64,000 nucleotides of DNA from Leptolyngbya sp. KIOST-1 (GTDB lineage: Bacteria > Cyanobacteriota > Cyanobacteriia > Phormidesmidales > Phormidesmidaceae): the NCBI RefSeq assembly GCF_000763385.1, contig NZ_JQFA01000004.1:1922001-1986000 (forward strand), written 5' to 3'. The translations under genes and the position numbers were made by a program. Shown here one piece after another: positions 1-64,000 of this stretch. The notes beneath the pieces were generated by a model. That model saw only the letters and a program-made list of their open reading frames with translations, ran no database searches and had not been told where the DNA came from. Positions within the stretch are counted from its first letter, which is position 1, and each line of letters opens with the position of its first letter.

Positions 1-789
1 CCAAATTTTTTCTATAAAAAACACAGCAAAAATATGGGAGGTGGTGCGGCTAGAAACTCAGGTATCGATATGGCCAAAGGTGACTTCATCGCTTTTCTAG
101 ACTCAGATGACATCTGGCTACCTAAAAAGCTTGAGATTCAGATAGGAAAAATTTTAAAGAGCAAAAAGCCACTTGAGACCTTGTCATATACCCAAAGGTC
201 TATGCAAAACACTTTTTCTGGCCATATTATGCCTGTCTTTTCTAAAGATCCTGAGGTATCTGTAGCAGATTACTTATTTGCGAAAAGGCCAGATGTTTCT
301 TTAAAAGCTTTTCTAGTCTCAGAACGAGGCGATATGCAGTCGAGCACATTAATGCTGTCGTCCCAGCTTGCTAAGAAAGTAAGATTTTGTGATGATCTTA
401 AGAAGCATCAGGACTGGGACTTTTGTTTAAGACTAGATCTAGCCGGAGCAGATTTTTTATTCGTTGACGAGCCTCTAACTCTTTGGGGCAATTCCCTAGA
501 GGCAAATAAGGTGTCTAAAATAAGTGACTATAAAATATCTCTTCAGTGGATTAATACGTACAAGGGAAAAATTTCCCCGCAGGCTTTCTTAGGTTTCATG
601 CTGATAGAGGTTTTGCCAAAAATGTTTATGCAGCGTGAAAACAAGATTTTTGCTCAGACAGTAATTTTCAGGTCTTTGATTAGACGGATAATCAATTACC
701 AAGAGTTTCAGCTATTAACTGACAAAAATATTCACTATAAAAAGCGCATAAGGAATCTATTTTTAGCTAACGATAGCACTCCTAACTAG
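1..789 (+). CDS. GT2 family glycosyltransferase, 5'-truncated by window edge
   Basis: The reading frame is open from the first base, so the true start lies outside the window. The visible part begins inside the GT-A fold: an ARNSGI motif is followed by [13 protein letters not shown], the nucleotide-sugar and metal-binding DxD region of inverting GT2 enzymes. A downstream HQDWDFCLR segment resembles the usual acceptor-side ED/DWD motif. The C-terminal ~90 residues are unlike the core and carry no membrane segment. It probably transfers one sugar onto a lipid-linked exopolysaccharide repeat unit at the cytoplasmic membrane; the sugar cannot be told. The next gene starts 4 bp after the stop, so they are co-transcribed. 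The sequence is clearly AT-rich compared with genes further right. Confidence 0.9.
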
Positions 790-793
790 CATT

Positions 794-2038
794 ATGAAAG
801 CATTAATTATTAATCAGTCAGATATTGCGGGAGGAGCTGCCATCGCAGGATTTCGCCTTCACCAGGGTTTGCTCAATAGCGGAGTTCACTCTCGCATGTT
901 AGTGGGCATTAAAAAGACACAGGAGGAAACAGTCGATATCGTTCCGCGAAAATATAGATTAGCTAATCAGGTCCGTCGTGTGTCTAGCATTTGGGGGTTG
1001 AATCATGTTCATAACGTTGGCAGTTTTTTCATACCGCAGCATCGGTACTTTAGAGAGGCTGACATCCTCAACTTCCACAACCTTCATTCTGGCTCTCTTA
1101 ACTATTTAGCAATACCACAGCTAACAGCTAAAAAGCCTGCGGTACTTACTCTTCACGACATGTGGGGTTTTACGGGACATTGCTCCTATAGCTATGACTG
1201 TCAAAAATGGCAGTTAGGCTGCGGGAACTGTCCTTACCTTGATACTTATCCTGCTATTGATAAAGACAGTAGCAGATTAGAGTGGAAGCTAAAAAGCTGG
1301 ATTTATAATCACTCTAATTTGACAATTGTGGCACCAAGTACTTGGTTAGCTCAACAGGCAAAGAAAAGCATCCTGGGCCATTTACCTTTACATCTCATTC
1401 CCTACGGTTTAGATACAGATAAATTTACACCTTTAGGTACTCGAGAATGCCGAGAAAAACTGGGAATACCCGCAGAGAAAAAAGTCTTGATGTTCGCAGC
1501 GGCCAATTTTTCTGAAACTCGCAAGGGAGGAGATCTTCTGCTTCGAGCTTTGCAGGCTTTGCCTGAAACTCTAAAGCCAAATCTGGTACTGCTAACCATC
1601 GGAAATTCAGAGGGCACCGAGCTTGAAAATCTCAGCATTCAGCATATTAATCTTGGTTATTTAACATCTGAAACCGATAAGACTATAGCTTATTCTGCCG
1701 CTGACCTATTTGTATTTCCCACTAGGGCTGACAACCTGCCCTTGGTTTTGCAAGAGAGTATGGCTTGCGGCACACCCTTAATTTCTTTTGATGTTGGAGG
1801 TGTACCTGATATGGTTCGCCCAGGAGTCACTGGCTATTTGGCTCATCCGGAAGATGTTACTGATCTATGCAATGGCATTATTCAGATTCTCGAAGACGAT
1901 GAAATGCTAGCTCAAATGAAACTGAACTGCCGCTCGATTGCTGTCAACGAGTATTCGCTTCAGACTCAGGCTGATAAGTACAAGAAGTTATTTGCCGAAA
2001 TTCTTGAGGAAAAAGTTGCTTTGAGCTGTGTAGGGTAG
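794..2038 (+). CDS. GT4 family glycosyltransferase (WcaC-like)
   Basis: A 414-residue GT-B glycosyltransferase. The N-terminus (MKALIINQSDIAGGAA) has the glycine-rich loop typical of WcaC-like enzymes that act in colanic-acid-type exopolysaccharide synthesis. A Cys-rich stretch at about residues 130-155 (HCSYSYDC, GCGNCP) is also usual in that subgroup. The donor-site segment reads ADNLPLVLQESMACGTP, in which the first acidic residue of the usual EX7E motif is replaced, as is common in this subgroup. The start ATG lies 4 bp after the preceding stop, and the next gene begins 8 bp after this one, so it sits in a tight glycosyltransferase operon. Codon use is AT-rich like its left neighbour. Donor and acceptor sugars cannot be predicted. 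Confidence 0.9.
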   Translation: MKALIINQSDIAGGAAIAGFRLHQGLLNSGVHSRMLVGIKKTQEETVDIVPRKYRLANQVRRVSSIWGLNHVHNVGSFFIPQHRYFREADILNFHNLHSGSLNYLAIPQLTAKKPAVLTLHDMWGFTGHCSYSYDCQKWQLGCGNCPYLDTYPAIDKDSSRLEWKLKSWIYNHSNLTIVAPSTWLAQQAKKSILGHLPLHLIPYGLDTDKFTPLGTRECREKLGIPAEKKVLMFAAANFSETRKGGDLLLRALQALPETLKPNLVLLTIGNSEGTELENLSIQHINLGYLTSETDKTIAYSAADLFVFPTRADNLPLVLQESMACGTPLISFDVGGVPDMVRPGVTGYLAHPEDVTDLCNGIIQILEDDEMLAQMKLNCRSIAVNEYSLQTQADKYKKLFAEILEEKVALSCVG

Positions 2039-2046
2039 CTATTTTT

Positions 2047-3144
2047 ATGACTAAAGCCCAATTTACCTTCTGTATACCCAACCTTAATAAGATAGATTTT
2101 TTGCCCGCCTGCATTAACAGCATGCTAGTCCAAGATTGTCAGGCTTGGCGCTGTGTCTTTGTTGATGGCTACTCTACCGACGGCAGCTGGGAATACATGC
2201 AGCAGTTTGCCAACGACCCCCGCTTTACCCTGCTGCGCGGCAAACGCCAGGGCATGTATGCCGACTGGAACTATTGCCTAGAGCAGGTCAACACCGAATA
2301 TTTCTATTTTCTCACCAGTGATGACCTTTGCTATCCGCAGCTGGTAAGCAAAACTACCCGCGCGTTAGATCATTGCCCCGACATTGATGCCTGTCATTTT
2401 AAGTTTGACTACATCAATGAATATGACCAAATCACCCGCACCTACACCGATATTATTGCGTCTGAGATGCCTATCTACCTCGACGCTAGCAACTATGCTC
2501 ACCGGCGGGCGGCGCTGTTTGAGTTTTTAATGCACTGTGTCTATCGCACTATCTATCGCACCATGACCTCCCTGGTGCTGCGGCGCAGCCTGATCTCACA
2601 AGTTGGGCCATTCTCCACCCAGGTCGGCTCAGCCGGTGACTACGACTGGACCATGCGTCTCACCATGCACACAGATACTCTATTTATTCCGGAAACCCTT
2701 ACCGCATGGCGTAAATATGAAGGGCAGGCCACGCAGTCGCCTCATTCAGTAGGCAACAATAGACGTATTTTTGAGATTGCAAAGGCCAACCTTTGCCAGA
2801 TTCAGCAGGGTTCCGAAGCTAGTTCATTCGGTCCTGCCCTCGATCCAACACTGACGCTGTCATTTTTATCCCGCGATTACGAGTTTGCCCTTTACAACCA
2901 AATACATCAAGCGACTAATATAGCAAATGCTCTGGATGCCCTTTTGCAGGCGACCCAAGCATTTCCCCTACATTATTTACAAGCCTTACTAAAACGTCTC
3001 GGCCTGTCATCACGGCAGTCCTGCCTAACGAAAAATGTATTAGCTAAGCAGCTTATTCAGAATAATCAGCTTCAATGGCCACCATTGCCACTGAAACTCT
3101 CCTCAACTGAGGATACAACCCCTAGCACTCAGGCCACCAGGTAA
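2047..3144 (+). CDS. GT2 family glycosyltransferase
   Basis: A 365-residue protein that begins directly with a GT-A fold (FTFCIPNLNK), followed by FVDGYSTDGSW and the DxD-like segment YFLTSDDLCYP at about residues 92-102. A later GDYDWTMRL matches the acceptor/base region of GT2 enzymes. The C-terminal ~100 residues are not conserved in any family I recognise. It is a cytoplasmic inverting transferase predicted to add a sugar during exopolysaccharide assembly. The gene is 8 bp from its upstream neighbour and abuts the GTG start of the next gene with no gap, which indicates translational coupling. Confidence 0.9.
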   Translation: MTKAQFTFCIPNLNKIDFLPACINSMLVQDCQAWRCVFVDGYSTDGSWEYMQQFANDPRFTLLRGKRQGMYADWNYCLEQVNTEYFYFLTSDDLCYPQLVSKTTRALDHCPDIDACHFKFDYINEYDQITRTYTDIIASEMPIYLDASNYAHRRAALFEFLMHCVYRTIYRTMTSLVLRRSLISQVGPFSTQVGSAGDYDWTMRLTMHTDTLFIPETLTAWRKYEGQATQSPHSVGNNRRIFEIAKANLCQIQQGSEASSFGPALDPTLTLSFLSRDYEFALYNQIHQATNIANALDALLQATQAFPLHYLQALLKRLGLSSRQSCLTKNVLAKQLIQNNQLQWPPLPLKLSSTEDTTPSTQATR

Positions 3145-4287
3145 GTGAAAAGCAATCCCATGTTGCACCAAAAGACACTCAAAACTGGGGACCAAAGCTT
3201 GAACATCAAGGAGCTCTCCTTCACCGTTGGCAAACCGCCTCAATTTGCCGAAAACCCTTATCAAGAAAATTTGATTAGAGGTTTGGAAGGTAAAGGGATC
3301 CATTGCCTGAGGGAAAACTTAAACTATTTACTTCTAGCACAACTTAGAAACAACAACAAAATCGACATCATTCACCTTGACTGGTTGCACCCTTACTACA
3401 AAAGTCGTAACCGTTTTACTTCCACAATCCGGTGTTTATCCTTTATCAATAAAATATCTCTGCTAAAGCTACAGGGGAGCAAACTAGTATGGACAGCTCA
3501 CAACCTGACTAGTCACAGTGGGTCTAATCCTGTCCTGGATCGGTTAGTCAGTAGCTTTGTGGTCAAAACCGCTGATGCAATTATTGCCCACTGCGAAGCT
3601 GCTAAAGAACAAATTATTTTGGACTTTAAGCTAAAGAACCCTGAGAAAGTTTATGTGATCCCCCACGGCAATTATATAGATTGCTACCCCAACACCACTA
3701 GTGCCCAGGCAGCCCGCTCTCAGTTGGGCATTGCTCCAGATGCCGTAACGCTTTTGTTTATGGGCATTATTCGCCCCAACAAAGGCATCTACGACTTGAT
3801 CAACGCCGTTGAAGCCTTAGGCGACTCCAGACTACACCTGCTGGTAGTCGGCAAACCCTACCCCGGAGAAGCAGAGCACATTCGCCAGCGGCTCAGCCAA
3901 TTGCCAAGCACTACTTTTATTCCAGAGTACGTACCCAACGACAAGATTCAGCTCTATATGAATGCTGCCGATGTTGTGGCCTTCCCCTACAAAAATATTC
4001 TGACCTCTGGAGCTGTAATCCTAGCCATGTCCTACGGTCGGGCCTGCATTGCCCCTCGCCTCGGTTGTATGGCAGAAACATTAGAAAATTCTAGGGGAGC
4101 TTTCCTGTACGACTCTAAAAACCCTGAAGGTTTAAAGGAAGCCATCCAAAAAGCTTTGGATGCCAGTGCTAGCCTCGCCGCCATGGGTGCCTACAACCGC
4201 AAACAGGCCGATCGATGGAACTGGAATGCGATCGCTCAGATGACTTTGGAGGTTTACCAACATACCTTCAACCATCCCTGTGATTAA
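3145..4287 (+). CDS. GT4 family glycosyltransferase
   Basis: A 380-residue GT-B enzyme. The listed start is a GTG directly after the previous stop (TAAGTG); an in-frame ATG at 3160 is the alternative. The C-terminal half shows the GT4 nucleotide-sugar site: LLFMGIIRPNKGI near residue 205 and LTSGAVILAMSYGRACIAP near residue 290. The second segment lacks the first Glu of the canonical EX7E motif, a variation found in some exopolysaccharide transferases. The N-terminal acceptor domain contains IIHLDWLHP, where the active-site region is expected. No membrane segment is visible, so it probably acts at the inner face of the membrane on a lipid-linked acceptor. Confidence 0.88.
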   Translation: MKSNPMLHQKTLKTGDQSLNIKELSFTVGKPPQFAENPYQENLIRGLEGKGIHCLRENLNYLLLAQLRNNNKIDIIHLDWLHPYYKSRNRFTSTIRCLSFINKISLLKLQGSKLVWTAHNLTSHSGSNPVLDRLVSSFVVKTADAIIAHCEAAKEQIILDFKLKNPEKVYVIPHGNYIDCYPNTTSAQAARSQLGIAPDAVTLLFMGIIRPNKGIYDLINAVEALGDSRLHLLVVGKPYPGEAEHIRQRLSQLPSTTFIPEYVPNDKIQLYMNAADVVAFPYKNILTSGAVILAMSYGRACIAPRLGCMAETLENSRGAFLYDSKNPEGLKEAIQKALDASASLAAMGAYNRKQADRWNWNAIAQMTLEVYQHTFNHPCD

Positions 4288-4305
4288 TTATATTAATTAA
4301 GTACT

Positions 4306-5562
4306 ATGAAAATTTTTAGAATTTCCATTCCATTTTGGCAGCACTGGCTACAAATTCTTGATCAGCATCCAAACCTGATCAGCAAAACGTGGAGTGAACA
4401 ACAGCAAATTATCAGTGAAAATTGGTTTGGCTACCCTCCCAACTGGAAAGCAGCCTTTGAACCGCTAGGTTATGAGGTAACTGAAGCTTTTGTCAACATT
4501 GATCAGCTTCAAAGGAAGTGGGTAAATGATCACCAATATGCCTTCAAGCAAGATCATTGGTTGATAGATATTGTAGAAGCCCAAATTGTGCATGAGAAGC
4601 CAGATATTCTGTTTCTCGCTGACACCTCTAGATTTTCTGCCGAATGGATTAATGAAATAAAAGAGAAGTGTCCATCCATTAAGCTAGTGGCCGCCTGGTG
4701 TGGAGTTCCATGGAAAGATAGTTCCATCTTTAAAGCCTGTGATCTTGTTCTTTCCTGCATTCCTGAACTGGTTGAAAAATTCAATCAAGCTGGATGCTGC
4801 GGACGGCATGTAAATCATGCATTCGACAACCGGCTTCTGAACAAACTAAATTCTTCCGTCACGCCCACCATTGACTTTTCATTTGTGGGCAATATAAATC
4901 GCAACAATACTTTTCACCTAGAAAGAGATTATATCCTTGAAAGGATTGTAGAGTTTGTCAATATTGAAATTTATTCACCTATTACCAACCACAAAGAAAC
5001 CCTCACCGATCTAGCGAAACTCGCCGCCAAATCCAGCCTGTATGATGTCCACACTTGGCTAAAAAAGGCTCCTGGCATAGCCACCGTAGCTGAGAGTTTA
5101 CCAATTTTCAAGAAAGTATCTCAGTTGCCCTCAAAGCCTCGCCGTCGGGTTAATCCTAAACTGAAACCCTATCTTAAGCAGCCCGTGTATGGCTTGTCCA
5201 TGTTTGAGGTTCTACAGTCCTCTAAACTTACCTTTAACAAGCATATTGATGCGTCACCCAGATCAGCATCAAATCTGCGGTTGTTCGAAGCTACGGGCGT
5301 TGGAACCTGCCTGGTTACTGACCATAAAGACAATATAAAGCTATTATTTGAACCTGATCATGAAGTCGTAACCTATAAGTCGGCTGATGAATGCGTTGAA
5401 AAAGTCAATTGGCTGTTGCAACATCCCAAGCACAGGCAAGCCATCGCCGAATCGGGACAAAGACGAACTCTGAACGAACATACTTTAGGTCACCGAGCTA
5501 AAAGCATTGATGAAATATTCAAAAAAGCCCTAGCTCAAAACACCAGAACATTACGTTGTTAA
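4306..5562 (+). CDS. CgeB-like glycosyltransferase family 1 protein
   Basis: A 418-residue protein with the organisation of CgeB/spore-maturation-type glycosyltransferases: an N-terminal domain ending around ACDLVLSCIPELVEKF, then a middle domain opening with DFSFVGNINRNN (where related proteins have a short FxGN motif), and a C-terminal segment with ASNLRLFEATGVGTCL near residue 325, the family's donor-site signature. CgeB-type enzymes modify surface polysaccharides or proteins. AT content remains high. It is 18 bp downstream of the preceding transferase and probably in the same transcript. The sugar is unknown. Confidence 0.8.
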   Translation: MKIFRISIPFWQHWLQILDQHPNLISKTWSEQQQIISENWFGYPPNWKAAFEPLGYEVTEAFVNIDQLQRKWVNDHQYAFKQDHWLIDIVEAQIVHEKPDILFLADTSRFSAEWINEIKEKCPSIKLVAAWCGVPWKDSSIFKACDLVLSCIPELVEKFNQAGCCGRHVNHAFDNRLLNKLNSSVTPTIDFSFVGNINRNNTFHLERDYILERIVEFVNIEIYSPITNHKETLTDLAKLAAKSSLYDVHTWLKKAPGIATVAESLPIFKKVSQLPSKPRRRVNPKLKPYLKQPVYGLSMFEVLQSSKLTFNKHIDASPRSASNLRLFEATGVGTCLVTDHKDNIKLLFEPDHEVVTYKSADECVEKVNWLLQHPKHRQAIAESGQRRTLNEHTLGHRAKSIDEIFKKALAQNTRTLRC

Positions 5563-5654
5563 GCCCTGGAAACGGAAGCCATACTAGGCAGTAAAAGTGC
5601 AGATAAAAATTTTGCTTCTTCCATTACCTATATGTCTATTGTCAGAGGTTAACA

Positions 5655-6608
5655 ATGAAACTGATTGAGCATAAAATATATATCGTTCCCCTTCAGTTTG
5701 ACTCTTCAAAACTCATTACTCGGGCTACAGGTCTCAAGTACGCCTCTGATATGACCTGGGACTGTGACACCATCGATCATTTAGATCGGCACACAGATAA
5801 ATTAAATATTATAGATTGTCGCATTACCGAGGCTGAGTGCGAGTTCTTAGAAAACTATATTAGCCAACATAAGACCACACCCTTTATGTTGACCATCGCC
5901 GATCCTTACGAGTCGAAATGTAAGGATCACTGGTATTACAAAATGCTGTTTCGGGTTAAGAATATGCCAAATGTCACATTCTTAACCAAATATTTGCCCG
6001 CTGAAATCGTCAAAACCCTCCAAGATTCAATCCCAGAAGACAAGATGGTCTTCATTCCCTATCCTTTTGTCGATAGCTATAGCTCCAGCTCAAATTTTAA
6101 GCATCGACGTAAAAAGGTTATTTTTTCAGGCTCTATTGGAAGTATCTATCCCTATCGCTGTCGATTTCGCAGGCGGGTTAAGCTCAACCCCCTGCTATGG
6201 TCTAAAGTAACCTTTCTAGAACACCCCGGCTATGCTGACATAGGAGAAAATCTAAAGCATCAAGTGATTGGCGAAGCGTATATTGACCTTCTATCCAACT
6301 ATCGGTTTATGTTTGTTAGCCCCTCACGATGTGGGCTGGAGTTTATGAAATATCGAGAATGTGCCTATGCCCGCTGTGTACCAATAGGTAAAGCCCCCGA
6401 CAGCTTTAGTGAAGCCATGAGCAGTGCTTTCCTCCACCTAGACTTCGATCGCATTTACCAATCACTCCAAAAGTGCTTCTCAATTCCTGTCGATGAGCTT
6501 GAAGCCAGGTCAAAAAGCTATTACGAAGCGTTTGCAGCCGAACGAAACCCAGAGATTTTAAACAAAAAGCTCGATGCTTTTCTTGAGTCACGTGGTTTTA
6601 TCGAGTGA
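5655..6608 (+). CDS. Unrecognised protein of the glycosyltransferase island, possibly a GT-B-type transferase
   Basis: I do not recognise a family with certainty. The 317-residue protein has no signal peptide or membrane span. The C-terminal half has a pattern that recalls exostosin/CgeB-like GT-B enzymes: KKVIFSGSIGSIYPYR near residue 150, then RFMFVSPSRCGLEFMKYRECAYARCVPIG near residues 216-245, where a surface-coat transferase would have its donor-binding E...E region. The N-terminal half contains a conserved-looking FMLTIADPYESK segment. It follows the CgeB-like gene by 92 bp and precedes a GT4 gene, so a role in glycan synthesis is inferred from position. A structure prediction would decide whether it is a GT-B fold. 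Confidence 0.6.
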   Translation: MKLIEHKIYIVPLQFDSSKLITRATGLKYASDMTWDCDTIDHLDRHTDKLNIIDCRITEAECEFLENYISQHKTTPFMLTIADPYESKCKDHWYYKMLFRVKNMPNVTFLTKYLPAEIVKTLQDSIPEDKMVFIPYPFVDSYSSSSNFKHRRKKVIFSGSIGSIYPYRCRFRRRVKLNPLLWSKVTFLEHPGYADIGENLKHQVIGEAYIDLLSNYRFMFVSPSRCGLEFMKYRECAYARCVPIGKAPDSFSEAMSSAFLHLDFDRIYQSLQKCFSIPVDELEARSKSYYEAFAAERNPEILNKKLDAFLESRGFIE

Positions 6609-6660
6609 GTGTGCCAGTTTTGTGCTGTGGGTTAGCATCTAGCACTCCCAAATCCTTCCC

Positions 6661-7875
6661 ATGAAAATCGCTCTAATCAGCTTTGAGTACCCACCCGACA
6701 CAGCCTACGGGGGCATCGCCACCTACGTCCAGCAGGCTGCAACCATCCTGGCCCAGCGAGGCCATCAGGTTGAAGTGTTTGCCGGCAGCCGCACTCGCAC
6801 AGGCTCCCTGCCGGACGGCGACATAAGTATTCACCGCATTCAAGTCAACCAAAAAGTTGACTTTATCCGGGCCGTGGTGCCCGTGTTCCTGGAGCGCCAC
6901 CGCGCCGTCAACTTTGACGTCATGGAGGGTCCAGAGTACGGAGCCGATGCCGCTGCGATCGCCCAGGCTGTGCCCAAACTGCCCCTGGTGGTCAAACTCC
7001 ACACTCCCAGCGAACTGATTGCCGCCTACGAAGGTCGACCCAACTTGTTAGGCCAGCTTCGTACTCGTCTTGGTGCCCTCAGACGCGGCATTCACCCCTT
7101 CCGGGATTTAGAACGCACCCACACCCTCGACGCCGATGAAGTTGCGGCCCCCTCCTGGGCCCTGGGCAAAGACCTGATGCAGCGGTGGGGCCTTGACCCT
7201 GAAAAGGTTCATCAATTTCCGCTGCCTTTTACCCCGAACCCACGATTGCTCGACATTCCCATCGAAACGTCAACCCAACGAGTTACCTTCATCGGGCGCT
7301 TAGATATCAAGAAAGGAGTAACTGATCTGGCCGAAGCCATTCCAGCGGTTTTAGAACAGGTGCCTGGAACCCGATTTCGCTTCATCGGGCGCAATGGCCT
7401 ATCGCCAGTGCCCCATCAGGACATGCAGCAGTTTTTAACCCAAAAACTAGCTCCCTATTTAGAGGCCGTAGAGTTTACTGGGCAGGTACCAGCCGCCGAA
7501 ATTCCAGACTACCTGGCCGATACCGATATTTGCATCTTTCCTAGCCGGTGGGAGAGCTTTGGCCTGGTCTGCCTGGAGGCCATGGCTGCCGGGCGCGGGG
7601 TAATCGGCAGTCGCGCCGGGGGAATGGCCGAAATTCTTACCAGCGATCGAGTAGGACGACTGGTGCCACCAGAACGACCGGACGCGATCGCCGCCGCCAT
7701 TCTCGAACTACTGGAAAATTCAGAGCTGCGGCAGCAGCTGGGTTGCCAGGCTCGACAAAACGTACTGGACGAGTACAGTGGCGATCGCATTGCCCAGCTT
7801 CAGGAAGCTAGCTATGAACGTGCGATCGCAGTCCGGCAGAAAAGTCCCCCTCGTCCGCGTCGCCTGCTGCTTTGA
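6661..7875 (+). CDS. GT4 family glycosyltransferase
   Basis: A 404-residue classical retaining GT4 enzyme. The N-terminus (SFEYPPDTAYGGIATY) has the glycine loop of the acceptor domain. The C-terminal Rossmann domain has VTFIGRLDIKKGV near residue 210 and the complete EX7E donor motif ESFGLVCLEAMAAG near residue 300. It marks a change in base composition: from here on GC content rises and HIP1 octamers appear, unlike the six genes to its left. Its stop overlaps the possible TTG/ATG start of the next glycosyltransferase, consistent with coupled translation. Confidence 0.93.
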   Translation: MKIALISFEYPPDTAYGGIATYVQQAATILAQRGHQVEVFAGSRTRTGSLPDGDISIHRIQVNQKVDFIRAVVPVFLERHRAVNFDVMEGPEYGADAAAIAQAVPKLPLVVKLHTPSELIAAYEGRPNLLGQLRTRLGALRRGIHPFRDLERTHTLDADEVAAPSWALGKDLMQRWGLDPEKVHQFPLPFTPNPRLLDIPIETSTQRVTFIGRLDIKKGVTDLAEAIPAVLEQVPGTRFRFIGRNGLSPVPHQDMQQFLTQKLAPYLEAVEFTGQVPAAEIPDYLADTDICIFPSRWESFGLVCLEAMAAGRGVIGSRAGGMAEILTSDRVGRLVPPERPDAIAAAILELLENSELRQQLGCQARQNVLDEYSGDRIAQLQEASYERAIAVRQKSPPRPRRLLL

Positions 7876-7937
7876 TGCTACGCCCGCCTGTTTACCCACT
7901 ACCGTTGATCCATTCGGCCATGCTAGATCCCAACCCT

Positions 7938-8906
7938 ATGTCAACTCCCCTGGTCAGCGTTGTGATTCCAACCTATAACCGCAGCGACTACCTGCGAGAT
8001 GCGATCGCCAGCGCCCTGGGCCAAACCTACACCAATATCGAAATTGTCGTCACCGACGATTGCAGCCCCAGCAGCCCTAAAGACTTGGTTGAGTCCTTCA
8101 ATGACCCTCGGATTCGGTTTTTGCAAAATTCAAAAAATCTCGGCATCACCCTGAACATCACCAATGGCTTTAAGGCGGCAAACGGCAAGTACGTGGCCAG
8201 CCTCAACGATGACGATCGCTGGACTCCTGATTTCTTAGCCAAACTGGTGCCGCCCCTAGAGGCTAATCCAAACCTATCGGTGGCGTTTTGTGACCACGCC
8301 ATCATTGACGCCGATGGCCAGGTAGACCTGGTAGCTACTCAACAAAACAGCCAGCGTTGGCAGCGTGCCCAACTTCCCGAAGGCACTTACCAGCCGTTTT
8401 GGAAACTGGCCCTGGTCGATCGAGCAGTCTCCTGTGCAGCAGCGGCAGTCATCCGCAAAGATGTCGTTGATTGGCAGGAGTTGAGCACCGCTGGTGTCCA
8501 GGGCATGGGCCGCCACTGGGACTACTTTTTGGGTTATCTGGTCTGCCGCCAGGGCCATGGAGCCTACTACTGCCCCGAATACCTAACTCAGTATCGCGTT
8601 CATGACCAAAATATTACCGCCCTCACCAACCGGAAAAACAACTCCACCAAAATCAACTCTGGATTCTCGCGGGTGTACTGCTACGAGCGCTACCTGGCCG
8701 ATCATCAGCTTCAGGAACTGTGGCCCTATTTCAGACAGCAGTTGGCGATCGGCAAGACCACCCTGGGTATTGGTCTGCTGCGCGACGGCAAAGCTCGCCA
8801 GGCTCGCCCCTATTTCTGGCAAGCGCTACGGCAAAATTTGAATCCACGCACCGCTGCTGCCTTGGTGCTGAGCTTTATGCCGTCTCCTCTATTGAATCGA
8901 GTTTGA
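7938..8906 (+). CDS. GT2 family glycosyltransferase
   Basis: Inverting GT-A enzyme of about 322 residues. The start at 7938 gives the family-typical opening MSTPLVSVVIPTYNR; longer in-frame starts at 7920, 7875 (ATG overlapping the previous stop) or 7872 (TTG) cannot be excluded. The nucleotide-sugar site follows as VVTDDCS and then ASLNDDDRW, the DxD motif, near residue 90. A GRHWDYFLGY segment near residue 195 corresponds to the acceptor-side motif. The N-terminal extension offered by the longer starts looks unrelated to the GT2 fold, which is why the shorter form is preferred. Confidence 0.9.
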   Translation: MSTPLVSVVIPTYNRSDYLRDAIASALGQTYTNIEIVVTDDCSPSSPKDLVESFNDPRIRFLQNSKNLGITLNITNGFKAANGKYVASLNDDDRWTPDFLAKLVPPLEANPNLSVAFCDHAIIDADGQVDLVATQQNSQRWQRAQLPEGTYQPFWKLALVDRAVSCAAAAVIRKDVVDWQELSTAGVQGMGRHWDYFLGYLVCRQGHGAYYCPEYLTQYRVHDQNITALTNRKNNSTKINSGFSRVYCYERYLADHQLQELWPYFRQQLAIGKTTLGIGLLRDGKARQARPYFWQALRQNLNPRTAAALVLSFMPSPLLNRV

Positions 8907-8927
8907 AGCTGCCCGGCAAATAGCACG

Positions 8928-9863
8928 ATGCCTAAGATTCTTTATCTAATTGCCTCCCATACCAATCCCACTCAAGTAGCGCGGTTGGCCAAGAGCTTGC
9001 TGCACAGTTCCTCCGATGCCAGGGTACTTGTACACCACGATGGCTCCAGGCCCGCCCTTACCACTGGCACGTTTGCCGACGACCCCAGGGTAATGATTTA
9101 CCCCATACCGCTCAGCGTAAAGTGGGGGGACTGGTCTGTGGTCGAGCTAGAGCTGCGGTGCCTGGCGTGGTTGCAGGAAAAGGCCGTTGAGTTTGACTGG
9201 CTGGTGCTGCTCTCGGGACAGGACTACCCACTTCAGCCTTTGGCAAAACTGGAGCAATGTTTAAGCCAGACCACCTATGACGGGTTTATAGAACACTTTC
9301 CTGCCGAATCTCCGCCTGAGACGCAATGGAACTGGGATCATCGCCTCAGCCTTGAGCGCTACTGGTTTCGCTACTACACTGCGCCCCCCCGGTGCAAATG
9401 GCTATTTCGTAAGCTTTACCGCCCCATTAACTGGAATCCCTGGCTACGACTAAAGGGTGGCCGTTTTGGGGCCAAGATCGCCCTGCGGCGGCGCACTACT
9501 CCATTTTCAAGTTCCTTCCGCTGCTACGCGGGTTCGCAGTGGCACACCCTCAATCGTCGCTGTGTCGAATACATTCACCGCACCGTTCAGACCCGACCCG
9601 ACCTGGTAGAACACTACCGCCATACGATGGTGCCCGATGAATCGTTTTTTCAAACCATTCTGGTCAACAACCCTGACCTCAACCTGTGCAACGACAACCT
9701 CCGCTACATTGCCTGGCGCCCACCCTATCCAGCCATTCTGCAACGCGACGATTTTGATGCCCTAATTCACTCTGGCAAGTTTTTTGCCCGCAAGTTCGAC
9801 ACCACCGTCGATGCCGCCATTCTGGACCGGCTCGACGATTACTGCTTGGTCAACCGTCCATGA
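8928..9863 (+). CDS. GT14-type beta-1,6-N-acetylglucosaminyltransferase-like protein (core-2/I-branching family)
   Basis: A 311-residue protein matching the core-2/I-branching enzyme family: ILYLIASHTNPTQV at the N-terminus, VHHDGS, WGDWSVVELELRCL near residue 66 and the hallmark WLVLLSGQDYPL near residue 90, then GSQWHTLNRR and a conserved PDESFFQTIL near residue 230. Eukaryotic members add branching GlcNAc; bacterial homologues in polysaccharide clusters are inferred to make branches or add xylose/GlcNAc-type side residues. No transmembrane anchor is visible, unlike the animal Golgi enzymes. It lies 21 bp after the preceding transferase in the same orientation. Confidence 0.88.
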   Translation: MPKILYLIASHTNPTQVARLAKSLLHSSSDARVLVHHDGSRPALTTGTFADDPRVMIYPIPLSVKWGDWSVVELELRCLAWLQEKAVEFDWLVLLSGQDYPLQPLAKLEQCLSQTTYDGFIEHFPAESPPETQWNWDHRLSLERYWFRYYTAPPRCKWLFRKLYRPINWNPWLRLKGGRFGAKIALRRRTTPFSSSFRCYAGSQWHTLNRRCVEYIHRTVQTRPDLVEHYRHTMVPDESFFQTILVNNPDLNLCNDNLRYIAWRPPYPAILQRDDFDALIHSGKFFARKFDTTVDAAILDRLDDYCLVNRP

Positions 9864-10012
9864 TGGTCAGACCGCCAGGCCGCACAGGCTTTGGGCCAAG
9901 ACCTGCATGTGAAGAGTTAGTGAATTTGGTCGGTTGGGAGCGTTTCCTCTCGGATTTAGCTGATGCCCCTTGAAATTCTATGCAGAGACCCGTTCTCCAG
10001 CCCCCAAGTCCC

Positions 10013-10966
10013 ATGAAAACTACCGTTCTTGTACCCACCTACCGCCGCCCGCAAGATTTGCAGCGGTGTTTGGAGGCACTTCAAAACCAGCAGCGACTTC
10101 CTGATGAAGTTCTGATTGTGCTGCGGGCAACCGACCAACCAACCTGGAACTTACTGGAGCAAAATACCTTTTCACCCCTTACCATTCGCACCCAAATAGT
10201 AGAACAACCGGGTCAGGTTGCCGCTCTCAATGCGGGGCTCGATGCCGCCAGCGGAGACATCATTGCCATCACCGACGACGACGCGGCCCCTCATCCCGAC
10301 TGGCTCAAGCGGATTGAGGCCCACTTTTTAGCCGATGCCCAAGTCGGCGGCGTAGGCGGACGCGACTGGGTCTATATGGGTGGTACCCTTCATGGCCCTA
10401 CCGCTGACCAGGTGGTACCCAGACCAATCGGACAGATTCAATGGTTTGGTCGTGTAGTTGGCAACCACCACCTGGGAACCGATAAGCCCCAGGAGGTCGC
10501 TATCCTCAAGGGAGCCAACATGAGCTATCGCTGTACGGCCATCGGCTCCGCTCGATTTGATCCCAGACTGCAGGGAACAGGGGCTCAAGTACATAACGAC
10601 CTGGGCTTTAGTTTGGCCATTAAACGGCAGGGCTGGAAGCTCATCTATGATCCTGCCATTGCCGTCGATCACTTTCCGGCTCAGCGGTTTGACAAAGATC
10701 GGCGAGATGCCTTTTCATACGGGGCCACCCTTGATGCCGCCCACAACGAAACTCTGATCTTGATGAACTATTTCGCCCCATTCCGTCGAGCCATCTACCT
10801 GGGATGGTCCATTTTGATTGGGACCCGAGTCAAACCCGGTATTGTGCAACTCTGTCGCCTGTTACCCCGGGAAGGACTGCAAAGCTGGCAAAAGGGAAAA
10901 GCCGTTTTACAGGGACGCTGGCAGGGATGTCGCACCTGGCTTGGTAGAACAAAAAAACTTACATAG
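10013..10966 (+). CDS. GT2 family glycosyltransferase
   Basis: About 317 residues. The ATG at 10013 yields MKTTVLVPTYRRP, the expected GT2 opening; an upstream ATG at 9980 adds eleven residues without similarity. Signature segments are QVAALNAGLDAASGD, the DxD-type ITDDDAAPHPDWL near residue 84, and the downstream NDLGFSLAIKRQGW. A short hydrophobic C-terminal segment (YLGWSILIG) may touch the membrane. This architecture is shared by many exopolysaccharide transferases using UDP-sugars. It is separated by about 150 bp from the upstream gene and 15 bp from the downstream one. Confidence 0.9.
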   Translation: MKTTVLVPTYRRPQDLQRCLEALQNQQRLPDEVLIVLRATDQPTWNLLEQNTFSPLTIRTQIVEQPGQVAALNAGLDAASGDIIAITDDDAAPHPDWLKRIEAHFLADAQVGGVGGRDWVYMGGTLHGPTADQVVPRPIGQIQWFGRVVGNHHLGTDKPQEVAILKGANMSYRCTAIGSARFDPRLQGTGAQVHNDLGFSLAIKRQGWKLIYDPAIAVDHFPAQRFDKDRRDAFSYGATLDAAHNETLILMNYFAPFRRAIYLGWSILIGTRVKPGIVQLCRLLPREGLQSWQKGKAVLQGRWQGCRTWLGRTKKLT

Positions 10967-10981
10967 AAATTACAAGCCACC

Positions 10982-12175
10982 ATGAAAATTTGCATCGTTA
11001 CTCCAAAGGTTTCGCGCAACGATGGACAGGGGCGAGTGAACTATGAACTGGCACTCTACCTGGCTACTGCCGGACATCAAGTTTCTCTCCTGGCCATGAA
11101 AATTGACTCAGCGCTGGGTAAAGCTTCCAATCTTTCTTGCCAGGAACTTTCGCCACCGGCATGGATACCTACGGCCCTTCTGCGCAATCAGTGGTTTGCT
11201 CTGCGGTCCCGGCAGTGGATTCGTCGTCGAGCTCAAGACTTTGACATTATTCACCTCAACGGGTCATTGAGCTATTATCCCGCCGACATAAATGCCAGCC
11301 ATTTTGTTCATGCTAACTGGCTAAAGTCAGTTTACCATCCGTCGAAAAGCTTTGGTGGCATCTACGCGGGCTATCAGTGGTTATACACCAAATTAAATGC
11401 CGTTTGGGAGCAGAAAGCCTACCACTCAGCGGCTATAGTAGTCGCCGTTTCGGACTTTGTCCGAGACAGTTTAATTCAGGATGTCAACCTGCCTCCCAGC
11501 CAAGTTAAAACCATTCTAAATGGTGTTGACATTCAAGAGTTTGCACCACTCAAGTCAGGGGACGACAATTTTCTATCTAAAGAATTAAGTGTTCCTGAGG
11601 ATAGTTTTTTCATTTTTTTCTCGGGTGGAATTCGAACAAACCGCAAAAATCTTGATCTAGTTATTAAAGCACTAACCCATTTAGACTCATCTTTTCATCT
11701 GGTAGTTGCTGGGTCTAACTCGGGTAGTCCTTATCCGGCTATGGCCAGGGAACTAAATGTCAGCAAACAGGTTCACTTCTTGGGCCATCGGACTGATATA
11801 TCAACCTTACTGCGGTGTGCCAATGCCTTTGCGTTCCCCTCCCACTATGATCCCTATCCCCTATCAGTCTTAGAAGCCCTAGCCAGCGGAGTTCCGGTCA
11901 TTACAGCACCTTCCGTAGGTAGTTCTGCACTCATTCAATCGGGAGTCAATGGATTTTTATTAAAACACAGTAACGATTTGGAAGGTATGGTCGCATCCCT
12001 GAGCTACCTGGCTAAAGAACCTGAATCTGCGGCTCAAATTGCCAGGGCTGGACGCCAAACAGCTGAAGATCTTAGCTGGGAAAAGATGGGAAAAAGGTAT
12101 GAGAATCTTTATCATGAAGTGTATCTTAAAAAACAAAATTATTTACTTTCCGGCGCAGTCACCAATTCACCTTAG
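10982..12175 (+). CDS. GT4 family glycosyltransferase
   Basis: A 397-residue GT-B enzyme. The acceptor domain opens with KICIVTPKVSRNDGQGRVNYE and includes FDIIHLNGSLSYY. The donor domain carries FSGGIRTNRKNLDLV near residue 215 and DPYPLSVLEALASGVPVI near residue 290, a GT4 motif in which the first Glu is Asp. AVSDFVRDSL near residue 155 is the usual interdomain segment. The middle of the gene is again somewhat AT-rich. It ends 66 bp before the polymerase-like membrane protein, so it probably works on the same repeat unit. Confidence 0.92.
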   Translation: MKICIVTPKVSRNDGQGRVNYELALYLATAGHQVSLLAMKIDSALGKASNLSCQELSPPAWIPTALLRNQWFALRSRQWIRRRAQDFDIIHLNGSLSYYPADINASHFVHANWLKSVYHPSKSFGGIYAGYQWLYTKLNAVWEQKAYHSAAIVVAVSDFVRDSLIQDVNLPPSQVKTILNGVDIQEFAPLKSGDDNFLSKELSVPEDSFFIFFSGGIRTNRKNLDLVIKALTHLDSSFHLVVAGSNSGSPYPAMARELNVSKQVHFLGHRTDISTLLRCANAFAFPSHYDPYPLSVLEALASGVPVITAPSVGSSALIQSGVNGFLLKHSNDLEGMVASLSYLAKEPESAAQIARAGRQTAEDLSWEKMGKRYENLYHEVYLKKQNYLLSGAVTNSP

Positions 12176-12241
12176 CCATTTTTGCTAACCTATATGCCTA
12201 ATATTTCTGCGCTCAAGCATTCCTAAATTAAGCCCACACGT

Positions 12242-13636
12242 ATGCTTTCAGATACTTTAAAGCCTCGCCGAACAAGGGGACTTAATTTACAGCCGCCTCA
12301 AGCCTGGACGGCTATTCTAGCGCTGGTACTTTTTACCGCCCTCTGTTTGGCAGCTGGAGCAGGAAGTATTTTGCGCTATACCTTTCCCGCAGGAGCGTTA
12401 TTAGTAGGATTATTTCTTTTCCAGCGGTATCCTCTGTTGTACATGGGGTTTACCTGGTGGCTTTGGTTCCTTACTGCCTGGGTGGCTCGGATGGTCGACC
12501 TCCAGGCCGGATGGGATGAGCAGCGAGTGATGTTAATTGCGCCAGTTTTGGTCACCTCGCTCTGCGGTATTACCGTATTCAAACATTTGCCTACTTCCTG
12601 TAGCCGGGGTGGTATGCCTTTTGTATTGGGCATGTTGGGGGTATGTTATGGCTTTTTCTTGGGGTTGGTTCAGTACCCCATGTTTCCAGTGGTGCGTGCA
12701 CTAATCGACTGGCTGCCACCGGTTTTGTTTGGCTTTCATATCTACATACACTGGCGCGATTACCCCAGTTATCGCCAGAATCTGCTGCAAATTTTTCTGT
12801 GGGGAACGTTGATCTTGGGGGCCTACGGTATTTATCAATATATGGTCGCTCCCGAATGGGATCGCTATTGGATTACCAGTTCCGGTATTAGAAGTATGGG
12901 GTCGCCTACCCCCAGAGGCATCCGGGTCTTTGGCACGCTGCACTCCACCGGCCCCTATGCCACCGTGATGATGGTGGGGCTGATGCTGCTGTTTGCTAAC
13001 CCCACCCCCCTGAAGCCGGTTGTATCGGGGGCAGGGTATTTGGGGTTTATGTTATCGTCGGTGCGGTCAGCCTGGGGTGGATGGCTTGTGGCCATTCTTA
13101 TCCATCTGTCATCGCTCAAGTCAAGCCTGCAAATGCGGCTGATTATGGCCGCTGCCATCATGATGGTCTGTGTGATTCCCCTTTCTCAGGTGCAGCCCTT
13201 TGCGGGTGTGATTGGCCCTCGCTTGCAATCGTTGACCAACTTGACCAACGATCGCAGCTTTAACGCCAGGACTGAAATCTACGACGAAAATTTCAATTCA
13301 GCGCTGTTGCAGGGTTTAGGCAATGGGCTTGGGGCAATTACTCGCGAGAACGTCGTTGATAGTGGTGTGATTGAGCTGCTGTGGACCCTCGGCTGGATGG
13401 GCGCTCTGCCCTACCTAATTGGTCTGCTAATGCTGCTGATGGCCGCGATCATGAATACTGAAAGTCGCTTTGATCCCTTTGTGAGTGTCTCCAGGGCCAT
13501 CGGTATTTCTATTCTGATGCAAATTGTTATCACCAGCACCATGCTAGGAGTCTCGGGCATTATGCTGTGGGGTTTTTTAGGGTTTACGGCTGCCGCCCAT
13601 CAATACTACAAGCACAGACCACCGCCGCTGCTTTAA
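12242..13636 (+). CDS. O-antigen polymerase/ligase-like integral membrane protein
   Basis: A 464-residue hydrophobic protein with about ten to twelve membrane segments, starting near residue 22 (AWTAILALVLFTALCLA) and ending in a final pair around residues 420-455. A large periplasmic loop of about 60 residues lies near residues 205-245 and contains RGIRVFGTLHS, in the place where Wzy/WaaL-type proteins keep their catalytic arginines. A second segment, NARTEIYDENF...GLGNGLG around residues 341-362, matches the usual end of the large loop in O-antigen ligase-like proteins. It is the only polymerase candidate in the island and probably joins lipid-linked repeat units in the periplasm. No Wzx flippase is visible beside it. 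Confidence 0.85.
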   Translation: MLSDTLKPRRTRGLNLQPPQAWTAILALVLFTALCLAAGAGSILRYTFPAGALLVGLFLFQRYPLLYMGFTWWLWFLTAWVARMVDLQAGWDEQRVMLIAPVLVTSLCGITVFKHLPTSCSRGGMPFVLGMLGVCYGFFLGLVQYPMFPVVRALIDWLPPVLFGFHIYIHWRDYPSYRQNLLQIFLWGTLILGAYGIYQYMVAPEWDRYWITSSGIRSMGSPTPRGIRVFGTLHSTGPYATVMMVGLMLLFANPTPLKPVVSGAGYLGFMLSSVRSAWGGWLVAILIHLSSLKSSLQMRLIMAAAIMMVCVIPLSQVQPFAGVIGPRLQSLTNLTNDRSFNARTEIYDENFNSALLQGLGNGLGAITRENVVDSGVIELLWTLGWMGALPYLIGLLMLLMAAIMNTESRFDPFVSVSRAIGISILMQIVITSTMLGVSGIMLWGFLGFTAAAHQYYKHRPPPLL

Positions 13637-13891
13637 GCAACGAATACCCAGCGGCAAGTTGTCTTAACTCAACTCCTGCAATGCTCTAACTAGGGAACGA
13701 TAATTTTAATGCTCAAATTGCAGCCATGCTCGATTCAATAGGTACAGGTTACCAGGCCAGCCTATTCCGGGTTTCGACTGTTGAAGATTTATTTTCGCCA
13801 CTCCTTATTCAGGCATTTAGACGCTCAGAGCCCTTTAAGGGACAGAGAGAAAAGGGGAATTTCCAAAGGTACTTTACCGAATCAAATGGCC

Positions 13892-14956
13892 ATGAAAATT
13901 CTCCATATTTTGAACCATATCCAAGAAACGGGCAACGGCATCGTCAATGTGGCCGTTGATCTGGCTTGTTTGCAGGCCCAGGCTGGCCATAGCGTAGGGG
14001 TAGCCTCGGCAGGAGGGAAATATCAGAACCTTTTGGAACGCTATGGCGTGCAGCACTTCTCCCTCGATCAAACCCGTCGACCAGCAAACTTGCTTCTAGC
14101 GGCCCGACGGTATCGCCGTGTGGTGCAAGACTTCCAGCCTGAGATTGTCCATGCCCACATGATGACCGGGGTAACGTTGGCCAGGGCACTGCGCTATGGC
14201 CACTCGTACACTCTGATTTCCACAGTCCACAACGAATTTCAGCGCAGCGCCATCTGGATGGGCCTGGCCGACGGGGTAATTGCCGTAAGCCAGGCTGTGG
14301 CTGAGGCTATGGCACAGCGAGGAATTCCGCAGGCAAAGCTGAGGGTAGTGCGCAATGGCACGTTGGGGAGTCCCCGCCGCCGTGGCGAGAGCGCATCTGC
14401 GGTGCATAGCCTTAACCATCCGGCGATTGCCACCGTGGCGGGGATGTACCACCGTAAGGGCATCGCCGATCTGATTGCCGCCTTTGAACGAGTTGCGCCT
14501 CAGGTGCCCACCGCTCACCTGTATCTAATTGGCGATGGCCCTGATCGCGCTGAGTTCGAGACCCAGGTCCAACGGACTCAGGTGCGCGATCGCATTCACT
14601 TTGAAGGGTTTCAACCTGAGCCCCAGCGATATCTGCGGGCGGCTGATGTGTTTGTACTGGCCTCCCACAAAGACCCTTTTCCCCTCGTATTGCCGGAGGC
14701 AAGGGAGGCTGGCTGTGCGATCGTGGCCAGCCGGGTTGATGGTATTCCTGAGGCTTTGGAGCAAGGCCAGGCCGGTATACTAGTGCCGCCCAAAGACCCT
14801 ATGGCCTTGGCAGAAGCCCTCATGAAGCTGCTAAGCAATCTTGAAACCCTTCAATTCTGGCGCAGACAGGCCCAGGAAAACATTAGTTGGCTCAGTGCCC
14901 AGCGAGTCTGCACCGAAACCCAAAACATCTACAGAGAGTTTCACCGATCCCCGTAG
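13892..14956 (+). CDS. GT4 family glycosyltransferase
   Basis: About 354 residues from the ATG at 13892 (MKILHILNHIQETGNG). The frame stays open upstream to 13781, but the extra residues are not family-like. The acceptor domain has EIVHAHMMTG and the donor domain has VAGMYHRKGIADLI near residue 190 and KDPFPLVLPEARE near residue 265, a variant of EX7E. It closely resembles small exopolysaccharide GT4 enzymes. There is a 255-bp gap upstream with no other gene, so a separate promoter is possible. It is followed by another GT4 gene after 59 bp. Confidence 0.9.
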   Translation: MKILHILNHIQETGNGIVNVAVDLACLQAQAGHSVGVASAGGKYQNLLERYGVQHFSLDQTRRPANLLLAARRYRRVVQDFQPEIVHAHMMTGVTLARALRYGHSYTLISTVHNEFQRSAIWMGLADGVIAVSQAVAEAMAQRGIPQAKLRVVRNGTLGSPRRRGESASAVHSLNHPAIATVAGMYHRKGIADLIAAFERVAPQVPTAHLYLIGDGPDRAEFETQVQRTQVRDRIHFEGFQPEPQRYLRAADVFVLASHKDPFPLVLPEAREAGCAIVASRVDGIPEALEQGQAGILVPPKDPMALAEALMKLLSNLETLQFWRRQAQENISWLSAQRVCTETQNIYREFHRSP

Positions 14957-15015
14957 GGTAGCCAGTTCCCCAGCTCCTATTCCGATTATTCTCACCACGT
15001 TTATTTGTGCGTCCT

Positions 15016-16155
15016 ATGAAAACTCTTCAAATTGGTATGGGCTGGTTTCCCGAACAGGCGGGCGGGCTCAACCGGGTCTACTACGATTGTGTTCGCTACC
15101 TGCCCAAGGCCGATATACACATTCGCGGCCTGGTAGCGGGCAGTTCTCAGGTTGCTCGGACCACGGGTGGGCAGATTCAAGCCTTTGCCGCCATGGAGGC
15201 TCCTCTGCTGGGTCGGTGGCAGCAGATCCGCCAGCGCTTCAAGCAACTCACCGCCGCTGAAGATTTTTCCCTGGTGGTGTCTCATTTTGGCCTCTATACG
15301 TTTCCCCTGCTCGACCAACTGGGGGCTTACCCAGTAGCCATGCATTTTCAGGGGCCGTGGGCACTGGAGGGTAAAGTCGAGGGTAACAGCACCTGGGGCA
15401 TGCGAGCCAAGTGGCTGTTGGAGTGGAGCACCTACCGCCAGGTGCAGCAGTTCATTGTGCTTTCCGATGCCTTTCGCCAGACTCTCCATCGCGAGTATGG
15501 CATCCCCTACGACCGTATTCACATTGTCCCCCCAGGGGTAGATACCACCCGCTTTGATACCGGCGTTACCCCAGAGGAAGCCCAGCAGCGGTTGGGCTGG
15601 CCCAGCGATCGCCCCATCCTGCTAGCTGTGCGCCGTCTGGCTCGGCGCATGGGCCTGGAGAACTTAATTGCGGCGATCGCCCAGGTGCGTCAGCAGCATC
15701 CCGACGTCCTGCTGCTCATTGCCGGCAAAGGTACCCTCAAAGCCGAGCTGGAGCAGCAAATCCAGGACCTGGACCTGGCCGGCCACGTAAAGCTGTTGGG
15801 GTTCGTCTCCGATACTGACCTGGCCCTGGCCTACCGCGCCGCCACCCTGTCGGTGGTTCCCACCGTTTCTCTAGAAGGCTTTGGCCTGATTGTAATTGAG
15901 TCTTTAGCCAACGGTACCCCGGTCATGGGCACCCCAGTAGACAGCATTCCCGAAATTCTCACCCCCTTTTGCCCCGACCTGCTCTTTGAGGGCACCCGCC
16001 CCGAGCACCTGGCCCAGGGCATTAGCGAAGCCCTATCGGGTCAGCGGCAGCTGCCCAGTGCAGCAGCTTGTCAACGATATGTCGAAGACAACTACACCTG
16101 GCCGGTAATTGCCGAGCGCATCAAAACCGTCTACCAACTGGCGATGGAGAGCTAG
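15016..16155 (+). CDS. GT4 family glycosyltransferase
   Basis: About 379 residues from the ATG at 15016 (MKTLQIGMGWFPEQAGGLNR, with the family glycine loop); a GTG at 15007 is an alternative. SHFGLYTFPLL marks the acceptor domain and FIVLSDAFRQ the linker region. The donor site shows LAVRRLARRMGLENL near residue 200 and the full EX7E motif EGFGLIVIESLANGTPV near residue 285. The gene is GC-rich with several HIP1 octamers, as expected for a resident gene. It is separated by 3 bp from the next transferase, so the two are almost certainly co-translated. Confidence 0.93.
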   Translation: MKTLQIGMGWFPEQAGGLNRVYYDCVRYLPKADIHIRGLVAGSSQVARTTGGQIQAFAAMEAPLLGRWQQIRQRFKQLTAAEDFSLVVSHFGLYTFPLLDQLGAYPVAMHFQGPWALEGKVEGNSTWGMRAKWLLEWSTYRQVQQFIVLSDAFRQTLHREYGIPYDRIHIVPPGVDTTRFDTGVTPEEAQQRLGWPSDRPILLAVRRLARRMGLENLIAAIAQVRQQHPDVLLLIAGKGTLKAELEQQIQDLDLAGHVKLLGFVSDTDLALAYRAATLSVVPTVSLEGFGLIVIESLANGTPVMGTPVDSIPEILTPFCPDLLFEGTRPEHLAQGISEALSGQRQLPSAAACQRYVEDNYTWPVIAERIKTVYQLAMES

Positions 16156-16158
16156 CCT

Positions 16159-17295
16159 ATGAAGATTCTCTTTCTCGACCAGAGCGGCAAATTGGGGGGG
16201 GCTGAACTGTCTCTGCTCGATGTCGCCAGCGCCTTTTCCCCAAACTGCCTGGTGGGCATCTTTCAAGATGGGCCCTTTGCTGAGGCTCTAGCCGCGCGGC
16301 AAATCCCTTACCAGGTACTCACCCAGGCTCCCATTCAAGTCAACAAAGACAGCGGCTGGGCCGATAGCCTTAGCAGCATTGGCCAGGTAGTGCCTCTGGT
16401 GGCAACCATCGCTCGTCTAGGCCGGAAGTATGACCTAATCTATACCAACACCTCAAAGGCGCTGATTTTGGGTGCCTTAGCCAGTCGGCTCTGCGGCAAG
16501 CCCCTTGTCCACCACCTGCGCGACATTGTCTCGCCCGAGCACTTTAGCGCCGCCAACCGCACCCTGCTGATTACCGCGGCCAATGGGTGTGCAACCCATG
16601 TGATTGCCAACTCCAGGGCAACCGCTGCCGCCTTTGTCGCCGCCGGAGGCAACGCAAAAAAGGTCAGCGTGGTCTATAACGGGTTTCTGCCCCAGGCCTA
16701 TCAAACGGCGACGGAATCGACCCTACGGGAAGATCTGGGGCTGGGCAATCGGTTTGTGGTCGGCCACTTTAGCCGCCTTGCCCCCTGGAAGGGGCAGCAC
16801 ATTCTCATCGAAGCCCTGGCCCACTGTCCGGAATCCGTCGTGGCGCTGCTGGTAGGCGATGCGCTGTTTGGCGAACAGGACTACGTGGAAACGCTGCACC
16901 GCCAGGTCGAACAGCTGGGCCTGAACCACCGGGTCAAGTTTCTGGGCTTTCGCTCCGACATTGCCCAGCTGATGCAGGCCTGCGACCTGGTGGTTCATAC
17001 CTCAACCGCGCCGGAGCCCTTTGGCCGGGTCATTGTCGAGGCTATGCTGTGCCAGCGCCCGGTCATTGCCGCGGCCAGCGGCGGTACCGTCGAGTTAATC
17101 ACCCACGGTGAAACCGGTTGGTTGTGTCCGCCTGGCCAGCCCCAAAAACTGAGCGACTTGATCTGCCACAGCCACCGTCAGCCCGCGCAAACCCAGGGCA
17201 TTGCCCAGGCGGGTTACCACCACGCCCTGGCCCACTTCACCCTGGAGACAACCCAACAGGCGCTGCACCAGCAGCTGGCTCAGGTGGTTGCCTGA
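16159..17295 (+). CDS. GT4 family glycosyltransferase
   Basis: A 378-residue GT-B enzyme, last transferase of the island. The N-terminal loop is LDQSGKLGGAELSL. Interdomain AATAFVA...VYNGF, donor-site VGHFSRLAPWKGQHILIEAL near residue 195 and EPFGRVIVEAMLCQRPVI near residue 290 (complete EX7E) are all present. It begins 3 bp after the previous stop. A 218-bp gap without a gene follows before the HpsJ-like and exosortase genes, so it probably ends the transferase transcript, although no clear hairpin terminator is visible there. Confidence 0.93.
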   Translation: MKILFLDQSGKLGGAELSLLDVASAFSPNCLVGIFQDGPFAEALAARQIPYQVLTQAPIQVNKDSGWADSLSSIGQVVPLVATIARLGRKYDLIYTNTSKALILGALASRLCGKPLVHHLRDIVSPEHFSAANRTLLITAANGCATHVIANSRATAAAFVAAGGNAKKVSVVYNGFLPQAYQTATESTLREDLGLGNRFVVGHFSRLAPWKGQHILIEALAHCPESVVALLVGDALFGEQDYVETLHRQVEQLGLNHRVKFLGFRSDIAQLMQACDLVVHTSTAPEPFGRVIVEAMLCQRPVIAAASGGTVELITHGETGWLCPPGQPQKLSDLICHSHRQPAQTQGIAQAGYHHALAHFTLETTQQALHQQLAQVVA

Positions 17296-17513
17296 ACCTG
17301 GCCAGGGCATCGGGGTGGGGCTTCCCAGGTTGCCCAGTAAAGTTTTGACGCCCTGTAGAAGCTGTAGGTATAGAAACGGTAAAGCCTTCGCTCCTGTCCG
17401 GTTTTACCCTCAAGCCTCCGTAAATACTCCTAGGCGAGTTCTGGGCTCCAGACAAGAACGCTAACCATAACTGCAAAACATCAACCTATAGTCCACCGCA
17501 AACCTTTATCCCT

Positions 17514-18125
17514 ATGGCTTCTTCTTCGTTACGCAGATCTCCATCGCCGTCTTTTGAGGCTACCCCTGGACAGTCCCTTTGCCTGATTGTGGGTTTGGCC
17601 TGTCTTGGCGGGTTCTTAGTCGATTTTTTGATTTTGTTGCTTCCTCCTCAGCCCTTCGATATTCAGTGGCGAGTGGGACTACTGCAGCAGGTGGGCGATC
17701 GCAGCATTGTGCTGCTACTGGGTCTATCGCTGACGCTCTACGGAATTTTAGACAATCGCCGCCTGCGCAAGCAACTTGCCCTCCTCTGCCTGGGGCTAGG
17801 GGTAATGTTTGCCCTCTCGGGGCTGCTTACGGTGCGCGATAGCCTCAAGTTACAGGATCTGACAGTAACCCGCATCGCCAGCCAGGAGGCCCAGGTGCGC
17901 GACCAAATTGCCACCGCCCAGGCCAACCCTCAGCAGGTGTCGCCCGACCTAACCCCCGAACTCCTCCAGCAGGCGTCCCAAATTCTGACCGACCAGGTAG
18001 ATGTGGCCAAGCGCACCGCTACCACCAACGTGCTCAAGGTTGGAGCCAACAGCGTTGGCAACTTAATTGTCACCGGGCTGGCCCTGATTGCCGTTGGTCG
18101 CTTCGGTAGCCGTACTCGCGGCTAG
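17514..18125 (+). CDS. HpsJ-like membrane protein associated with cyanoexosortase A
   Basis: A 203-residue protein with hydrophobic segments at about residues 24-47, 62-82, 89-106 and 177-196 and a polar, probably extracytoplasmic, segment between residues 110 and 175. Proteins of this type are named HpsJ-like from the hormogonium polysaccharide locus of filamentous cyanobacteria and occur next to cyanoexosortase A. The assignment here rests on the size, the topology and its position 81 bp before the exosortase gene. Its molecular role is unknown; a helper role in exosortase function or polysaccharide export is inferred. Start ATG at 17514 is the only sensible one. Confidence 0.75.
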   Translation: MASSSLRRSPSPSFEATPGQSLCLIVGLACLGGFLVDFLILLLPPQPFDIQWRVGLLQQVGDRSIVLLLGLSLTLYGILDNRRLRKQLALLCLGLGVMFALSGLLTVRDSLKLQDLTVTRIASQEAQVRDQIATAQANPQQVSPDLTPELLQQASQILTDQVDVAKRTATTNVLKVGANSVGNLIVTGLALIAVGRFGSRTRG

Positions 18126-18206
18126 AGCAACAACATTTAGCCTGCGTTAATCGGTGGGGTAAAGCAAAAGACCGATGTCAGCCGTTATTTACAGCATTCC
18201 GGTGCC

Positions 18207-19124
18207 ATGCCCAAGTTGGTTAGCCAAAAACAGTTAAAACAGGCCCTGCGGTGGTGCGTTACCACCCACCACGGCAGGGTCGTTACGGTGGGGCTAATGG
18301 TTGGTTTGTTTTATTGGCATACTTACATCAGCTTTTTTGTCGAAGACCTTTGGAAAGGGAAATCCCAGGTCGTTTTGAATGTGGGTTTTTTGTACCTGGG
18401 TCTACGACCGTTTTGGGCTCACCGCCATGACCTGGCCAAGGTCACCGTTTTAGCAGACGATCGCATCATTGGTCACGTCATCATTTTGGCGGCTGCCCTG
18501 TGGCTACCCTTCAGCGGCAGCTCCATATCACTCCAGGCATTTCTGTGGATGCTGATTTTGATCGGCATTGCCTGGAGCTCGTTTACCCCAGCGATATTTG
18601 GCTCCTTTCCCCTGGCCTCACTGCTAACTTTGGCTGGCTTTTACCCCGACTGGATTTGGCTCTCTAGCCAGGTCATTCAGGCTGTAACCGGGCCTTACCA
18701 GCTCGAAAACGGTATGGCCTGGGTTAGCAGCCAGCTGCTAAGGGCCATGGGCCAAACAGTCGAGGCCCAGGCTAGATTTATCAACCTACCCGCCGGAGCA
18801 GTCGAGGTAGCCCCTGGCTGTAGTGGGTATGATATGGCCTTTGTGCTGGCAGGCATTAGTGTGGTGTGGGGGCTGTTAGTTAAGCAGACCTGGCCGCGCA
18901 TTTTGCTGGTGGCAACTTTGGGCATTGCGACCGCCCTCATTCTCAATATTCCTCGCATCATGCTCATGACCTTCGCCGCCGTCTACTGGGGCGAAGATTC
19001 TTTCAATTTTTGGCACGGAGCTTGGGGCGGGCAGATTTTTTCAGCCATCATGTTCACGGCCTACTACTATGGTGCGATCGCGGTGTTCAACCAATCCTGC
19101 CCCCAACAATCTACCAGGGGCTAG
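18207..19124 (+). CDS. Cyanoexosortase A family transpeptidase
   Basis: A 305-residue polytopic membrane protein with about eight hydrophobic segments. The three residues of the exosortase active site are present in order: Cys205 in VAPGCSGYDM, Arg250 in LNIPRIMLM and His270 in FWHGAWGG. Exosortases cleave and transfer secreted proteins carrying a short C-terminal sorting signal with a membrane helix and an arginine-rich end. The two PTPA-CTERM proteins that follow are the natural substrates. The HpsJ-like gene upstream and the polysaccharide genes before that fit the known link between exosortases and exopolysaccharide production. The product probably acts at the outer side of the plasma membrane. 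Confidence 0.92.
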   Translation: MPKLVSQKQLKQALRWCVTTHHGRVVTVGLMVGLFYWHTYISFFVEDLWKGKSQVVLNVGFLYLGLRPFWAHRHDLAKVTVLADDRIIGHVIILAAALWLPFSGSSISLQAFLWMLILIGIAWSSFTPAIFGSFPLASLLTLAGFYPDWIWLSSQVIQAVTGPYQLENGMAWVSSQLLRAMGQTVEAQARFINLPAGAVEVAPGCSGYDMAFVLAGISVVWGLLVKQTWPRILLVATLGIATALILNIPRIMLMTFAAVYWGEDSFNFWHGAWGGQIFSAIMFTAYYYGAIAVFNQSCPQQSTRG

Positions 19125-19425
19125 ACCTATACTTGCTCATCTAGTACATCCAATCAATCCGCCCATCCTCTTAATCAATTTAGGCACCAACAACATTATT
19201 GCATTTAGGAAAACAATGAATTTTCTAAGAAAACTCGAAAATTTTATGACATAAGCCCCTCGGTACTGATATACTTCCTAAGTGTAAATACGAACATCTA
19301 CCCGAAGCTGCCAATCCATGGCTTCACGCATCTCCTGCTCTAACACCTAGGGCCAGACTTTAAAGATTAAAGAATCAGGGACCCTCACACTGCGAATGCT
19401 GTTCTAGATTCTTCTTAGAAAACAC
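19125..19425. other. Intergenic region between cyanoexosortase and first PTPA-CTERM gene
   Basis: About 300 bp, AT-rich, with no gene. It should hold the promoter of the downstream PTPA-CTERM gene. An imperfect inverted repeat (AATTTTCTAAGAAAAC near 19218 with CGAAAATTTT following) is present, but no clear operator or promoter can be named. Confidence 0.5.
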
Positions 19426-20124
19426 ATGAAAGCACAATTGTCCAAAGGGGCTGCTGTCGTTAGCGCTGCTGCTGCCGTAAGCCTGCTACAGGCTCTGCCA
19501 GCGTCAGCTTATACCATCAATGACGCAGCCAAATCGATCACTTTTACCTTGGGTGATCCCCTACCTGAAGTATTTACTGTTGAGTTTGATGGTTTTGTTG
19601 AGCGAACCTTAATTACTGGGCTCACCTCTAAAGCCAATGTAGAGCTTAAGAGCTTTGATGGTACTCAAGCAGTTTTTGACTTTCAATTGTTTAACACAAC
19701 TAGCGCTCCCCTAGGCTCTAGGGTATCGGTTTTGGGCTTTAATGCAGGCCCTAACGTCACCGCCACCGTAACTGGTGATTTCAATACTGTCGGCTCTGGA
19801 AACGTTCCCACTCTGGGGGAACGGGAAATTTGTTTGAAAGCCGGCGGCGGTCCTAGTTGCGCAGGAGGTGGGGGTGCTGGTCCCTCGGCTGGCCAAAATA
19901 TCACCTTCCAAACCATCCTAACCTTTGCTTCTGCTCAAGATTCCTTCACCCTTGACAACTTCTTTGTGCGGTATCAAGACATCACTGGAGTTCCGGCGGG
20001 TACCAGCGGTGTGGGTGTGGGCACTCCCATCCCGACGCCAGCACTGCTGCCTGGGTTGGTGGGTCTTGGCATCGCCGCGCTACGCAAACGGGGCGAAGCG
20101 GCTGAGGATCAGGAAGCCGCTTAA
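19426..20124 (+). CDS. Secreted PTPA-CTERM sorting-domain protein (putative cyanoexosortase substrate)
   Basis: A 232-residue protein with a Sec signal peptide (residues 1-28, ending LPASA) and a C-terminal tripartite sorting signal: PIPTPALLPG, a hydrophobic LVGLGIAAL segment, and the basic cluster RKRG, followed by the acidic tail EAAEDQEAA. The central part is predicted to be beta-rich and includes a Gly-rich, Cys-containing stretch (around residues 137-157) with two cysteines. The sorting signal defines it as a likely substrate of the cyanoexosortase encoded 300 bp upstream. The function of the mature domain is unknown. A strong terminator follows 42 bp after the stop. Confidence 0.92.
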   Translation: MKAQLSKGAAVVSAAAAVSLLQALPASAYTINDAAKSITFTLGDPLPEVFTVEFDGFVERTLITGLTSKANVELKSFDGTQAVFDFQLFNTTSAPLGSRVSVLGFNAGPNVTATVTGDFNTVGSGNVPTLGEREICLKAGGGPSCAGGGGAGPSAGQNITFQTILTFASAQDSFTLDNFFVRYQDITGVPAGTSGVGVGTPIPTPALLPGLVGLGIAALRKRGEAAEDQEAA

Positions 20125-20166
20125 ATTCTCTAGCTTAATGGGCTAGGGATCTCTGGTCAGGCCACC

Positions 20167-20206
20167 GGGCGCACCACGTTTGCAGTGGTGCGCCCTCATT
20201 TTTTAT
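20167..20206 (+). terminator. Rho-independent terminator after PTPA-CTERM gene
   Basis: A perfect 11-bp stem, GGGCGCACCAC (20167-20177) with GTGGTGCGCCC (20185-20195), encloses a 7-nt loop and is followed by TCATTTTTTAT. It lies just downstream of the plus-strand PTPA-CTERM gene. Confidence 0.9.
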
Positions 20207-20516
20207 CGTGTTTCTCAAGCCGAGCGATCGCCTTAATACCAAAACCGAATCACATAAACCCCGACTCCCAACGGGCAAAACCGTAGGGGCAAATGGCATT
20301 TGTACAGGGAAATCGGGGGTAGCCAAGCAGGATTTGGTATAAGCCCTGGCTGGTCTTTGCCCTTGCCACTTGGAAAGCGACGGAAGTAGGCTCCCCGGTA
20401 CTGAACCTTGAATCCACTGCCCATATCCATCCTTGGTGAACGTGGGGCCGAATTCCCTGTGAGCCCGGTTCTGGGTGTGGCAGCCTAGTCAACCCATACA
20501 CAAGGGTAGGCACAAC
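20207..20516. other. Gene-free stretch between convergent PTPA-CTERM genes
   Basis: About 310 bp between two facing terminators. It has overlapping short open frames but none looks like a gene. It contains a phrase (GTAGGGGCAAATGGCATTTG, 20283-20302) that resembles short interspersed repeats common in cyanobacterial intergenic DNA. It could be degraded mobile DNA, but no element can be named. Confidence 0.4.
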
Positions 20517-20547
20517 AAAAAGCTCCCGATCCCAAGGGATCGGGAGC
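20517..20547 (-). terminator. Rho-independent terminator of minus-strand PTPA-CTERM gene
   Basis: A perfect 12-bp stem, GCTCCCGATCCC (20522-20533) with GGGATCGGGAGC (20536-20547). On the minus strand it is followed by a run of five T (plus-strand A at 20517-20521). It sits 44 bp beyond the stop of the 20592-21230 gene. Confidence 0.88.
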
Positions 20548-20591
20548 AAACACATTAGGCGATAACGCTCACCGCCTTAGCGGTTGGGCGC

Positions 20592-21230
20592 CTAGGCCTC
20601 TTGCTCATCGCTGTCCTGGTCACCTCGCTTGCGCAGAGCAGCTACACCTAGGCCCACCAGCCCAGGCAGCAGCGCTGGGGTAGGAATAGCGGTGATACCG
20701 CCCGAAAAGCTCGAACCTTCAGAAGAGATCAAACCAGGCGCCAAAATAGTTTTACCTTGAGCGGTGAGAAACCCATCCCCAGCCAAGCCAGAGGGAGTAA
20801 AGAAGCCAGAAATAAAAGCTTCAAAGTTACCTAAGGGAGTTTGGGAAAGTTCAAAGGTTTCAAGGGTAAAACCAATACCATCTGCCAGACCACTGAACCA
20901 GGGTAGCGGGCTACCGGTAAAAGCCCAGGTTGTAACCGTAGTTCTGGTCAGTAACAGGTCACTAATAGAGAACGTAGTACCCGGTACGCCAAAGGCAAAC
21001 ACATTGCTAAGGTTAAATGCTGTGCCAGCACTGGGGCCAAAGCCACCAGGAAACGCTCTGAAGTCCAGGGTAGCGGTGCCGCCAACAGCCACATCGCTCA
21101 GCCTAGCTGTACCGGCAAACTGCAAAGTCTTACCTTCAATCGTAGCGGCTCGTGCTGGAGCCTCCAGGACAGCGACTGCCGAAAAGGCCGCAGCCGCGCT
21201 TAAGCCTAAGCCAAAAGCTCTTAAACTCAT
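20592..21230 (-). CDS. Secreted PTPA-CTERM sorting-domain protein (putative cyanoexosortase substrate)
   Basis: A 212-residue protein with a signal peptide (cleavage predicted after APARA, near residue 28) and the same C-terminal signal as the facing gene: IPTPALLPG, hydrophobic LVGLGVAAL, RKRG and the acidic tail DQDSDEQEA. The middle is rich in Gly, Ser, Thr and Phe (FRAFPGGFG-like segments), cysteine-free and probably beta-stranded. It has no obvious sequence similarity to the other PTPA protein outside the two ends, so the pair share sorting but not mature domains. It is probably anchored or released at the cell surface by the neighbouring cyanoexosortase. Confidence 0.92.
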   Translation of the reverse strand: MSLRAFGLGLSAAAAFSAVAVLEAPARAATIEGKTLQFAGTARLSDVAVGGTATLDFRAFPGGFGPSAGTAFNLSNVFAFGVPGTTFSISDLLLTRTTVTTWAFTGSPLPWFSGLADGIGFTLETFELSQTPLGNFEAFISGFFTPSGLAGDGFLTAQGKTILAPGLISSEGSSFSGGITAIPTPALLPGLVGLGVAALRKRGDQDSDEQEA

Positions 21231-21637
21231 AACTCAATCTACCTTGTATATATGAAAGGGTACCAACCCTAAGTAGGACAAGGAGCAGAATTTTGCTCCT
21301 ACAGAACCGTTGGTAGAGCACCTTGGGCAGATACTGCGCTTATGTTCTTTAATAGTCCCCCAGGTCTGCTGGCCTTCAATAGAAAGCACCCAGTGCGGCT
21401 CAGCCATGGTGAGCTAAAAAATGAACGCGCAACAAACTCGGTAGATGGTTTTCTGCAAATCGCCACATAATAGCACAGTCTCATTGTGCTAAAAGTGTTT
21501 TGCAGCCTGTACATGAGTATAGAAGCGGTTTCCCAGAAAGTGTGCCCTCATCTCTGCGTAGTTTACCTAAGCTTTAATATTGTCAAACCGTTTCCCAGAT
21601 TTACTAAGTGACCTCGCTGATAGGTAACTGTGAATTT
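21231..21637. other. Gene-free region upstream of the minus-strand PTPA-CTERM gene
   Basis: About 400 bp. It should contain the promoter and leader of the 20592-21230 gene. A small hairpin, AGGAGCA (21281-21287) with TGCTCCT (21294-21300), lies about 50 bp upstream of its start codon. Nothing else can be supported. Confidence 0.45.
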
Positions 21638-22022
21638 TCACATCGCCTCCATCACCCGCTTAAGCGGCTCCTCCGTCAGCCCCAGCAACGTCACGATTTC
21701 ATCGATCGCCATTCCCCTGACCACCCTCGTTCGCGCCGCCTGCACCAGCTGCGCCTGCGCCTTCAAAAAAGCGGCCCAGATCGCTTGCCTCTGTACCGGG
21801 CGATAGCAACTCTACCACCACCTCCGGCGATCGCCCCTCCTGCCAGACCACATAGCTACGCCGCAGGTTTTCGCCATCGTAAAGCCGAGGCACCCCCACC
21901 GCCAAAAACCAGTCCGGGCGCCGGTGCCACAGCGGATGCTGCGCGTCATAGTAAACATTCAAAGCACTGGCTGCAAACCAGTTTTCTCGGCTGTAGTGAG
22001 CCAGAGTCAACGTACGGCTCAA
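21638..22022 (-). pseudogene. Uma2-family (DUF820) endonuclease remnant with internal deletion and frameshift
   Basis: The minus strand starts normally: MSRTLTLAHYSRENWF, then YYDAQHPLWHRRPDW, VGVPRLYD and SYVVWQEG...VELLSPGTE, the typical N-terminal half of Uma2 proteins. Directly after SDLG the frame jumps: a different frame then reads LKAQAQLVQAARTRV, AIDEIVTLLGLTEEPLKR to a stop at 21638, the usual C-terminal tail of the family. Full-length members are about 190-210 residues; here only about 128 residue positions remain, so roughly 60-80 internal residues, including much of the nuclease core, are lost. It is not expected to be functional. Confidence 0.8.
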
Positions 22023-22253
22023 CAGTTGCCCGCAGCTAGTGATCTACAGCCAGCCATCGGCCCCGTTGTGCAACGGCTGAACCGTTCTTTGAGGTGCTTA
22101 GCCCCTGCAAACCATTGTTTGGATTGCCTAAGCTAACGCTAGGTCAGCCCCTACCAAAGCTCAATCTTTACTGAAAAAAGTTCTCAGGCTGCTAAAGCTG
22201 ATGAATTAAATTCATCCCAGGCGAAAGGATCAGAAGCTAATTAAAAACGGCCC

Positions 22254-24851
22254 TTAATCTTCCACCTGGCGCAGCAGAATCACGGTGACCTCGCTCTGCT
22301 GGGCGATCTCCAGGGGCACATTGCCCTTGATCACCTGGCTGAGCAGGTTCTCCCGCGAGGCCCCCAGCAAAATGGCGTCGGTGCGGCAGAGGCGGGCCAT
22401 ATCGACGATCGCCTGGGACACTGAGGGATGGGTCAGCACCTGGGTGTAGACCGGGCGGTGCAGGGTTTCCTTCAGCCCGTCGGCCATTTCCGAGAGGTGC
22501 TGGAGGGTGAGGCACTCGCCCTTTTCGGGGTGGCAGATGGTGCAGAGCTGAATTTCCGGGGCGTGGCCCAGGGTGAGCAGCCCCGGCAGCAGGGCCTGGG
22601 CGCTCTGGGCGTTGGGGCCGCCGGCGGTGGGGATCAGCCAGCGATCGAAGGTGAGGTTGCGGCCCGGGCGCACCACCACCACCTGGCAGGGGGCCTGGCG
22701 AATGAGGGTATCGACCACGCCGCTGATGACGCGGCCGGGGGTGAGGGTGGGGTGGTGCCAGCCCATCAGCACCAGGTCGATGTGGCGGGTTTTGATCACC
22801 TCCAGCAGGGTGCGGCCAATTTCGTGGGCCGCCCGCACCTGAAAATGCACCGACAGACCGCTATTTTCGGCGTAGGAGAGGGCCAGCTGGCGCAGCGGCT
22901 CCACCCCCTGCAGATCGACCCTGGCCTCGGCGGGGGCAACGCTGCGGGGCACCGGCACCACGTGGACGCACTCCAGCTCGTAGTGCAGGCCGTGGGCGAT
23001 CGCCGCCGCAATTTTGATCAAATCCGGCGCGGTGCGGGGGTCGGCCAGGGGCACCAGCAACCGGCCCTGGCCAGTGGCGGGGGCGCGCTGCTGAAAGACC
23101 ACGTAGGAGGGCTCCGCCTGGGGGCCCAGCTCAGACAGTTCGCCGCTGACCTGGTCAGACTCGGCCCGAATAATGTCGGCGCGGGTGATGATGCCCACCA
23201 GCTTGTTGCCCTCGGTGACGGGCAGGCGGCTGAGCTTGAGCCGGTTGAGCAGGTGCAGCACCCGGGGCAGGGTGGCGTTGGGGGCCACCGTCACCGGGTG
23301 GGGGGTCATGATGTCGGCCAGGGTGAGGTACTGGTCCAGCCCCTGGGTCGCGGTTTCGCTGAGGTCGCTTTGGGTGACAATGCCCACCAGCCGCCCGTCT
23401 TCCAGCACCGGAAAGCCCCGGTGGTGCGATCGCGAAAACGCCTGCACCACCTCCGGCAAACTCATCTGGCTGGAGAGGGTTTCCACCCGCCGCTGCATCA
23501 GGTCGGCGGCCCTGAGGTGGGCCCAGGGGTTGTTGGCCTGGGCCACCGGCTCCAGGTGAATGCCCTGTAGGGCCAGCAGCCGGTTATAGATGGAGCCATC
23601 GTTGGCGCGATCGGCAATCAGGTAGGCAATGCCCGAACCGATCATCAGGGGCAGCACCAGGTTGAAGTTGGCCGTCATCTCAAACACGATCACGATCGCC
23701 GTGATCGGCACCCCCGTCACCGCGCTAAAAAACGCCCCCATGCCGGTCAGGGCATAGGTGGTGGTGGTGGCCAGGTCGTCCGGCAGGGGCCAGGCCCCAA
23801 AGCCGGTGTAAACCCCCTGGGCCAAAAAGCTGACCAGGCAGCCCAGGGCCGCCCCCAGCACCAGCGACGGCGCAAAGATGCCCCCCGCCGCCCCGGAGCC
23901 GTAGGCCAGCAGCGTCAGCAAAAACTTGACCACAAAGGCGATCGCGATCAGCTGCCAGCTGGCCGACCCAGTGACCAAAAACTCCTGCAGGCCGGTGTTG
24001 TCGACCGCCGCCACCGGCACAAACACCCCGACCACCCCGGTGATCAGCCCCGCCAGGCCGATGCGCCCCGGCAGCCCCAGCCCCTTAAACTGCCGAAAAA
24101 AGGCCAGACTGCCAAAAATGCCGCCGCGAAACAGGGACCCCAGCAGTCCCGCCGCCAGCCCCAAAATCATCAAAAAGGGCAGGTCGTGCACCGACAGGCT
24201 GATGGGCTTGGCCTCCATCGCCAGGTTCAGCCCCTGGCCGCCCAGCAACCGCGACACCACCGCCCCAATAAACGAGGCCAGAATGGCGCTGCCCAGAGTG
24301 AGGTCGGAAAAGTCCTGCAGCAGCTCCTCGACCACGAACAGCACCCCGGCGATAGGGGCATTGAACCCCGCCGCCAGCCCCGCCGCCGCCCCCGCCGAGA
24401 TCAGCTGCCGCCGGTAGTCGGGGGAGGTGGGCACCCAGCGGCTGAGCTGTGCGGCCAGGGCCGCGCCGATCTGCACCGTCGGCCCCTGCCGCCCCAGGGA
24501 AAGCCCCGACCCCAGCGCCAGCAGAGTACTGCCCAGTTTGACCAGCGCCACCCGCAGGTTGAGCGGCACCTTGGCAAAGCCCAGGGCGGCCTTCACCTGG
24601 GGAATGCCGCTGCCGGAGGCCTCCGGCGCCAGCCGCTCCACCAGAAATCCCGACAGCCAGCCGCCGATCAGACCAATGCCCGGCAGCATCAGCTCCAGCG
24701 GCAGCCCGCTGGAGGTGCGCCACAGGGCCAGCCACTCCACCCCCTGCTTCAGCAGCACCGCCGCCAGCCCCGACACCAGCCCGATCACGCACGCCTCGAC
24801 GATGGCAACCCGCTTGCGGCTCAGCAACGGCTCCAGGCGCTTTTGCAACAT
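22254..24851 (-). CDS. ClC-type chloride channel/transporter with CBS and universal-stress domains
   Basis: An 865-residue protein. Residues ~1-430 are the ClC membrane domain with the ion-path signatures GSGIP (80-84), GRQGPTVQIG (120-129) and GGIFAPSLVLG, and the conserved EE at 175-176. Residues ~445-575 hold two CBS repeats (DLMQRRVETL, DIMTPHPVTV). Residues ~600-860 resemble two universal-stress-protein units (LVLMGWHH, AILLGAS). It moves chloride across the plasma membrane; the CBS pair probably senses nucleotides. The glutamate that acts as external gate and proton path in the E. coli exchanger (GREGP) is Gln122 here. Transcribed alone from the minus strand. High-GC resident gene. Confidence 0.92.
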   Translation of the reverse strand: MLQKRLEPLLSRKRVAIVEACVIGLVSGLAAVLLKQGVEWLALWRTSSGLPLELMLPGIGLIGGWLSGFLVERLAPEASGSGIPQVKAALGFAKVPLNLRVALVKLGSTLLALGSGLSLGRQGPTVQIGAALAAQLSRWVPTSPDYRRQLISAGAAAGLAAGFNAPIAGVLFVVEELLQDFSDLTLGSAILASFIGAVVSRLLGGQGLNLAMEAKPISLSVHDLPFLMILGLAAGLLGSLFRGGIFGSLAFFRQFKGLGLPGRIGLAGLITGVVGVFVPVAAVDNTGLQEFLVTGSASWQLIAIAFVVKFLLTLLAYGSGAAGGIFAPSLVLGAALGCLVSFLAQGVYTGFGAWPLPDDLATTTTYALTGMGAFFSAVTGVPITAIVIVFEMTANFNLVLPLMIGSGIAYLIADRANDGSIYNRLLALQGIHLEPVAQANNPWAHLRAADLMQRRVETLSSQMSLPEVVQAFSRSHHRGFPVLEDGRLVGIVTQSDLSETATQGLDQYLTLADIMTPHPVTVAPNATLPRVLHLLNRLKLSRLPVTEGNKLVGIITRADIIRAESDQVSGELSELGPQAEPSYVVFQQRAPATGQGRLLVPLADPRTAPDLIKIAAAIAHGLHYELECVHVVPVPRSVAPAEARVDLQGVEPLRQLALSYAENSGLSVHFQVRAAHEIGRTLLEVIKTRHIDLVLMGWHHPTLTPGRVISGVVDTLIRQAPCQVVVVRPGRNLTFDRWLIPTAGGPNAQSAQALLPGLLTLGHAPEIQLCTICHPEKGECLTLQHLSEMADGLKETLHRPVYTQVLTHPSVSQAIVDMARLCRTDAILLGASRENLLSQVIKGNVPLEIAQQSEVTVILLRQVED

Positions 24852-25000
24852 CAGATCAGGAACGGTAGGGGGTTAGAACAGGGGCGCGATCGCATCCACC
24901 CAAAGTGTAGCCCTAACCGGCATTATTCACGGGACGACTGCTCAACAGTCTGCCAAGCCAAAAATGACGGGTTATAGCACCAAACCCAAACCCGTGAGTC

Positions 25001-25222
25001 CTAAGGGTGCAGCTCGCAGTCGGGAAAGCGTCCCAGGCCGTTGGCCTCCACGATGGCATTGCGACAGCGCAACGGCGACTTGCCGGTGATGGCAGATAGG
25101 CGCTGCAAGCTGATGGCAGGGGACGAAGAGTGGGGGGCCGTCATGTAGAGCTTGTAGGCGGCCTCCAGTACCTGATCGTCCAGTAGCAGGGGTTTAACGG
25201 TGGAACTGATGACGTCTAGCAT
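25001..25222 (-). CDS. Small conserved cyanobacterial-type protein of unknown function
   Basis: A 73-residue soluble protein without signal peptide. It contains VLEAAYKLYMTAP and LQRLSAITGKSPLRCRNAIVEANGLG, which reads like a small helical, possibly DNA- or protein-binding, module. The acidic/basic balance and good codon use suggest a real gene. I recognise no named family. It is flanked by the ClC gene and a glycosyltransferase on the same strand with gaps of about 100-150 bp. Confidence 0.65.
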   Translation of the reverse strand: MLDVISSTVKPLLLDDQVLEAAYKLYMTAPHSSSPAISLQRLSAITGKSPLRCRNAIVEANGLGRFPDCELHP

Positions 25223-25326
25223 GGCGGAAGGGAAACGCTATATCTAAGCATATTCACGGAAATAGCCCACCAAACCGTCTACCCCGAGGGAGGTTTTGAC
25301 CAACCAAAAGCCGTACCCTTTGGGGC

Positions 25327-26340
25327 TCAGTGTTCAAGGTCAGCCTGCCCGACTATTTCGCGCACCCGGTAAATCGGTCGCTGCTGCGACTCGTGGTAGG
25401 TTCGCATCATCAGCTCCCCCAGCAGGCCAAAGCTAAACAGCTGAATGCCCGCCAAAAACAGCACCACCGCCAGCACCAGCAGGGGGCGATCGCCGATGTC
25501 CTGGTCGGCCAAAAACTTGACCAGGGTGAGATAAATCCCCAGGGCAATCCCCGCCACCATCGAGACTAGCCCCAGGCTGCCAAAAATATGCATGGGCCGG
25601 GTGAGAAACTTTTTCATGAAGTAGACGGTGAGCATGTCCATCGCCACCCGCAGGGTGCGGCCCAGGCCGTATTTGCTGGTGCCAAAGCGGCGGGCGTGGT
25701 GCATGACCGGCATTTCGGTGATGCGGGCCCCTTCGATAAAGGCCAGGGCGGGCAAAAATCGGTGCAGCTCGCCGTAGAGGTTGAGGTCGTGGATCACCTC
25801 GGCCCGGTAGGCCTTCAGGGAGCAGCCGTAGTCGTGTAGCTCAACACCCGTAACCCCGGCAATCAGCCAGTTGGCAATTTTAGAGGGAATCAGCCGGGTG
25901 AGGGTGTTGTCCTGGCGGTCTTTGCGCCAGCCGCTGACCAGGTCGTAACCCTCATCGAGGCGGGCGAGCAGGCGGGGAATGTCGGCGGGGTCATTTTGCA
26001 GGTCGCCGTCGAGAGTGACCACAATAGCGCCTCGGGCGTAGTCAAACCCGGCGGCCATGGCGGCGGTTTGGCCGTAGTTGCGGCGCAGCAGCACCGCCCG
26101 CAGGGAAGGATAGCGCTGGGTCAGCTCCCGCAGCCGATCGCCGGAGCCATCGGTGGAGCCATCGTCAACGGCAATGATTTCGTAGGCTCGCCCCAGCCCG
26201 TCGAGCACCAGGGCGATCGCCGCCATCAGAGTGGGCAGGCTCTCGTACTCGTTGTAGATCGGCACCACCACCGAGATGTCGACCGGGGCAGCGGTCTCCG
26301 CACCAGGAACAGCAGCCGTGGGGCGCGCAACAGAGGTCAT
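25327..26340 (-). CDS. GT2 polyisoprenyl-phosphate glycosyltransferase (DPM1/ArnC/GtrB-like)
   Basis: A 337-residue protein. The N-terminal GT-A domain has ISVVVPIYNEYESLP, VDDGSTDGSGD and the DxD-type VTLDGDLQNDPADIPRL near residues 112-128, all hallmarks of enzymes that load a sugar onto undecaprenyl or dolichyl phosphate. Two membrane spans lie near residues 253-277 and 290-313. The YDLVSGWRKDRQD segment fits ArnC/GtrB-type proteins. It probably makes a lipid-phosphate-sugar donor for glycosylation on the outer side of the membrane. It is remote from the main polysaccharide island. Confidence 0.92.
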   Translation of the reverse strand: MTSVARPTAAVPGAETAAPVDISVVVPIYNEYESLPTLMAAIALVLDGLGRAYEIIAVDDGSTDGSGDRLRELTQRYPSLRAVLLRRNYGQTAAMAAGFDYARGAIVVTLDGDLQNDPADIPRLLARLDEGYDLVSGWRKDRQDNTLTRLIPSKIANWLIAGVTGVELHDYGCSLKAYRAEVIHDLNLYGELHRFLPALAFIEGARITEMPVMHHARRFGTSKYGLGRTLRVAMDMLTVYFMKKFLTRPMHIFGSLGLVSMVAGIALGIYLTLVKFLADQDIGDRPLLVLAVVLFLAGIQLFSFGLLGELMMRTYHESQQRPIYRVREIVGQADLEH

Positions 26341-26504
26341 AGCAGCGGCAGATAATGGATTCAGATTACCAAAACGCCCGCAATCGCCCCTTGAGTGTAG
26401 CCGAAAGTTGATCCCGGTAGGCGATCCCTAACCCGCCCCAATGACCCAGCCCCGGCACCCAACTCCCGACACCCGATACTCACCTACCCTCTACCCACCC
26501 GCCC

Positions 26505-27191
26505 CTAAACCACCGCCGCCGGGCAGTAGCTCGCCACCACCCGCCCCGCCCGGCGCAGCTGACGGTGGTAGGCGGCGCTGACCGGGTGGGCCAGATCCGT
26601 CAACGAGTCGATGCCGATGCCGTTGCGGCCCTGGTCAACCCCGGAGCTGTGGATGTACTGCCCGCCGCCCAGGTAGAGGGCCACGTGCTTGGTGCGCTCC
26701 GGAGTGCCAAAAAAGATTAAATCCCCCGGCTCCAGGTCGTCCCAGGCGATTGGCTGAGTGAAGGCCTCCTGCTGGTACGAGTCGCGGGGCAGCCGAATCC
26801 CGGTGGAGGCAAAGGCCGCCTGCATCAGGCCAGAGCAGTCGTAGTTGGGGCCCAGGGTGCCGCCCCACAGGTAGGTGTTGGGGGTGGCCATGGCCCGGTG
26901 GGCAAAGGCGATTACCTGCGGCAGCAGTGGCGCGATCGCCTGTCGGTCGAGGGCAACGGGGTGGTAGGGCTGCTCGGCAGGCCTCAGGGTGCTGCCCGCC
27001 GCCGCGCCAATCCAGCCGGGGTAGTCATCTTCGCAGAGCGTCACCGCCCAGGCCGCGCTCGAAGGCTGAACGGGGTCGAGCCGCAGGTGCCGCCCCGCCG
27101 CCGCCTGGGTCACCAACCCCTCTAGCTCCGGGGTCTTGTAGAGATTCAGCGCCTCGCCACAGACGTATTCTCGGCCAGGGGCCAATGCCAT
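26505..27191 (-). CDS. C40-family peptidase (NlpC/P60) with N-terminal SH3-like domain
   Basis: A 228-residue protein. Residues ~10-70 form an SH3-like bacterial domain (ALNLYKTPELEGLV) and residues ~90-225 the NlpC/P60 domain with Cys119 (NYDCSGLMQ), His169 (TKHVALYLGGG) and His181 (YIHSSG) as the catalytic triad. The layout matches the cyanobacterial gamma-D-glutamyl-diamino-acid endopeptidases known from Nostoc and Anabaena, which cut free murein stem peptides for recycling. There is no clear signal peptide, in agreement with cytoplasmic recycling. It starts 9 bp after the stop of the 27201-28682 gene, so both are in one operon. Confidence 0.9.
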   Translation of the reverse strand: MALAPGREYVCGEALNLYKTPELEGLVTQAAAGRHLRLDPVQPSSAAWAVTLCEDDYPGWIGAAAGSTLRPAEQPYHPVALDRQAIAPLLPQVIAFAHRAMATPNTYLWGGTLGPNYDCSGLMQAAFASTGIRLPRDSYQQEAFTQPIAWDDLEPGDLIFFGTPERTKHVALYLGGGQYIHSSGVDQGRNGIGIDSLTDLAHPVSAAYHRQLRRAGRVVASYCPAAVV

Positions 27192-27200
27192 TTCATCACC

Positions 27201-28682
27201 TCACTCCCTCGGACCTTCCGGCTTGTCGCCGGTATTGCGCACGTTGATGACCTTTTTGAGCACGTTAAACCAGAAGGTAGAGCCCATGGAAATAGCGAAT
27301 CCGCTCACCACCCAGCCCAGCAGGCGGCGGGGGATAAACGGAATGGGCCAGGCCTGCTCGGCGGCCAGCTGCTGCTGCACCACGACGTCGTTATAGCCCA
27401 GGGGAAAGGGAATCTCGTTGAGGGCCTGGTTGACCGCCGTCTGCACCTGCTCGATGTTCTGGCTCAGGTCGCCGGTGGCCTCTGCGGTCAGCTGGTCGGC
27501 GGTTTGGGTGATGGCGTTGCGCAAAAGGGGGTCCACGGCCAGGCGAGTGGCCATATGAAACGAGTCGGCGTTAATCGAAACGGCGGTGGCGATGCCAATG
27601 AGCAGGGCGACGGCCTTGGCGTTGCGCTTGTAGACGCCCGTGGCTCGCTCCATACCGCGATCGAACCACTTCTCCAGTTCGTAGCCAAACAGCTTGACGT
27701 CGTCGCGGGTAGAGTCGGCGGTCACCTCCACCTTGCGGGCGATCGCGGCCAGACTGCTGCGCAGGGCCGGGGTAACCGGGGCCTGCGCCAGGCGATCGAT
27801 CAGGGCGCGGGCCTCGGGGTTGCCGGTTTGGGCCAGGCGGTTGAGTTCCCCGTAGGCGGGGCTGCCGCTGTCGAAGATGTCGAGCAGCTGGGCCACGTTG
27901 GGGCGCAGCTTGCTGAGCAGCGCCGCCTTTTCGGTGGGGCTGCTGGCCAGCCCGCGCCGAATGTAGTCCAGACGGCGCAGAAAGGTCTCGGTGAGCGGGT
28001 GGTTGTCGGGCAGGATGTCAGACGCCATCAGGCCAAACTCGTCCAGGCGGTTAATGACGCGATCGAGGCTTTCGGGCAGCGACACAATGCCCGCCTTGAA
28101 GTCCTCGACGATCTGGTGCAGCCCCTGCTCCAGCTGCTGCAGCTCGGCATTGAGCAAGAACTCGTTGCCCGTACTGGCCTTCAGGTCGCTGAGAATATTG
28201 CTGACCGGGGCCAACACGCGATCGCGCGCAAAGCCAGAGATGCGCTCGTGGGCCAGCACCTGCCACAGGTTGCCCAGCTGCATGCGCTCCAGCAGGCTGT
28301 TGGCAAAGGCCTCGGGGGGAATGTAGGAGGGACCGCTGGTTTTGCCCACCCCAAACACGTTGCGCTGCCCGGTCAGGGCGCGATAGATGCGGCCAATCAG
28401 ATGAGAAACGCGGCGAAAGAATCGCGCGATCGTCCCCTTGGCCTCCTGGTCCAGGCCGCGAATCCACGGGCTCTCGTAGAGGGCATCGGCCAGCTCCTGG
28501 GCCGCCTTCTCTTTTTCACGCTCGTTGCCGGCCAGCAGCACTTCGATCGACTGTTTTAAGTGCTCGGCTCGCCACTGCAGGAGGGTACCGATAATTTCCT
28601 GCGCCTCACTGGCCAGCAAACTCAAAACAAAAAACACAAAGACCAGCCCCAGGGCAATGTCTAAAACTATAGGAAAGTTCAT
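27201..28682 (-). CDS. Large membrane protein of unknown function, operon partner of C40 peptidase
   Basis: A 493-residue protein with one N-terminal membrane segment (residues 5-25, ALGLVFVFFVLSLLASEAQEI), a long polar helical region (residues ~30-340), a second hydrophobic segment near residues 355-375 (KAVALLIGIATAVSINADS) and a last one near residues 448-475 (WVVSGFAISMGSTFWF). The end pattern, with LPLGY-type loop, GW...G...ISMGSTFWF and VRNTGDKP, recalls a family of uncharacterised bacterial membrane proteins. Function is unknown. The coiled or helical central part could face the cytoplasm. Confidence 0.8.
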   Translation of the reverse strand: MNFPIVLDIALGLVFVFFVLSLLASEAQEIIGTLLQWRAEHLKQSIEVLLAGNEREKEKAAQELADALYESPWIRGLDQEAKGTIARFFRRVSHLIGRIYRALTGQRNVFGVGKTSGPSYIPPEAFANSLLERMQLGNLWQVLAHERISGFARDRVLAPVSNILSDLKASTGNEFLLNAELQQLEQGLHQIVEDFKAGIVSLPESLDRVINRLDEFGLMASDILPDNHPLTETFLRRLDYIRRGLASSPTEKAALLSKLRPNVAQLLDIFDSGSPAYGELNRLAQTGNPEARALIDRLAQAPVTPALRSSLAAIARKVEVTADSTRDDVKLFGYELEKWFDRGMERATGVYKRNAKAVALLIGIATAVSINADSFHMATRLAVDPLLRNAITQTADQLTAEATGDLSQNIEQVQTAVNQALNEIPFPLGYNDVVVQQQLAAEQAWPIPFIPRRLLGWVVSGFAISMGSTFWFNVLKKVINVRNTGDKPEGPRE

Positions 28683-28949
28683 AGACTAACCGAACAATTC
28701 TTTATTTCTAAAACCCAGCCTGCTCACAGGTTAGGGACTCGACAGGCCCAGCACAATCCAGGTCAAAAGAGAGCCGCCCCGATCCGGCAAAACCGTTCAG
28801 GACAGCCTAAAGAAACTCTGGCTAGCGGTTGGAGGGCATCAAAAAGGGCACACCAACCCGCTTCAGACTTGGTCCGCCCATTGTACTTAAGCGACCCAAA
28901 AACGGATCACGCCGCCGGGATGCCCAGTTTTTTGAACCCGCAGGTCGCG

Positions 28950-29354
28950 CTATTCGTCGTCGTCCTCCAGCAGAGCGCCATTGTCTCCTAGCTGCTTCAG
29001 CCGAATGTGCTTGCGACCGAGGGTAATTTCAAACTCGTCGCCGGGTCTCAACCCCATCTGCTTGGTGTAGGTCGAGCCAATCAGCAGGTTGCCGTTGGAC
29101 TGCACCGTAATTCGAAAGCTGGCGCTCCGTCCTCCGCGTCCGTTGCCGTTTTGGCTGCTATCGAGCTGGATTCCCTCAGCTTCAATCAGCGCATTAAGGA
29201 ATTTCATCATGTTGACCCGGGGAGCACCCGACTTGGTCAGGGTGTAGTACCCACAGGCTTTTGCCTTATCTTCTTTGCTCAGATCGTCCAGCTCTTTGAC
29301 CTTTTGCAATAACTCTTTGCCGACTAGTGGTTCTACCTGAGTTGCGTTAGCCAT
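28950..29354 (-). CDS. cyAbrB-type transcriptional regulator
   Basis: A 134-residue protein with the cyanobacterial AbrB arrangement: an N-terminal helical region (LLQKVKELDDLSKEDKAKACGY, followed by MKFLNALIEA) and a C-terminal swapped-hairpin DNA-binding domain around residues 82-124 (RITVQSNGNLLIG, GLRPGDEFEITLGRKHIRL), plus an acidic tail. cyAbrB proteins are global regulators of carbon/nitrogen balance, hydrogenase and toxin genes. It is transcribed alone; a possible promoter lies about 60-90 bp upstream. Confidence 0.92.
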   Translation of the reverse strand: MANATQVEPLVGKELLQKVKELDDLSKEDKAKACGYYTLTKSGAPRVNMMKFLNALIEAEGIQLDSSQNGNGRGGRSASFRITVQSNGNLLIGSTYTKQMGLRPGDEFEITLGRKHIRLKQLGDNGALLEDDDE

Positions 29355-29965
29355 TAACTTTATTCTCGTTCACAACGGTTTGCTCCGACCATATTTGAGC
29401 AGGGGCAGTAACCCTGTATCCACCTGCTACACTTTAATGACAACACGCAAAATCATACTACAGAGAAATGGTTTTTGCATGCTCTTTTTTGACCTCTTAA
29501 CGTTTGCTCCTCTAAGCTCAAAAAGAGCATCCTTTTGCCCTAGTTAAAACCCCAAAAAACATCGGCCATTCAGCTATTTTTAGCCCTAGATACAGGGGTT
29601 TGGGAGGTTGGCCAAGGAATTTGGCTGGGGCTAGCGGCGGCCTTAACCTACGATCAGCTCCAGACAGAGCGGCGGATTTAGCCAGCAGCGCGATCGCTTT
29701 TTCGCCCGGTTCTAGGGGCTCCTACTACCCGCCTCCGGTGCTTCAGAATCAGTGGTCATCGCCGGTCCACCCAATTTGCAGGGTTTGGCCGCAGGGGCAA
29801 AACTAGGGGCAAAACCAGGCCCAAAACGTCCGGTTGCCCGTCAACCGACTGAGCTTAAAACCTCAAACCGTAACCCCTGGTGAACAGAATTGCCCGGCGA
29901 CAATTCCCCCAATTCAGCGCTAAGGTCAGCAAAGGCTAACGTTTACCCGGCGGCAAAATCCATCC
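29355..29965. other. Gene-free region between cyAbrB and Rrf2 genes
   Basis: About 610 bp between two divergently transcribed regulators. It should contain both promoters. Short open frames here look spurious. No tRNA, riboswitch or repeat could be supported. Confidence 0.5.
29415..29443 (-). promoter_or_regulatory. Possible sigma-70-type promoter of cyAbrB gene
   Basis: On the minus strand a TTGTCA box (plus positions 29438-29443) is separated by 17 bp from GATACA (29415-29420), about 60 bp upstream of the cyAbrB start codon. The -10 match is weak, so this is only a suggestion. Confidence 0.3.
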
Positions 29966-30409
29966 ATGAAACTGACAACTCGCGGTCACTACAGTGTTAA
30001 GGCACTGCTCGACCTGACGCTGCACCCCTCTCGACAGCCTGTGTCCGTCAACACCATTGCTGCTCGCCAGGGGTTGCCGCCGCCCTACTTAGAAAAATTG
30101 CTGATCGATCTGCGCCGGGCCGGCATTGTCGAGTCGGTGCGGGGTCCCCAGGGGGGTTACCGGCTGGCCAAACCCGCCGACCAAATTTTTCTGGGCCAAA
30201 TTTTGGCGGCGGTCGGCGAACAGGTGGACCCGCTGCCCCGCCATACCCCCCAGGCGGAGCAGGCCGAAGACTGGGTCACCTTTGCCGTCTGGAATCGCCT
30301 CTCCCAAAAGCTGAAAGAAGCCCTCTATAGTATTTCCCTGGAAGATCTGTACTTTGATGCCCGCAGTTGGCAGGCGGCCCAGGGGGATGATGTCAGTTTT
30401 ATGGTTTAG
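29966..30409 (+). CDS. Rrf2-family transcriptional regulator without iron-sulfur cysteines
   Basis: A 147-residue winged-helix protein. KLTTRGHYSVKALLDL at the start, YLEKLLIDLRRAGIVESVRGPQGGYRLAKP in the recognition/wing region (residues ~44-73) and a dimerisation helix at residues ~105-125 are typical of Rrf2/IscR-like regulators. The three cysteines that hold the Fe-S cluster in IscR are absent; the protein contains no cysteine at all, so it cannot sense through such a cluster in that way. Its end overlaps the start of cbiB, suggesting co-transcription, although a regulatory link to cobalamin synthesis is not shown. Confidence 0.9.
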   Translation: MKLTTRGHYSVKALLDLTLHPSRQPVSVNTIAARQGLPPPYLEKLLIDLRRAGIVESVRGPQGGYRLAKPADQIFLGQILAAVGEQVDPLPRHTPQAEQAEDWVTFAVWNRLSQKLKEALYSISLEDLYFDARSWQAAQGDDVSFMV

Positions 30410-31409
30410 CACGCTGGAGGTTCAGCGCGCGCTGGTGCTGGGGTTGGCGGCGGGGCTAGACCGCCTGGTGGGTGACCCCTGGGGCTGGCCCCACCCGGTG
30501 CAGGCGATCGGCTGGCTGATTGGCCGCATCACGGCCGGGATCCTGCGGCTCAAGCTGTCGCCCCTGGCGGAGCGGGGCCTGGGGGTGCTGCTGGGGGCAG
30601 GGATTATCCTCAGCACTGGCCTGGCGGGGTGGGGCCTAGTAGCGCTGGCTCAGCGTCTACATCCCGCCATTGGTCTGGTGGTCGAGACCATTCTGCTGGC
30701 CAGCTGTTTTGCCGGACGCAGCCTGCGCCAGGCCGCCGAGGAGGTGCTGGTGCCCCTGGAGGCAGACGACATCCCCACGGCCCGCAACCATCTGGCCCGC
30801 TACGTCGGTCGCGACACCGACCAGCTCGATCGCGCCGAAATCCAGCGGGCGGTGCTGGAGACCGTCAGCGAAAACGCCACCGACGGGGTGCTGGCGCCGC
30901 TGTTCTACGGTCTGGTGGGGGCGTTGCTCCCCCTGGGCAGCGTGCCCCTGGCCCTGGCCTACAAAGCCGCCAGCACCCTCGACTCCATGGTGGGGTACCG
31001 CGAGGCTCCCTACACCTACCTGGGCTGGTTTAGCGCCCGGTTGGAAGATGGGCTTACCTGGCTGCCCTGCCGCCTGACGGTGATTACCATTGCGCTACTG
31101 TCGGGGCGGCCCCGCTGGGTGCTGCGCCTCTGCCGCCGCGATGCCCCCGCCGACCCCAGCCCCAACGCAGGCTGGAGCGAGTGCGCCTACGCCGCCGCCC
31201 TGGGGGTGCAGCTGGGCGGCCCGAATACCTACCGGGGCCTGGTCAAGGTCAAGCCCCTGCTGGGAGATGCCGTGCAGCCGATTACAGGCGATCGCATTGC
31301 CCAGGCCCTCGCCCTCACCCGCCGCGCCGCCCTCCTGTGGCTGGTCCTGGGCCTCGCCCTCCTGATAGCCCAGACCTGGCTGCGACTCTACTGGGCCAGC
31401 GCTCTTTGA
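30390..31409 (+). CDS. cbiB: Adenosylcobinamide-phosphate synthase CbiB (CobD)
   Basis: About 339 residues; the ATG at 30390 overlaps the Rrf2 gene by 20 bp and has a G-rich ribosome site just before it. Family signatures are LDRLVGDPWGWPHPVQAIGWLIG near the start, SENATDGVLAPLFYGLVGALP-like motif near residue 165 (VSENATDGV), YKAASTLDSMVGYR near residue 190 and GGPNTYRG near residue 275. It is an integral membrane protein with about five spans that attaches the aminopropanol arm to cobyric acid in cobalamin synthesis. No cobalamin riboswitch is visible upstream. Other cobalamin genes are not in the window. Confidence 0.93.
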   Translation: MSVLWFSTLEVQRALVLGLAAGLDRLVGDPWGWPHPVQAIGWLIGRITAGILRLKLSPLAERGLGVLLGAGIILSTGLAGWGLVALAQRLHPAIGLVVETILLASCFAGRSLRQAAEEVLVPLEADDIPTARNHLARYVGRDTDQLDRAEIQRAVLETVSENATDGVLAPLFYGLVGALLPLGSVPLALAYKAASTLDSMVGYREAPYTYLGWFSARLEDGLTWLPCRLTVITIALLSGRPRWVLRLCRRDAPADPSPNAGWSECAYAAALGVQLGGPNTYRGLVKVKPLLGDAVQPITGDRIAQALALTRRAALLWLVLGLALLIAQTWLRLYWASAL

Positions 31410-31420
31410 CTCATGCATTA

Positions 31421-31554
31421 AAGCGGTGTATTGCGGCCCAAAAGCAGCGTTTGTGAGCTATTGCCCAGGGTTACAGTCAGGCGAAAAGCTCGTTGCCGAA
31501 GCGGTGCATTGCGGCAAAAAGGCACAGTTTGTGAGCGGTGGCCCAGGGTTATAG
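31421..31554. repeat. Two-copy imperfect tandem repeat, 78-bp period
   Basis: A 56-bp unit (31421-31476) recurs at 31499-31554 with about 80% identity. Both begin AAGCGGTG(T/C)ATTGCGGC and end GCCCAGGGTTA(C/T)AG. The repeat fills the gap between cbiB and ddl. Its function is unknown; it could be a decayed insertion or a regulatory duplication. Confidence 0.75.
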
Positions 31555-31610
31555 GCCGCGAATGCACCCTACACCCCCTTACCCCTTCACCCGCACACCC
31601 ATCCACCCAC

Positions 31611-32687
31611 TCACTCACTCACCCGCCCCGTCCGCTCAAACCCCAGCTCAATCAGCGTATCCACCAGTTCCCCAAAGCTCACGCCGCTGGCTTCCCACAT
31701 CATGGGGTACATGCTGGTGGCGGTAAAGCCCGGCAGGGTGTTGATCTCGTTGATCAAAATGTCGCCCGTCGCCTCCACGAAGAAAAAGTCCACCCGGGCA
31801 ATCCCGGCGGCATCTACCGCCTGAAAGGCCGTCACCGCCATCTCCCGGATGCGGCGGGACACCGCCTCGGGCACCTGGGCCGGAATGGTGTGCTGGGACT
31901 GGCCGCTGGTGTACTTGGTGTCGTAGTCGTAGAAGTCGCTCTGGAAGGTGATTTCGCCCAGTACCGAGGCCCTGGGGTTGTCGTTGCCCAGCACGGCGCA
32001 CTCTACCTCGCGGGCCACCACCCCGGTTTCAACAATGATGCGGCGATCGTAGCTGGCGGCATTGTCGAGGGCGGCCTCCAGGTCCTTGCGCGTGGTGGCC
32101 CTGGCAATGCCCACGGAGGAGCCCAGGTTGGCCGGTTTGACAAAGCAGGGATAGCCCAGCTCGGCTTCAATGCGATCGCACAGTTTGGGAAACACGCAGG
32201 GGTTCGACCACACCTCCGACCGGTCCACCGCCAGGTACTTCACCTGGGGCAGCCCGGCCTGGGCAAAGGCCGTTTTCATGGCGATTTTGTCCATGCCCAC
32301 CGCCGACCCCAGCACCCCCGAGCCCACGAAGGGCTGCTGCATCAGGGTGAAGAGGCCCTGCACGGTGCCGTCCTCACCGTTGGGGCCGTGCAGCACCGGA
32401 AACCAAATGTCGATGGCATCGACCTGCTCAAACTGGGGCAGTCGCAGCCTGGGCGTAGCCGCTGGAACCGCAGAGTCCTGGGGGGGCAGGCCAGCCTCCA
32501 GCACCGCAGCGGCGGCGGGGCCAGCCTGCCAGCCCCCGTCTTTGCTAATGTAGACCGGCAGCACGGTGTACTTGTCGGCGTTGGGGCCGCTGGCCAGGGC
32601 GCGGGCGATCGCCTGCGCCGATCGAATTGAAACCTCGTGCTCCCCCGAACAGCCGCCAAACACCAGCCCTACCGTTACTGTTGCCAT
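31611..32687 (-). CDS. ddl: D-alanine--D-alanine ligase
   Basis: A 358-residue ATP-grasp enzyme that joins two D-alanines for peptidoglycan precursors in the cytoplasm. The start [20 protein letters not shown] is diagnostic of Ddl. [16 protein letters not shown] (about residues 96-111) carries the conserved HG.GEDG loop, [16 protein letters not shown] (about 178-193) the ATP-binding region, and ARVDFFF and [11 protein letters not shown] (about 319-329) the metal-binding and second D-Ala site. Length is normal. It is transcribed leftward from the minus strand; a terminator-like hairpin lies 73 bp upstream in its leader. Confidence 0.95.
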
Positions 32688-33086
32688 AAGCCTACCTTCG
32701 CGCTAATTGCGGCTAGGGTATCACAGGAGCCTTCTGGTGCTGCAAGCCGAAAAATGGCCAAAAAAAGCCCTGAGATCCCTCCAGGTATCCCAGGGCTTAA
32801 CAATCAGGGTGCATCTACCTTTCCTTAATACGCTGACCAGCTCGACCGTCCGGACAGTTGCCCAATTTTTTTCCAGGTTCAGGCCTCAGCCGGTGGCGAT
32901 CGCTCCGGTACGGCCAGAACGCTAAGCTCTAGCCCTCTGTCCAGCTAAGGGGAATAGGCCAGGCTTTCGCATTTGGGGATCGGTATTCAGACTCTAATCG
33001 CCATGGCAATTTAATCGGGCAGGACTGCGGTCAATCGTTCATCACAGTGCATAATGCCATTGATAACCGGTGTGGCAGAGTGAGCG
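32688..33086. other. Gene-free region upstream of ddl
   Basis: About 400 bp separating divergently transcribed ddl and the 33087-33395 gene. Apart from the hairpin at 32760-32798 no feature is seen. It should contain the promoters of both genes. Confidence 0.5.
32760..32798 (-). terminator. Intrinsic-terminator-like hairpin in ddl leader
   Basis: AAGCCCTG (32765-32772) pairs with CAGGGCTT (32791-32798), with partial inner pairing. Read on the minus strand the stem is followed by seven T (plus-strand A at 32760-32766). It lies upstream of ddl in the same direction, so it is either an attenuator or an insulator. Confidence 0.6.
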
Positions 33087-33395
33087 GTGAAGTACTTTTT
33101 TCTTTCGGACGGTTGGGTGACGGGCCGGGTGTGGGAGTTTGGTGGCCTGTGGAATGAGCTGGGCTGGCAGCGCAAGCCCCACATGGTTCGGCTCAACCTG
33201 TCGATTCAGGAGCAGGGCGAAACGCTCTGGCTGTACCAGGTCGAAGAAAGCGTGCTGATGGTCGAGGTCAAGCCCGAGATCACCACCACCGAGCCGATTG
33301 GGCAGGTCGTGCTCAAGCGGTTGATCACCGCCGAGCAGGTGATAGAGCGCCTCTGTGCCGCCAGCGATGGGGTAGCCAAGCCAGACCTCCCCTAG
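33087..33395 (+). CDS. Conserved cyanobacterial-type protein of unknown function
   Basis: A 102-residue soluble protein with a GTG start. It has a compact, conserved-looking sequence: FFLSDGWVTGRVWEFGGLWNE, then ETLWLYQVEESVLMVEVKP and IGQVVLKRLITAEQVIERL. Similar small proteins are widespread in cyanobacteria as far as I recall, but no function is known. It precedes plsY by 153 bp in the same direction, with no terminator between, so co-transcription is possible. Confidence 0.72.
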   Translation: MKYFFLSDGWVTGRVWEFGGLWNELGWQRKPHMVRLNLSIQEQGETLWLYQVEESVLMVEVKPEITTTEPIGQVVLKRLITAEQVIERLCAASDGVAKPDLP

Positions 33396-33548
33396 CTGGC
33401 CCAGGTTCAGGGCCTTTCAACCTGAACCCTTTCAACCTGAATAGTGACTTGAATAAGGATTGCTAAACGCTGGCCCAAACTGGTACCACAATCCTTCTAG
33501 ACTGATAGTGGCAAAGCGCACAACTTTTACGCATAAGGACACAGGGCG

Positions 33549-34205
33549 TTGGCGGGATTAGCAATTGGGCTGCTAGCGGCAGCTTACCTACTGGGATCAA
33601 TTCCCACGGGCTATCTGGTGGCCCGCTGGGTGAAAGGCATTGACATTCGACAGTACGGCTCCGGGGGCACCGGGGCCACCAACGTGCTGAGAACGGTGGG
33701 CAAAGGGGCCGCGATCGCGGTCCTGATCATCGATCTGCTCAAGGGGCTGCTGGCCGTGCTGCTGGTCAACGCCCTCTGGCCCCAGCTGGTCGCTTTGGGG
33801 GCAGGGGGAACCTCAGCCGCCCAGGGGCAGGCCTGGATCGCCATGCTGGCTGGTCTGCTGGCCCTGGTGGGCCACAGCAAATCGGTGTGGATTAACTTTA
33901 CCGGCGGTAAGTCGGCGGCCTCGGGGCTGGGCGTGTTGCTGGGCCTGGCCTGGCCGGTGGCCCTCGGAACCGCGATCGCCTTTGGCCTCACCCTGGCCCT
34001 CAGCCGGATTGTGTCGCTGGGGTCGATCGCGGCGGCGATGGCGGCGGCGGTGCTGATGGTGGTCACCGGCCAGCCCCTGCCCTACGTGATCTTGGGAGCC
34101 CTGGGGGCAACCTACGTGATTCTGCGCCACCGGGGCAATATCGAGCGCCTGCTGGCTGGCACCGAACCCCGCCTGGGGCAACACCCCTCTAACCCCGGCT
34201 CCTAG
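33549..34205 (+). CDS. plsY: Glycerol-3-phosphate acyltransferase PlsY
   Basis: A 218-residue integral membrane enzyme that transfers an acyl group from acyl-phosphate to glycerol-3-phosphate, the first step of phospholipid synthesis. All three PlsY motifs are visible: GSIPTGYLVAR near residue 17, GSGGTGATNVLRTVG near residue 38 and GHSKSVWINFTGGKSAASGLG near residue 112 with the conserved GGK. Five membrane spans fit the family. The start codon is TTG, supported by AAGGA (33535-33539) 9 bp upstream. Length is within the usual range. Confidence 0.95.
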   Translation: MAGLAIGLLAAAYLLGSIPTGYLVARWVKGIDIRQYGSGGTGATNVLRTVGKGAAIAVLIIDLLKGLLAVLLVNALWPQLVALGAGGTSAAQGQAWIAMLAGLLALVGHSKSVWINFTGGKSAASGLGVLLGLAWPVALGTAIAFGLTLALSRIVSLGSIAAAMAAAVLMVVTGQPLPYVILGALGATYVILRHRGNIERLLAGTEPRLGQHPSNPGS

Positions 34206-34278
34206 AGCACCTAGCCGAAAACCACTAAGCAAGCGAGCCAAGCTAAATAATCAGTCTGTAAACTTGACATCCTTTCAT

Positions 34279-34351
34279 CGCCCCCAAAGCCCCCCAATTA
34301 TGGGGGACTTTGAGAGTTCGACTCCCCCCAGAATTGGGGGGCTGAGGGGCG
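34279..34351. repeat. Palindromic C/G-rich interspersed repeat
   Basis: The ends are inverted copies: CGCCCCCAAAGCCCCCCAAT on the left and ATTGGGGGGCTGAGGGGCG on the right, with an inner GGGGGACTTTGAG segment. Such AAGCCCCCCAAT palindromes are frequent in intergenic DNA of filamentous cyanobacteria. It may act as a bidirectional structure between plsY and the fasciclin gene. Confidence 0.65.
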
Positions 34352-34402
34352 TATCATACCTGCATTCAGCAACGCCATAAACCATACTATTTCCACTGCG
34401 AC

Positions 34403-34430
34403 AAAAAACCCCGGAGCCTCAGCTCTGGGG
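34403..34430 (-). terminator. Rho-independent terminator of fasciclin lipoprotein gene
   Basis: CCCCGGAGC (34409-34417) pairs with GCTCTGGGG (34422-34430) with one mismatch; on the minus strand six T follow (plus-strand A at 34403-34408). It lies about 75 bp beyond the stop of the 34505-35113 gene. Confidence 0.75.
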
Positions 34431-34504
34431 AATTGGCAGGAGTCGGGAGATGAAAAAGGTCCAGGGGAGGCACCAGGTGCGTCCAGGCCCCCCCAAAGCC
34501 CCAT

Positions 34505-35113
34505 CTAGATAGCCAGATCGGGGGGCAGCATCACCTGGTCAATGCCGTGGATGATGCCGTTGCTGGCCTGAATGTCAGGCTGAACCACCATGGCGTCGTT
34601 GACCATGACTTCACCAGTGGCGTCATCCACTTGTAATGACAGGGTAGAGCCCGCTGCCGTGGGCACTTCCTCGGTGGTGATATCGGCCGCAGCCACCTCA
34701 TCCTGGACCACGTGATAGGTCAGCACCTGGCGCAGCAGATCCTGGTTTTCGGGCAGCAGCAGCTCGTCTAGGGCACCATCGGGCAGGGCCTCAAAGGCTT
34801 CGTTGGTGGGCGCAAACAGGGTGATGGGACCACCGGTAGACAGGGCTTCGGTCAGGCCAGCCGCCTCAACCGCCTGGGCCAGAATGCTAAATTCGTCCGA
34901 GGTAGCCGCCACATCGGCCACGGTGTTCTCACCCATGGCGGTGGGAGCCTCGGTACCGGTTGTCCCAGTCGCGGCGGGGTCCTCAGTGGGCGCAGTTTCC
35001 ACTGCGGTGGGGGTTGTGGTGTCGGGGCCGCAGGCCGCTAGCAGCGCCGCTGCGCCAACGCTTGCGAAGCCAACCAGCCAGCGCTTGGGCTGGGAAAAAC
35101 GGTTCGTGGTCAT
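34505..35113 (-). CDS. Fasciclin-domain lipoprotein
   Basis: A 202-residue protein. A lipoprotein signal peptide ends with the lipobox LLAAC (Cys at about residue 28), followed by a Thr/Ala/Pro-rich linker (to about residue 60). The rest is one fasciclin (FAS1) domain: FSILAQAVEAAGLTEAL, ITLFAPTNEAFEALP, LTYHVVQDEV and a final NGIIHGIDQVMLPPDL, the two classical FAS1 boxes. FAS1 domains mediate adhesion or protein contacts at the cell surface. It is probably anchored by lipid in the plasma or outer membrane. Length is normal for single-domain members. Confidence 0.93.
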   Translation of the reverse strand: MTTNRFSQPKRWLVGFASVGAAALLAACGPDTTTPTAVETAPTEDPAATGTTGTEAPTAMGENTVADVAATSDEFSILAQAVEAAGLTEALSTGGPITLFAPTNEAFEALPDGALDELLLPENQDLLRQVLTYHVVQDEVAAADITTEEVPTAAGSTLSLQVDDATGEVMVNDAMVVQPDIQASNGIIHGIDQVMLPPDLAI

Positions 35114-35282
35114 AGCAAAAGTCCTTACACTCGAAACGTATTAAACCTTGCAGGCGAAGTCAGCGCCTTAAAAACGCTTAAGACAACGTAACAATGTGTT
35201 GCAGGGCTTTCCTCTTCCCTAGGGTAGAACTGCCGGTTCCCCAGGGTTTCGAGATATTGTTCTCAGGACCGAGGTGGGTCCG

Positions 35283-36716
35283 TCAAGGTTCCCCAAAGGA
35301 TGGGTCGGTAGAAGCAGGGGCTTCAGGAGCCAGGTGCTGCTGGCGCTGAACCGTGAGCGCCAGCAAAATCTGCTGGTGGCGATCGCGGGTAATCGGGTAG
35401 CGGTAGCAGAACCACAGCCCCACCCCCAGCAGCAGGGCGGGCAGCGGGCCAATCAGCAGCCGAATGGCATTCAGCGCGGCCGCTGGCTGCACCTCGGCAC
35501 TGGCCACATACCCCGTCCAGCTCAAAATTTGGCCGGAGATAAACAGCGCCAGGGCCAGCCCCAGCTTTTGCAAAAACACCAGGGCGCTGAAGTAAAGCCC
35601 TTCCCGCCGCAGGCCGGTGTTGAGTTCATCGAGGTCAATCACATCGGGCAGCATAGCAAAGGGCACCATGTACAGAGTCGCCACCCCCACCCCCGCCAAA
35701 ATTCCCAGGGTATACATCCACCCCACCTGCCCCGGCTGCACCGTGGCCAAACCCCCCAGGGCGATCGCCGCCAGCGGGGCCCCCAGCAAAAACACCGTGC
35801 GCTTGCCGGTGCGCTTGGCCACCCAGTCCCAGCCCCAGAGCATGGCGATCGCAGTCCCCTGCACCGCCAGCGCCATCTGGGCAAAGTGGGTGGCGGGCAG
35901 CCCCATCCAGGCGGCGACAAAGTAGGGCAGCATGGCGGCGGTCACTTGCACGCTCATCCAGCCGCAGAGGTAGAGTCCCAAAATTTGCCGAAAGGCGCTG
36001 TTGCCAAACACGCTGCGCAGCTGGGGCAGCAGGGCGGGCGGCTGGTCGGTGGCGGCCAGCCGGGGACGACCCCGCTGCACCTGCCAGTAGCGGCGGTAGG
36101 TACCCGCCACACAGAGGCCCACCATCACCACCGCCAGGCTGGCCGACAGCACCCCCAGCACAAAGTACTGGCGGGCCGGGTCAGCCACCCGGCCAAACAC
36201 CACCTGGGCCATCAGCAGAGCTACAATGCTGCCGCCGATGCTAAACGCCGACTTCATGCCGATCAGGTCGGTGCGCTCGTCGTAGTCGTCGGCCAGTTCG
36301 GCGGCCAGGGCCGTGTAGGGCAGCTGCACCGCCGTAAAGGCCGCAAAAGCGACGATCGACAGCGCAATATAGTAGCCAAACACTCCCCACTGGCCGGGAA
36401 AGGGCGGCACTGTCCACAGCAGCACCGACGAGATCACCAGCGGCAGTACGCCCCCCAGCATCCAGGGGTAGCGGCGGCCCAGGGGCGACCGGGTGCGATC
36501 GCTCAGCCAGCCAATCAGCGGATCGTTAATCGCATCCCACACCCGGCCAAATAGCAGCACCGCCCCCGCCAGGGCCGGGCTCAACCCCGCCACGGTGGTA
36601 AAAAAATACAGCACAAAAAACGCCGACAGACTGGCCGGGACCGCCGCCGCCAGTTCGCCCACACCGTAGAACACTTTGACCGAAACAGGCAGAGGCGGCA
36701 GCTTAGACAACGGCAT
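35283..36716 (-). CDS. MFS transporter of the GPH (MelB-like glycoside/cation symporter) family
   Basis: A 477-residue protein with twelve predicted membrane spans. The N-terminus has the GPH signature YGVGELAAAVPAS, followed by RVWDAINDPLIGWLSDRT and SPLGRRYPWM, the conserved D...D and R residues of MelB-type cation/sugar symporters. A MLPDVIDLDELNTGLRREG loop near residue 355 is another family mark. It probably imports or exports a glycoside or pentose with a cation. The substrate is unknown. It is transcribed alone on the minus strand, 169 bp upstream of the fasciclin gene. Confidence 0.9.
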   Translation of the reverse strand: MPLSKLPPLPVSVKVFYGVGELAAAVPASLSAFFVLYFFTTVAGLSPALAGAVLLFGRVWDAINDPLIGWLSDRTRSPLGRRYPWMLGGVLPLVISSVLLWTVPPFPGQWGVFGYYIALSIVAFAAFTAVQLPYTALAAELADDYDERTDLIGMKSAFSIGGSIVALLMAQVVFGRVADPARQYFVLGVLSASLAVVMVGLCVAGTYRRYWQVQRGRPRLAATDQPPALLPQLRSVFGNSAFRQILGLYLCGWMSVQVTAAMLPYFVAAWMGLPATHFAQMALAVQGTAIAMLWGWDWVAKRTGKRTVFLLGAPLAAIALGGLATVQPGQVGWMYTLGILAGVGVATLYMVPFAMLPDVIDLDELNTGLRREGLYFSALVFLQKLGLALALFISGQILSWTGYVASAEVQPAAALNAIRLLIGPLPALLLGVGLWFCYRYPITRDRHQQILLALTVQRQQHLAPEAPASTDPSFGEP

Positions 36717-36847
36717 CGGGCTCCAGGATGATAGGGCCCATCATCCCACAGGTTCACCCCCGATGGGCGGCCTGGGCGGGACAGCGCGGGCAGGCGCGGG
36801 CACCGCGATAAGATGGGTTCGGCCCCGCTCAGAGTACCCCACCCACC

Positions 36848-37528
36848 ATGACCATCAAGCTGGCGATCGCCACCTCAGTACTGCTGCTGGCCGCTGGGCT
36901 ATCCGCCTGCGACGGCCTGGGTTCGGGCCCGGCTGGCTCACCGTCCGCCAGCCCTTCAGCCCCGCTCGAGGCCGCTGGCACCGACGGCCCGCCGCCACCG
37001 CCAGCGGGAGCCTTCCTGGCCCAGATGTCTCCCACCCAGACTGGCCAGCTCAGCAGCCTGGGGGTGGAGGTGGTGGTGCCAGGAGAGGTGCCTCCCTCGT
37101 TTTCCATTGTCGAAATTCGGGTAGAGCAGGGCGACCCCGGCCCCGGCTACCTGGTGGTCTACCAGAACGAAGCCAGCCAGTGCTTTGCCGTCGAGTTTGC
37201 CGCCAGCGGCATTGGCGATATGCCCGCCACCGCCAGCCGGCGTCCCATTCAGCCACCGTTGTTTGGCGACCAGGGGTACGGCCTCAACTATGGCCCCTTC
37301 ACCGACCCCAACCTCAGCGCCCAGTTTCCCGAATCCAACCTGTTCACCGACTGGTTGATCGGCGACTCCGGTGCCTACCGGCTGGTGGGAGCCACCTATA
37401 TTGGCGATCTGTTTGAGAATTTGCAGAACTGCCAGGACGTTACCCCCGAGGAGGCCGTGGCCCTGGCCGAATCGCTGACGGTACTCACGGACGACCCCAT
37501 GGGTGAACCGGCTGGGGCAATGCCCTAG
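36848..37528 (+). CDS. Putative lipoprotein of unknown function
   Basis: A 226-residue protein with a lipobox LSAC (Cys at about residue 21) after a hydrophobic signal segment. A Pro/Ser/Ala-rich linker (residues ~25-55) leads to a soluble domain with two further cysteines (SQCFAVEF near residue 120, NCQDV near residue 197) that might form a disulfide. The domain is predicted to be alpha/beta and resembles other unnamed cyanobacterial lipoproteins. No enzyme motif is seen. Its stop is 13 bp from the convergent 37542-38204 gene. Confidence 0.75.
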   Translation: MTIKLAIATSVLLLAAGLSACDGLGSGPAGSPSASPSAPLEAAGTDGPPPPPAGAFLAQMSPTQTGQLSSLGVEVVVPGEVPPSFSIVEIRVEQGDPGPGYLVVYQNEASQCFAVEFAASGIGDMPATASRRPIQPPLFGDQGYGLNYGPFTDPNLSAQFPESNLFTDWLIGDSGAYRLVGATYIGDLFENLQNCQDVTPEEAVALAESLTVLTDDPMGEPAGAMP

Positions 37529-37541
37529 GGCTGTCAGAGGG

Positions 37542-38204
37542 TTAGCTGACCGCCACTCCCTCCGCCTCCGAGCCCTCTGCCAGCGGCGGCCTCAGGGTGA
37601 GATAGAGACAGGCACCCACCAGCGGCAGGGCCAGCATTGCCGCCGCCATCCAGCCCTGAGTCATCCCCCGCCGAGCCATGTCATCGCGCAGCAGCACAGG
37701 GAACAACAGCCACAGGGCGCAAAAATCCAGCGACATGACGTGGATAAAGCGGCTGGTCTGCCACTGCTGCCAAAAATCGGTCCAGTCTCCGTTAAGTAAT
37801 GCAAAGGCAGCCAGGGCGATCGCCCCAGCCCCCAGCACCGCCCCCAGCCAGCGCGACTCCAGCAGCCGCAGCAGCGAGCTTTTGGCGTCGATAGAACCTG
37901 AATTGGGCTGACGTAGCGCCAGGTAGGGCAGCAGCGCAAAGGCTCCCACCGCAAACGATGCGCCGACAAAGGGCCAGGCGCGCAGCTTTTGTCCAGCACC
38001 ATCGACCAGGGCCAGGGCGGCGTAGACCATCGGCCAGATTCCCATGGCGTTAAATAGCGCTATAACGATCGGGTTGATGCCCTGCCAGTCACCCGTGGAG
38101 AGGCGAAGAATCAAATCGGCGGTGTCCGGGCGATTGGGCGGCGCCAGTATAAAGGCGTACAGAACAAACCCCAGCCAAAGGCCCCAAAAAATCGATCGAT
38201 ACAT
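37542..38204 (-). CDS. Conserved polytopic membrane protein of unknown function
   Basis: A 220-residue protein with six or so membrane spans: residues ~5-22, 47-65, 77-98, 115-134, 151-170 and 187-206. Loops include a conserved-looking APPNRPDTADLI after the first span and a W-rich DWTDFWQQWQTSRFIHVMSLDF segment. Similar proteins seem to occur across cyanobacteria, but I recognise no named family or active site. It faces the lipoprotein gene tail to tail. Confidence 0.7.
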   Translation of the reverse strand: MYRSIFWGLWLGFVLYAFILAPPNRPDTADLILRLSTGDWQGINPIVIALFNAMGIWPMVYAALALVDGAGQKLRAWPFVGASFAVGAFALLPYLALRQPNSGSIDAKSSLLRLLESRWLGAVLGAGAIALAAFALLNGDWTDFWQQWQTSRFIHVMSLDFCALWLLFPVLLRDDMARRGMTQGWMAAAMLALPLVGACLYLTLRPPLAEGSEAEGVAVS

Positions 38205-38468
38205 ATCCAGTCAAGTGCTAAGTTTCTCACCAAATTATCAAACAAAAGCAACGAAGGCACCCAGGCTGAGAAAAAGCCAATAAGCTTTAATCCAAGCCCT
38301 TTAGCCCTCAAAAGCGGCAATTGTTAAAAAATAATTAAACACATTTTGAACTGTAACCTTATGTTTCCAACCCTTTCTTAAAGAAGCGTTAACCTCACTC
38401 ATAAATCTAAGTTTTGGAGTCGCTTTTGATACCGTTTTACGTCTGATGCCCTGACTAGGGAACCTACC

Positions 38469-39461
38469 GTGTCTTTAATTGCCCCCCGTGAGTCAGCCAG
38501 TTCTCTGGCTCACCACCGCAGCACTATGCATATTCAGTACTTTCTGGAGCTATACGAGGCCGGTTACCGCGACTTCACGGGCATTAGCCTGACCGGTGCC
38601 GACTTCAGCCATCACATCCTGGTCGATGTAGACCTCAGTCGTGCCAGCCTCAGGGGGGCCGACTTCAGCCGGTCATTTTTGACCCAGGCGAATCTCGACC
38701 ACGCCGACCTCAACTGGGCCAACCTGAGCTTCGCCAAAATGAGCGAAACTCGCCTGGTGCAGGCCGACCTGACCAAGGCCAACCTGCGCGGAGCTTTTTT
38801 GGTGCGGGCTGACCTGCGCCGGGCCAAGCTCAGCGGGGCTGACCTGTGCCATGCTAACCTGCGCCAGGCCGACCTGCGGGGGGCCAACCTCTGCGGCGCT
38901 AACCTGAGCGGGGCCAACCTGCGGGGGGCTAACCTGAGCGGGGCCAACCTGTCCTGGGCCCACCTGAGCGGAGCGCGCCTCAGTGGGGCTGACCTGGAGC
39001 GCACCTGCATGGATGCAACCAACCTGGAGGGAGCCTGGCTCAACGGGTTGGACCTGCGCGGCATGAATTTGGCCGGGGTCAACCTCAAGGAGGCCAAGCT
39101 GAACGGCGCTAACCTCGACCACGCCAACCTGAGTTCCGCCAACCTGACCCACACCACCATGCGCGGCATTAGCCTGGTGGGGGCCAACCTCAGCGGCTCT
39201 GACCTGACTGGGGCCGTGCTGTGGAACGGGATTTTGGACGGGGTGGACCTGTCGCGGGCCGACCTCACCCGCGCCCACCTGGGCGAAGCATCCCTCAAGG
39301 CGGCGGTGGTGGTCGGCACTGAGTTTACCGAGTCGGTGCTGCCCGCTGAGGCCCGCGCCTACCTCTACGACACCGTCCAGGGGGAAACCCGCTGGACCCA
39401 CCGACCCGCCCGCGACACGCTAAATCAGTCGCAGTTTGTCGATCGCATTCCCCAGCAGTAA
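38469..39461 (+). CDS. Pentapeptide-repeat protein
   Basis: A 330-residue protein. From about residue 38 to 285 it is a continuous run of pentapeptide repeats of the A(D/N)LSG type (ADLCHANLRQADLRGANL is typical), which fold as a right-handed four-sided beta-helix. The flanks are short and without known motif. The start is a GTG at 38469, or the ATG at 38526 (MHIQYFLELYEAGYRDF), which directly precedes a short helical cap. The function is unknown; such proteins are abundant in cyanobacteria. Its TAA stop overlaps the ATG of cutA, so both are translated together. Confidence 0.92.
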   Translation: MSLIAPRESASSLAHHRSTMHIQYFLELYEAGYRDFTGISLTGADFSHHILVDVDLSRASLRGADFSRSFLTQANLDHADLNWANLSFAKMSETRLVQADLTKANLRGAFLVRADLRRAKLSGADLCHANLRQADLRGANLCGANLSGANLRGANLSGANLSWAHLSGARLSGADLERTCMDATNLEGAWLNGLDLRGMNLAGVNLKEAKLNGANLDHANLSSANLTHTTMRGISLVGANLSGSDLTGAVLWNGILDGVDLSRADLTRAHLGEASLKAAVVVGTEFTESVLPAEARAYLYDTVQGETRWTHRPARDTLNQSQFVDRIPQQ

Positions 39462-39793
39462 TGGCAGCACCCGAGCCATCGCTCCCATCGCCGGGGATTG
39501 TCCTGATCACCGCGGGCTCCGAAGCTGAGGCCGATCGCCTAGCCCATCACCTGGTAGAGACCCGGCTGGCCGCCTGCGTCAGCGTGTTTCCGGTGCGATC
39601 GCTCTACCGCTGGCAGGGTGAGGTGCAGCGGGACACCGAGTGGCAGCTCATGGTCAAAACCGACCTCAGCCAGTTTGAAGCACTCAGCCAGGCGATCGCC
39701 GCGCACCACAGCTACGAGGTGCCCGAGATCGTTGCCCTGCCGATTGTGGCGGGCCTACCGGCCTACCTGAGCTGGCTCCAGGCCCAGGTTTAG
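39461..39793 (+). CDS. cutA: CutA1-type divalent cation tolerance protein
   Basis: A 110-residue protein. IVLITAGSEAEADRLAHHLVETRLAACVSVFPVRSLYRWQGE covers the first half of the ferredoxin-like CutA fold, with the conserved LAACV and YRWQGE motifs; VPEIVALPI and YLSWL mark the end. CutA1 forms trimers that resemble PII proteins and has been linked to metal tolerance, though its role in cyanobacteria is unclear. The start overlaps the stop of the pentapeptide-repeat gene by one base (TAATG). Confidence 0.95.
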   Translation: MAAPEPSLPSPGIVLITAGSEAEADRLAHHLVETRLAACVSVFPVRSLYRWQGEVQRDTEWQLMVKTDLSQFEALSQAIAAHHSYEVPEIVALPIVAGLPAYLSWLQAQV

Positions 39794-39822
39794 GGCGCGT
39801 GAATTGAAAGAAAAAAATAATC

Positions 39823-39850
39823 AAAAAAAAGGCTGACCAATGGCCAGCCT
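39823..39850 (-). terminator. Rho-independent terminator between cutA and the 39894-40280 gene
   Basis: AGGCTGACC (39830-39838) pairs with GGCCAGCCT (39842-39850) with one G-T pair; read on the minus strand eight T follow (plus-strand A at 39823-39830). It serves the minus-strand gene ending at 39894. Confidence 0.85.
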
Positions 39851-39893
39851 GCTTCAGCTACTCAAGGAGATTTTTAACCACAGGTCAGTCGAT

Positions 39894-40280
39894 CTATCGG
39901 CGGTAGGCCAGAGCCACCTCACTCTCAATCTCAGCAGGCTCCGACACCAAAACGGTTTCGGTCTCGATCGCCGGGCCGGCTTCAGCCTCTGCCTCCAGGG
40001 CGGCGTTGGCGGCAGCCAATCGCCGCTGGCGCACCAGCACGGTGCCACCGGTTAGCAGGGCCGCGATCGCCCCCAAACCACCCAGCGCCGCTCCCAGCGT
40101 CTGATTGTCTGGAGAAGAGGCCCACCAGCCCCCCGGCCCATCGCCGGAGGTGGTCACCGGAGGCGCGCTCAGCTTAGAGAACGGACAGGCCAGTGCCCCA
40201 TTGCCAGGCACAGCAGACACAGCCAGCAGACCAGCTGTTGCCACCGAGGCCACCAGGGCAGAACGAGGAAGGAGATGCAT
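39894..40280 (-). CDS. Small secreted/membrane protein of unknown function
   Basis: About 128 residues from the ATG at 40280 (MHLLPRSALVAS). A signal peptide or N-terminal anchor (residues ~5-30) is followed by a short Pro/Gly/Trp-containing external segment with one cysteine, a membrane segment at about residues 63-82 (LGAALGGLGAIAALLTGG), then RQRR and an acidic Ala/Glu-rich tail. The Gly-rich span with a basic stop recalls C-terminal sorting or WGxxGG-like anchors, but the pattern is not one I can name. Transcribed alone, with its own terminator. Confidence 0.65.
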   Translation of the reverse strand: MHLLPRSALVASVATAGLLAVSAVPGNGALACPFSKLSAPPVTTSGDGPGGWWASSPDNQTLGAALGGLGAIAALLTGGTVLVRQRRLAAANAALEAEAEAGPAIETETVLVSEPAEIESEVALAYRR

Positions 40281-40556
40281 AACCAAATGGGAGAACGCAA
40301 CAACGTACGGCTATTGTTGCGGCACTCGTTTCTTCCCGCAGCTTCAGAGGCTACAAAATGTGACGAAAACTGACCGACCCAATCGAGTCTCTATCTCAAG
40401 ACAGATCAGAGAGTGGAGCGCTCGCAGCACCTCAGCCCTTGGTCCCTGGGCTAGTTCCGCTTCCGGAGCCAGCAGCCTCTCAGTCTTTAGGATGAGGTAT
40501 ATATTTGCTGACTTCTAGATCCCCCCACTCCCGATCTGTCTGGGTTCCACGCTGTA

Positions 40557-40587
40557 CCCCCCTTGATCAGGGGGACAGGGGGGGATC
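40557..40587. repeat. C/G-rich palindrome
   Basis: CCCCCTTGATCAGGGGG followed by ACAGGGGGGGATC; this resembles short interspersed repeats common in cyanobacterial genomes. Confidence 0.5.
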
Positions 40588-40719
40588 ACCGTAGCGTGCT
40601 TTGCCCGAATGGACTTTGCTGTAAAGCCGCCTTACGTCAGAGAACTCTGGCTTTTGAGCAGTACACCTAAAGAAAACCTTTGGGTGCATGGCCATTTGGA
40701 AAAAGTTGTTTAGTCTGTT

Positions 40720-40775
40720 GACAGATTTGATGCCCGTGACAGAATTTGATGCCCGTGACAGATTTGGTGCCTGCG
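40720..40775. repeat. Three tandem 18-19-bp direct repeats
   Basis: GACAGATTTGATGCCCGT (40720-40737), GACAGAATTTGATGCCCGT (40738-40756) and GACAGATTTGGTGCCTGC (40757-40774) follow each other without spacer, and a further GACA begins at 40775. They lie about 95 bp upstream of the gnd start. They could be binding sites of a regulator or the remains of a transposon end. Confidence 0.85.
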
Positions 40776-40869
40776 ACATTTCATTAATGTTCTATTAAGC
40801 CACCCCACCCGAATACTTCCGCGAAACCCCGTTTCCGACCGTCGAACGAACCGTTACCGAGAGATTGAT

Positions 40870-42294
40870 ATGGCACAGAGTTTTGGTGTAATTGGCCTCG
40901 CCGTCATGGGCGAGAACCTGGCCCTCAACGTTGAGAGCAAGGGCTTTCCGGTGGCCGTGTACAACCGCACCGCTGCGGTGACCGAGCGCTTTATGGAAAA
41001 GCGCGCCCAGGGCAAAAACGTCAAGGCGACCTACAGCCTCGAAGAATTTGTCCAGTCCCTGGAGCGTCCCCGTCGCATTCTGGTGATGGTGAAGGCGGGG
41101 GCTCCGGTGGATGCGGTGATCGATCAGCTGCGCCCACTGCTGGACGACGGCGACATGATTATGGACGGCGGCAACTCCCTCTACGAAGACACGGAGCGCC
41201 GCACCAAGGATCTGGAATCCACCGGCCTGCGGTTTATTGGCATGGGCGTGAGCGGTGGCGAGGAGGGAGCCCTGCTTGGCCCCAGCCTGATGCCGGGCGG
41301 CACCCGCGCCGCCTACGACTCCATCGAGCCAATCGTAAAGAAAATTGCCGCCCAGGTGGATGACGGCCCCTGCGTCACCTACATTGGCCCTCGCGGGGCG
41401 GGCCACTACGTCAAAATGGTGCACAACGGCATTGAGTACGGCGATATGCAGCTGATTGCCGAGGCCTACGACCTGATGAAAAACGTTCTGGGTCTCGACC
41501 ACAACCGGCTGTTTGAGGTATTCAGCGAGTGGAACCTCACCGATGAGCTCAACTCGTTCTTGATTGAAATCACCGCCGATATTTTCACCAATATCGACAG
41601 CGACACCAACAAGCCTCTGGTGGAGCTAATCATGGATGCGGCCGGCCAAAAAGGCACCGGGCGCTGGACAGTGATGAGCGCCCTGGAGCTGGGGGTGGGC
41701 ATTCCCACCATCACGGCAGCGGTGAATGCGCGGATTATGTCGTCGATCAAAGAGGAGCGGGTGGCGGCCTCCAAGCAGCTCGATGGCCCCACGGCCAGCT
41801 TTGATGGCGATGTCAAAGCCATGGTGAACAAAATCCGCGATGCCCTCTACTGCTCCAAAATTTGCTCCTACGCCCAGGGGATGGCGCTGATTGGCGCGGC
41901 CTCCAAGCACTACGAGTACGACGTCAACCTGGGCGAAACGGCTCGGATCTGGAAGGGGGGCTGTATTATTCGGGCCGGGTTCCTGAATAAGATCAAGCAC
42001 GCCTACGACGAAAACCCCAGCCTGCCGAACCTGCTGCTGGCCCCGGAGTTTAAGCAGACGATTCTCGATCGCCAGTCGGCCTGGCGCGAGGTGGTAGCAA
42101 TGGCGGCGACCTTTGGTATTCCGGTGCCAGCCTTTAGCGCTTCGCTGGACTACTTTGACAGCTACCGCCGCGATCGCCTGCCCCAGAACCTGACCCAGGC
42201 CCAGCGCGACTACTTTGGTGCCCACACCTACGTGCGGGTGGACAAGGAGGGTACCTTCCACACCGAATGGACCAAGGCCCCGGCCCGGGTTTAG
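40870..42294 (+). CDS. gnd: 6-phosphogluconate dehydrogenase, decarboxylating
   Basis: A 474-residue cytoplasmic enzyme of the oxidative pentose phosphate pathway, which turns 6-phosphogluconate and NADP into ribulose-5-phosphate, CO2 and NADPH. The Rossmann loop GLAVMGENLALN (residues ~8-19) and VYNRT mark NADP binding; the substrate site is seen in GVSGGEEGALLGPSLMPGG (near residue 127) and HNGIEYGDMQLIAEAYD (near residue 186), with the catalytic Lys/Glu region. The C-terminal HTEW tail is typical. Length is normal. In cyanobacteria it supplies NADPH in the dark. A strong terminator follows 49 bp after the stop. Confidence 0.96.
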   Translation: MAQSFGVIGLAVMGENLALNVESKGFPVAVYNRTAAVTERFMEKRAQGKNVKATYSLEEFVQSLERPRRILVMVKAGAPVDAVIDQLRPLLDDGDMIMDGGNSLYEDTERRTKDLESTGLRFIGMGVSGGEEGALLGPSLMPGGTRAAYDSIEPIVKKIAAQVDDGPCVTYIGPRGAGHYVKMVHNGIEYGDMQLIAEAYDLMKNVLGLDHNRLFEVFSEWNLTDELNSFLIEITADIFTNIDSDTNKPLVELIMDAAGQKGTGRWTVMSALELGVGIPTITAAVNARIMSSIKEERVAASKQLDGPTASFDGDVKAMVNKIRDALYCSKICSYAQGMALIGAASKHYEYDVNLGETARIWKGGCIIRAGFLNKIKHAYDENPSLPNLLLAPEFKQTILDRQSAWREVVAMAATFGIPVPAFSASLDYFDSYRRDRLPQNLTQAQRDYFGAHTYVRVDKEGTFHTEWTKAPARV

Positions 42295-42343
42295 CGGTCG
42301 GCGGCTGGAGCTGACCTGCTGTTTCACCTCACCACAACCGCTG

Positions 42344-42374
42344 CCGCCGCTCCCATCCGGAGCGGCGGTTTTTT
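42344..42374 (+). terminator. Rho-independent terminator of gnd
   Basis: CCGCCGCTCC (42344-42353) pairs perfectly with GGAGCGGCGG (42359-42368), 5-nt loop, followed by six T. Confidence 0.93.
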
Positions 42375-42868
42375 GCGTGAGCGGCGGTCGAGTCTGGATT
42401 GCTCGTGCGCTGTGCCGTGACTAATGCGAGATGCTGCCTAATGTGCTGTCAAACCTAATTTTGTAGGTTGGGTGGCGCGCTAGCAGAACCCAACCAGGCT
42501 GACTGCCGTTGGGTACGCTCCGCTTTACCTAACCTGCGGGAACCCTAATTTTTAGCTTTGACGCTGTACTATCTATCCCCTGCCGCAGGGTGCAGGGCAT
42601 ACGCACTGCGATAGGTACTGTACCGATCGCCTGGGGGCAAAAGGATGCTCCAGTGAGCCTGACCTGGCTGCAAGAGCGACGATCGGGCATCGACGATGCC
42701 TGAATCCACGCACATCGGCGGACCTTTTTCACCACATCGCCCCTAAAATATCAGCAATTTTACAGTGGAAATAATTAGCTTTACCCAAGCTTCATGTAAC
42801 ATTTGGAACATCCAACACGGCGGAAAGGGTCTATTAAAGTGACTCGTTTGCTATGGATTTACACCACA
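42375..42868. other. Gene-free region between gnd and the curlin-like cluster
   Basis: About 490 bp. It includes an interspersed repeat at 42462-42539 and, further right, presumably the promoter of the cluster. An upstream in-frame ATG-like extension of the 42869 gene to 42803 does not look like coding sequence. Confidence 0.45.
42462..42539. repeat. Palindromic GTAGGTTGGGT-type interspersed repeat
   Basis: The unit starts TGTAGGTTGGGTGGCGCGC and ends TTTACCTAACCTGCGG, with internal AACCCAACC and GTTGGGTACGC. Such GTAGGTTGGGT palindromes are a widespread intergenic repeat in cyanobacteria. It is non-coding. Confidence 0.7.
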
Positions 42869-43288
42869 ATGAAACAGCGACATGGAGCATTTAGTTTATT
42901 AGGAGCTGCGGCTATCAGCACCCTGGCATTACCTGTTTTTGCCAACACAGCCACTCAGCAAACTGGCACACAGTCGGCAACTATTGATGGCAGCAACAAC
43001 CAGGTAATTCAGGTTATTAATCAAGTCAATATTAGCCATCCGGGCCTGGGCCGAGGGCTGGGTAACAACGATCGCCGTGGCACCGTACAGGGGACCGTGC
43101 AGGACAGTTACCAGACCGTCACCATCGACGGCAACGGCAACAGTGTCTACCAGGAAACCAACCAGATCAACCAGCAGCGGCAGGTGCCGGGGCGGGGCCA
43201 GGGCGTTCGCCCCAGCAATGATGACGACAAGCGGGGCAATGGCCGAGGCCAGGGGCGAGGTCAGGGCCGCGATCGCGACGACGACTAA
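42869..43288 (+). CDS. Secreted protein with two curlin-like Q/N/G repeats
   Basis: About 139 residues from the ATG at 42869 (MKQRHGAFSLL); the frame extends upstream without looking like a protein. A signal peptide ends at VFA (about residue 26). The mature part has two similar units: TQSATIDGSNNQVIQVINQVN (around residues 34-54) and SYQTVTIDGNGNSVYQETNQIN (around residues 80-101). The shared pattern, IDG-x-x-N-x-V-x-Q-x-x-x-Q-x-N, resembles the strand-turn-strand units of curlin amyloid subunits. The C-terminus is a Gly/Arg/Asp-rich, probably disordered tail. It is the first of five small secreted proteins; assembly into a surface fibre is inferred, not shown. Confidence 0.75.
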   Translation: MKQRHGAFSLLGAAAISTLALPVFANTATQQTGTQSATIDGSNNQVIQVINQVNISHPGLGRGLGNNDRRGTVQGTVQDSYQTVTIDGNGNSVYQETNQINQQRQVPGRGQGVRPSNDDDKRGNGRGQGRGQGRDRDDD

Positions 43289-43724
43289 ACCGCGCCTACC
43301 CAACGGTTGGGGGATAGCTAGCTTTGGCTGGCAATTCCCCAACCGCTAAGTACGCTTACAGATCGCTGGCGCGATCGTCAATTTGATTGAATGAATTCAG
43401 CCAGGATTCCGATTCATTCGGGTGCATTTTGCCTGAACCTCAAGCAGGCTTAAGGTCAACCTAATAACTCATTATCCCGGAATTAATTATGTTTGATTCC
43501 CAGAGGTTTTTGCGCCTTTGGGAATTTTTTAGCGATCAAAAATCTCTGCAACTTTGTTTTTTATTTCCGGAACCTTTGGGTAATTTCACGGGTCATAGAG
43601 GGTGTGATTCGATGAAATTGAATGCGGCCTGATTAGCGCAAAAAATTGCTTATTTGGTCAATTCCTAATCGTTGAATTCACGCGTTTACTCATTTGCACA
43701 CTTAGTATTGTTGAGGACGTTTCA
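43289..43724. other. Gene-free region between the two curlin-like genes
   Basis: About 435 bp, AT-rich. It contains an inverted repeat CGGTTGGGG (43304-43312) / CCCCAACCG (43337-43345) without a T tract and a terminator at 43497-43530. The remaining ~190 bp should hold the promoter of the 43725 gene, so the two paralogues are probably transcribed separately. Confidence 0.5.
43497..43530 (+). terminator. Rho-independent terminator after first curlin-like gene
   Basis: TTCCCAGAGG (43497-43506) pairs with CCTTTGGGAA (43515-43524) with one mismatch, 8-nt loop, followed by six T (43525-43530). Confidence 0.8.
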
Positions 43725-44084
43725 ATGCTGAAGCACATCTCTACTCTGGGTCTACTGGGTTTTGCCGCGCTGGGCTTTGTGGCCATGCCCGCCAGCGCTG
43801 ATACCGCTGTGGTGCAGCAGGGCACCCAGGACATTTACATCCAAGGGGATGGCAACGCGACCGTTCAGCGCAGCCAGCAGGTCAACCGGATTGAAACCCG
43901 GGGCTCCAACAGCCGCCAAAGCACGGGCATTGTGCAAGACATTTACCAGACCGGCACCGTGGTGGGCGACGACAACGCCGCTTACCAGGAGAGCAACCAG
44001 GTCAACATCATTCGCGACAGCCGTCCCGAAAACCGCGGTCGGGGCCACGGCCGCGGCGGGGCCCGCATCGACATTCGCAAGTAA
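43725..44084 (+). CDS. Secreted protein with two curlin-like Q/N/G repeats
   Basis: A 119-residue paralogue of the 42869 gene. Signal peptide residues 1-25 (ending PASA). Two repeat units follow: TQDIYIQGDGNATVQRSQQVN (around residues 35-55) and IYQTGTVVGDDNAAYQESNQVN (around residues 71-92), with the same G-x-x-N-x-x-x-Q-x-x-x-Q-V-N spacing as in the neighbour, and again a basic Gly/Arg-rich tail (GRGHGRGGAR). The spacing of Gln, Gly and Asn is like curlin repeats. Predicted secreted and self-associating. The next secreted protein starts 85 bp downstream. Confidence 0.75.
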   Translation: MLKHISTLGLLGFAALGFVAMPASADTAVVQQGTQDIYIQGDGNATVQRSQQVNRIETRGSNSRQSTGIVQDIYQTGTVVGDDNAAYQESNQVNIIRDSRPENRGRGHGRGGARIDIRK

Positions 44085-44169
44085 CCCCCTCGGGGGCCGT
44101 CGCTGGGCCTAGCGCTGGGCTGGGCTGCGGCCCCACCAACCACCCTCTTGCCACTGCAAGGAGACAACC

Positions 44170-44508
44170 ATGATGATTCCAACTTTAAAGGTCGCTCTGG
44201 CGGGGGCGATCGCCCTGGTCGGCCTGGCCCCTGCCGCTCTGGCCAGCTCGGTGTCGATCACCACCGACCGGGTGCAGCTTCAGGTGGGCAACGGCGGGCA
44301 GGTCTACATTCGGACCCTGGCCGAGCAGCCCCTGAACCTGGTCCGTCCGGCGATCGCGCCCCAGACCAGTGCCCCCCTGCCGCTGCCCAGAGCCAACTTC
44401 GTACCGGGCTGTACCGCGCGATCGCACAGTTCCTCCGCCACCCGGTCTACCCCCGGCGGCAATGTGGTCTACAGCGAAAACCGCAGCACCACTCAGGTGT
44501 GCCAGTAG
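44170..44508 (+). CDS. Small secreted protein of unknown function
   Basis: A 112-residue protein with a clear signal peptide (residues 1-26, ending ALAS) and the ribosome site AAGGAG (44158-44163). The mature part starts SVSITTDRVQLQVGNGGQVYI, a single weak echo of the neighbouring Q/N/G repeats, then a Pro-rich segment and two cysteines (PGCTARS, TQVCQ at the very end) that may form a disulfide. No known domain. Its position between curlin-like and other secreted proteins suggests a common surface role. Confidence 0.68.
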   Translation: MMIPTLKVALAGAIALVGLAPAALASSVSITTDRVQLQVGNGGQVYIRTLAEQPLNLVRPAIAPQTSAPLPLPRANFVPGCTARSHSSSATRSTPGGNVVYSENRSTTQVCQ

Positions 44509-44548
44509 CCCTGGGGCCATATTCGAACCCAATATAGGTGCCGTAACT

Positions 44549-44926
44549 ATGATCAAACCTCAGTACCTGCTGGGGCTCCTGTGCACCGGAGCCCTAGTGT
44601 CGTTTGCCCCTGGAGCATCCGCCCAGTGCGTAGTTGCCGACGTGGCGATTCAGGCCGCCATTCACGGCGGCTCAAAACCCGCAGAACAGGTCAACGACGT
44701 CGCCATCGATGCCGCTGGTCCCTGCGTGGGCAATACCAGCGTCAGCACCAGCCGCCAAATTCAGGTGGGGGGCACCGGGGAGGTGCGCCAGACCCGCCAG
44801 AGTCGCCACCAGCTGCGTGGCTCCGAGCGGACGGGCACCATTGGGCCTACTACTGGGCCAACCGTAGTCGTCCCGGTCGAAGTCCAGGTCGATGTCTACA
44901 ACCCGGCTGAGCGGCTGCGGCGATAG
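44549..44926 (+). CDS. Small secreted protein of unknown function
   Basis: About 125 residues from the ATG at 44549 (MIKPQYLLGLL); the open frame extends upstream into the previous gene but that part is a shadow. A signal peptide ends at ASA (about residue 24). The mature protein has two cysteines (AQCVVAD, GPCVGN), then STSRQIQVGGTGEVRQTRQSRHQL, again Gln-, Gly- and Thr-rich, and a Val-rich end. No known family. It lies 40 bp after the previous secreted protein and is probably co-transcribed with it. Confidence 0.66.
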   Translation: MIKPQYLLGLLCTGALVSFAPGASAQCVVADVAIQAAIHGGSKPAEQVNDVAIDAAGPCVGNTSVSTSRQIQVGGTGEVRQTRQSRHQLRGSERTGTIGPTTGPTVVVPVEVQVDVYNPAERLRR

Positions 44927-45128
44927 CCCCTGAAAAGGGAACCTATCGACCTCAAGTGGTGTCGTGTAAGCCTGACTTGGGCAGGGGGCGTTTGGTACGT
45001 CCCCTGCCCAGGCCAACGACAGCGGCGGCCATGCCTGAATTGAGCAACTGTGCTAACCTAGCTCAATTCTTCTAGCCAGCGCTAGAAGCCTGGTGTAGCC
45101 ACCCCCTTTTCCTGGAGATGTCATCGTC

Positions 45129-45617
45129 ATGCAGCATCCGTCGGCCCTTGGGGTTGCGCTCTTAATTTTGGTAGCGGTTACCGCCGTGGTGGGGCCTTCC
45201 TCCGCCAACGGCAATGCCGCGTTCGAGGGAACCTATCAGACCCTCGGCGCCATCTTATCTAGAGCCAGCGCCAGGGATGTTATGGACTCGTACCAGCGTC
45301 AAACCAACACCATCAGTCTCGATCGCGCCCACCTGGACGACCCCCATCTGCTGTCGGTCAGTGTGCCCGGCGGGGCCAGTCTGCAGGGCTACATCGAAAT
45401 CGACGGCCACACCCGCGTTCCGTTGAACAACAACTCAGAATTTATTGACATCAGCCCCCACCTGAACGAGGCGATCACCCGCATCACCATCGTGGGCAGC
45501 TACTCCCCCGCCTCCGCCTCGGTCTCGATCGCCTTCAACGGCCCCAACACGGTGGTGCAGCAGCAGACCGGCGGCACCGGGCGGATCAACTACCAGCTCA
45601 ATTTACTGGTGCAGTAG
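45129..45617 (+). CDS. Secreted protein of unknown function, last of the small secreted cluster
   Basis: A 162-residue protein with a signal peptide (residues 1-27, ending SSANG). The mature chain looks beta-rich: SVSVPGGASLQGYIEIDG, FIDISPHLNEAITRITIVGSYSPASASVSIAF and a last VVQQQTGGTGRINYQLNLLVQ that again carries the Q/G/N flavour of its neighbours. There is no cysteine. It may be a carrier, nucleator or cap for the curlin-like proteins, which is inference from position only. Confidence 0.68.
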   Translation: MQHPSALGVALLILVAVTAVVGPSSANGNAAFEGTYQTLGAILSRASARDVMDSYQRQTNTISLDRAHLDDPHLLSVSVPGGASLQGYIEIDGHTRVPLNNNSEFIDISPHLNEAITRITIVGSYSPASASVSIAFNGPNTVVQQQTGGTGRINYQLNLLVQ

Positions 45618-45662
45618 GGGAGAGGGGAAGGGGCTGAGTGCAATTGGGCATGCCTGGTCTAG

Positions 45663-45697
45663 GTGTCGGGTGTTGGGTGTCGGGTGTCGGGTGTGGG
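45663..45697. repeat. Short GTGTCGG tandem repeat
   Basis: Four to five degenerate copies of GGGTGTC between the secreted-protein cluster and comEC. It is a low-complexity repeat similar to ones seen elsewhere in such genomes (a related CCGACACCC stretch lies near 26464). Confidence 0.6.
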
Positions 45698-45719
45698 AAC
45701 TAATTCATGCCGTAAAGGG

Positions 45720-48050
45720 TTAGTCGAGCCCGGCGGTGGGGTGCCGGGGCGTGGCCAGGTAGGCCCGGTAGCCCCGGTGCCGGGTCCAGCTGATCGCGCC
45801 ATCGCGCTCGGTGCAGAAGACCTGAATGCCCCGCTGCAACAGCCGAGTTTCGGTGTCGGGGTCGATCGCTCGGGCAGAGGCGATCGCCACCGCCGGTGCC
45901 ACCGCCGCAATCACCGCCTCGTCCAGGGCCGCCCCGTTCCACCACAGCACCTGGCTACGGATCTCCGGCTGGGCCTGCACCCAGGCCCGCTGCCGATCGC
46001 GATCGCCAATGTCCGGGAACAGCAGCCAGCTCTGGTGGCCCAGCAGCGTCAGCCGCAGCCCCCGCTCCCCCGCCTGGAGGTACTGCACCTGCTGGCGATC
46101 GACCGCCTGGGTTTGGCCAGCACTGAGCAGTTGGAACTGTCCTCCAGTGGGGGCAGCGGCAAGGGCCGAACTGGCCCCGTAGAACTTGCGAATGGGGGCC
46201 TTAGCGGCAATGGTGCGCCAGTTTTCTCCGTCGCTGTCGTCGCCGTGGATAGCGCTGGACAGCCGATTGATGCCCGCCTGCCGCAGAAAGGGCACCACAG
46301 TGTAGAACGCCGTTTTGTCGGTGCCGCTGTTGACAACCATTGCGCTGCCCCTGGTCTGCACCACCATCACCGCATCCTGCCCCGCCGCCAGCACCGTAAC
46401 CTGCGAGAGCGTTGCCCCCCGGTACAGCAGCGGCCCCAAAGCCACCAGGCCAATCAGCAGCGCCACCAGGCCGCGCCGCCGCGCCGCTGGCCAAATTCCC
46501 AGCCCCCAGCCCCACAAACCGTAGAGCCCGTAGAGCCCAAACATCTGGCCCAGGGAAATGTGGCCGGTGGCCAGGGCGCTGCCGGGCAGGCCCACCTCCC
46601 AGCGCACCAGGGCAATCAGCAGGTGGGTGGGCAGCCCCAGGGGCCAGGCGATCAGGCTGCCCAGCTCCGGCCACACCACCGCCCCCAGGCCGCTGACCAT
46701 GCCCCCCAGGCTGATCACCATCACCAGCGGTGTGGCCACCATATTCAGCAGAATGCTGTAGGTGGTGAGGGTGTTGAAGTAGTAGAGCGACAGCGGAATC
46801 GTCCACAGATAGGCGGCCAGGGGTACCGCCGCGATCGCCGCCAGGGTGGTCGGCAGCCACTCCAGCCGCTGGGCGATGGGCTTGGCCGCCACCATCAGCC
46901 CCAGGGTGGCCATCACGCTGAGGCGAAAACCAATGTCGTCGATCCAGCCGGGGTTGACCAGCAGCAGCAGGGTGACCGCCACCAGCAGGCAGCCCAGGGG
47001 TTTGACGCTGCGCTCCAGGGCCAGGCCCACCAGCGCCCCAAACCCCATCACCGCCGCCCGCAGCACGCTGGGCTGCCCGCCGGTAATCAGCACGTAAACC
47101 GCCAGGGTCACCGTACCTGCGATTAGCTTGGCCCGCCCCGGGTTGGCCAGTCGATCGGCCACGGCCCGCTGCCCCGCGATCGCCAGCACCACCCCCAGCA
47201 CCAGCGACACATGGAAGCCGCTGGCCGCCAGCGTGTGGGCCATGCCCGCCTGAATAAACGCATCCTGAAGGTCATAGGGCACCGTCACCGCCCGGCGGCC
47301 CAGGGCCATAGCGCTGACCAGCGGCCCGGCAGGGGTGCCCAGCCCCTGCTCATGGGCGCGGGCAATCCGCTGCCGCACCCGCCACAGGGCAAAGGGCGGC
47401 GGCGTCTGGCCCGGTTCGGGCTTTACGGCTGCGCCGACGAACCCGGCAAAGCAGCGCTGGCTGGCCAGGTACTGGCGAAAGTCAAAGGCGTTGGGGTTTT
47501 TGGCCAGGGCCGGGGCGTAGAGTTTGCCCCGCACCTGCACCCGCTGCCCCGGGTACAGGGCCTCAATCTGGTCGGCGGGCACTGTGACGTAGAGCCTGCC
47601 CTGGCGCAGGCTGGGGGCGCTGAGGGGATTGTTTTGGGCGTCTAGACGCCGCACCTGGTCAACCCTCAGCCACAGCTGGCCCCGACCGCTGCGGGCGAGG
47701 CGAGGCAGCTCCTGCACCTGGCCCCAAACGATTTGCTGCGCTCCGGCGGCATCGGCCTGGTTCAGCAGGTGGCTGATGTCGAGGGGGCCGGGGGCCGGGT
47801 AGCGGAGGCCGTAGTTGAGGGCGGCCAACAGCGCGATCGCCCCCGCGAGCAACCACTGAGCCGCCGTTGGGCCCCGATACCAGCGCGGCGACACCCCCAG
47901 GGCCGCCGCCCCGGCCACCCCGATCGCACTGATTCCTGCGATCGCCATCCCTGCCCCAGGGCTCATCCCCAGGTGACGCACCCACAGGCTCACCCACAGC
48001 AGCCCCACCCCGTAGGCGATCGCGCCCAGCACCCCTGCCAGATTGTTCAT
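45720..48050 (-). CDS. comEC: ComEC/Rec2-type DNA uptake channel protein
   Basis: A 776-residue inner-membrane protein of natural transformation that passes one DNA strand into the cytoplasm. Residues ~1-80 hold the first spans, residues ~80-215 the external OB-like domain (LYVTVPADQIEALYPGQRVQVRGKL), residues ~235-530 the competence membrane domain with HTLAASGFHVSLVLG near residue 275 and a conserved GGQPSVLRAAVM near residue 325. The C-terminal ~220 residues correspond in position to the metallo-beta-lactamase-like domain, but its metal motif is missing (HGDDSDG instead of HxDxDH). Transcribed alone on the minus strand. Confidence 0.92.
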   Translation of the reverse strand: MNNLAGVLGAIAYGVGLLWVSLWVRHLGMSPGAGMAIAGISAIGVAGAAALGVSPRWYRGPTAAQWLLAGAIALLAALNYGLRYPAPGPLDISHLLNQADAAGAQQIVWGQVQELPRLARSGRGQLWLRVDQVRRLDAQNNPLSAPSLRQGRLYVTVPADQIEALYPGQRVQVRGKLYAPALAKNPNAFDFRQYLASQRCFAGFVGAAVKPEPGQTPPPFALWRVRQRIARAHEQGLGTPAGPLVSAMALGRRAVTVPYDLQDAFIQAGMAHTLAASGFHVSLVLGVVLAIAGQRAVADRLANPGRAKLIAGTVTLAVYVLITGGQPSVLRAAVMGFGALVGLALERSVKPLGCLLVAVTLLLLVNPGWIDDIGFRLSVMATLGLMVAAKPIAQRLEWLPTTLAAIAAVPLAAYLWTIPLSLYYFNTLTTYSILLNMVATPLVMVISLGGMVSGLGAVVWPELGSLIAWPLGLPTHLLIALVRWEVGLPGSALATGHISLGQMFGLYGLYGLWGWGLGIWPAARRRGLVALLIGLVALGPLLYRGATLSQVTVLAAGQDAVMVVQTRGSAMVVNSGTDKTAFYTVVPFLRQAGINRLSSAIHGDDSDGENWRTIAAKAPIRKFYGASSALAAAPTGGQFQLLSAGQTQAVDRQQVQYLQAGERGLRLTLLGHQSWLLFPDIGDRDRQRAWVQAQPEIRSQVLWWNGAALDEAVIAAVAPAVAIASARAIDPDTETRLLQRGIQVFCTERDGAISWTRHRGYRAYLATPRHPTAGLD

Positions 48051-48180
48051 GATTTTTTCGCTTCTACATGCACCCGATAGCCTTAGAAAGCCCGATTGCG
48101 GCCCTGCCCCAACTTTCTAGTTGCCAACTTTGCAGAAATCAGTAGTATTAGTCAGTGCTACATCCAGGGAGATGATAACT

Positions 48181-49608
48181 ATGTCGCCACTGCCCTCCGG
48201 TCTATCCACCAGGCCTGAGAGTTTTGCCCCCTCAGGTGAGTCAAACTTGCGCCTGCGGCGGGCGATCGAGAGCCTCGCCCTCAACCTGGATGACGAACTA
48301 CATCGGTATCGCCAGCATCGCTCCGGGCAGGGGGCCAGCGTGCCTACTCCGGCCCGACTGCAGCTACGCCCCAACCGCAAACCGATCGATCTAATCACCG
48401 TTAAGTCTGCCGCCGCCGCACCGGCCACCCCACCGCCGCCGCCGCCCAACGCCCGGCTGCAAGCGCTGCTGGGGCAGCCAGCGGCAGCCAACGGCCAGAC
48501 CCCGCCGCCCAAAACCACCGTCAACCAGGTGCGGCTCAGCCATGGCGGCACCCTGACCACCTATCGCCCGGCTCCCGAGGAGTATCTGGAGAGCACCGCG
48601 GCGCTGCTGGGCAGTCGGCCCCGCCGCACCCAGCCCGACCAGGAGGAGGAAGACTATCCTCCCACGCTGCTGCAACAGCTGATGTCGCCCCTGGGCATGG
48701 GGGCCCTGCTGCTGCTGCTGGTGGGAAGTGCTGGTTTTGGCTATCTGGTCACCTCCCCCGAGGCCGTCAGCCACCTGAGCAACAGCCCCATCGCCCGCCG
48801 CCTCAGGGGTATCTCCACCCCCGACCTGGCCGATGCCCCCGACGCCGAGGGCCTGTCCAGCCGGGGCGAGACCGGCTTTAGACCCCTTGGGCCAGACCTG
48901 TCCGGCAAAGAATTCTCCTCGCTGGGCCTCAGCGACATCAGCACCCTGCCCTCGACTAACACCCCGACCGCGCGGCCCCAGTCGATGCCGCCGATGGAAG
49001 CCACCGCTGCCCCAGACCTTGCGTCAGAGGAGGCCCTAGAGGGCGATCGCAGCCCTGTCACCCCTCGCCCTGGGGTTTTGACCCCCGCCGGAGGCAGGAC
49101 CAACTCTGCGGTTTTGCGGGCTGAAATTGTCAATCCGCCCCGCCCCGCCGCCACCTCGCAGCCCGCCACCTCGCAGCCCGCTACTGTGCAGCCTGCCACG
49201 GCGCGGCCTGCCACTGTGCAGGCCGCGCCGACCGCTCCGGCAGCCCCCGCCACTCCCCCGGCAGCCCCGCAGGTGGCCCCCCCGGCGGCCAATGTTCAGC
49301 CGCCCCAACCCCTGGCCCGCGATCGCGCCCCAGCCTCACTCAGTCCAGCGGCACCCCCCGCCGTTGCGCCCCCGGCTCCCATTACCCAGGCGCCACCCCC
49401 GGCCAGTCCCAGCTACTACGTGGTCACCGACTACAGCGGAGCCGCCTCGCTGGAGTCGGCGCGGGGAGTCGTCGGAGACGCCTACGTGCGAAATTTCTCC
49501 AGCGGCACCCGCATTCAACTCGGGGCCTTCTCCCAGGAGTCCTCGGCCCGCAACCTAGTGCAGCAGCTAGAAAGCCAGGGAATTCCGGCCCAGGTGATCT
49601 CACCCTAG
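48181..49608 (+). CDS. SPOR-domain membrane protein
   Basis: About 475 residues. The ATG at 48181 is 9 bp after AGGGAG (48166-48171); an ATG at 48172 or TTG at 48121 is less likely. Layout: cytoplasmic N-terminal part (RLRRAIESLALNLDDELHRY), one membrane span at about residues 172-192 (LGMGALLLLLVGSAGFGYLV), a long disordered Pro/Ala/Thr-rich periplasmic stalk with ATSQPATVQPA-type repeats, and a C-terminal SPOR-like domain at about residues 410-475 (RIQLGAFSQESSARNLVQQL). SPOR domains bind denuded glycan strands at division sites, so a role in septal peptidoglycan is likely. Confidence 0.85.
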   Translation: MSPLPSGLSTRPESFAPSGESNLRLRRAIESLALNLDDELHRYRQHRSGQGASVPTPARLQLRPNRKPIDLITVKSAAAAPATPPPPPPNARLQALLGQPAAANGQTPPPKTTVNQVRLSHGGTLTTYRPAPEEYLESTAALLGSRPRRTQPDQEEEDYPPTLLQQLMSPLGMGALLLLLVGSAGFGYLVTSPEAVSHLSNSPIARRLRGISTPDLADAPDAEGLSSRGETGFRPLGPDLSGKEFSSLGLSDISTLPSTNTPTARPQSMPPMEATAAPDLASEEALEGDRSPVTPRPGVLTPAGGRTNSAVLRAEIVNPPRPAATSQPATSQPATVQPATARPATVQAAPTAPAAPATPPAAPQVAPPAANVQPPQPLARDRAPASLSPAAPPAVAPPAPITQAPPPASPSYYVVTDYSGAASLESARGVVGDAYVRNFSSGTRIQLGAFSQESSARNLVQQLESQGIPAQVISP

Positions 49609-49751
49609 CCAGGGGAAGTGGTGGGGCAAAGACGTGAGGGAGTAGGAGTTAAGAAAGTTTCCCCCCTACCTCTCACCCTCTCACCCTTCCCCCCACCACC
49701 CCCTACCCGCCTGTTATGCTGTAGCAGATTACTCTCGTTGGAGAACGATCG

Positions 49752-50450
49752 ATGGGGCTGTTTGAGCGGGTAAGGCGGGTATTGCGGGCTAACCTCAGCA
49801 GCGCCGTCAGTCAGGCCGAAGATCCCGAAAAGGTGCTGGAGCAAGCGATGGCCGATATGCAGGCCAACCTGATTCAGCTGCGTCAGGCCGTGGCCCAGGC
49901 GATCGCCACCCAGAAGCGTACCGAACGCCAGAGCGCCCAGGCCAAATCCACAGCCCAGGAATGGTACAACCGGGCCGAGCTGGCGATTCAGAAGGGCGAA
50001 GAAGACCTGGCCCGCCAGGCCCTCACCCGTCGTCAAACCTACCTGCAATCGGCCCAGGCGATGGACGCCCAGCTCGACCAGCAGCGCGACGTGGTCACTA
50101 GCCTGAAGGAGAATATGCGACGGCTGGAAGCCAAAATTGCCGACGCCCGCACCAAAAAAGACCTGTACATTGCCCGCGCCCGCTCCGCCGAGGCCTCCCA
50201 GCGCATTCAGGAAATGCTGGGCCAGACAGGCACGGGCGGCTCGATCGCAGCCTTTGAGCGCATGGAGCAGCGGGTGGTGGAAATGGAGTCCAAGGCCGAA
50301 GCGCTGGAGGAACTCAGCGGCGACCCCCTAGAGCGTCAGTTTGCCGCCTTAGAAGGCGGTTCATCCACCGTAGACAGTGAGCTGGAGGCGATGAAGAACC
50401 GGCTGGCGGGTCAGGGGCCTGCCCCCGACAGTCTGCCGCCCTCGACCTGA
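49752..50450 (+). CDS. PspA/IM30 (Vipp1) family membrane-remodelling protein
   Basis: A 232-residue, almost wholly coiled-coil protein. The N-terminal amphipathic helix is MGLFERVRRVLRANLSSAV, followed by AEDPEKVLEQAMADMQ and the long helices with QKRTERQSAQAK and ARQALTRRQ. It ends with ELEAMKNRL and a short tail, without the extra C-terminal helix that marks Vipp1, so it may be PspA rather than Vipp1. The family forms ESCRT-III-like rods that protect the plasma and thylakoid membranes. The gene stands alone; the upstream region (49609-49751) has no visible PspF-type enhancer. Confidence 0.92.
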   Translation: MGLFERVRRVLRANLSSAVSQAEDPEKVLEQAMADMQANLIQLRQAVAQAIATQKRTERQSAQAKSTAQEWYNRAELAIQKGEEDLARQALTRRQTYLQSAQAMDAQLDQQRDVVTSLKENMRRLEAKIADARTKKDLYIARARSAEASQRIQEMLGQTGTGGSIAAFERMEQRVVEMESKAEALEELSGDPLERQFAALEGGSSTVDSELEAMKNRLAGQGPAPDSLPPST

Positions 50451-50638
50451 TACCGCTATGCAGAATTCAACCTGCAAAGCTTAAAGTAACTCGCACCCCA
50501 ATACCCAGGACAGCCCAGATCTGAACCAGGCTCTAGAGATTTGGCTTTTGCCATGGTTCTGTGGGGAGATGTTTTTTAAAGCACTTTTTGCCCTTTGCCC
50601 TATCCTTACAGTGAAAGGCATTGAGCAATTGGTGTGCC

Positions 50639-51934
50639 ATGGCATCCACAACCGAATCTCCCATTGGTAGCCCCAGCCGGGGTGCAGAAGACTATCCCCT
50701 GAGTCCAGTGCCCGTGGCGGCGCGGCGATCGCTGGTCTCCCTCGCCCCCATTTTGGCTGGCTTTACCCTCTACTCCGGTACCCTGTTTGCCGGCGGGTTG
50801 GTGGGTCCCTCGTTTCAGTTTTGGCCCAACCTGGTGGCGCTGATCGTGGTTGGCAACCTGATTTTGGGTCTCTACGCCGCCCTGCTGGGCTACATCGCGG
50901 GCGAAACCGGATTAACCACGGTGCTGATGGCGCGATTTAGCTTTGGCAATGTGGGCTCGCGCTGGGTGGACTTTATTCTGGGCTTTACGCAGATTGGCTG
51001 GTATGCCTGGGGTTCAGCCCTGATGGCCCAGCTGCTCAACACCCTGGCCGGGGTGCCGGAGTCGCTGAACTGGCTGATCATTCTGTTCTTTACCTACGCC
51101 TTTTGCTCGACCGCTTATTTTGGCTACAAAGCCATGGACTGGCTGAGTCGGCTGGCGGTGCCCGCCATGGTGCTGCTGATGGTGCTCAGTCTATCGGTGG
51201 CCAGTCGGGATGTGGGGGGCTTTGCCGGTCTCCAGGCCGCCGCGATCGCCGATCCGCTGCCCCTGGGGGCGGCAATTACCATCATTGTCGGCACCTTTGT
51301 CTCGGGCGGCACCCAGGCCACCAACTGGAGCCGGTTCGCCCGCAGTGGCCAGGCGGGCTTTATCGCCACGCTGATTGCTTTCTTTTTGGGCAACGGGTTT
51401 TTGATCTTTTCAGGGGCGTTTTGCGCCAAGGTCTATGGCGAGCCCGACATTGTGCAGGTGATGGCCCAGCAGGGGCTGCTGGTGGGCGGTCTGGTGCTGT
51501 TCCTGCTCAACATGTGGACCACCCAGGACAACACGATTTATGCCTTCTCCATCGCCGGGGCCAATATGTTTCGCAGCAGTCGCCGTACCCTGTTTGTGCT
51601 GGGCGGAGCGACGATCGCACTGTTTATGGCCTGGGGCGGCATCTACGAAGGGCTGGTGCAGTACCTGATTTTGCTGGGCACCTTTATTCCACCCATTGGC
51701 GGCATTATCATGGCCGACTACTGGATTTATCGGCGGGGGCAGTTTCCGGCCCTGGCTGAGCCGCAGCCTGCGTTTAACTGGGCCGGGGTGGTGGCCTACG
51801 TGGTGGCCTCGGCAATTGCCTACATCACTGGCCAGGCCGGTTGGGGCATCGTGCCCATCAACGGAATTGTGGCGGCGCTGGTGCTCTACGTGGTGCTGAG
51901 CCGGGTGCTGCCCACATCGCGATCGGCGGTCTAG
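50639..51934 (+). CDS. NCS1-family cytosine/purine permease (CodB-like)
   Basis: About 431 residues from the ATG at 50639 (MASTTESPIG); a TTG at 50621 is possible. Twelve predicted membrane spans. The first spans contain LAPILAGFTLYSGTLFAGG and the loop TGLTTVLMARFSFGNVGSRW, the substrate-site region of NCS1 transporters. FVSGGTQATNWSRFARSG and NMWTTQDNTIYAFSIAGANM near residues 220 and 295 fit the cytosine permease branch. It imports a nucleobase or related compound with a cation. No cytosine deaminase is visible near it. Confidence 0.9.
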   Translation: MASTTESPIGSPSRGAEDYPLSPVPVAARRSLVSLAPILAGFTLYSGTLFAGGLVGPSFQFWPNLVALIVVGNLILGLYAALLGYIAGETGLTTVLMARFSFGNVGSRWVDFILGFTQIGWYAWGSALMAQLLNTLAGVPESLNWLIILFFTYAFCSTAYFGYKAMDWLSRLAVPAMVLLMVLSLSVASRDVGGFAGLQAAAIADPLPLGAAITIIVGTFVSGGTQATNWSRFARSGQAGFIATLIAFFLGNGFLIFSGAFCAKVYGEPDIVQVMAQQGLLVGGLVLFLLNMWTTQDNTIYAFSIAGANMFRSSRRTLFVLGGATIALFMAWGGIYEGLVQYLILLGTFIPPIGGIIMADYWIYRRGQFPALAEPQPAFNWAGVVAYVVASAIAYITGQAGWGIVPINGIVAALVLYVVLSRVLPTSRSAV

Positions 51935-52040
51935 GCAATGGCGGCGGGGTCTACAGCTAGCAGGGCTGTTCCCCTGGGTAGAGATACAAGCAGCCAATGA
52001 CTGTGCTAAGAGCTTAGTTATGTTGTTGCGGTAACCCTTA

Positions 52041-53366
52041 ATGCCCACCCCATGCGAAGCCCCTGTATCTGATGGAGAGCCTCCCCCTGTGGCCTGGCTG
52101 TGGTGGTTAGCGGCTGGCCTTGGGCTGCTGGTGCTAGTGCTGGTCAGCTATGGATACCTCAGCGGCAGCTTCGGCAAGCCATCGACCTGCACCCTTGAAA
52201 ACGTACCCACCTTAGACGACCCCTGCTTTGCCCTCTGTTTGGAAGGGTTGGCCAACTCCGCCGACACCACCGGACGACTGATCGGCTTTTGGCCCAGCGT
52301 TGAGGATGTCTACGCCGCCCGCAACGCCGCCATGGCCAGGGCCGACCACCTGATTCAGTACGAAACCTACTTTATGACGCCGGGCCGTCGAGCCAACGAA
52401 TTTGCGGAGGTGATTACCGATCGCGCCCTGGCCGGAGTGACAGTGCAGCTCTTGCTCGACCACCAGGGCACCAAGGCCATGCCGCAGAAATACTGGCAGC
52501 GGCTGAGAAATATCGGCGTTGACATTCAGTTTTTTCGGCCCCTCGACTGGCGCGCCCCGCTGGAGTACAACTCGCGATCGCACCGCAAGCTGCTGATTAT
52601 CGACGGGCAGCGAGTCTATATGGGTGGCGCTGGGGTGTCCGACTTCTGGGACGGGGTTGCCTTTGAGCACGACAGGGCTCCCTGGCTCGACTTTGAGGTG
52701 GCCTACGAAGGGGAAGTGGTGAGCCTGCTCCAGGGCAAATTTTTGCAAAACTGGTCCTGCGCGGGCGGGTGTATCGACCTCAGAGAGGGTTTGCATTCCG
52801 TGCAGCAGCACGGGTCTGTGCCGCTTTACATCACTGACAACACCTCCACCCTCAACGAATCGTCCATGCGCCTGCTGATGCAGCTCCACATTCTGGCGGC
52901 CCGAAAGCGCCTGTGGATTGGCAGCCCCTACCTGGTACCCGACGACGACACCGCCCGCTGCCTGATCCGCGCCAGCCAGCGAGGGGTGGATGTGCGGATT
53001 CTCACCATGGGAGCCGCCACCGACAAAAAAATGGTGCACCTGGCCAGCCGCGAGTTGTACGGCCCCCTGCTTAAGGCCGGGATTAAAATCTACGAGCACC
53101 AGCCCAGCATGATGCACGCCAAGTTTGTGCTGGTGGACCACGACTGGGCCAGCACCGGCAGCGCCAACCTGGACCCCCGCAGCTACTTCCACAACGACGA
53201 ACTGAATATTTCGGGCTGCTACCCCGAACTGGCCCAAAAAGTCGAGCAGTTCTTCCTCCAGGCCCTGGAGCACAGCTGGTGCCTTACCTACGCCGAGTGG
53301 CAGAACCGTCCTGGCCTCCAGAAAGTCAAGGGAAAGACGGCGCTGCTGTTTAGACATCTGCTGTAG
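52041..53366 (+). CDS. Phospholipase-D-type cardiolipin synthase-like protein
   Basis: A 441-residue protein with one N-terminal membrane segment (residues ~19-38, WLWWLAAGLGLLVLVLVSYG) and two complete HKD motifs: His181 in HRKLLIID and His359 in HAKFVLVD, the latter followed by GSANLDPRS. This is the arrangement of bacterial cardiolipin synthases of the PLD superfamily, which join phosphatidylglycerol molecules. The N-terminal half also has DVYAARNAAMARADHLIQYETYF, typical of the first PLD half. It is transcribed toward ilvE, which faces it. Confidence 0.85.
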   Translation: MPTPCEAPVSDGEPPPVAWLWWLAAGLGLLVLVLVSYGYLSGSFGKPSTCTLENVPTLDDPCFALCLEGLANSADTTGRLIGFWPSVEDVYAARNAAMARADHLIQYETYFMTPGRRANEFAEVITDRALAGVTVQLLLDHQGTKAMPQKYWQRLRNIGVDIQFFRPLDWRAPLEYNSRSHRKLLIIDGQRVYMGGAGVSDFWDGVAFEHDRAPWLDFEVAYEGEVVSLLQGKFLQNWSCAGGCIDLREGLHSVQQHGSVPLYITDNTSTLNESSMRLLMQLHILAARKRLWIGSPYLVPDDDTARCLIRASQRGVDVRILTMGAATDKKMVHLASRELYGPLLKAGIKIYEHQPSMMHAKFVLVDHDWASTGSANLDPRSYFHNDELNISGCYPELAQKVEQFFLQALEHSWCLTYAEWQNRPGLQKVKGKTALLFRHLL

Positions 53367-53428
53367 GTAGCGTCGGGTGCCTAGTCAACCCGATAGTGAC
53401 GGGATCGGTCGCCTGTTGATCCCGCGCC

Positions 53429-54340
53429 CTACAGATCGATCGCAAACACCCAGTCTTTGTAGGTTTCGCTGCGGCCCTCGGTGATGGCGGTGAGCTGGTC
53501 GCGCAGGCGATCGGTAAGGGGACGATGGGTGGGTAGGGTGTAGGACTCCACCTTGCGAACCGGGGTGATCTTGGCCGCCGTGCCGCTGAGAAATACCTCG
53601 TCGGCAATCAGCAGCTCCGACTTATCCACCGGGCGCTCGATCGTCTCAATGCCCAGGTCGCGGGCCAGGGTGATAATGCTGTCGCGGGTAATGCCTTCGA
53701 GGATGTCCTGCTCGTAGCCAGGGGTAATCAGCCTGCCGTTGCGAACGATAAACACATTCATGCCCGAGGCCTCGCTGACCTTGCCCTGGGAGTTCATCAG
53801 AATTGATTCGTCAAAGCCCGACTCCACGGCTTCGGTTTTGGCCAGCGAGGAGGTGATGTAGGCCCCGCTGATTTTGCCGCGCAGGGGCAGGCTGCGGTCC
53901 TCCTGGCGGTACCAGGAGCTAAACCGACAGGTGACCCCCTCGGGCGACAGGTAGTCACCCAGCTCTAGGCCGTAGACAAAAAAGCTCTTTTCGACGCTGT
54001 GCAGCCGCGGGGAAATGCCCAGGTCGGAGGTGTAGACAAAGGGGCGAATGTAGAAGGAGGTGTCGGGCCGATTTTTGCGCACAAAGTCGGTGATCACCGC
54101 CTGGATTTTGTCGGCGGGCAGGTCGTAGTTGAGCAGCCGGGCGCTGGTGCTGAGCCGCTGGCAGTGGCGATCGAGGCGAAACAGCAGCACGCGCTTGCCC
54201 CCCGCCGGATCGGGAATGCCCCGCAACCCACCAAAGGCCCCGGTGCCGTAGTGCAGCGCGTGGGTGGCAACGGAGAGCTTGGCGTCTTCAAAGTTGCAGA
54301 ACTGGCCTTCAAAGTAGGCGACGGGTAAAAAGTTGTGCAT
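53429..54340 (-). CDS. ilvE: Branched-chain amino acid aminotransferase (class IV)
   Basis: About 303 residues from the ATG at plus position 54340 (MHNFLPVAYFEGQFC); the open frame runs further to 54385 without similarity. It is a PLP enzyme of fold type IV. ALHYGTGAFGGLRG (about residues 29-42), FYIRPFVYTSDLGISPR, KISGAYITSSLAKTEA with the PLP lysine region near residue 160, and LLIADEVFLSGTAAKITPV near residue 240 fit IlvE, which makes or breaks down Val, Leu and Ile in the cytoplasm. Length is normal. Confidence 0.93.
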   Translation of the reverse strand: MHNFLPVAYFEGQFCNFEDAKLSVATHALHYGTGAFGGLRGIPDPAGGKRVLLFRLDRHCQRLSTSARLLNYDLPADKIQAVITDFVRKNRPDTSFYIRPFVYTSDLGISPRLHSVEKSFFVYGLELGDYLSPEGVTCRFSSWYRQEDRSLPLRGKISGAYITSSLAKTEAVESGFDESILMNSQGKVSEASGMNVFIVRNGRLITPGYEQDILEGITRDSIITLARDLGIETIERPVDKSELLIADEVFLSGTAAKITPVRKVESYTLPTHRPLTDRLRDQLTAITEGRSETYKDWVFAIDL

Positions 54341-54795
54341 GGCTACGGCTGGGCAAAATTCGGCATCTCTCAAGGATAGACCCAATCCATAGCCTTATTA
54401 GGTTAACGATCTTCAAGTTAGCTGTCGATGACGTCCGCGGATGCCCCAGGTGGGCAACTGCCAGCGAACCAGGGGGCAGAGGGCGATCGCACGGCCCTGG
54501 GCACCGACAGGCGCTATCCCTTCAGCCGTCTTCCGGTCGAGACCACCATCCCCTGGCCGGGGCGTCGGGGGGAGTGGGGGCACGATTGTCCCTGGGGGTG
54601 GCGCAGCTCAGGTGAATTGAGCAGGACCGCCCACAAGAGCAATAGAGCTCTTGAACGACCAGGGGAGGATGCCAACGGTTCTGGAAAAATTAATGGCTAG
54701 CTTAGAGGAAACCAATGGCAGAACCTGACGGTCTTCGGCGCACAATTGATCAAGATGCAGAGCAGAGCAGAGCAGAGCAGAGGAAGGGCTTGAGT
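54341..54795. other. Region upstream of the Fe-S/CNB membrane protein
   Basis: About 450 bp between divergent ilvE and the large Fe-S protein gene. An open frame at 54428-54700 is GC-biased and does not look like a protein. A pentanucleotide repeat lies at 54757-54781. Confidence 0.45.
54757..54781. repeat. Five tandem GCAGA pentanucleotides
   Basis: Five perfect copies of GCAGA stand between two possible starts (54715 and 54796) of the following gene. A change in copy number would shift the frame of any protein begun at 54715 but not of one begun at 54796. Confidence 0.9.
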
Positions 54796-57645
54796 ATGTT
54801 TGCACAACTGCCGGAGCGGCGAATGCACTGGGTTCGCTGGGTATTGACGGTTGGTTGGCTGCTGATGATTGCCTCTCTGTTCTACGACCCCTGGACCCAG
54901 GCCCTCACTGTATCCGACCATCCCTGGAGCCCCCTGCGGCTCCAGCAGAGCTGTGTGCAGGTGCAGGGAGAATGCCTCATCGAGCAACCCTACCCGTTAG
55001 GCACAACCCTGTTCTGGGGAGCAATTGTGCCCGCCGCCATCTTTATCTTGCTGGTGTTTGGCCATGAGCTATGGCGGCGGATTTGTCCGCTTTCGTTTTT
55101 ATCTCAAATTCCTCGCGCGTTGGGATGGCAGCGGCAATTTAAACGAGAGCATAAAAAAACGGGCAAGGTGCGCTACGAATTGGCAAAAGTTGATTCGAAT
55201 TCATGGCTGGGCCGGAACTACCCCTACCTGCAATTTGGCTGGCTTTTTGTCGGACTGTGTGGCCGAATTTTGTTTTTCAACGCCGATCGCCTGGTGTTAG
55301 CCGGGTGGCTATTGTTTACAATTGCAGCGGCGATCGCCGTTGGTTACTTCTACGGCGGCAAGTCCTGGTGTCAGTACTTTTGCCCCATGGCTCCGGTTCA
55401 AAGCATTTACAGTGAACCGGGGGGCTTGCTCAGCAGCAAAGCCCACATGAGTGAGCAGCCAATCACACAATCCATGTGCCGCACGGTGCAGCCGGAGGGT
55501 AAAGAGCAGAGTGCCTGCGTCGCCTGCCAAAATCCCTGCATTGACATTGACGCCGAGCGCACCTATTGGAACAGCCTGAACAGACCAGAAACCTCGTTTT
55601 TGTACTATGGCTACGTGGGGTTGGTGATTGGCTATTTTGTCTATTACTACCTCTATGCAGGCAACTGGGACTATTACTTCTCCGGGGCCTGGGTGCGGCA
55701 AACCGATCAGCTCGCTTCGCTGTTTAATCCTGGGCTCTACCTGTTTGGGAGGGCCATTAATATTCCCAAATTGTTTGCGGTGCCGCTGGTGCTGGGAACC
55801 TGCACGGCGATCGGGTATTGGGCAGGACGATGGATCGAAAAGCGCGCTAAAGCCCACAGCCGTCGCCATCAGACCAACCTGTCGATCGAAACCATTCGCC
55901 ATCGCATCTTTACCCTAGGTACCTTTGGTATTTTCAATTTTTTCTTTATTTTTGCAGGGCGTCCCCTGGTACAGCTTTTCCCCTGGACGGTGCAATACCT
56001 CTACGACCTGGGATTGGTAACGCTGAGCACCCTCTGGCTCTACAAAACCTGGCGGCGCAGCCCCGATCTCTATTCCCGTGAAAATTTAGCGAATCGCTTT
56101 CGCAAACAGTTGGAGAAACTGCAGCTTAATGTTGCCGAGGTGCTGGAAGGACGGGCGCTGAGCGATCTCAATACCCATGAAGTGTATGTGTTAGCTAAAG
56201 TGCTGCCCAGTTTTACCCGCGAGAAGCGCCACCAGGCCTACAAGGGAGTGGTGCGAGAAGCCCTGGAAGAAGGCTACGTAAACTACGCCAGCAGTTTGGA
56301 CATATTGCAGCAAATGCGTCAGGAGCTAGGCATTACCGATGACGAACACCGCATCGTGCTGGAGGAATTGGGCATTGAAGATCCAGAGTTGCTAAACCCC
56401 GATCGCCAGCGCAGTTTAGAAAATCAGATTCGCCTGAGCGGCTACCGCAAATCCCTGGAGCGGCTAATGCTGCTGCAAAGCAAGCAGATCGATTCGCAAA
56501 GTAATGCCTACGGGAATCGCCCTGGACTTGAGCAGCTATCATTCCAAGATTCAGCCGCTGTTCGCTCGCTGCGCCGCCAATATTCCATCACTCCCCAGGA
56601 GGAAGAGTGGATTTTGAGTGGATTTTCGGTCAATGCCAGTCGGGTCAAAAAGGCAGAGTTTCTGCTTACCCAACTCCCTGGCTTGATCGAGTGTTACCGC
56701 GCGCTCAATCAACCGATGCTGCATGGACACAAAGCCGTATTAACCCTGCTCCGGGAAAACATTAGCCACAAAAAAGAACTGATCGTGCGATCGCTGCTGG
56801 AAACCCTGGAACTTCTCCAGCCCGACCCGGCAGCGTTGACCCTGGCCCAGACTTTACAGCAGGCCTCCCCGACTGTTTTAGGAGAGCTGATGGAACAGGA
56901 GAACTGGGGCGATCGCCTGCCGCCAGAGATTCTGCACTGTCTGACCCAACCGGGAGAAACCCCTGTTTCCTGTTCATTGGAATTCTCCACTGAAGCTATT
57001 CTGGGACATCTAGAAGCCCTGCTCCAGGATCAAAATCCGATGATTCAGGCGGCAGCGCTCTACATTATGGTTCAATTGGACGCAGATTGCAGTCGGGCGA
57101 TCGCTCAAAATCGTCGCCATGAGTTCCATTCCCATCTGGTTCAAGACACAATCGAGCGGATCTTGGCGTTGCCCTCGCCACCAACAAAAACCACATCTCT
57201 GACTGAATTTCCCACCTTAGAGAAGTTGGTCTATTTATTTAATAGCGACTTCTTCCACCGGATGCAGAGTGATACGCTCGTTGCCCTGGCAGATCGAGTA
57301 GAGGTGAGAACCTACGGCCAGGGAGACCTGATTACAGAAGCCGGGGATACCTGTCGAGAGTTGCTGCTGTTGATTGAAGGCGATGCAAACATTCACTACC
57401 AAACTGAGTTTGGGATTCAAATTGAGCAGCTTCATCCCGGTCAAACCCTGGATGAGCTGGAGGTTTTAGCCCACAGCAACTCAGAAAATACGATCGTTGC
57501 GGATAGCGAACGGACTCGAATCCTGGCTATTTCTGTCGATACCTTTGATGATCTGCTCGACCACGACTCTGATTTTGCACGACGGGTGCTGGAATTGGAA
57601 AGTCGGCAGCTTCAGCGCTTCGTGCGATCGGCCCAGCCACTTTGA
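54796..57645 (+). CDS. NapH-like membrane iron-sulfur protein fused to a C-terminal cyclic-nucleotide-binding-like domain
   Basis: About 949 residues from the ATG at 54796, which has AGGAAGGG (54781-54788) 7 bp upstream; a longer start at 54715 is possible. Residues ~1-430 form a membrane domain with about six to eight spans and Cys motifs like NapH/NosR/CcoG-type ferredoxin proteins: Cys97 (RRICPLSF), Cys192 and Cys196 (SWCQYFCPM) and a 4Fe-4S-type set Cys228, Cys241, Cys244, Cys248 (ACVACQNPC). Residues ~440-800 are helical and HEAT-like. The last ~140 residues resemble a cNMP-binding fold (YGQGDLITEAGD), but the Arg/Ala phosphate-binding cassette is not visible. Membrane electron transfer with regulatory input is inferred. 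Confidence 0.8.
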   Translation: MFAQLPERRMHWVRWVLTVGWLLMIASLFYDPWTQALTVSDHPWSPLRLQQSCVQVQGECLIEQPYPLGTTLFWGAIVPAAIFILLVFGHELWRRICPLSFLSQIPRALGWQRQFKREHKKTGKVRYELAKVDSNSWLGRNYPYLQFGWLFVGLCGRILFFNADRLVLAGWLLFTIAAAIAVGYFYGGKSWCQYFCPMAPVQSIYSEPGGLLSSKAHMSEQPITQSMCRTVQPEGKEQSACVACQNPCIDIDAERTYWNSLNRPETSFLYYGYVGLVIGYFVYYYLYAGNWDYYFSGAWVRQTDQLASLFNPGLYLFGRAINIPKLFAVPLVLGTCTAIGYWAGRWIEKRAKAHSRRHQTNLSIETIRHRIFTLGTFGIFNFFFIFAGRPLVQLFPWTVQYLYDLGLVTLSTLWLYKTWRRSPDLYSRENLANRFRKQLEKLQLNVAEVLEGRALSDLNTHEVYVLAKVLPSFTREKRHQAYKGVVREALEEGYVNYASSLDILQQMRQELGITDDEHRIVLEELGIEDPELLNPDRQRSLENQIRLSGYRKSLERLMLLQSKQIDSQSNAYGNRPGLEQLSFQDSAAVRSLRRQYSITPQEEEWILSGFSVNASRVKKAEFLLTQLPGLIECYRALNQPMLHGHKAVLTLLRENISHKKELIVRSLLETLELLQPDPAALTLAQTLQQASPTVLGELMEQENWGDRLPPEILHCLTQPGETPVSCSLEFSTEAILGHLEALLQDQNPMIQAAALYIMVQLDADCSRAIAQNRRHEFHSHLVQDTIERILALPSPPTKTTSLTEFPTLEKLVYLFNSDFFHRMQSDTLVALADRVEVRTYGQGDLITEAGDTCRELLLLIEGDANIHYQTEFGIQIEQLHPGQTLDELEVLAHSNSENTIVADSERTRILAISVDTFDDLLDHDSDFARRVLELESRQLQRFVRSAQPL

Positions 57646-57744
57646 AGATCACAGCCCTATCCCTTGAGCCGGAACAAGGCACGTTTGATTCCCAGGGGTG
57701 GCGCGATCGCTGCCCTGCCCGCAAACTCGAGCAGCCGATCGGCC

Positions 57745-58461
57745 CTAAACCGCTTTGGGCAACCAGACCGCCTCGTCGCGCTGGGGGGTGGCGAGCTGGC
57801 TGGGCATGCTCTGGCGGAAGGACTGGTAGTAGTCCTGGTGAGCCTCGGTGTAGAGGGTGCGCAGCATCACGATCGGGTCGGGGTGGTGGTCTACCCGCAG
57901 GTCCAGGTGGGGGTAGGGGGTATTGTGCATGACGTAGAGGGCGGCAGACTGGCGACCGCGCTTGTCACCCCCGGCGGCGTCCCCCGCCTCCAGGGCCAGC
58001 AGCAGGCGATCGCTCAGCCCCGCCCCTGCACTGCCGTGAAACGCTGCGGCCATCGCCTCCAGCACGCCAGGCCCCACCAGCATATTCCCCGCCACCGACA
58101 GGTTGTCAAAGGTGCGGTGCCCCGCCCAGCCCACGCAGTCGCGCCCCGTCCAGGCAGCGGTGTGGCCGTGGTGGTCCACCAGGTGCACCTGGCGCTGGTC
58201 GCGATCGCAGTCGTTTTCCAGTAGCCACTCCAGCACCACCTCGGCGGAGGCATCGCTGAAGGGGCTTTCGGTGGCCTGCCGACGTTCCAGCAGCTCCAGC
58301 CCCCAGATGCCCAGCAGTGGGTTGGTCTGGGCCTGGGTGGCGATTGCCCCTACCCCCGCCCGAGCGTGGGGCACCAGCGCCCCCACCGCCAGGTGCTTGG
58401 TGGCCACAGCTACCCCGGTCATGCCTGCCTGGGAGTCCCACGCAACAATAGAAAACGTCAT
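57745..58461 (-). CDS. DUF1028 family protein
   Basis: A 238-residue protein. The start TFSIVAWDSQAGMTGVAVATKHLAVGALVPHARAGVGAIATQA is the signature of DUF1028, an Ntn-hydrolase-like fold of unknown activity. NMLVGPGVLEAMAAAF, LLLALEAGDAAGGDKRGRQSAAL and DHHPDPIVMLRTLY, all near residues 130-215, complete the pattern. The gene is single and high-GC. It probably acts in the cytoplasm; its substrate is unknown. Confidence 0.9.
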   Translation of the reverse strand: MTFSIVAWDSQAGMTGVAVATKHLAVGALVPHARAGVGAIATQAQTNPLLGIWGLELLERRQATESPFSDASAEVVLEWLLENDCDRDQRQVHLVDHHGHTAAWTGRDCVGWAGHRTFDNLSVAGNMLVGPGVLEAMAAAFHGSAGAGLSDRLLLALEAGDAAGGDKRGRQSAALYVMHNTPYPHLDLRVDHHPDPIVMLRTLYTEAHQDYYQSFRQSMPSQLATPQRDEAVWLPKAV

Positions 58462-58551
58462 AGTAAGGCTGAATTTATATAAGGTGTATGCAGTGCACAG
58501 ATTAAGGCAATTGTTAAAGAATTCTAAACTGGCGACTGTGGCGAATCATAC

Positions 58552-58585
58552 GATTTTGGATTTTGGATTGGGGATTTTGGATTGG
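58552..58585. repeat. GATTTTGGATT low-complexity repeat
   Basis: Three to four copies of GATTTTGGATT-type units; a partly complementary CCAAAATCTAAGATCTAAA follows at about 58641. Such arrays are common between cyanobacterial genes. Non-coding. Confidence 0.6.
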
Positions 58586-58749
58586 GCCAATACCTTTTGC
58601 CTGAGGCCGGGGGCTTAGGAACATCCAGCATTCCCAACTCCAAAATCTAAGATCTAAAGTTCCCCAAACCTTTGAATTTTGCTAAAAAAGCCTATTTCCT
58701 GGCCCTGGCTGCCCTTAGGATGACCCATTAACCCCGGAGGAAAACAACT

Positions 58750-60786
58750 ATGTGCGGTATTGGCGGCGTCATGTACGCAGACCTGGCCCAGCCTGTCGAT
58801 CCACAGATTTTGATGGGGATGGCTGCCATTCAGTACCACCGGGGGCCCGACGGCTTTGGCTACAAGGTGGTGGAGGGGCGCGGCGTGGGCTTTACCCACG
58901 CGCGACTGTCGATTATTGATCTAAACCCGGAGCGGGGTCGGCAGCCCTTTCGATCCGAGGACGGCCAGTATTTGGTCGCCCACAACGGCGAATTCTACGA
59001 CTACAAGCGGCTGCGGGCCGACCTCACCTCCCGGGGCTACAGCTTTCGCACCAAGAGCGACACCGAGCTGATGCTGCACCTCAGCGATCGCTTTGGCCTC
59101 GACGGGGCGCTGCCCCACCTGCGGGGCGAATTTGCCTTTGCGGTCTACGAACACCAGCAGGACCGACTCACCCTGGTGCGCGATCGCTTTGGGGTTAAGC
59201 CGCTGTTCTACAGCCTCACCCCCGAGGGACTGGTGTTTGGCTCCGAGATCAAGGTGGTGATGGCCCACCCCTCGGTGCAGCGTCGCTTTTCTGCCGATGG
59301 GCTGTACCACCAGCTAATGCAGACCATGGTGCCGGGCACCACCGGTTTTGAGGGCATTTACCCGGTGGAGCCGGGGCAAAAGGTGGTGGTGCAGCGCCAG
59401 GGCGGGCGGCTCACCCTGCACAAAGAACAGTACTGGGATTTGAACTTTCCGCTGCTGGGCACCCGGCCCCAGCGCAGCGATGAAGACTATATGGAGGAAC
59501 TGCGCCAGCGGTTTGTGGAGGCGATTCAGCTGCGGCTGGAGGCGGATGTGCCGGTGGCCTGCTACCTCTCCGGCGGCATCGACTCCTGCACCATTTTGGG
59601 GGTGGCCGCCGCCTGCCAGCAGTCCCCGGTCAAAGCGTTCACCATCGGCTTCGACGACAGCGACTACGACGAAACCGCGATCGCCCGGGAAATGGCCGCC
59701 GCCGTGGGGGCCGACCAGGACATTCTCACCGTCGATGGCACCCAGCTCTACGACCACTTTGCCCGCACCCTTTGGCACACCGAGCGCAGTATCTACAACA
59801 CCTTTACGGTGGCCAAGCTGCTGATGAGCGAGCATGTGCACCGGGCGGGCTACAAGGTGGTGGTTACCGGCGAAGGGTCCGACGAGCTGTTTGCGGGCTA
59901 CCCCCAGCTCAGGCTGGATATGATTCGCCACGGCATGGCCCACGCCAGCCCCCAGGAGCGGGCGGATCTCGAAGCCTGGCTGGCGGAGAGCAACAAACTG
60001 TTTAAGGGCAACCTGCTGGCGGAAAACCCGCTGGCGGATGCGGCCCTGGATGGGGTGGTGGGCTTTACCCCCAGCTGTTTGCAGTCGTGGCTGAGTTTGG
60101 CGGACCGGGTGCCGGGGCTGCTGCACCCCGACCACCACGAGGCGCTGCGGGACTACCGGCCAGGGGCGGCGATCGCCGCTGCCCTGGAGGGGGATCAACT
60201 GCGCGATCGCCACCCCCTCGACCGGGCCCAGTACGTCTGGATCAAAACCCAGTTTGAATCCCAGGTGCTGGGTTGGGCAGGCGATCGCGTCGATATGGCC
60301 AACTCCCTGGAAGCCCGGCCCGCCTTCCTAGACCATCCCCTGGTGGAATTCGCCGTCACCCTGCCCCCCAGCCTCCGCTTTCGCGGCCACCAGGACAAAT
60401 ACATCCTGCGGGAAACCATGCGCGAGCTGCTGCCCGAAACCCTGTACAAACGGCAGAAGTTCGCCTTCATGGCCCCTCCATCCCACACCGACCCGGCGAA
60501 ACAGCGGGCCATGCAGGACCTGGCTGCCACCTACCTCAGCCGCGACGCTATCGACTCTGCCGCCCTGCTCGACCACAGCGCCGTTCAAACCCTGCTGCAC
60601 CGCCACCAGGACGACGCCACCCCCATCGCCGAGCGGGTGCAGCTCGATGCGATGATCAACCACCTGCTCAGCGTCCAGATTCTACACCAGCACTTCGTCG
60701 CCCAGGACATCCCCCAGGTGGCCCAGGCAACAGCTGAGCAGCTGGGCTGGACCGAACGGCTCCAGACCGCCAGGGCATCGAAATAG
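58750..60786 (+). CDS. asnB: Asparagine synthase (glutamine-hydrolysing)
   Basis: A 678-residue cytoplasmic enzyme that makes asparagine from aspartate, ATP and glutamine. The N-terminal amidotransferase domain begins MCGIGGVM, with the catalytic Cys2, and includes YHRGPDGFG and HNGEFYDY. The synthase domain has the PP-loop YLSGGIDSCTI near residue 274, FTIGFDDSDYDE, GEGSDELFAGYPQ near residue 375 and LEARPAFLDHPLVEF. Length is in the range of the longer AsnB group. AGGA in the leader supports the start. In a few cyanobacteria similar enzymes amidate sugars, but nothing here points to that. Confidence 0.93.
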   Translation: MCGIGGVMYADLAQPVDPQILMGMAAIQYHRGPDGFGYKVVEGRGVGFTHARLSIIDLNPERGRQPFRSEDGQYLVAHNGEFYDYKRLRADLTSRGYSFRTKSDTELMLHLSDRFGLDGALPHLRGEFAFAVYEHQQDRLTLVRDRFGVKPLFYSLTPEGLVFGSEIKVVMAHPSVQRRFSADGLYHQLMQTMVPGTTGFEGIYPVEPGQKVVVQRQGGRLTLHKEQYWDLNFPLLGTRPQRSDEDYMEELRQRFVEAIQLRLEADVPVACYLSGGIDSCTILGVAAACQQSPVKAFTIGFDDSDYDETAIAREMAAAVGADQDILTVDGTQLYDHFARTLWHTERSIYNTFTVAKLLMSEHVHRAGYKVVVTGEGSDELFAGYPQLRLDMIRHGMAHASPQERADLEAWLAESNKLFKGNLLAENPLADAALDGVVGFTPSCLQSWLSLADRVPGLLHPDHHEALRDYRPGAAIAAALEGDQLRDRHPLDRAQYVWIKTQFESQVLGWAGDRVDMANSLEARPAFLDHPLVEFAVTLPPSLRFRGHQDKYILRETMRELLPETLYKRQKFAFMAPPSHTDPAKQRAMQDLAATYLSRDAIDSAALLDHSAVQTLLHRHQDDATPIAERVQLDAMINHLLSVQILHQHFVAQDIPQVAQATAEQLGWTERLQTARASK

Positions 60787-60912
60787 TCCTCTTTAATCCC
60801 GTTTTCAATCCCTCAGTACAAAGAAATATTTCGGTAGCAAGGGTCACCTCCATCGGCCTGGGCACCTTTGGAGGGAACCCATCAATGTCGCGCGATCGCG
60901 CCCTTTGTCGCT

Positions 60913-61380
60913 ATGAACAACGCTTTACTCGCCTCCGTTCGCGAAGCCGACGGCCGCTACCTATCTGACCTGGAGCTGCGTCCCTTCGACCAGATGCTGG
61001 AGGCTTTTCAAACCCGCCTGAACCTCTACAGCCATGTGCGAGATCACGGCAAAGAGCTGGTGCTCAACGCCCTGCGGCGAATGATGCAAACCCCCCACCG
61101 CCAGGTGGTGCAGGAGCACGCCCAGCAGTGCCAGCGCGACATGCTGTACACCCTGGAGTACGTCTCCAAGGGCATTTTGCTCCACGACGAAGACGGCTTC
61201 ATGGAGGAGTATCTGGTCTGGATGCAGAACATCATTCGCTCTTTCAATCGGCAGGGGGCCTGTGTCACCGGCTATCGAATGTTAAAAGAAGAAGTTCGCA
61301 CCACCATGCCCGGCGACCAGAGCAATCTGATGATGCTCTACCTCGATAAGCTGATCGAGGCCCTGGATACCGGTATCTAG
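60913..61380 (+). CDS. Orphan phycobiliprotein-like (phycobilisome-domain) protein
   Basis: About 155 residues from the ATG at 60913 (a TTG at 60868 is possible). The length and pattern match the globin-like phycobiliprotein fold: READGRYLSDLELRPFDQML, then Cys73 in QQCQRDMLYTLEYVSKGIL, equivalent to the conserved chromophore site C-x-R-D of phycocyanin and allophycocyanin subunits, and TGYRMLKEEVRTTMPGDQSNLMMLYLDKLIEAL near the end. It is a divergent relative and stands alone, away from any cpc or apc genes. It could bind a bilin as a photoreceptor, act in phycobilisome degradation, or be an allophycocyanin-like protein. Chromophore binding is inferred from the cysteine only. Confidence 0.8.
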   Translation: MNNALLASVREADGRYLSDLELRPFDQMLEAFQTRLNLYSHVRDHGKELVLNALRRMMQTPHRQVVQEHAQQCQRDMLYTLEYVSKGILLHDEDGFMEEYLVWMQNIIRSFNRQGACVTGYRMLKEEVRTTMPGDQSNLMMLYLDKLIEALDTGI

Positions 61381-61560
61381 GCGCGATCGCAGCGAAGTCA
61401 ATGGGGCGATGGGTCAGCCGTGAAGGGTAAGGGTTGCCCTGCCCCGTCGCCCCGGTAACGATTCCTTTGCAAACCGGGCTGATTGCCCCAGTTCCCCGGT
61501 TTGAATTTAAACTGACAGTAGGTCTAGTCTCTTTTTGATTTTTGCCAGAGCGCCTTACCT

Positions 61561-61746
61561 ATGGGAAAGTCTCGCCTCAGCCCTCGTCAGCGGTCCTACG
61601 AAGCCGACCTGATTAACCGCCTGTCGGATAACCACCAGCTCAACCAGGCCCAGCAGCGCATCAGTGGGCTCAGCGATAAAGACCGTAACCTGGTGTCCGA
61701 GCGCCTCAGCAGCCGCACCCGGGGCCGCCTGCGGCAGAGCTACTAG
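61561..61746 (+). CDS. Small basic protein of unknown function
   Basis: A 61-residue protein, rich in Arg, Ser, Gln and Leu, probably helical (SYEADLINRLSDNHQLNQAQQRI). It has no cysteine, signal peptide or membrane span. The coding potential looks real, and the gene sits between the phycobiliprotein-like gene and the terminator hairpin at 61853-61890. No family is recognised. Confidence 0.5.
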   Translation: MGKSRLSPRQRSYEADLINRLSDNHQLNQAQQRISGLSDKDRNLVSERLSSRTRGRLRQSY

Positions 61747-61852
61747 CATCACCACGCGGAATTCAAAGGGCAACGTTCGAAGTGAAGCGCCGCTACTGCG
61801 TCAGGGGTCCAGCTTTTCAACGACTGATGCCACGCCCCAGGGGCTGACACAG

Positions 61853-61890
61853 AAAATCCCACCCCGGCGGAAAACCGCCGGGGTGGGATT
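61853..61890 (-). terminator. Strong hairpin terminator between the small basic gene and futA
   Basis: AATCCCACCCCGGCGG (61855-61870) pairs perfectly with CCGCCGGGGTGGGATT (61875-61890), 4-nt loop. On the minus strand it is followed by TTTTCTGT, so it ends futA transcripts; it may also stop plus-strand transcripts. Confidence 0.88.
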
Positions 61891-61922
61891 CGATTTGACC
61901 AGAGTGAGCTAAGCCAGAGCCC

Positions 61923-62984
61923 CTAGAGCCAGCCGGCGCGATCGGTGATGCGCAGGGCTTCGGGGTTGTTGCGGCCAAACACGGAGGCATTCAGGGAGTC
62001 TTCCTTGAATTCGCCAAAGCCCGCCACCACGGAGTCAACCGCCACGCCTTCAACCACAGGGTACTCGTTGTTGCTTTCAGCGAAGATTTGCTGGGCCTCG
62101 GGAGTGGCCAGAAACTCCAGAAACTGCACCGCTGCTGCTGCGTTTGGCGCAGTTCTGACGACCCCAGCGCCGCTGATGTTGACGTGGGTGCCGCGATCGT
62201 CCTGGTTAGGGAAGAAGAGCCCCATGGTTTCGGCCACGGCCTGGTCTTCGGGGCTGCTGGACTTGATCAGACGGGCAAAGTAGTAGGTGTTAGCGATCGC
62301 AACATCGCCCAACCCTGCCGCTGCGGCGCGAATCTGGTCGGTGTCGCCCCCTTCGGGGTTGCGGGCCAAGTTGGCCACCAGGCCCCGAGCCCAGGTTTCG
62401 GTCTCTTCGGCCCCGTGGGCGGCAATCAGCGAACCCACCAGCGACTGGCTGTAGACATTGGTAGAGCTACGGGTGAGAATCCGCCCACGCCACTTAGGAT
62501 CCACCAGATCCTCGTAGGTCGAGAGTTCAGAGGGGTCTACGGTTTCTTTGTTGTAGAACAGCACCCGGGCCCGCTTGGTCAGACCGTACCACAGCCCATC
62601 GGGGTGGCGCAGGTTGTCGGGAATGGCCTCACTCAGGGCGGCGGAAGTCACCGGCTGGAACAGCCCCTCTTGCTCAGCTAGCCACAGGCGTCCGGCATCG
62701 ACGGTCATCAGCAGGTCAGCGGGGCTGTTTTGCCCTTCGCTCTTGATCCGTTCGATCAGCTGGCTAGCGTCGGCCTCGACCACGTTGACCCGAATCCCCG
62801 TAGCCTCGCGGAAGGCTTCATACAGCTGGTCGTCGGTGTCGTAGTGGCGGGAGGAATACAGATTGACCGTTCGCCCCCGGCCAAAACCAAACTGAGCGTT
62901 GGCAGGGCGCTGGCGAAGCTGACCCAGGGCCACAGCGGTGGCGGCAGCACCCGCTCCCAAAAATGTACGTCGTCCTAGTTTCAT
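61923..62984 (-). CDS. futA: Ferric iron ABC transporter substrate-binding protein (FutA/IdiA type)
   Basis: A 353-residue periplasmic binding protein. The N-terminus has a twin-arginine signal (GRRTFLGAGAAATAVALG) with cleavage near residue 30 (ANA), as expected for a Fe(III)-binding protein folded before export. NLYSSRHYDTD includes His47 and Tyr48; Tyr178 (TNVYSQS) and Tyr234-Tyr235 (ANTYYFAR) match the tyrosine ligands known in FutA proteins. It delivers iron to a FutBC-type importer, whose genes are not in the window. It is divergent from the TonB-like gene at 63296. No obvious Fur box is seen. Confidence 0.93.
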   Translation of the reverse strand: MKLGRRTFLGAGAAATAVALGQLRQRPANAQFGFGRGRTVNLYSSRHYDTDDQLYEAFREATGIRVNVVEADASQLIERIKSEGQNSPADLLMTVDAGRLWLAEQEGLFQPVTSAALSEAIPDNLRHPDGLWYGLTKRARVLFYNKETVDPSELSTYEDLVDPKWRGRILTRSSTNVYSQSLVGSLIAAHGAEETETWARGLVANLARNPEGGDTDQIRAAAAGLGDVAIANTYYFARLIKSSSPEDQAVAETMGLFFPNQDDRGTHVNISGAGVVRTAPNAAAAVQFLEFLATPEAQQIFAESNNEYPVVEGVAVDSVVAGFGEFKEDSLNASVFGRNNPEALRITDRAGWL

Positions 62985-63295
62985 AGGGTGTTACCTCAGA
63001 AAAAAACCTCAATCAAGTGGCTTCACATCCAAGCGGAAAAGCTCAGGTCATTGAGAACTTCAGATCGCATTGTACAGCTTGTTGAGAGCTTTTCCCGATA
63101 AAGCCAGCACTAAAGTCCGCCCTATGGTGATTAGTTTCAATACCCTGCTGGCAATGGTGGCCTAGCTGGCAGTCTTTTGCTTTGCCGTTGCCCCTGCCAC
63201 CTAAGCCTTGAGACTATGGGGAAATAGGCCTAGAATGTCCTAAGCAGAATCAGTCCTTCTAGCTTAACCGCATCTGCGATCGCAGTCTTTCGACA
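62985..63295. other. Divergent intergenic region between futA and TonB-like gene
   Basis: About 310 bp that should contain both promoters. I see no convincing Fur-type palindrome or other operator. Confidence 0.45.
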
Positions 63296-64000
63296 ATGAC
63301 TCCCAGACTCGTCTCCTCTACCTTCGCCCGACCTCGACCCGCTGCCCGCCAGCCGGGGCGTGTCCCAGGGAAATCGTGGCTGGGGCCGCTGTGTGTGGTT
63401 GCATCTCTGGCGGTCCACGGGGTGGTGTTGGCGCTGGTCATGCCTGGCCCCGGCGATCCTGCCCCCGCCGATGTGGCCGTAGAAGAGCCCGCCGAATGGG
63501 ACGAGGTTGCGGTCATGGTGCTGCCTCCCCCAGCGCCGGAAGAAGCCTCGCCAGAGGCGGCGCCCGCCGCACCGCCAGCAAATGCCCCGGCGGTACCGTC
63601 GGCCCCCCAGGCAATTACGGCACCGCCTACCCCCGCGCCACCCCAGGCCGAGGCTGCCCCACAGTTAGCTCCGCAGGCGGCCCCGCCATCGCCGGCTCCC
63701 CCCGAGCCAGCTGCCTTCACCCCGCCGCCCTCGCCCCCTGCCCCTGAACCCGACCCCGCTGGCCCCTTCGCCAACTTTCCCCACCTCTATGGAGCCCAGG
63801 CCACCTGCGAAGGGATGACCGACTGCTGGCGCAGCCCCGTCAGCAGCAGCTGGCGCGGAGCCGCCAGCGACCTTAGAGAACAGCTGGAGGCCCAGGGCTA
63901 CACCCTCCGCAACGTGACCGGCGAAGTGCTCTCCATCGACTCCGGCGTCAGAATCTACGCCGTCAGCAAACCCGGCGAAGCCAGCTACTACCTGAATTTG
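63296..64000 (+). CDS. TonB-like proline-rich envelope protein, 3'-truncated by window edge
   Basis: The frame from the ATG at 63296 stays open to the last base (235 codons), so the gene continues outside. The start resembles TonB: a short cytoplasmic Arg-rich part, one membrane anchor at about residues 28-51 (PLCVVASLAVHGVVLALVMP, with the His-containing SxxxH pattern), an acidic patch and a long Pro/Ala-rich periplasmic spacer (residues ~75-160). From about residue 163 a folded domain begins (FPHLYGAQATCEGMTDCW) with two cysteines. It may couple energy to outer-membrane uptake. The neighbouring futA fits iron uptake, but this is inferred. Confidence 0.75.
   Translation, partial: MTPRLVSSTFARPRPAARQPGRVPGKSWLGPLCVVASLAVHGVVLALVMPGPGDPAPADVAVEEPAEWDEVAVMVLPPPAPEEASPEAAPAAPPANAPAVPSAPQAITAPPTPAPPQAEAAPQLAPQAAPPSPAPPEPAAFTPPPSPPAPEPDPAGPFANFPHLYGAQATCEGMTDCWRSPVSSSWRGAASDLREQLEAQGYTLRNVTGEVLSIDSGVRIYAVSKPGEASYYLNL

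Follow-up and report, generated by a model that had tools for sequence, protein, structure and literature searches.

The minimal repeat of curli has been given as X6QXGX2NX10 (PMC3521004). Among cyanobacteria, EbfG1-4 of Synechococcus elongatus PCC 7942 are small secreted proteins of a short operon that have been proposed to form a matrix amyloid, and their secretion is aided by a peptidase-family protein and a microcin-processing homologue (PMC9981879). Five genes, designated A to E, were analysed in a window of Leptolyngbya sp. KIOST-1 (the window being the whole stretch of DNA that was analysed, 64,000 nucleotides). A-E form a conserved cyanobacterial cassette whose secreted proteins, on balance, probably build a surface or matrix fibre, working in the manner of curli and made of parts of its own.

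Genes of the locus and the repeat unit of A and B

The sequence-only reading had placed a cluster of five small secreted proteins at positions 42869-45617, and analysis of the ORFs found all five there, in the same direction, between gnd (40870-42294, + strand) and a comEC-type gene (45720-48050, - strand), both named from the sequence. Inspection showed a hydrophobic signal-like N-terminus in each of the five, weakest in E; those of A to D were read as Sec-type signal peptides ending in A-x-A.

Gene A, 42869-43288, + strand: secreted-type, with a pair of 24-residue curlin-like units and a charged tail rich in R/G/D; orthologues in Nodosilinea and other Leptolyngbyaceae
Gene B, 43725-44084, + strand: paralogue of A; two units and a short basic R/G-rich tail
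Gene C, 44170-44508, + strand: small secreted-type protein; conserved 'DRVQ.QV..NG.V.IRT' segment; C-terminal segment bracketed by Cys-Cys
Gene D, 44549-44926, + strand: small secreted-type protein; mature N-terminus QC; second conserved Cys
Gene E, 45129-45617, + strand: signal or anchor segment, then a domain predicted as a beta-sandwich (residues ~57-161), with a Q-rich hairpin at its end

A and B shared 46% identity over 103 residues. A TTG start at 42803 had been listed for A and was rejected, the alignment of relatives beginning at the ATG at 42869. In the Nodosilinea-type alignment, gene D contained an invariant VGGTG segment. The dN/dS values of A-E against six relatives were 0.07-0.38 where computable (A: 0.07-0.16), and these values indicate that the five are real, selected genes under purifying selection. 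Pfam and NCBIfam scans of A-E and ten distant relatives gave no family above the cut-off, and the same scans detected no PEP-CTERM sorting signal at the C-terminus of A-E.

By description, A and B were set apart from EbfG by their Sec-type A-x-A signal peptides and their repeat unit. The leader of EbfG is a double-glycine leader peptide; none was found by inspection in A-D. FapC of pseudomonads is a secreted subunit with imperfect Gln/Asn/Gly-rich repeats and accessory genes. The likeness to Fap is one of description only, and the cassette showed no genes of fap type.

A and B each contained two copies of a 24-residue unit, Q-x3-Q-x5-G-x2-N-x3-Q-x3-Q-x-N, with 0 occurrences in 16,500 composition shuffles, which bears out the earlier claim that two of the proteins carry paired curlin-like repeats.

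A unit 1, 42959-43030, + strand, residues 31-54: QTGTQSATIDGSNNQVIQVINQVN
A unit 2, 43100-43171, + strand, residues 78-101: QDSYQTVTIDGNGNSVYQETNQIN
B unit 1, 43815-43886, + strand, residues 31-54: QQGTQDIYIQGDGNATVQRSQQVN
B unit 2, 43935-44006, + strand, residues 71-94: QDIYQTGTVVGDDNAAYQESNQVN

The unit starts were 47 residues apart in A and 40 in B, with linkers of 16-23 residues, and two full units with the spacing kept were present in nearly every relative (17 A and 16 B proteins). Conservation was higher at the positions that would face inward in the curlin register (1.46 bits) than at those alternating with them (0.81 bits; permutation p 0.0017), a comparison that is partly biased, three inward positions having served to select the units. 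The AF2 model of B showed four strands, with two hairpins at the units, at low confidence (pLDDT 46). Taken alone, the i,i+4 spacing of Gln would also fit a helix. When the A profile was searched against PDB sequences, influenza haemagglutinin HA2 came up (E 0.004); the match lay in a T/N/Q-rich segment and was put down to chance.

The C-terminal tails of A orthologues ran to long poly-Asp (e.g., L062:12874-13323, L066:3925-4371, and L136:7904-8350), and those of B were Arg/Gly-rich. These tails could mean that paired subunits bear opposite charges, or could point to metal binding. A multi-unit relative of A/B lay downstream of E in two loci, and one of these, L121:9010-10113, which is related to the multi-unit protein of Rippkaea, had a PEP-CTERM-like tail (E 0.0038, under the Pfam cut-off).

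Judging from the signal peptides, A and B would be exported by Sec. The pattern of the units and the low-confidence model of B suggest that they may fold as beta-arches, and by analogy with curlin these would stack into fibres at the cell surface.

Distribution and block loss of the cassette

Among 57 relatives, B-type matches were found in 18 and D-type matches in 20. The order A-B-C-D-E was kept in nearly all of the 18 loci where the contig allows; the flanking genes varied, and comEC was missing beside the cassette in the more distant genomes. In a class-wide cyanobacterial sample of 388 genomes, drawn evenly yet with many members of the window's genus, profile matches were obtained in 35 genomes for A, 43 for D and 42 for E. 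D was the most widely found partner gene, and it was also present in 31 of the 35 genomes with an A-profile match. The cassette occurred in about 1 in 10 of the sampled cyanobacterial genomes, a proportion to be read with the sample's richness in the window's genus.

The arrangement (A/B)n-C-D-E was found in some 16 Nodosilinea/Leptolyngbyaceae loci and in about 20 loci of eight other families. A reading of about 40 further loci found (A/B)n-C-D-E, at times lacking C or E and with additional genes in some, in families f1, f6, f15, f23, f24, f26, f31, f32, and f35. The genes keep this order in at least nine cyanobacterial families, and the flanks are unrelated; lack of conservation in related genomes had been named beforehand as grounds for dropping the proposal. 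Two A patterns, scanned against the genomes of 84,980 species, gave 18 loci, all of them cyanobacterial (Nodosilinea, Phormidium, Leptolyngbya, Tildeniella and kin); such a scan reaches close relatives only.

In Rippkaea orientalis PCC 8801, the cassette was located on plasmid pP880101, where it spanned the plasmid's start. Three A/B genes came first, followed by C, D and E and then by a gene for a multi-unit protein of 358 residues; every product was annotated 'hypothetical protein'. The three A/B genes were in tandem, about 370 bases apart, and encoded one identical product, WP_012593050.1 (L189:1354-2385; NC_011721.1:49853-50884). Such tandem copies would supply a high dose of subunit. Rippkaea orientalis is a unicellular species; the cassette is therefore not filament-specific, and the suggested restriction to filamentous cyanobacteria has to be given up. 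A search of the literature on curlin- or curli-like proteins in cyanobacteria and on the Rippkaea accessions found no description of the cassette.

On contig 376 of genome G017 (28,534 bases; L064/L023), the cassette was present at both ends in opposite orientation with equal match scores, which could be either an error of assembly or a true inverted duplication.

A-D were missing as a block, with E retained, in two Nodosilinea genomes. DNA comparison of G008 (L168) with G018 (L056) showed that the two were collinear at 86-87% on both sides of A-D, and that about 2.3 kb with A, B, C and most of D was replaced by about 50 bp, with D reduced to its 3' end and E intact. A matching remnant of D was kept in G011, and E without A-D also stood beside comEC in G012, G020, G023, and G024. 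These absences indicate that A-D are a unit that can be lost together and that E has a role or persistence of its own.

Comparison with curli and the partner genes C, D and E

A and B resemble curli subunits in being small, putatively Sec-exported proteins encoded by two adjacent paralogous genes, and in a unit with the predicted design of strand, G-x-x-N turn and strand, with the conserved residues at odd positions before Asn and at even positions after it, the same parity as in curlin. They differ in the placing of Gln, which is at -13, -9, +4, and +8 (Asn = 0) in A/B and at -5 and +6 in curlin; in having two (or three) units with long linkers, whereas curlin has four or more tightly spaced repeats; and in the company of C, D and E instead of CsgE, CsgF and CsgG.

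The curlin repeat family PF07012 gave no match in the window proteins or in their own genome, and the E. coli control was matched. In the 388 cyanobacterial genomes it gave 1 match, on contig 36 of G196, which was not a cassette gene. The absence of csgE/F/G-type export genes, first remarked for the window, extended to the whole of its own genome, where the families PF03783, PF10614, and PF10627, which cover the three export proteins, had no match; CsgG was likewise found in none of the cassette-bearing genomes among the 57 relatives. Judged by such membership tests, the A/B cassette is not curli.

The motif Q-x-G-x2-N was not found in the A/B units of the window, which have I or V at the Q position (-5), and was present in some relatives (L121, L123, L125, L130, and L178-L180; Rippkaea-type and f15 genomes). 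Profiles of the units were compared by hhalign with the CsgA and CsgB units of E. coli K-12 (locus L140), with 60 column-permuted controls. Window-type units scored a probability of 3%, with 3 of the 60 controls as high, and matched CsgA/B in the G-x-x-N turn only. All units of the A/B family together scored 15.6% (0/60 controls as high), and the subset with Q at -5 scored 73% (0/60), a figure inflated by the choice of the subset on residues shared with curlin. The likeness between A/B and curlin appears to be one of design, which may have arisen by homology or by convergence.

It is improbable, in our estimate, that A and B share ancestry with CsgA/CsgB as true but diverged curli subunits and that cyanobacteria have replaced the genes for their export. 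Such an origin would accord with the shared parity of the conserved positions round the turn and with the score of the Q-x-G-x2-N subset above all 60 permuted controls; however, that score owes much to the selection of the subset for those very residues, short repeats converge easily, and neither PF07012 among the cassette genes of the 388 genomes nor CsgG among the cassette-bearing relatives was found.

The weaker Q/G/N echoes that had been reported in C, D and E did not hold up, as the scores of the A/B profile on these proteins were not above those of shuffles. Profile-profile comparison gave probabilities of 1.4% for A/B with C, 0.1% for A/B with E and 49.5% for A/B with D, the last aligned partly across signal-peptide-rich ends. 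By these comparisons C, D and E are separate conserved families. Iterated profiles suggested that C or D might share ancestry with A/B; this was rejected, since seed profiles without the signal peptides did not beat shuffles. Both C and D contained conserved Cys pairs, which fits a location outside the cytoplasm.

The E model was a nine-stranded beta-sandwich (pLDDT about 92 over residues 57-161). Its best PDB match was MmpS5, a middling one (Z 6.7, rmsd 3.1 A over 88 residues); the matches were of generic beta-sandwich type, none stood out, and CsgC was not among the matches listed. A sixth family, designated F ('QVTGDFNNV.Q.PNQN ... FQPGRT'), was observed in eight loci downstream of E, or of D where E was not found.

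Family F genes: L133:2366-2863, L131:4496-5005, L138:3028-3594, L134:2056-2616, L187:113-454, and in L178-L180

The predicted fold of E, a jelly-roll or Ig-like beta-sandwich, brings in a further explanation, namely that A-E are non-fibrous, beta-rich secreted proteins of the sheath or exopolysaccharide matrix that bind polysaccharide or calcium, the curlin likeness being convergence on G-x-x-N turns and Gln-rich strands. We regard this as possible and somewhat doubtful. It would agree with a sub-threshold match of one E relative to a glycosylhydrolase-like jelly-roll domain, with the Asp-rich A tails of many relatives, and with window-type units scoring no higher than controls against curlin. 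However, stacking repeats would require an invariant Gln ladder and paired units such as these, the identical tandem copies suggest a bulk subunit, and some relatives have full Q-x-G-x2-N repeats.

Upstream element, neighbouring signalling genes and proposed function

A GGAAC-GTC element was found upstream of both A and B.

GGAAC-N19-GTC element, 42805-42831, + strand: 64 bases upstream of A; kept at -64 in Nodosilinea-type loci as the spacer diverges
GGAAC-N18-GTC element, 43569-43594, + strand: about 156 bases upstream of B; same type

The strict form occurred three times in the 64-kb window, two of these upstream of A and B. In Nodosilinea-type genomes GGAAC-N18/19-GTC lay at about -64 from A and -155 from B, its boxes kept and its spacers divergent, and it was matched in 24 of the 35 A/B upstream regions, against 0.45 expected from shuffles; the pattern was set after the alignment had been seen and the genomes are related, so that the count is not independent. 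Among 56 regions upstream of distant cassettes it was found in 2, both from one locus, and it was found neither upstream of E nor upstream of the sigma-DUF1822 operon of the window's own genome. A scan for sigma-70 promoters and terminators returned chance-level hits only. The element resembles promoters of ECF sigma factors, sigma-E among them, except for a spacer longer by about two bases, and is a possible candidate for an ECF-sigma-type promoter. In the Nodosilinea lineage, an ECF-type sigma factor would read these promoters and switch on A and B-C-D together; coordinated expression of A and B-C-D is supported for this one lineage by the element they share.

Signalling genes stood beside cassettes in varied combinations (ECF-like sigma factor, DUF1822, CHAT-CHASE2, caspase, kinase, Tll0287/HAMP sensor, and phosphonate-type binding protein), and in four distant loci (L134, L139, L180, and L184) the cassette was adjoined by a DUF1822 gene and by a gene of the sigma-70 family whose matches were ECF-like.

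Signalling module, L134:5498-11111 (G135)
Signalling module, L139:2889-7717 (Rippkaea plasmid)
Signalling module, L180:8609-13795
Signalling module, L184:724-5572

In L134, which is from the same family as the window's genome, the cassette followed a sigma-DUF1822-CHAT/CHASE2-DUF928 module. The window's own genome contained a sigma-DUF1822-CHAT/CHASE2 operon, then a DUF928-like gene and a filamentous-haemagglutinin-like gene (L192:4607-13237; G000 contig 2, about 1.27 Mb), where every gene except DUF1822 takes its name from inspection or from its resemblance to L134. An ECF sigma factor with DUF1822 beside caspase-type genes has been noted (PMC8195603). A link between the sigma factor of the sigma-DUF1822 operon and the cassette stays a guess, because the element is rare at distant cassettes and absent before that operon and before E.

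Caspase, kinase, CHAT and CHASE2 neighbours in some loci, a patchy distribution, the plasmid location in Rippkaea and the loss of A-D as a block could also point to small, bacteriocin-like secreted proteins of competition or signalling with no structural part. We consider this very improbable, as the cassette had no immunity-like gene and no double-glycine leader, was under strong purifying selection instead of diversification, and has a repeat architecture.

The explanation by a surface or matrix fibre draws on the register of the units and their inward conservation, the cassette order, the co-occurrence of A and D, the tandem copies in Rippkaea, the multi-unit relative, the module neighbours at L134, the own-genome module followed by a haemagglutinin-like adhesin, and the purifying selection on A-E. 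Counted against it are the pLDDT of 46 for B, the presence of only two, long-linked units, the curlin score within the range of controls, the helix-compatible Gln spacing, and the fact that no outer-membrane exporter was identified for the cassette. In such a fibre, C and D might serve as disulfide-containing subunits of a minor or capping kind, and E might be a separate beta-sandwich accessory, serving as anchor, polysaccharide binder or chaperone; both assignments are guesses. A more specific proposal is plausible and is put forward tentatively: a functional amyloid or fibre new to cyanobacteria, in which a distinct beta-arch repeat is joined with the accessory families C-E, non-CsgG export and ECF-type regulation, present in at least nine families and partly plasmid-borne.

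The cluster finding was confirmed and proved broader than first claimed, and the cassette is a fair candidate for a new surface-fibre system. Little is known of the fibres that make up cyanobacterial matrices and surfaces, and the EbfG proteins of one Synechococcus were the sole cyanobacterial amyloid candidates found in the literature search. With the cassette, tests of how mats, biofilms and sheaths are made can start from named genes; it also bears on how curlin-like subunits exit the cell without CsgG.
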